From NCBI GenBank assembly GCA_016926135.1, contig JAFGPH010000311.1:1-5892 (forward strand): a stretch of DNA of 5,892 nt, in the 5' to 3' direction. The DNA is from Deltaproteobacteria bacterium. Its GTDB lineage: Bacteria; Desulfobacterota; DSM-4660; Desulfatiglandales; HGW-15. This document shows positions 1 through 5,892 of this stretch, in pieces. Numbering within the stretch: the stretch's first letter is position 1; every line of letters starts with the position of its first letter. The position numbers were made by a program, and so were the translations under genes. The notes under the pieces are model-generated. The model was given only the letters and a program-made list of their open reading frames with translations, was not told the DNA's origin and did not search any database.

Positions 1-223
1 AGGCAGAGTTGCTTATCAGTTGGTTCAGCCGCGACACGTTTGCTCTGTCCAATCCCGGCAGTGTACCGTCATCCGCCACGCCCAGGAAGATCGTACCTCC
101 TTCGGAATTGGCAAAGGCTGCCATCTCAGCGGCGAGTGAATCCGCATTGGTGACATCCCGCTTGAACTGCCGGCGGCTGTCCTCGCCAAGGGAGATGCGG
201 GTTTTCAGCTCCTTTAACTTCAT
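1..223 (-). CDS. AlbA_2 (Schlafen-type) domain protein, N-terminal part, cut by the window edge
   Basis: Reading the minus strand from ATG at 223 gives 74 codons without a stop up to the window edge, so only the N-terminus is present. An in-frame stop at 238-236 and no alternative start between it and 223 fix the start. The visible protein begins MKLKELKTRISLGEDSRRQF and contains the two hallmarks of the AlbA_2 (divergent AAA-4/Schlafen AlbA_2) family: a charged E-x-x-x-x-QFK segment at residues 14-21 and the glycine-rich block FANSEGGTIFLGVADDG at 37-53, followed by a short helix (NVSRLNQLI). Family members are predicted nucleic-acid-binding proteins, often with a C-terminal winged helix or ATPase-like part, and some act as regulators or in phage defence; which applies here cannot be told without the rest. 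The gene is transcribed away from the transporter genes. The ribosome binding site is weak (GGTGA just before the ATG). Family assignment is fairly sure, function is not. Confidence 0.8.
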   Translation of the reverse strand, partial: MKLKELKTRISLGEDSRRQFKRDVTNADSLAAEMAAFANSEGGTIFLGVADDGTLPGLDRANVSRLNQLISNSA

Positions 224-314
224 GTCACCGCACGTTCAACTCCGTCGGGCCAATCAGGCCCCTTGCATCCCTGTGTTGCCACCGCCCTCTGTCAGTTCGG
301 ATCAAGAACCAGGA

Positions 315-359
315 GAACAGAAGACCCCACGTCCTTCTTTTGGAAATGGGGTCCTGTTC
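315..359. repeat. Bulged 13-bp inverted repeat (hairpin)
   Basis: GAACAG (315-320) pairs with CTGTTC (354-359), and after a two-base AA bulge GACCCCA (323-329) pairs with TGGGGTC (347-353). The 17-base loop can form three more pairs (TCC 332-334 with GGA 342-344). Thirteen outer pairs make this the strongest local hairpin in the left intergenic region. No T-tract follows on either strand, so it is not an obvious intrinsic terminator. Role unknown. Confidence 0.5.
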
Positions 360-391
360 GACAATGCTGCATTATGCCCCCTGTCCAGGGC

Positions 392-410
392 CTGCTCAAA
401 GTCTGAGCAG
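392..410. repeat. 6-bp inverted repeat with 7-base loop
   Basis: CTGCTC (392-397) and GAGCAG (405-410) are perfect reverse complements around AAAGTCT. It lies a few tens of bases downstream of the stronger 315-359 hairpin and could be an operator half-site pair or part of a folded RNA. There is no independent evidence for a function. Confidence 0.3.
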
Positions 411-427
411 TGAATTACTCATGCCAC

Positions 428-472
428 AAGGTTGATAACCTTTTGAGATCAAATGCAAAATTCTCTTGCATT
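428..472. promoter_or_regulatory. Two adjacent palindromes, possible operator upstream of the TSUP gene
   Basis: AAGGTT-gat-AACCTT (428-442) is followed ten bases later by AATGCAA-aattctc-TTGCATT (452-472), a 7-bp palindrome with a 7-base spacer in AT-rich DNA. Paired arms around a short spacer are what a dimeric repressor or a Xer-like DNA-binding domain would recognise. TunR regulators of sulfate reducers, whose DNA-binding domain resembles XerC/XerD, are known to repress TSUP genes. That either palindrome is a TunR site is an inference; I cannot match it to the published motif from memory. Confidence 0.3.
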
Positions 473-532
473 CTAAAAAGATGTCCTCCTTTTGTCAAAT
501 GGAGATTATGAATCGTCGTCACTTCTCAGACT

Positions 533-581
533 GCGGCCTATCCTCTTTTTTGGGGTAGTTCATTAGAAATCCTAAGGCCGC
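533..581. repeat. 7-bp inverted repeat in the TSUP leader region
   Basis: GCGGCCT (533-539) is perfectly complementary to AGGCCGC (575-581) with a 35-base loop that includes a run of six T's (545-550 region). It sits about 95 bases before the TSUP start codon. If transcription starts upstream, it would be a stem in the leader RNA. Role unknown. Confidence 0.3.
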
Positions 582-675
582 CGTCAAAACAGTCGTAATT
601 TTCCTCGGCTTCAGGCAAAATGAGTCTAGGGCAGAAAAGATCAGATAACTCTTGCACAAGCAGGAGAGATGAGGC

Positions 676-1653
676 TTGGACTTTCTCTTCCTCCATTTTG
701 CCGTTTCCGGCGTTGACACATGGGTGTTCATCCCCCCGGTGGTGGCGTTCATCGTGTCCTTTTTCACATCCATGGGCGGGGTTTCGGGCGCCTTTCTCCT
801 GCTTCCTTTTCAGATGTCCTTTCTGGGCTACGCCAACCCTTCGGTCAGCGGCACCAATCAGCTTTTCAACATCGTTGCCATCCCGAGCGGCGTGTATCGT
901 TACTGCAGAGAAGGTCGCATGGTCTGGCCCCTCACCTGGGTCGTTGTGGCAGGGACCCTGCCGGGGGTATTCATCGGGGCCGTCGTGCGGGTTGTCTACC
1001 TGCCGGATCCGAAGCACTTCAAACTGTTCGCCGCAGCGGTGTTGCTTTACATCGGGATCAGAATGGCCCTGGACCTCTTGGGGAAAGGCGGGCGGGGGCA
1101 GGACAGGAACGCCAGTGAGAAGAGGTTTCAGGAACTGGTGAGCGGGTACCGGAAGATGGTAACCTCACGGGAAAACCAGGATCCTGAACCCCTGCCCGCG
1201 GTCAAGGTTACTCACTTTAATCGGAAGCGGCTCGGATACACCTTTTATGGCGAGCAGTTCGATATTCCCTTCTGGGCCATCTTTGTCCTGGCATTTGTCG
1301 TCGGCATCGTGGGAGGTGTTTATGGGATCGGCGGGGGGTCGATCATCGCGCCCTTCTTTGTAACCTTCTTCGCCCTCCCCGTTTACACGGTTGCGGGGGC
1401 TGCGCTGATGGGCACCTTTGTCACCTCCGTGGCCGGGGTGTTGTTCTACCAGGCCATAGCCCCCTTCTACCCCCACCTCACGGTCGCACCTGATTGGCCG
1501 CTGGGCTTTCTTTTCGGTGTGGGGGGAATGGCCGGCATGTACCTGGGCGCCCGGTGCCAGAAGTTCATACCGGCCAGGCCCATCAAATGGATGCTCGCAG
1601 GCATTATCGTCTTTACGGCCCTCAGCTACGTGGTTCCTTTCTTCACCAGATGA
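676..1653 (+). CDS. TSUP family (TauE/SafE-type) membrane transporter
   Basis: The product is a 325-residue inner-membrane protein of the TauE/SafE (TSUP) family, whose members move sulfite, sulfonates and related oxyanions, usually outward. The start is TTG at 676, chosen because AGGAGAG (662-668) lies seven bases upstream; the ATG at 669 is in another frame. The family's two homologous halves are visible. The N-terminal half has membrane segments near residues 17-50, 83-108 and 115-133, with a GGVSGAFLLLPFQ motif at 34-46. A hydrophilic loop follows at about 135-195, longer than in minimal family members. The second half has segments near 198-233, 236-261, 275-293 and 304-323, with the matching glycine-rich motif GGVYGIGGGSIIAPFF at 213-228. 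Substrate cannot be read from sequence. TSUP genes are known TunR (tungstate-responsive) targets in sulfate-reducing Deltaproteobacteria, so molybdate/tungstate efflux is plausible beside tupABC. A REP-like element and a separate promoter lie between it and the next gene. Confidence 0.9.
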   Translation: MDFLFLHFAVSGVDTWVFIPPVVAFIVSFFTSMGGVSGAFLLLPFQMSFLGYANPSVSGTNQLFNIVAIPSGVYRYCREGRMVWPLTWVVVAGTLPGVFIGAVVRVVYLPDPKHFKLFAAAVLLYIGIRMALDLLGKGGRGQDRNASEKRFQELVSGYRKMVTSRENQDPEPLPAVKVTHFNRKRLGYTFYGEQFDIPFWAIFVLAFVVGIVGGVYGIGGGSIIAPFFVTFFALPVYTVAGAALMGTFVTSVAGVLFYQAIAPFYPHLTVAPDWPLGFLFGVGGMAGMYLGARCQKFIPARPIKWMLAGIIVFTALSYVVPFFTR

Positions 1654-1693
1654 ACTTCGACATATTAACCGTCCCAAAATCGTCTCGACGTCT

Positions 1694-1798
1694 GTCATTC
1701 CGGCCGGAGCGACTCGTCACGGCGGAGCGTGCCGTAGCCGGGAGCGGAGAGCCGGAATCCGGTAGCCTTTCCGGATGCCGGATCAAGTCCGGCATGAC
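1694..1798. repeat. REP-like palindromic intergenic repeat
   Basis: The element is bounded by inverted ends, GTCATTCCGG (1694-1703) and CCGGCATGAC (1789-1798), differing at one position. Inside are TCCGGCCGGA (1699-1708), ATCCGG/CCGGAT (1757-1762 with 1771-1776) and a perfect 8-bp hairpin ATGCCGGA-tcaag-TCCGGCAT (1775-1795). Repeated GCCGGAATCC-type words are typical of dispersed extragenic palindromes in Deltaproteobacteria and many Proteobacteria, which are often moved by RAYT transposases. It starts 41 bases after the TSUP stop and may also end or stabilise that transcript. Copy number in the genome cannot be judged from this window. Confidence 0.7.
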
Positions 1799-1955
1799 GA
1801 TACTGTGATGAGATGGTTACTACGCATCGAAGATCCCAGCACCGAAAGTGCAGGTGCCGGTTACCCCGCTACCCCTTCCAGGTCCAAGGCCCGCACGATC
1901 CTCTCTGATGAAGTAAGAAGATAGTCCTGATAGTAATATTTTGTAATTTTTTTCC

Positions 1956-1984
1956 TTGACCCCATTGATTAGATCATTTATGAC
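1956..1984 (+). promoter_or_regulatory. Sigma-70-type promoter for the regulator-tup cluster
   Basis: TTGACC (1956-1961, 5 of 6 match to TTGACA) and TATGAC (1979-1984, 4 of 6 match to TATAAT) are separated by 17 bases, the optimal spacing. An AT-rich run (about 1929-1953) immediately upstream resembles an UP element. Transcription would start near 1990-1992, giving a short leader before the ribosome binding site GGAGGTG at 1998-2004 and the ATG at 2010. This is the best promoter in the window and probably serves the downstream tup genes as well, unless tupA has its own. Confidence 0.6.
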
Positions 1985-2009
1985 ATAAGGACTTCATGGA
2001 GGTGCGTTC

Positions 2010-2717
2010 ATGTCCGGAGACCTGATGAACACGAAAGAGGTGGCCCGATACCTGGGGGTGCACGAGAAGCAGGTATATGCCCTGGTGAAGGCCAAGAGGA
2101 TTCCATCGACGAAGTTCACCGGGAAGTGGGTGTTTCCGAGGAAACTGATCGACGCGTGGATCGAATCCCATGCCCGGTCCGGGATCGATCAGGCCAGGGA
2201 GAGGAGCAGGGATATCGAAGGGGCGCTTCTCGCCTGCGGGAGCAACGACCCGATCCTGGACATGCTCCAGAGCACTATGAAGAAGGCCCATCCTGAGTTC
2301 CTCATCCTGTCGGCCAACACGGGGAGCACGGAAGGGCTGAAGGCCCTCAACCGCGGCCAAACGGACCTGGCCTGGTCCCATCTGCTGGACCCCCAGAGCC
2401 AAGGCCCGGTTCCTGTCCAGGGGGGACAATTCGGGCACCCACAAGAAGGAGATGGACATCTGGAAGAAGGCGGGAATTCAACCTGCCGGGGATTGGTACG
2501 TCGTCACCAAGGCATTCATGATGGCCACCCTCAAGCAGGCCGACCAGGAAGGCGCCTACTTCATGACCGACAGCAGCACTTGGGTGGCGGCCAGGAAGGA
2601 AATGCCCAAGCTGGTGATCCTTTTCAGGGGGGACACGATGCTGGTGAACACCTATCACACCCTCTGTCAGCCGGAAGGCGCAACCCCGGGTCAGAAGACC
2701 GCCGCCAAGTTCATTGA
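2010..2717 (+). CDS. Truncated HTH regulator with partial periplasmic-binding-like domain, out-of-frame tail
   Basis: The ORF has 235 codons from ATG 2010, with GGAGGTG five bases upstream. Residues 6-52 form an excisionase/MerR-like HTH (HTH_17 type: MNTKEVARYLGVHEKQVYAL, then a GKWVFPRKLIDAWI wing). Residues 68-128 match the start of a cytoplasmic substrate-binding-like domain (PBP_like, PF12727 type): GALLACGSNDPILDML, ANTGSTEGLKALNRGQTDLAWSH... to DP at 127-128. Such proteins are one-component regulators that sense a small ligand, plausibly molybdate or tungstate given the neighbours. From about residue 130 the frame leaves family sequence: residues 131-235 are a glycine-, histidine- and arginine-rich tail that is the wrong frame of a TupA-like gene. 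Intact family members are expected to be roughly 300 residues, so about half the sensor is missing. The product, if made, could still bind DNA but hardly a ligand. I treat it as a broken gene; the confidence applies to the N-terminal family call. Confidence 0.7.
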   Translation: MSGDLMNTKEVARYLGVHEKQVYALVKAKRIPSTKFTGKWVFPRKLIDAWIESHARSGIDQARERSRDIEGALLACGSNDPILDMLQSTMKKAHPEFLILSANTGSTEGLKALNRGQTDLAWSHLLDPQSQGPVPVQGGQFGHPQEGDGHLEEGGNSTCRGLVRRHQGIHDGHPQAGRPGRRLLHDRQQHLGGGQEGNAQAGDPFQGGHDAGEHLSHPLSAGRRNPGSEDRRQVH

Positions 2718-2826
2718 CTTTGCAGTATCCGACGCGGGGCAGAAGATCATTGTCCAGTACGGCGCCGACAAGCACGGTGAAGGCCTTTACAACGATGCTG
2801 CATACGCCAAAAAATACGACAAGTAA
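2395..2826 (+). pseudogene. C-terminal half of a second TupA-like binding protein, N-terminus deleted
   Basis: In a frame offset from the upstream regulator, translation from about 2395 reads RAKARFLSRGDNSGTHKKEM and continues without a stop to TAA at 2824-2826. This corresponds to residues about 137 to the end of the intact TupA downstream (EAKAKFVSRGDDSGTHGKE). Later landmarks also match: DWYV at the hinge, a GAYFMTDSSTW block equivalent to QAYTLSDRGTY, and a C-terminal helix AAKFIDFAVSDAGQKII. It ends YGEGLYNDAAYAKKYDK, unlike TupA 2878-3783, and has WYVVTKAFMMATL where TupA has WYLSIGQGMGKTL, so it is a diverged paralogue rather than a recent duplicate. The signal peptide and ligand-binding N-lobe (TTTS motif) are absent. 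ATG 2452 has AAGGAG directly against it, too close for a good start, so independent translation is doubtful. Its original ligand is unknown, probably an oxyanion. Confidence 0.75.
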
Positions 2827-2831
2827 CGGGT

Positions 2832-2858
2832 CCGGGGCGGAAACACGACCCCGGTTTT
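2832..2858 (+). terminator. Short hairpin with T-run before tupA, possible attenuator
   Basis: CCGGGG (2832-2837) pairs with CCCCGG (2849-2854) around an 11-base loop, followed directly by TTTT (2855-2858). It lies in the 51-base gap between the TupA-like remnant and tupA, and just before the AGGAGGAG ribosome binding site of tupA. The stem is GC-only but short and the T-run is short, so at most partial termination is expected. Confidence 0.35.
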
Positions 2859-2877
2859 CAGCGAGGAGGAGAAAGAG

Positions 2878-3783
2878 ATGAAAACAAAGTTCAGCTGGAT
2901 CGTCATCATTCTATGTGCGGCACTTCTCCCGGCAGGCACCGCGATGGCCCAGGAGAAGGTCCTCAAGATGTCCACCACAACGAGCACTGAGAACTCGGGA
3001 CTCTTGAACGTGCTGCTTCCTGAGTTCAAGAAAGATACGGGCATCGACGTGAAGGTGTTTGCCAAGGGGACCGGCGCCGCCATCCGCGACGGGGCCGACG
3101 GCAATGTGGATGTGATCTTTGTGCACGACCAGCCGCGCGAGGAGAAATTCGTGGCCGACGGGCTGGGAACCAAACGCTACGCGGTCATGCACAACGACTT
3201 CGTTCTGCTGGGTCCTGCCTCCGATCCCGCCAAGGTGAAGGGTGTAAAGGATGCAGGTCAAGCCCTCAAAAAGATCGCCGAAGCCAAGGCCAAATTCGTG
3301 TCCAGGGGAGATGACAGCGGCACCCACGGCAAGGAGCAGGCGCTTTGGAAGGAGGCCGGCGTTCCTCTGGAAACCAAGACCTCCGAGATCGTCAAGAGCG
3401 GAAAAAAGGCTTCCCTCTCCTTTCAGCATCCCAAGGGGCTTGGGGAGTGGTACCTCTCCATCGGCCAGGGCATGGGGAAAACCCTCACCTACGCGGATGA
3501 GAAACAGGCCTACACCCTCTCCGACCGTGGAACCTACCTGGAATACAAGTACGGCAGGAAAGAAGGGCTTGGGTTGGAAATCGTGTCGGAGGGAGACGCC
3601 AAACTCTTCAACCCGTATGGGATAATTCCCGTAAACCCGAAGAAGCACCCTCACGTGAAGGTGGAATGGGCCGAGGCATTCGCCAAGTGGCTGGTATCCA
3701 AGAAGGCACAGGCCCTGATCGGCAATTACAAAATCCAGGGGAAGCAGGCATTCTTCCCGGATGCCATCCCCGGAGCGAAGTAG
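2878..3783 (+). CDS. tupA: Tungstate ABC transporter, periplasmic substrate-binding protein TupA
   Basis: The 301-residue product captures tungstate in the periplasm and delivers it to TupB. ATG 2878 is preceded six bases upstream by AGGAGGAG (2864-2871). A signal peptide spans residues 1-24 (basic start, hydrophobic core WIVIILCAALL, cleavage after AMA|QE), with no lipobox. The TupA hallmark TTTSTENSGLL is at 33-43, the class motif contributing oxyanion-binding Ser/Thr. VDVIFVHDQPREEKFVADG (77-95) and SRGDDSGTHGKE (142-153) are the other signature blocks, followed by GQGMGKTL (196-203) and a YTLSDRGTYL block at 212-221. Residues about 164-188 look like a roughly 15-residue insertion relative to compact TupA proteins. 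Next come tupB and tupC, completing the transporter. TupA proteins prefer tungstate over molybdate; sequence alone cannot prove that here. A 148-base structured gap to tupB may favour higher tupA expression. Confidence 0.93.
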   Translation: MKTKFSWIVIILCAALLPAGTAMAQEKVLKMSTTTSTENSGLLNVLLPEFKKDTGIDVKVFAKGTGAAIRDGADGNVDVIFVHDQPREEKFVADGLGTKRYAVMHNDFVLLGPASDPAKVKGVKDAGQALKKIAEAKAKFVSRGDDSGTHGKEQALWKEAGVPLETKTSEIVKSGKKASLSFQHPKGLGEWYLSIGQGMGKTLTYADEKQAYTLSDRGTYLEYKYGRKEGLGLEIVSEGDAKLFNPYGIIPVNPKKHPHVKVEWAEAFAKWLVSKKAQALIGNYKIQGKQAFFPDAIPGAK

Positions 3784-3800
3784 CGCTCCACGGAGGCGCC

Positions 3801-3863
3801 AGGTGCGGGGAGCAAGGCCTCGGTGCGATTTTGGTTGCATCCGGGTCCTCGTTTCCCGCACCT
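3801..3863 (+). ncRNA. Long intercistronic stem-loop between tupA and tupB
   Basis: AGGTGCGGG (3801-3809) is perfectly complementary to CCCGCACCT (3855-3863), and the pairing continues with G-U and A-U pairs into the loop. The interior forms a second stem: CGG-TGCGAT (3821-3829) with GTTGCA-t-CCG (3834-3843) closed by TTTG. The whole 63-base segment can thus fold into one long hairpin. No T-run follows, so it is more likely a 3'-end-stabilising or processing structure that keeps tupA mRNA more abundant than tupBC mRNA than a full terminator. It begins 18 bases after the tupA stop. The fold is read by eye and has not been calculated. Confidence 0.45.
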
Positions 3864-3931
3864 CAGCCCTCTATTCTTGAAAGACGGACGCAGCCGCGGG
3901 ATGGACTCACCATCCGGTGGGGTTTGACCCC

Positions 3932-4627
3932 ATGGACTTTTTCATCGACAGCTTCCTATCGGCCCTCCTTCTTCTGTGGCAGTGCGACCCTGAGGTCTAT
4001 TTCATTGTCTATGTGTCACTGAAGGTAAGCCTTGTCGCGACCCTCATCGCGAGCATCCTGGGTGTTCCCTGTGGGTTCCTCATTGCCCTGAACGAGTTCC
4101 GGGCAAAAAGGGCTCTCATCACCGTCCTGAATTCGCTTTTGGCCCTGCCCACCGTGGTGGTGGGTCTGTTCGTGTACGCCTTCCTCTCCAGGCGTGGCAT
4201 CCTGGGGTTCATGGACCTTCTCTACACCCAGAACGCCATGGTCATCGGCCAGGTGATCCTGGTGCTTCCCATCGTGACCACTTTCACCCTGGCTGCCGTG
4301 AGCCAGATCGATTCGAGGTATCGGAAGACCGCGCTGACCCTCGGGGCCACACCGTTTCAGACAGCGGCCCTGATCTTTCGGGAGGCCCGTTTCGGCGTCA
4401 TTGCAGCCCTCATTGCCGCTTTTGGGAGGGTGATTTCGGAGATCGGCGTGGCCATGATGCTGGGAGGCAACGCCAAAGGTTTCACCCGCACCATGACCAC
4501 GGCCATGGCCCTCGAGTACGACAAGGGTGAATTCATCATGGCCGTGGCGCTCGGCATCGTGCTCCTTCTGATCAGCCTCACCATGAATATTCTTTTCCGA
4601 TCCATCCAGGGGAGGAGTCGGGCGTGA
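3932..4627 (+). CDS. tupB: Tungstate ABC transporter permease TupB
   Basis: The product is a 231-residue inner-membrane permease that forms the translocation path for tungstate from TupA. I chose ATG 3932 (MDFFIDSFLSALLLLW), since GGTGGGG lies about nine bases upstream and TupB-type proteins commonly begin this way. An in-frame GTG at 3917 would add five residues and has a poorer upstream site. Hydrophobic segments lie near residues 23-53, 61-86, 102-124, 153-177 and 199-223. The binding-protein-dependent permease (EAA) loop is at about 150-178 (REARFGVIAALIAAFGRVIS, then EIG), the contact point for the ATPase. The block LPTVVVGLFVYAFLSRRG (72-89) is characteristic of the TupB/WtpB group and separates it from ModB. 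The stop codon overlaps the tupC start by four bases (GTGA), indicating translational coupling. Family call is strong; substrate follows from tupA. Confidence 0.92.
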   Translation: MDFFIDSFLSALLLLWQCDPEVYFIVYVSLKVSLVATLIASILGVPCGFLIALNEFRAKRALITVLNSLLALPTVVVGLFVYAFLSRRGILGFMDLLYTQNAMVIGQVILVLPIVTTFTLAAVSQIDSRYRKTALTLGATPFQTAALIFREARFGVIAALIAAFGRVISEIGVAMMLGGNAKGFTRTMTTAMALEYDKGEFIMAVALGIVLLLISLTMNILFRSIQGRSRA

Positions 4628-5634
4628 CCCTGTTCGAACTGAAGGATCTCACCAAGCGCTACGGCAGCCGGACCGTTCTGGCGCTTCCGTCCCTTCGCCT
4701 GGACAAGGGATTCATTTATTCCCTCCAGGGGCCGAACGGCTCAGGCAAGACTACGCTGCTCGAAATCCTGGGCTTTCTCATCCCCCCCAGCTCGGGCGAA
4801 ATCCGCTATGAGGAGAGGAAGATCGATTTTTACAGAAACGATCTGACATCCCTGCGCCGGGAGATCGTGATGGTTCCCCAGAACCCCGTTCTGTTCACCA
4901 CTTCGGTCTACAAGAACGTCGAACTAGGCCCCAGGATCCGCGGCGTGGCCAAAGGGAAAAGGGGAAGAATCGTCCATGAGTGCCTTGACCTCGTGGGCAT
5001 GCGCGAGTTTGCGAGCGCCCAGGCCCACAAGCTTTCAGGCGGCGAGACCCAGAGGATCGCCATCGCCCGAGCCCTGGCCTGTTCCCCGAAGGTGATCCTT
5101 TTCGACGAGCCCACTTCCAGCGTTGACGTGGCAAGCCAAGCGGCCATCGAAGGGATCATGAGGAATATCAACGAACGGAAAAAGATCAGCCTTGTTTTCA
5201 CCACCCACAATCCAGGCCAGGCATCCAGGCTTTCCCACCGGATGGTCAGCCTCTTTGAGGGGCGACCGGTCGCCTCGGCCTTCGGAAACATTTACAAGGG
5301 AGTGGGCCGCGTCGACAGCCAGGGAAAAGGGGTTTGCATCCTGGAGGAGAAAATCACCCTGCGGGTGAATGCGTCCGTCAGCGGCGAGGTCAGCCTGTCT
5401 CTAGATCCTACGAAGATCCGGATCTTAACCCCTTCGGACGGGGCGCCACAGGAAAACCGGCTGAGGGGCAACATCGTTCGGCTCGCGGATGAAGGCTCTC
5501 AGATCCTGCTCAGCGTGGACGTGGGGGTTCTTCTCAATATCCTCCTCCCCAAGACCGACGCGGCTGAAAGACCCCTCAGCCTGGGCCAGAAAGTGGAACT
5601 GTATTGCCCCCCTGAGGCTGTCCAGGTGCTCTAG
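4624..5634 (+). CDS. tupC: Tungstate ABC transporter ATP-binding protein TupC with C-terminal TOBE domain
   Basis: The cytoplasmic ATPase powers tungstate import through TupB. GTG 4624 overlaps the tupB stop and has GGAGG (4611-4615) eight bases upstream. All nucleotide-binding motifs are intact: Walker A GPNGSGKTT (36-44), Q-loop Q86 (VPQNP), signature LSGGE (137-141), Walker B VILFDEP (157-163), D-loop SSVD (165-168) and switch H195 (TTHNP). With 336 residues it is longer than simple TupC proteins of about 220-250 residues. Residues about 230-336 form an extra domain of TOBE type, as in ModC and WtpC: SLDPTKIRILT at 259-269, then NRLRGNIVRLADEGSQILLS at 278-297 and a terminal GQKVELYCPPEAVQVL. 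TOBE domains in this family bind the oxyanion and can inhibit transport when the cell is replete, so feedback by tungstate or molybdate is plausible. The alternative name wtpC/modC-like would fit the domain layout; the tupA-tupB context favours tupC. Confidence 0.92.
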   Translation: MTLFELKDLTKRYGSRTVLALPSLRLDKGFIYSLQGPNGSGKTTLLEILGFLIPPSSGEIRYEERKIDFYRNDLTSLRREIVMVPQNPVLFTTSVYKNVELGPRIRGVAKGKRGRIVHECLDLVGMREFASAQAHKLSGGETQRIAIARALACSPKVILFDEPTSSVDVASQAAIEGIMRNINERKKISLVFTTHNPGQASRLSHRMVSLFEGRPVASAFGNIYKGVGRVDSQGKGVCILEEKITLRVNASVSGEVSLSLDPTKIRILTPSDGAPQENRLRGNIVRLADEGSQILLSVDVGVLLNILLPKTDAAERPLSLGQKVELYCPPEAVQVL

Positions 5635-5682
5635 CCGTCACCCCTCCACAGAGAACTTTTTTGCCCCTGCTCGCACGACAGG

Positions 5683-5708
5683 AAGAGGTTGAGGCGCTCG
5701 CCTCTTTT
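5683..5708 (+). terminator. Candidate intrinsic terminator after tupC
   Basis: GAGGC-gctc-GCCTC (5691-5704) is followed by TTTT (5705-5708), and an alternative stem AAGAGG (5683-5688) with CCTCTT (5701-5706) uses the same T-run. It lies about 50 bases past the tupC stop. The stems are short, so termination may be incomplete. A second T-run at 5657-5662 (TTTTTT) lacks an obvious stem. Confidence 0.4.
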
Positions 5709-5892
5709 GCAGCAGAAGCCGTCCACGTGATTCCGAAGAAGAGTCCCGCAGTACGTACTTCATGAAGTGCCCCTTCCCGTGCTTCTGCCCACGCCTGAGG
5801 TGACTCGGACTCAGGGGGAAGGGGGTGCAGGGGTAATCTTCTGCGAGGCTGCAAATCTCTGGGGTGCACAATACACGGCTGCGTAATTCTGC
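5709..5892. other. Right-hand end without an intact gene
   Basis: No reading frame here is convincing as an intact gene. On the minus strand a short cysteine-containing frame reading toward tupC is interrupted by a GTACGTAC tandem duplication (5751-5758); it is described as a finding. A CCTGAG/CTCAGG inverted repeat (5794-5799 with 5810-5815) is the only other local structure. A gene may begin to the right of the window. Confidence 0.4.

Follow-up and report, generated by a model that had tools for sequence, protein, structure and literature searches.

A junction between the first part of a TaoR-like regulator gene and the second half of a gene for a TupA paralogue, hereafter TupA2, was located at positions 2397-2400 of the window, i.e., the whole analysed stretch of 5,892 bases, which is apparently a complete contig and encodes P0001 and P0241. 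The last regulator codon (AGC, 2397-2399) overlaps here with the first TupA2 codon (GCC, 2398-2400), both on the plus strand. With a probability of roughly 0.68 we read the junction as the result of one recent non-homologous deletion within an operon of the order regulator (TaoR-like) - tupA2 - tupA1 - tupB - tupC. Such a deletion would have removed the last 175 residues of the regulator, the spacer and the first 146 residues of TupA2, and would have joined regulator codon 130 to tupA2 codon 147 in the +1 frame, with what looks like about 2-3 bases of microhomology at the breakpoint.

The regulator remnant occupies 2010-2399 (plus strand) and comprises, according to Pfam and alignments, an HTH_17 domain (residues 5-54) and the start of a PBP_like sensor (residues 90-130). 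It opens a chimeric reading frame of 235 aa (P0001; 2010-2717, plus strand), in which 130 regulator residues are followed by an out-of-frame tail of 105 residues. The HTH_17 domain (PF12728) was recognized in this frame with 54.3 bits (Pfam; cut-off 27, E 1.7e-14), and the excisionase-type HTH model TIGR01764 with 42.9 bits (cut-off 28.8). Of the sensor, only PBP_like profile positions 4-45 of 193 were matched, so the complete domain is absent; P0002, a regulator relative of 305 aa, has profile positions 4-192. This protein was the closest among the relatives listed, being 93% identical to the first 131 residues of the chimeric frame, and no closer regulator parent was found among the 17 genomes of the order of G305 or the 23 of its class, where nothing exceeded 76%. 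Among the best 119 of 1,911 matches, 117 regulator relatives were at least 300 aa long, the remaining two being of 276 and 227 aa. The regulator's own C-terminal half was matched by all 119, and in 117 of these the match covered at least 160 of its 175 residues. The 105-residue tail, on the other hand, matched none of the 359 proteins fetched (blastp, E up to 1). A sequence search of P0002 against the PDB gave no match. Its AlphaFold model, based on 18 sequences, was of low confidence (mean pLDDT 62.8, with residues 125-142 scoring under 50); at most it hints at a cut ahead of the strand formed by residues 148-161, and it was not used as evidence.

The TupA2 remnant extends over 2398-2826 (plus strand) in the +1 frame relative to the regulator, and stops at the usual C-terminus. 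Its 142 residues correspond to residues 147-288 in P0123 numbering and matched positions 133-266 of 267 in PBP_like_2 (Pfam), as well as positions 124-250 of 266 in the NCBIfam TupA model NF041772 (69.6 bits, cut-off 400). The remnant is 84% identical to the end of P0123 (288 aa), from residue 147 of that protein, 84% being also the identity to the closest full-length TupA2 among the relatives listed. The signal peptide and the first half are missing, and with them the full-length two-lobe form. Inside the remnant lies an open reading frame of 124 aa (2452-2826, plus strand), of which P0121 is a one-residue variant. The motif AAGGAG directly abuts the ATG at 2452, the usual spacing being missing, and this ATG, judged from sequence, is a poor start. 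Most TupA2 relatives were at least 270 aa long (112 out of the best 119 of 2,918 matches, P0121 left out), and short Met-started TupA2 proteins occurred in other clusters too (P0159, P0180, P0196, and P0197). P0159, a Met-started protein of 151 aa with 10 member sequences and a longest contig of 18,389 bp, begins about nine residues before the junction point of the window. A TupA2 gene truncated at its 5' end, the second one in an operon of this type, was seen at locus L105 (3548-4060, G404:C283): its match does not begin until residue 117, an HTH_1 gene of 127 aa lies upstream, and matches to TupA1, TupB and TupC come after it. A similar broken junction was seen in another genome at L106 (4436-5517, G088:C52), where the TupA2-like match starts only at residue 112 and the gene is overlapped by an open reading frame with an N-terminal part matching Alginate_exp.

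The position of the join was determined from both sides. When the window frame was aligned with ten longer regulator relatives, it stayed in register through ...HLLDPQS, with its last codon at 2397-2399; thereafter the ten relatives all have G, and the window has Q. From the other side, 13 TupA2 rows were fetched, from 12 distinct places (L001 and L045 coincide). In 12 of the 13 rows the tblastn match opened with the residue whose codon starts at 2398, in L006 with the fourth residue; GCCAAGGCC stood at the junction position in 8 of the 13. The regulator register and the TupA2 match starts together locate the join to within a few bases. The initial annotation had recognized the junction of an HTH regulator with a TupA-like protein, which the truncated domains on both sides bear out, although its position has to be shifted by one base; it was also right in that the two parts are in different frames, 2010 and 2398 being 0 and 1 modulo 3, respectively. 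A repeat, AGCCAAGGCC, had been pointed out as well. Its second copy is at 3282-3291 as described, whereas the first is at 2397-2406 and not at 2398-2407. Two copies were found in none of 200 shuffles. Since both copies encode the same TupA-like part, the repeat represents similarity between paralogues and not a repeat spanning the junction. Direct repeats of at least 14 bases within 1950-3850 fell into three families, none of which links the two sides of the junction. After the S codon the regulator relatives continue with a G codon, and the TupA2 relatives mostly have GCC AAG; going by these relatives and not by a parent sequence, the two sides appear to share about 2-3 bases at the join. An assembly collapse on a repeat, which had been offered as the artefactual explanation, is thus disfavoured, because the sides appear to have so few bases in common. 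The exact 31-base junction gave 0 matches in viral_contigs, as expected for a cellular gene.

Downstream of the junction the window carries a binding protein gene, a permease gene and an ATPase gene in this order at 2878-5634, with uninterrupted reading frames (PBP_like_2, BPD_transp_1, ABC_tran, and TOBE_2). They were recognized from reading frames, Pfam and NCBIfam as whole tupA (TupA1, a predicted tungstate-binding protein; 2878-3783), tupB (3917-4627) and tupC (4624-5634, with a TOBE domain), all on the plus strand. The tup names rest on matches below the NCBIfam equivalog cut-offs for all three products. The TupA model gave 242.8 bits against a cut-off of 400 and was the best match of TupA1; the TupB model gave 200.2 against 320 as second match of the tupB product; the TupC model gave 129.4 against 400 as seventh match of the tupC product, whose first match was WtpC, another tungstate ATPase model (154, cut-off 440). 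GC3 of the genes was alike, 0.75-0.84, and does not decide between a deletion and a chimera. Upstream of the tup cluster, a gene for a transporter of the TauE/SafE family (TSUP) was found at 676-1653 on the plus strand. TSUP transporters have been associated with tungstate/molybdate control in sulfate reducers. The intergenic stretch 1694-1808 contains a 14-nt palindrome and repeated CCGGA/TCCGG motifs, a composition which we take to resemble a REP-type element. On the minus strand, 2-223 holds the beginning of a gene that encodes a Schlafen AlbA_2 domain and is cut by the contig end. An Rfam scan at gathering thresholds gave no match.

The gene order in relatives was studied on a selection of loci. 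Of 395 genomes, 41 had the regulator (E up to 1e-80), and loci were taken for 30 of them; the TupA2 and TupA1 types were each present in 25 of the 395 at the cut-offs used for them, and loci were taken from 25 and 20 of these genomes, respectively. Altogether 112 loci contained 45 distinct regulator loci, defined by a match longer than 600 bp with an identity of 35% or higher, with 6 repeat rows left out. The next tup gene on the same strand after the regulator was tupA in 30 of the 45 and tupB in one, while 14 had none within the stretch. Five of these 14 were matches within open frames of 643-711 aa, which belong to different proteins containing a domain of this kind; of the remainder, some were near contig ends. 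Two tandem tupA genes after the regulator were observed in 6 of the 30 loci. Five genomes had the order regulator - tupA - tupA - tupB - tupC with a first tupA belonging to another paralogue than TupA2; the sixth, G318, had regulator - TupA2 - TupA1 - TupB - TupC intact. The G318 regulator (306 aa) has complete HTH_17 and PBP_like domains but is only 42% identical to P0002, and its TupA2 is of TupA2-type at 72%, with 294 aa and a 64-bp spacer after the regulator, both as called.

A TupA1-type gene directly followed TupA2 on the same strand at 14 of 41 distinct TupA2 places, among them G404, which is itself truncated, and L089, which has the window's own TupA1 group at 63%. With window-type regulators, taken as those with about 50% identity or more to P0002, TupA2 was the next gene at none of the 25 distinct loci with a tup gene following. 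In G205 the two types, a regulator at 71% and a TupA2 at 66%, were on different contigs, and the regulator was followed by another tupA and tupB. The TupA1-type search in the class of G318 gave 0 of 42 genomes at cut-off. TupA2-type genes with identities of 51-73% were recovered in the order of G279 (4/85) and in the order (1/12) and class (8/55) of G141, and no window-type regulator stood in front of them in the loci examined. As a whole, 2010-5634 is of mosaic kinship, the closest relatives of the regulator, TupA2 and TupA1 coming from different orders among the genomes searched. The initial annotation had proposed looking for relatives with an intact regulator, a tupA paralogue and tupABC in a row; the order exists in G318 but was not seen with a window-type regulator. 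Its single deletion, taking away the regulator C-terminus, the spacer and the signal peptide and first half of a second tupA, stands as the simplest reading, although the presumed starting arrangement, a window-type regulator beside an intact TupA2, was met in 0 of 25 loci. Homologues with the N- and C-terminal parts in one continuous frame, which would have spoken against the deletion, were not found: the TupA2 piece had blastp matches in 0 of the 119 listed regulators (best 119 of 1,911).

The same rarity gives some weight to an artefact of assembly or library preparation, in which two pieces of operons of the same kind, or pieces from two organisms, were falsely joined. The window is apparently a contig by itself, the adjacency of a window-type regulator and TupA2 was not seen elsewhere among the loci examined, and the different orders of the closest relatives of the regulator, TupA2 and TupA1 fit such an origin as well. 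We nevertheless consider a chimera rather unlikely. Short-read assemblers need more than 2-3 shared bases for a false overlap, and the bases apparently shared at the join would be too few. In addition, P0121 (124 aa, one residue different from frame 2452-2826) lies on a separate contig of 1,336 bp, so that a nearly identical remnant is present twice, which supports a real event without proving one. If collinear with the window, the P0121 contig should extend for about 200 bp or more ahead of the junction, because a near-identical TupA1 of about 220 or more residues was absent among the 120 matches listed. Judging by the usual behaviour of gene calling, the protein predicted there would have been longer had the gene been intact. 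The shortness of P0121 alone is no proof of the same break, because P0159, P0180, P0196 and P0197 are short, Met-started TupA2 proteins too, a fact that also leaves room for the chimera. Contigs of equal size, which do not prove identity of contigs, were found for TupA2 and TupA1 relatives in 4 cases, a number reached by none of 200 shifted controls. For the regulator and TupA1 there was one such match (4302), which argues weakly against a chimera, as 37 of 200 controls reached one; the first 60 relatives of the regulator and the first 60 of TupA2 had no equal-size contigs in common.

Two further explanations were considered. A crossover or gene conversion between two related binding-protein domains could have produced a hybrid sensor, since both genes encode periplasmic-binding-protein folds and full-length TupA2 relatives match PBP_like weakly (25.7 and 21.6 bits, below the cut-off of 27). 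In a weak profile alignment, however, the regulator residue opposite TupA2 residue 147 is 178, whereas the regulator part breaks off after 130, so that 47 regulator residues are skipped at the join; the frames differ, moreover, and a hybrid protein would need a +1 frameshift. We reject the crossover on account of these non-corresponding positions and the frame, and give it a very small probability. That cells maintain the shortened regulator and the C-terminal TupA2 fragment as functional genes is in turn very improbable. P0121 was predicted as a separate gene, neither remnant contains a stop or frameshift, and other N-truncated TupA2 genes exist; against this, full-length forms dominate among the relatives of both genes (best 119 of 1,911 and best 119 of 2,918, respectively), and the fragment has neither signal peptide nor first half, and an AAGGAG too close to its ATG for the usual spacing.

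Returning to the deletion within the operon, we infer that the event happened in the organism. The loss, estimated from relatives, amounts to 528 bp for regulator residues 131-305 with the stop, 438 bp for TupA2 residues 1-146 and ~64 bp for a spacer as in G318. The deletion would thus measure about 1.0-1.1 kb, in agreement with the roughly 0.9 kb or more proposed initially. Its age was approached by counting deviations at columns conserved in at least 90% of the listed relatives, in sets of 120 sequences including the window and leaving out P0121. Deviations numbered 3 in 86 such columns for the regulator half, 1 in 75 for the TupA2 half and 3 in 156 for the whole TupA1; 32, 83 and 46 of the 120 sequences, respectively, deviated at least as much. 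Neither remnant has a stop or frameshift of its own. As neither half is more decayed than its relatives, the deletion, if real, should be recent; an artefact would look the same.

The product would be a 235-aa protein with the DNA-binding domain and about a quarter of the sensor, probably unstable or ligand-blind. The TupA2 fragment, lacking a signal peptide, is not expected to function. With tupA, tupB and tupC intact, TupA1 should suffice to keep uptake going, and tup expression would no longer be adjusted by the truncated regulator, i.e., ligand control would be lost. The reading as a commonplace deletion that inactivates genes in an operon of known type appears mostly sound. A bolder interpretation, which we hold to be improbable, is that N-terminal loss of TupA2 beside the operon regulator is recurrent and selected: a spare binding protein would be discarded, here together with the regulator sensor, tungstate uptake would be constitutive, and a ligand-blind HTH stub may persist. 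If the deletion is real, the strain is a natural mutant whose TaoR-like regulator has lost its sensor while TupABC is whole, and could serve to probe tungstate homeostasis without TaoR-like control; otherwise the window shows an ordinary pseudogene pair. For automatic annotation it calls for caution, as the predicted 235-aa P0001 ends in 105 residues without relatives among the proteins fetched.

TaoR is said to repress tupABC when tungsten is plentiful, and we take TaoR and DVU3193 to be one protein. In Desulfovibrio vulgaris, tupABC (DVU0747:DVU0745) is regulated by tupR (DVU3193), according to PMC10102598, which cites Rajeev et al. 2019, and PMC11980592 gives HTH and PBP-like domains as canonical for TaoR, with HTH-17 in the TaoR-like form. 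The window regulator shares this HTH_17 and PBP-like architecture of TaoR-type regulators up to the junction, and it is likewise linked to Mo/W transport, with the tup genes lying downstream here. It differs in that residues 131-305 are missing and an out-of-frame tail takes their place; because of the junction, it has no complete sensor. Compared with TupA of TupABC, the TupA2 remnant lacks the signal peptide and first half, and stays far below the NCBIfam TupA cut-off. It matches the C-terminal half of the TupA model as well as proteins of 287-289 aa named tungstate transport system substrate-binding protein in one source, and is a paralogue of the whole tupA that follows it downstream.
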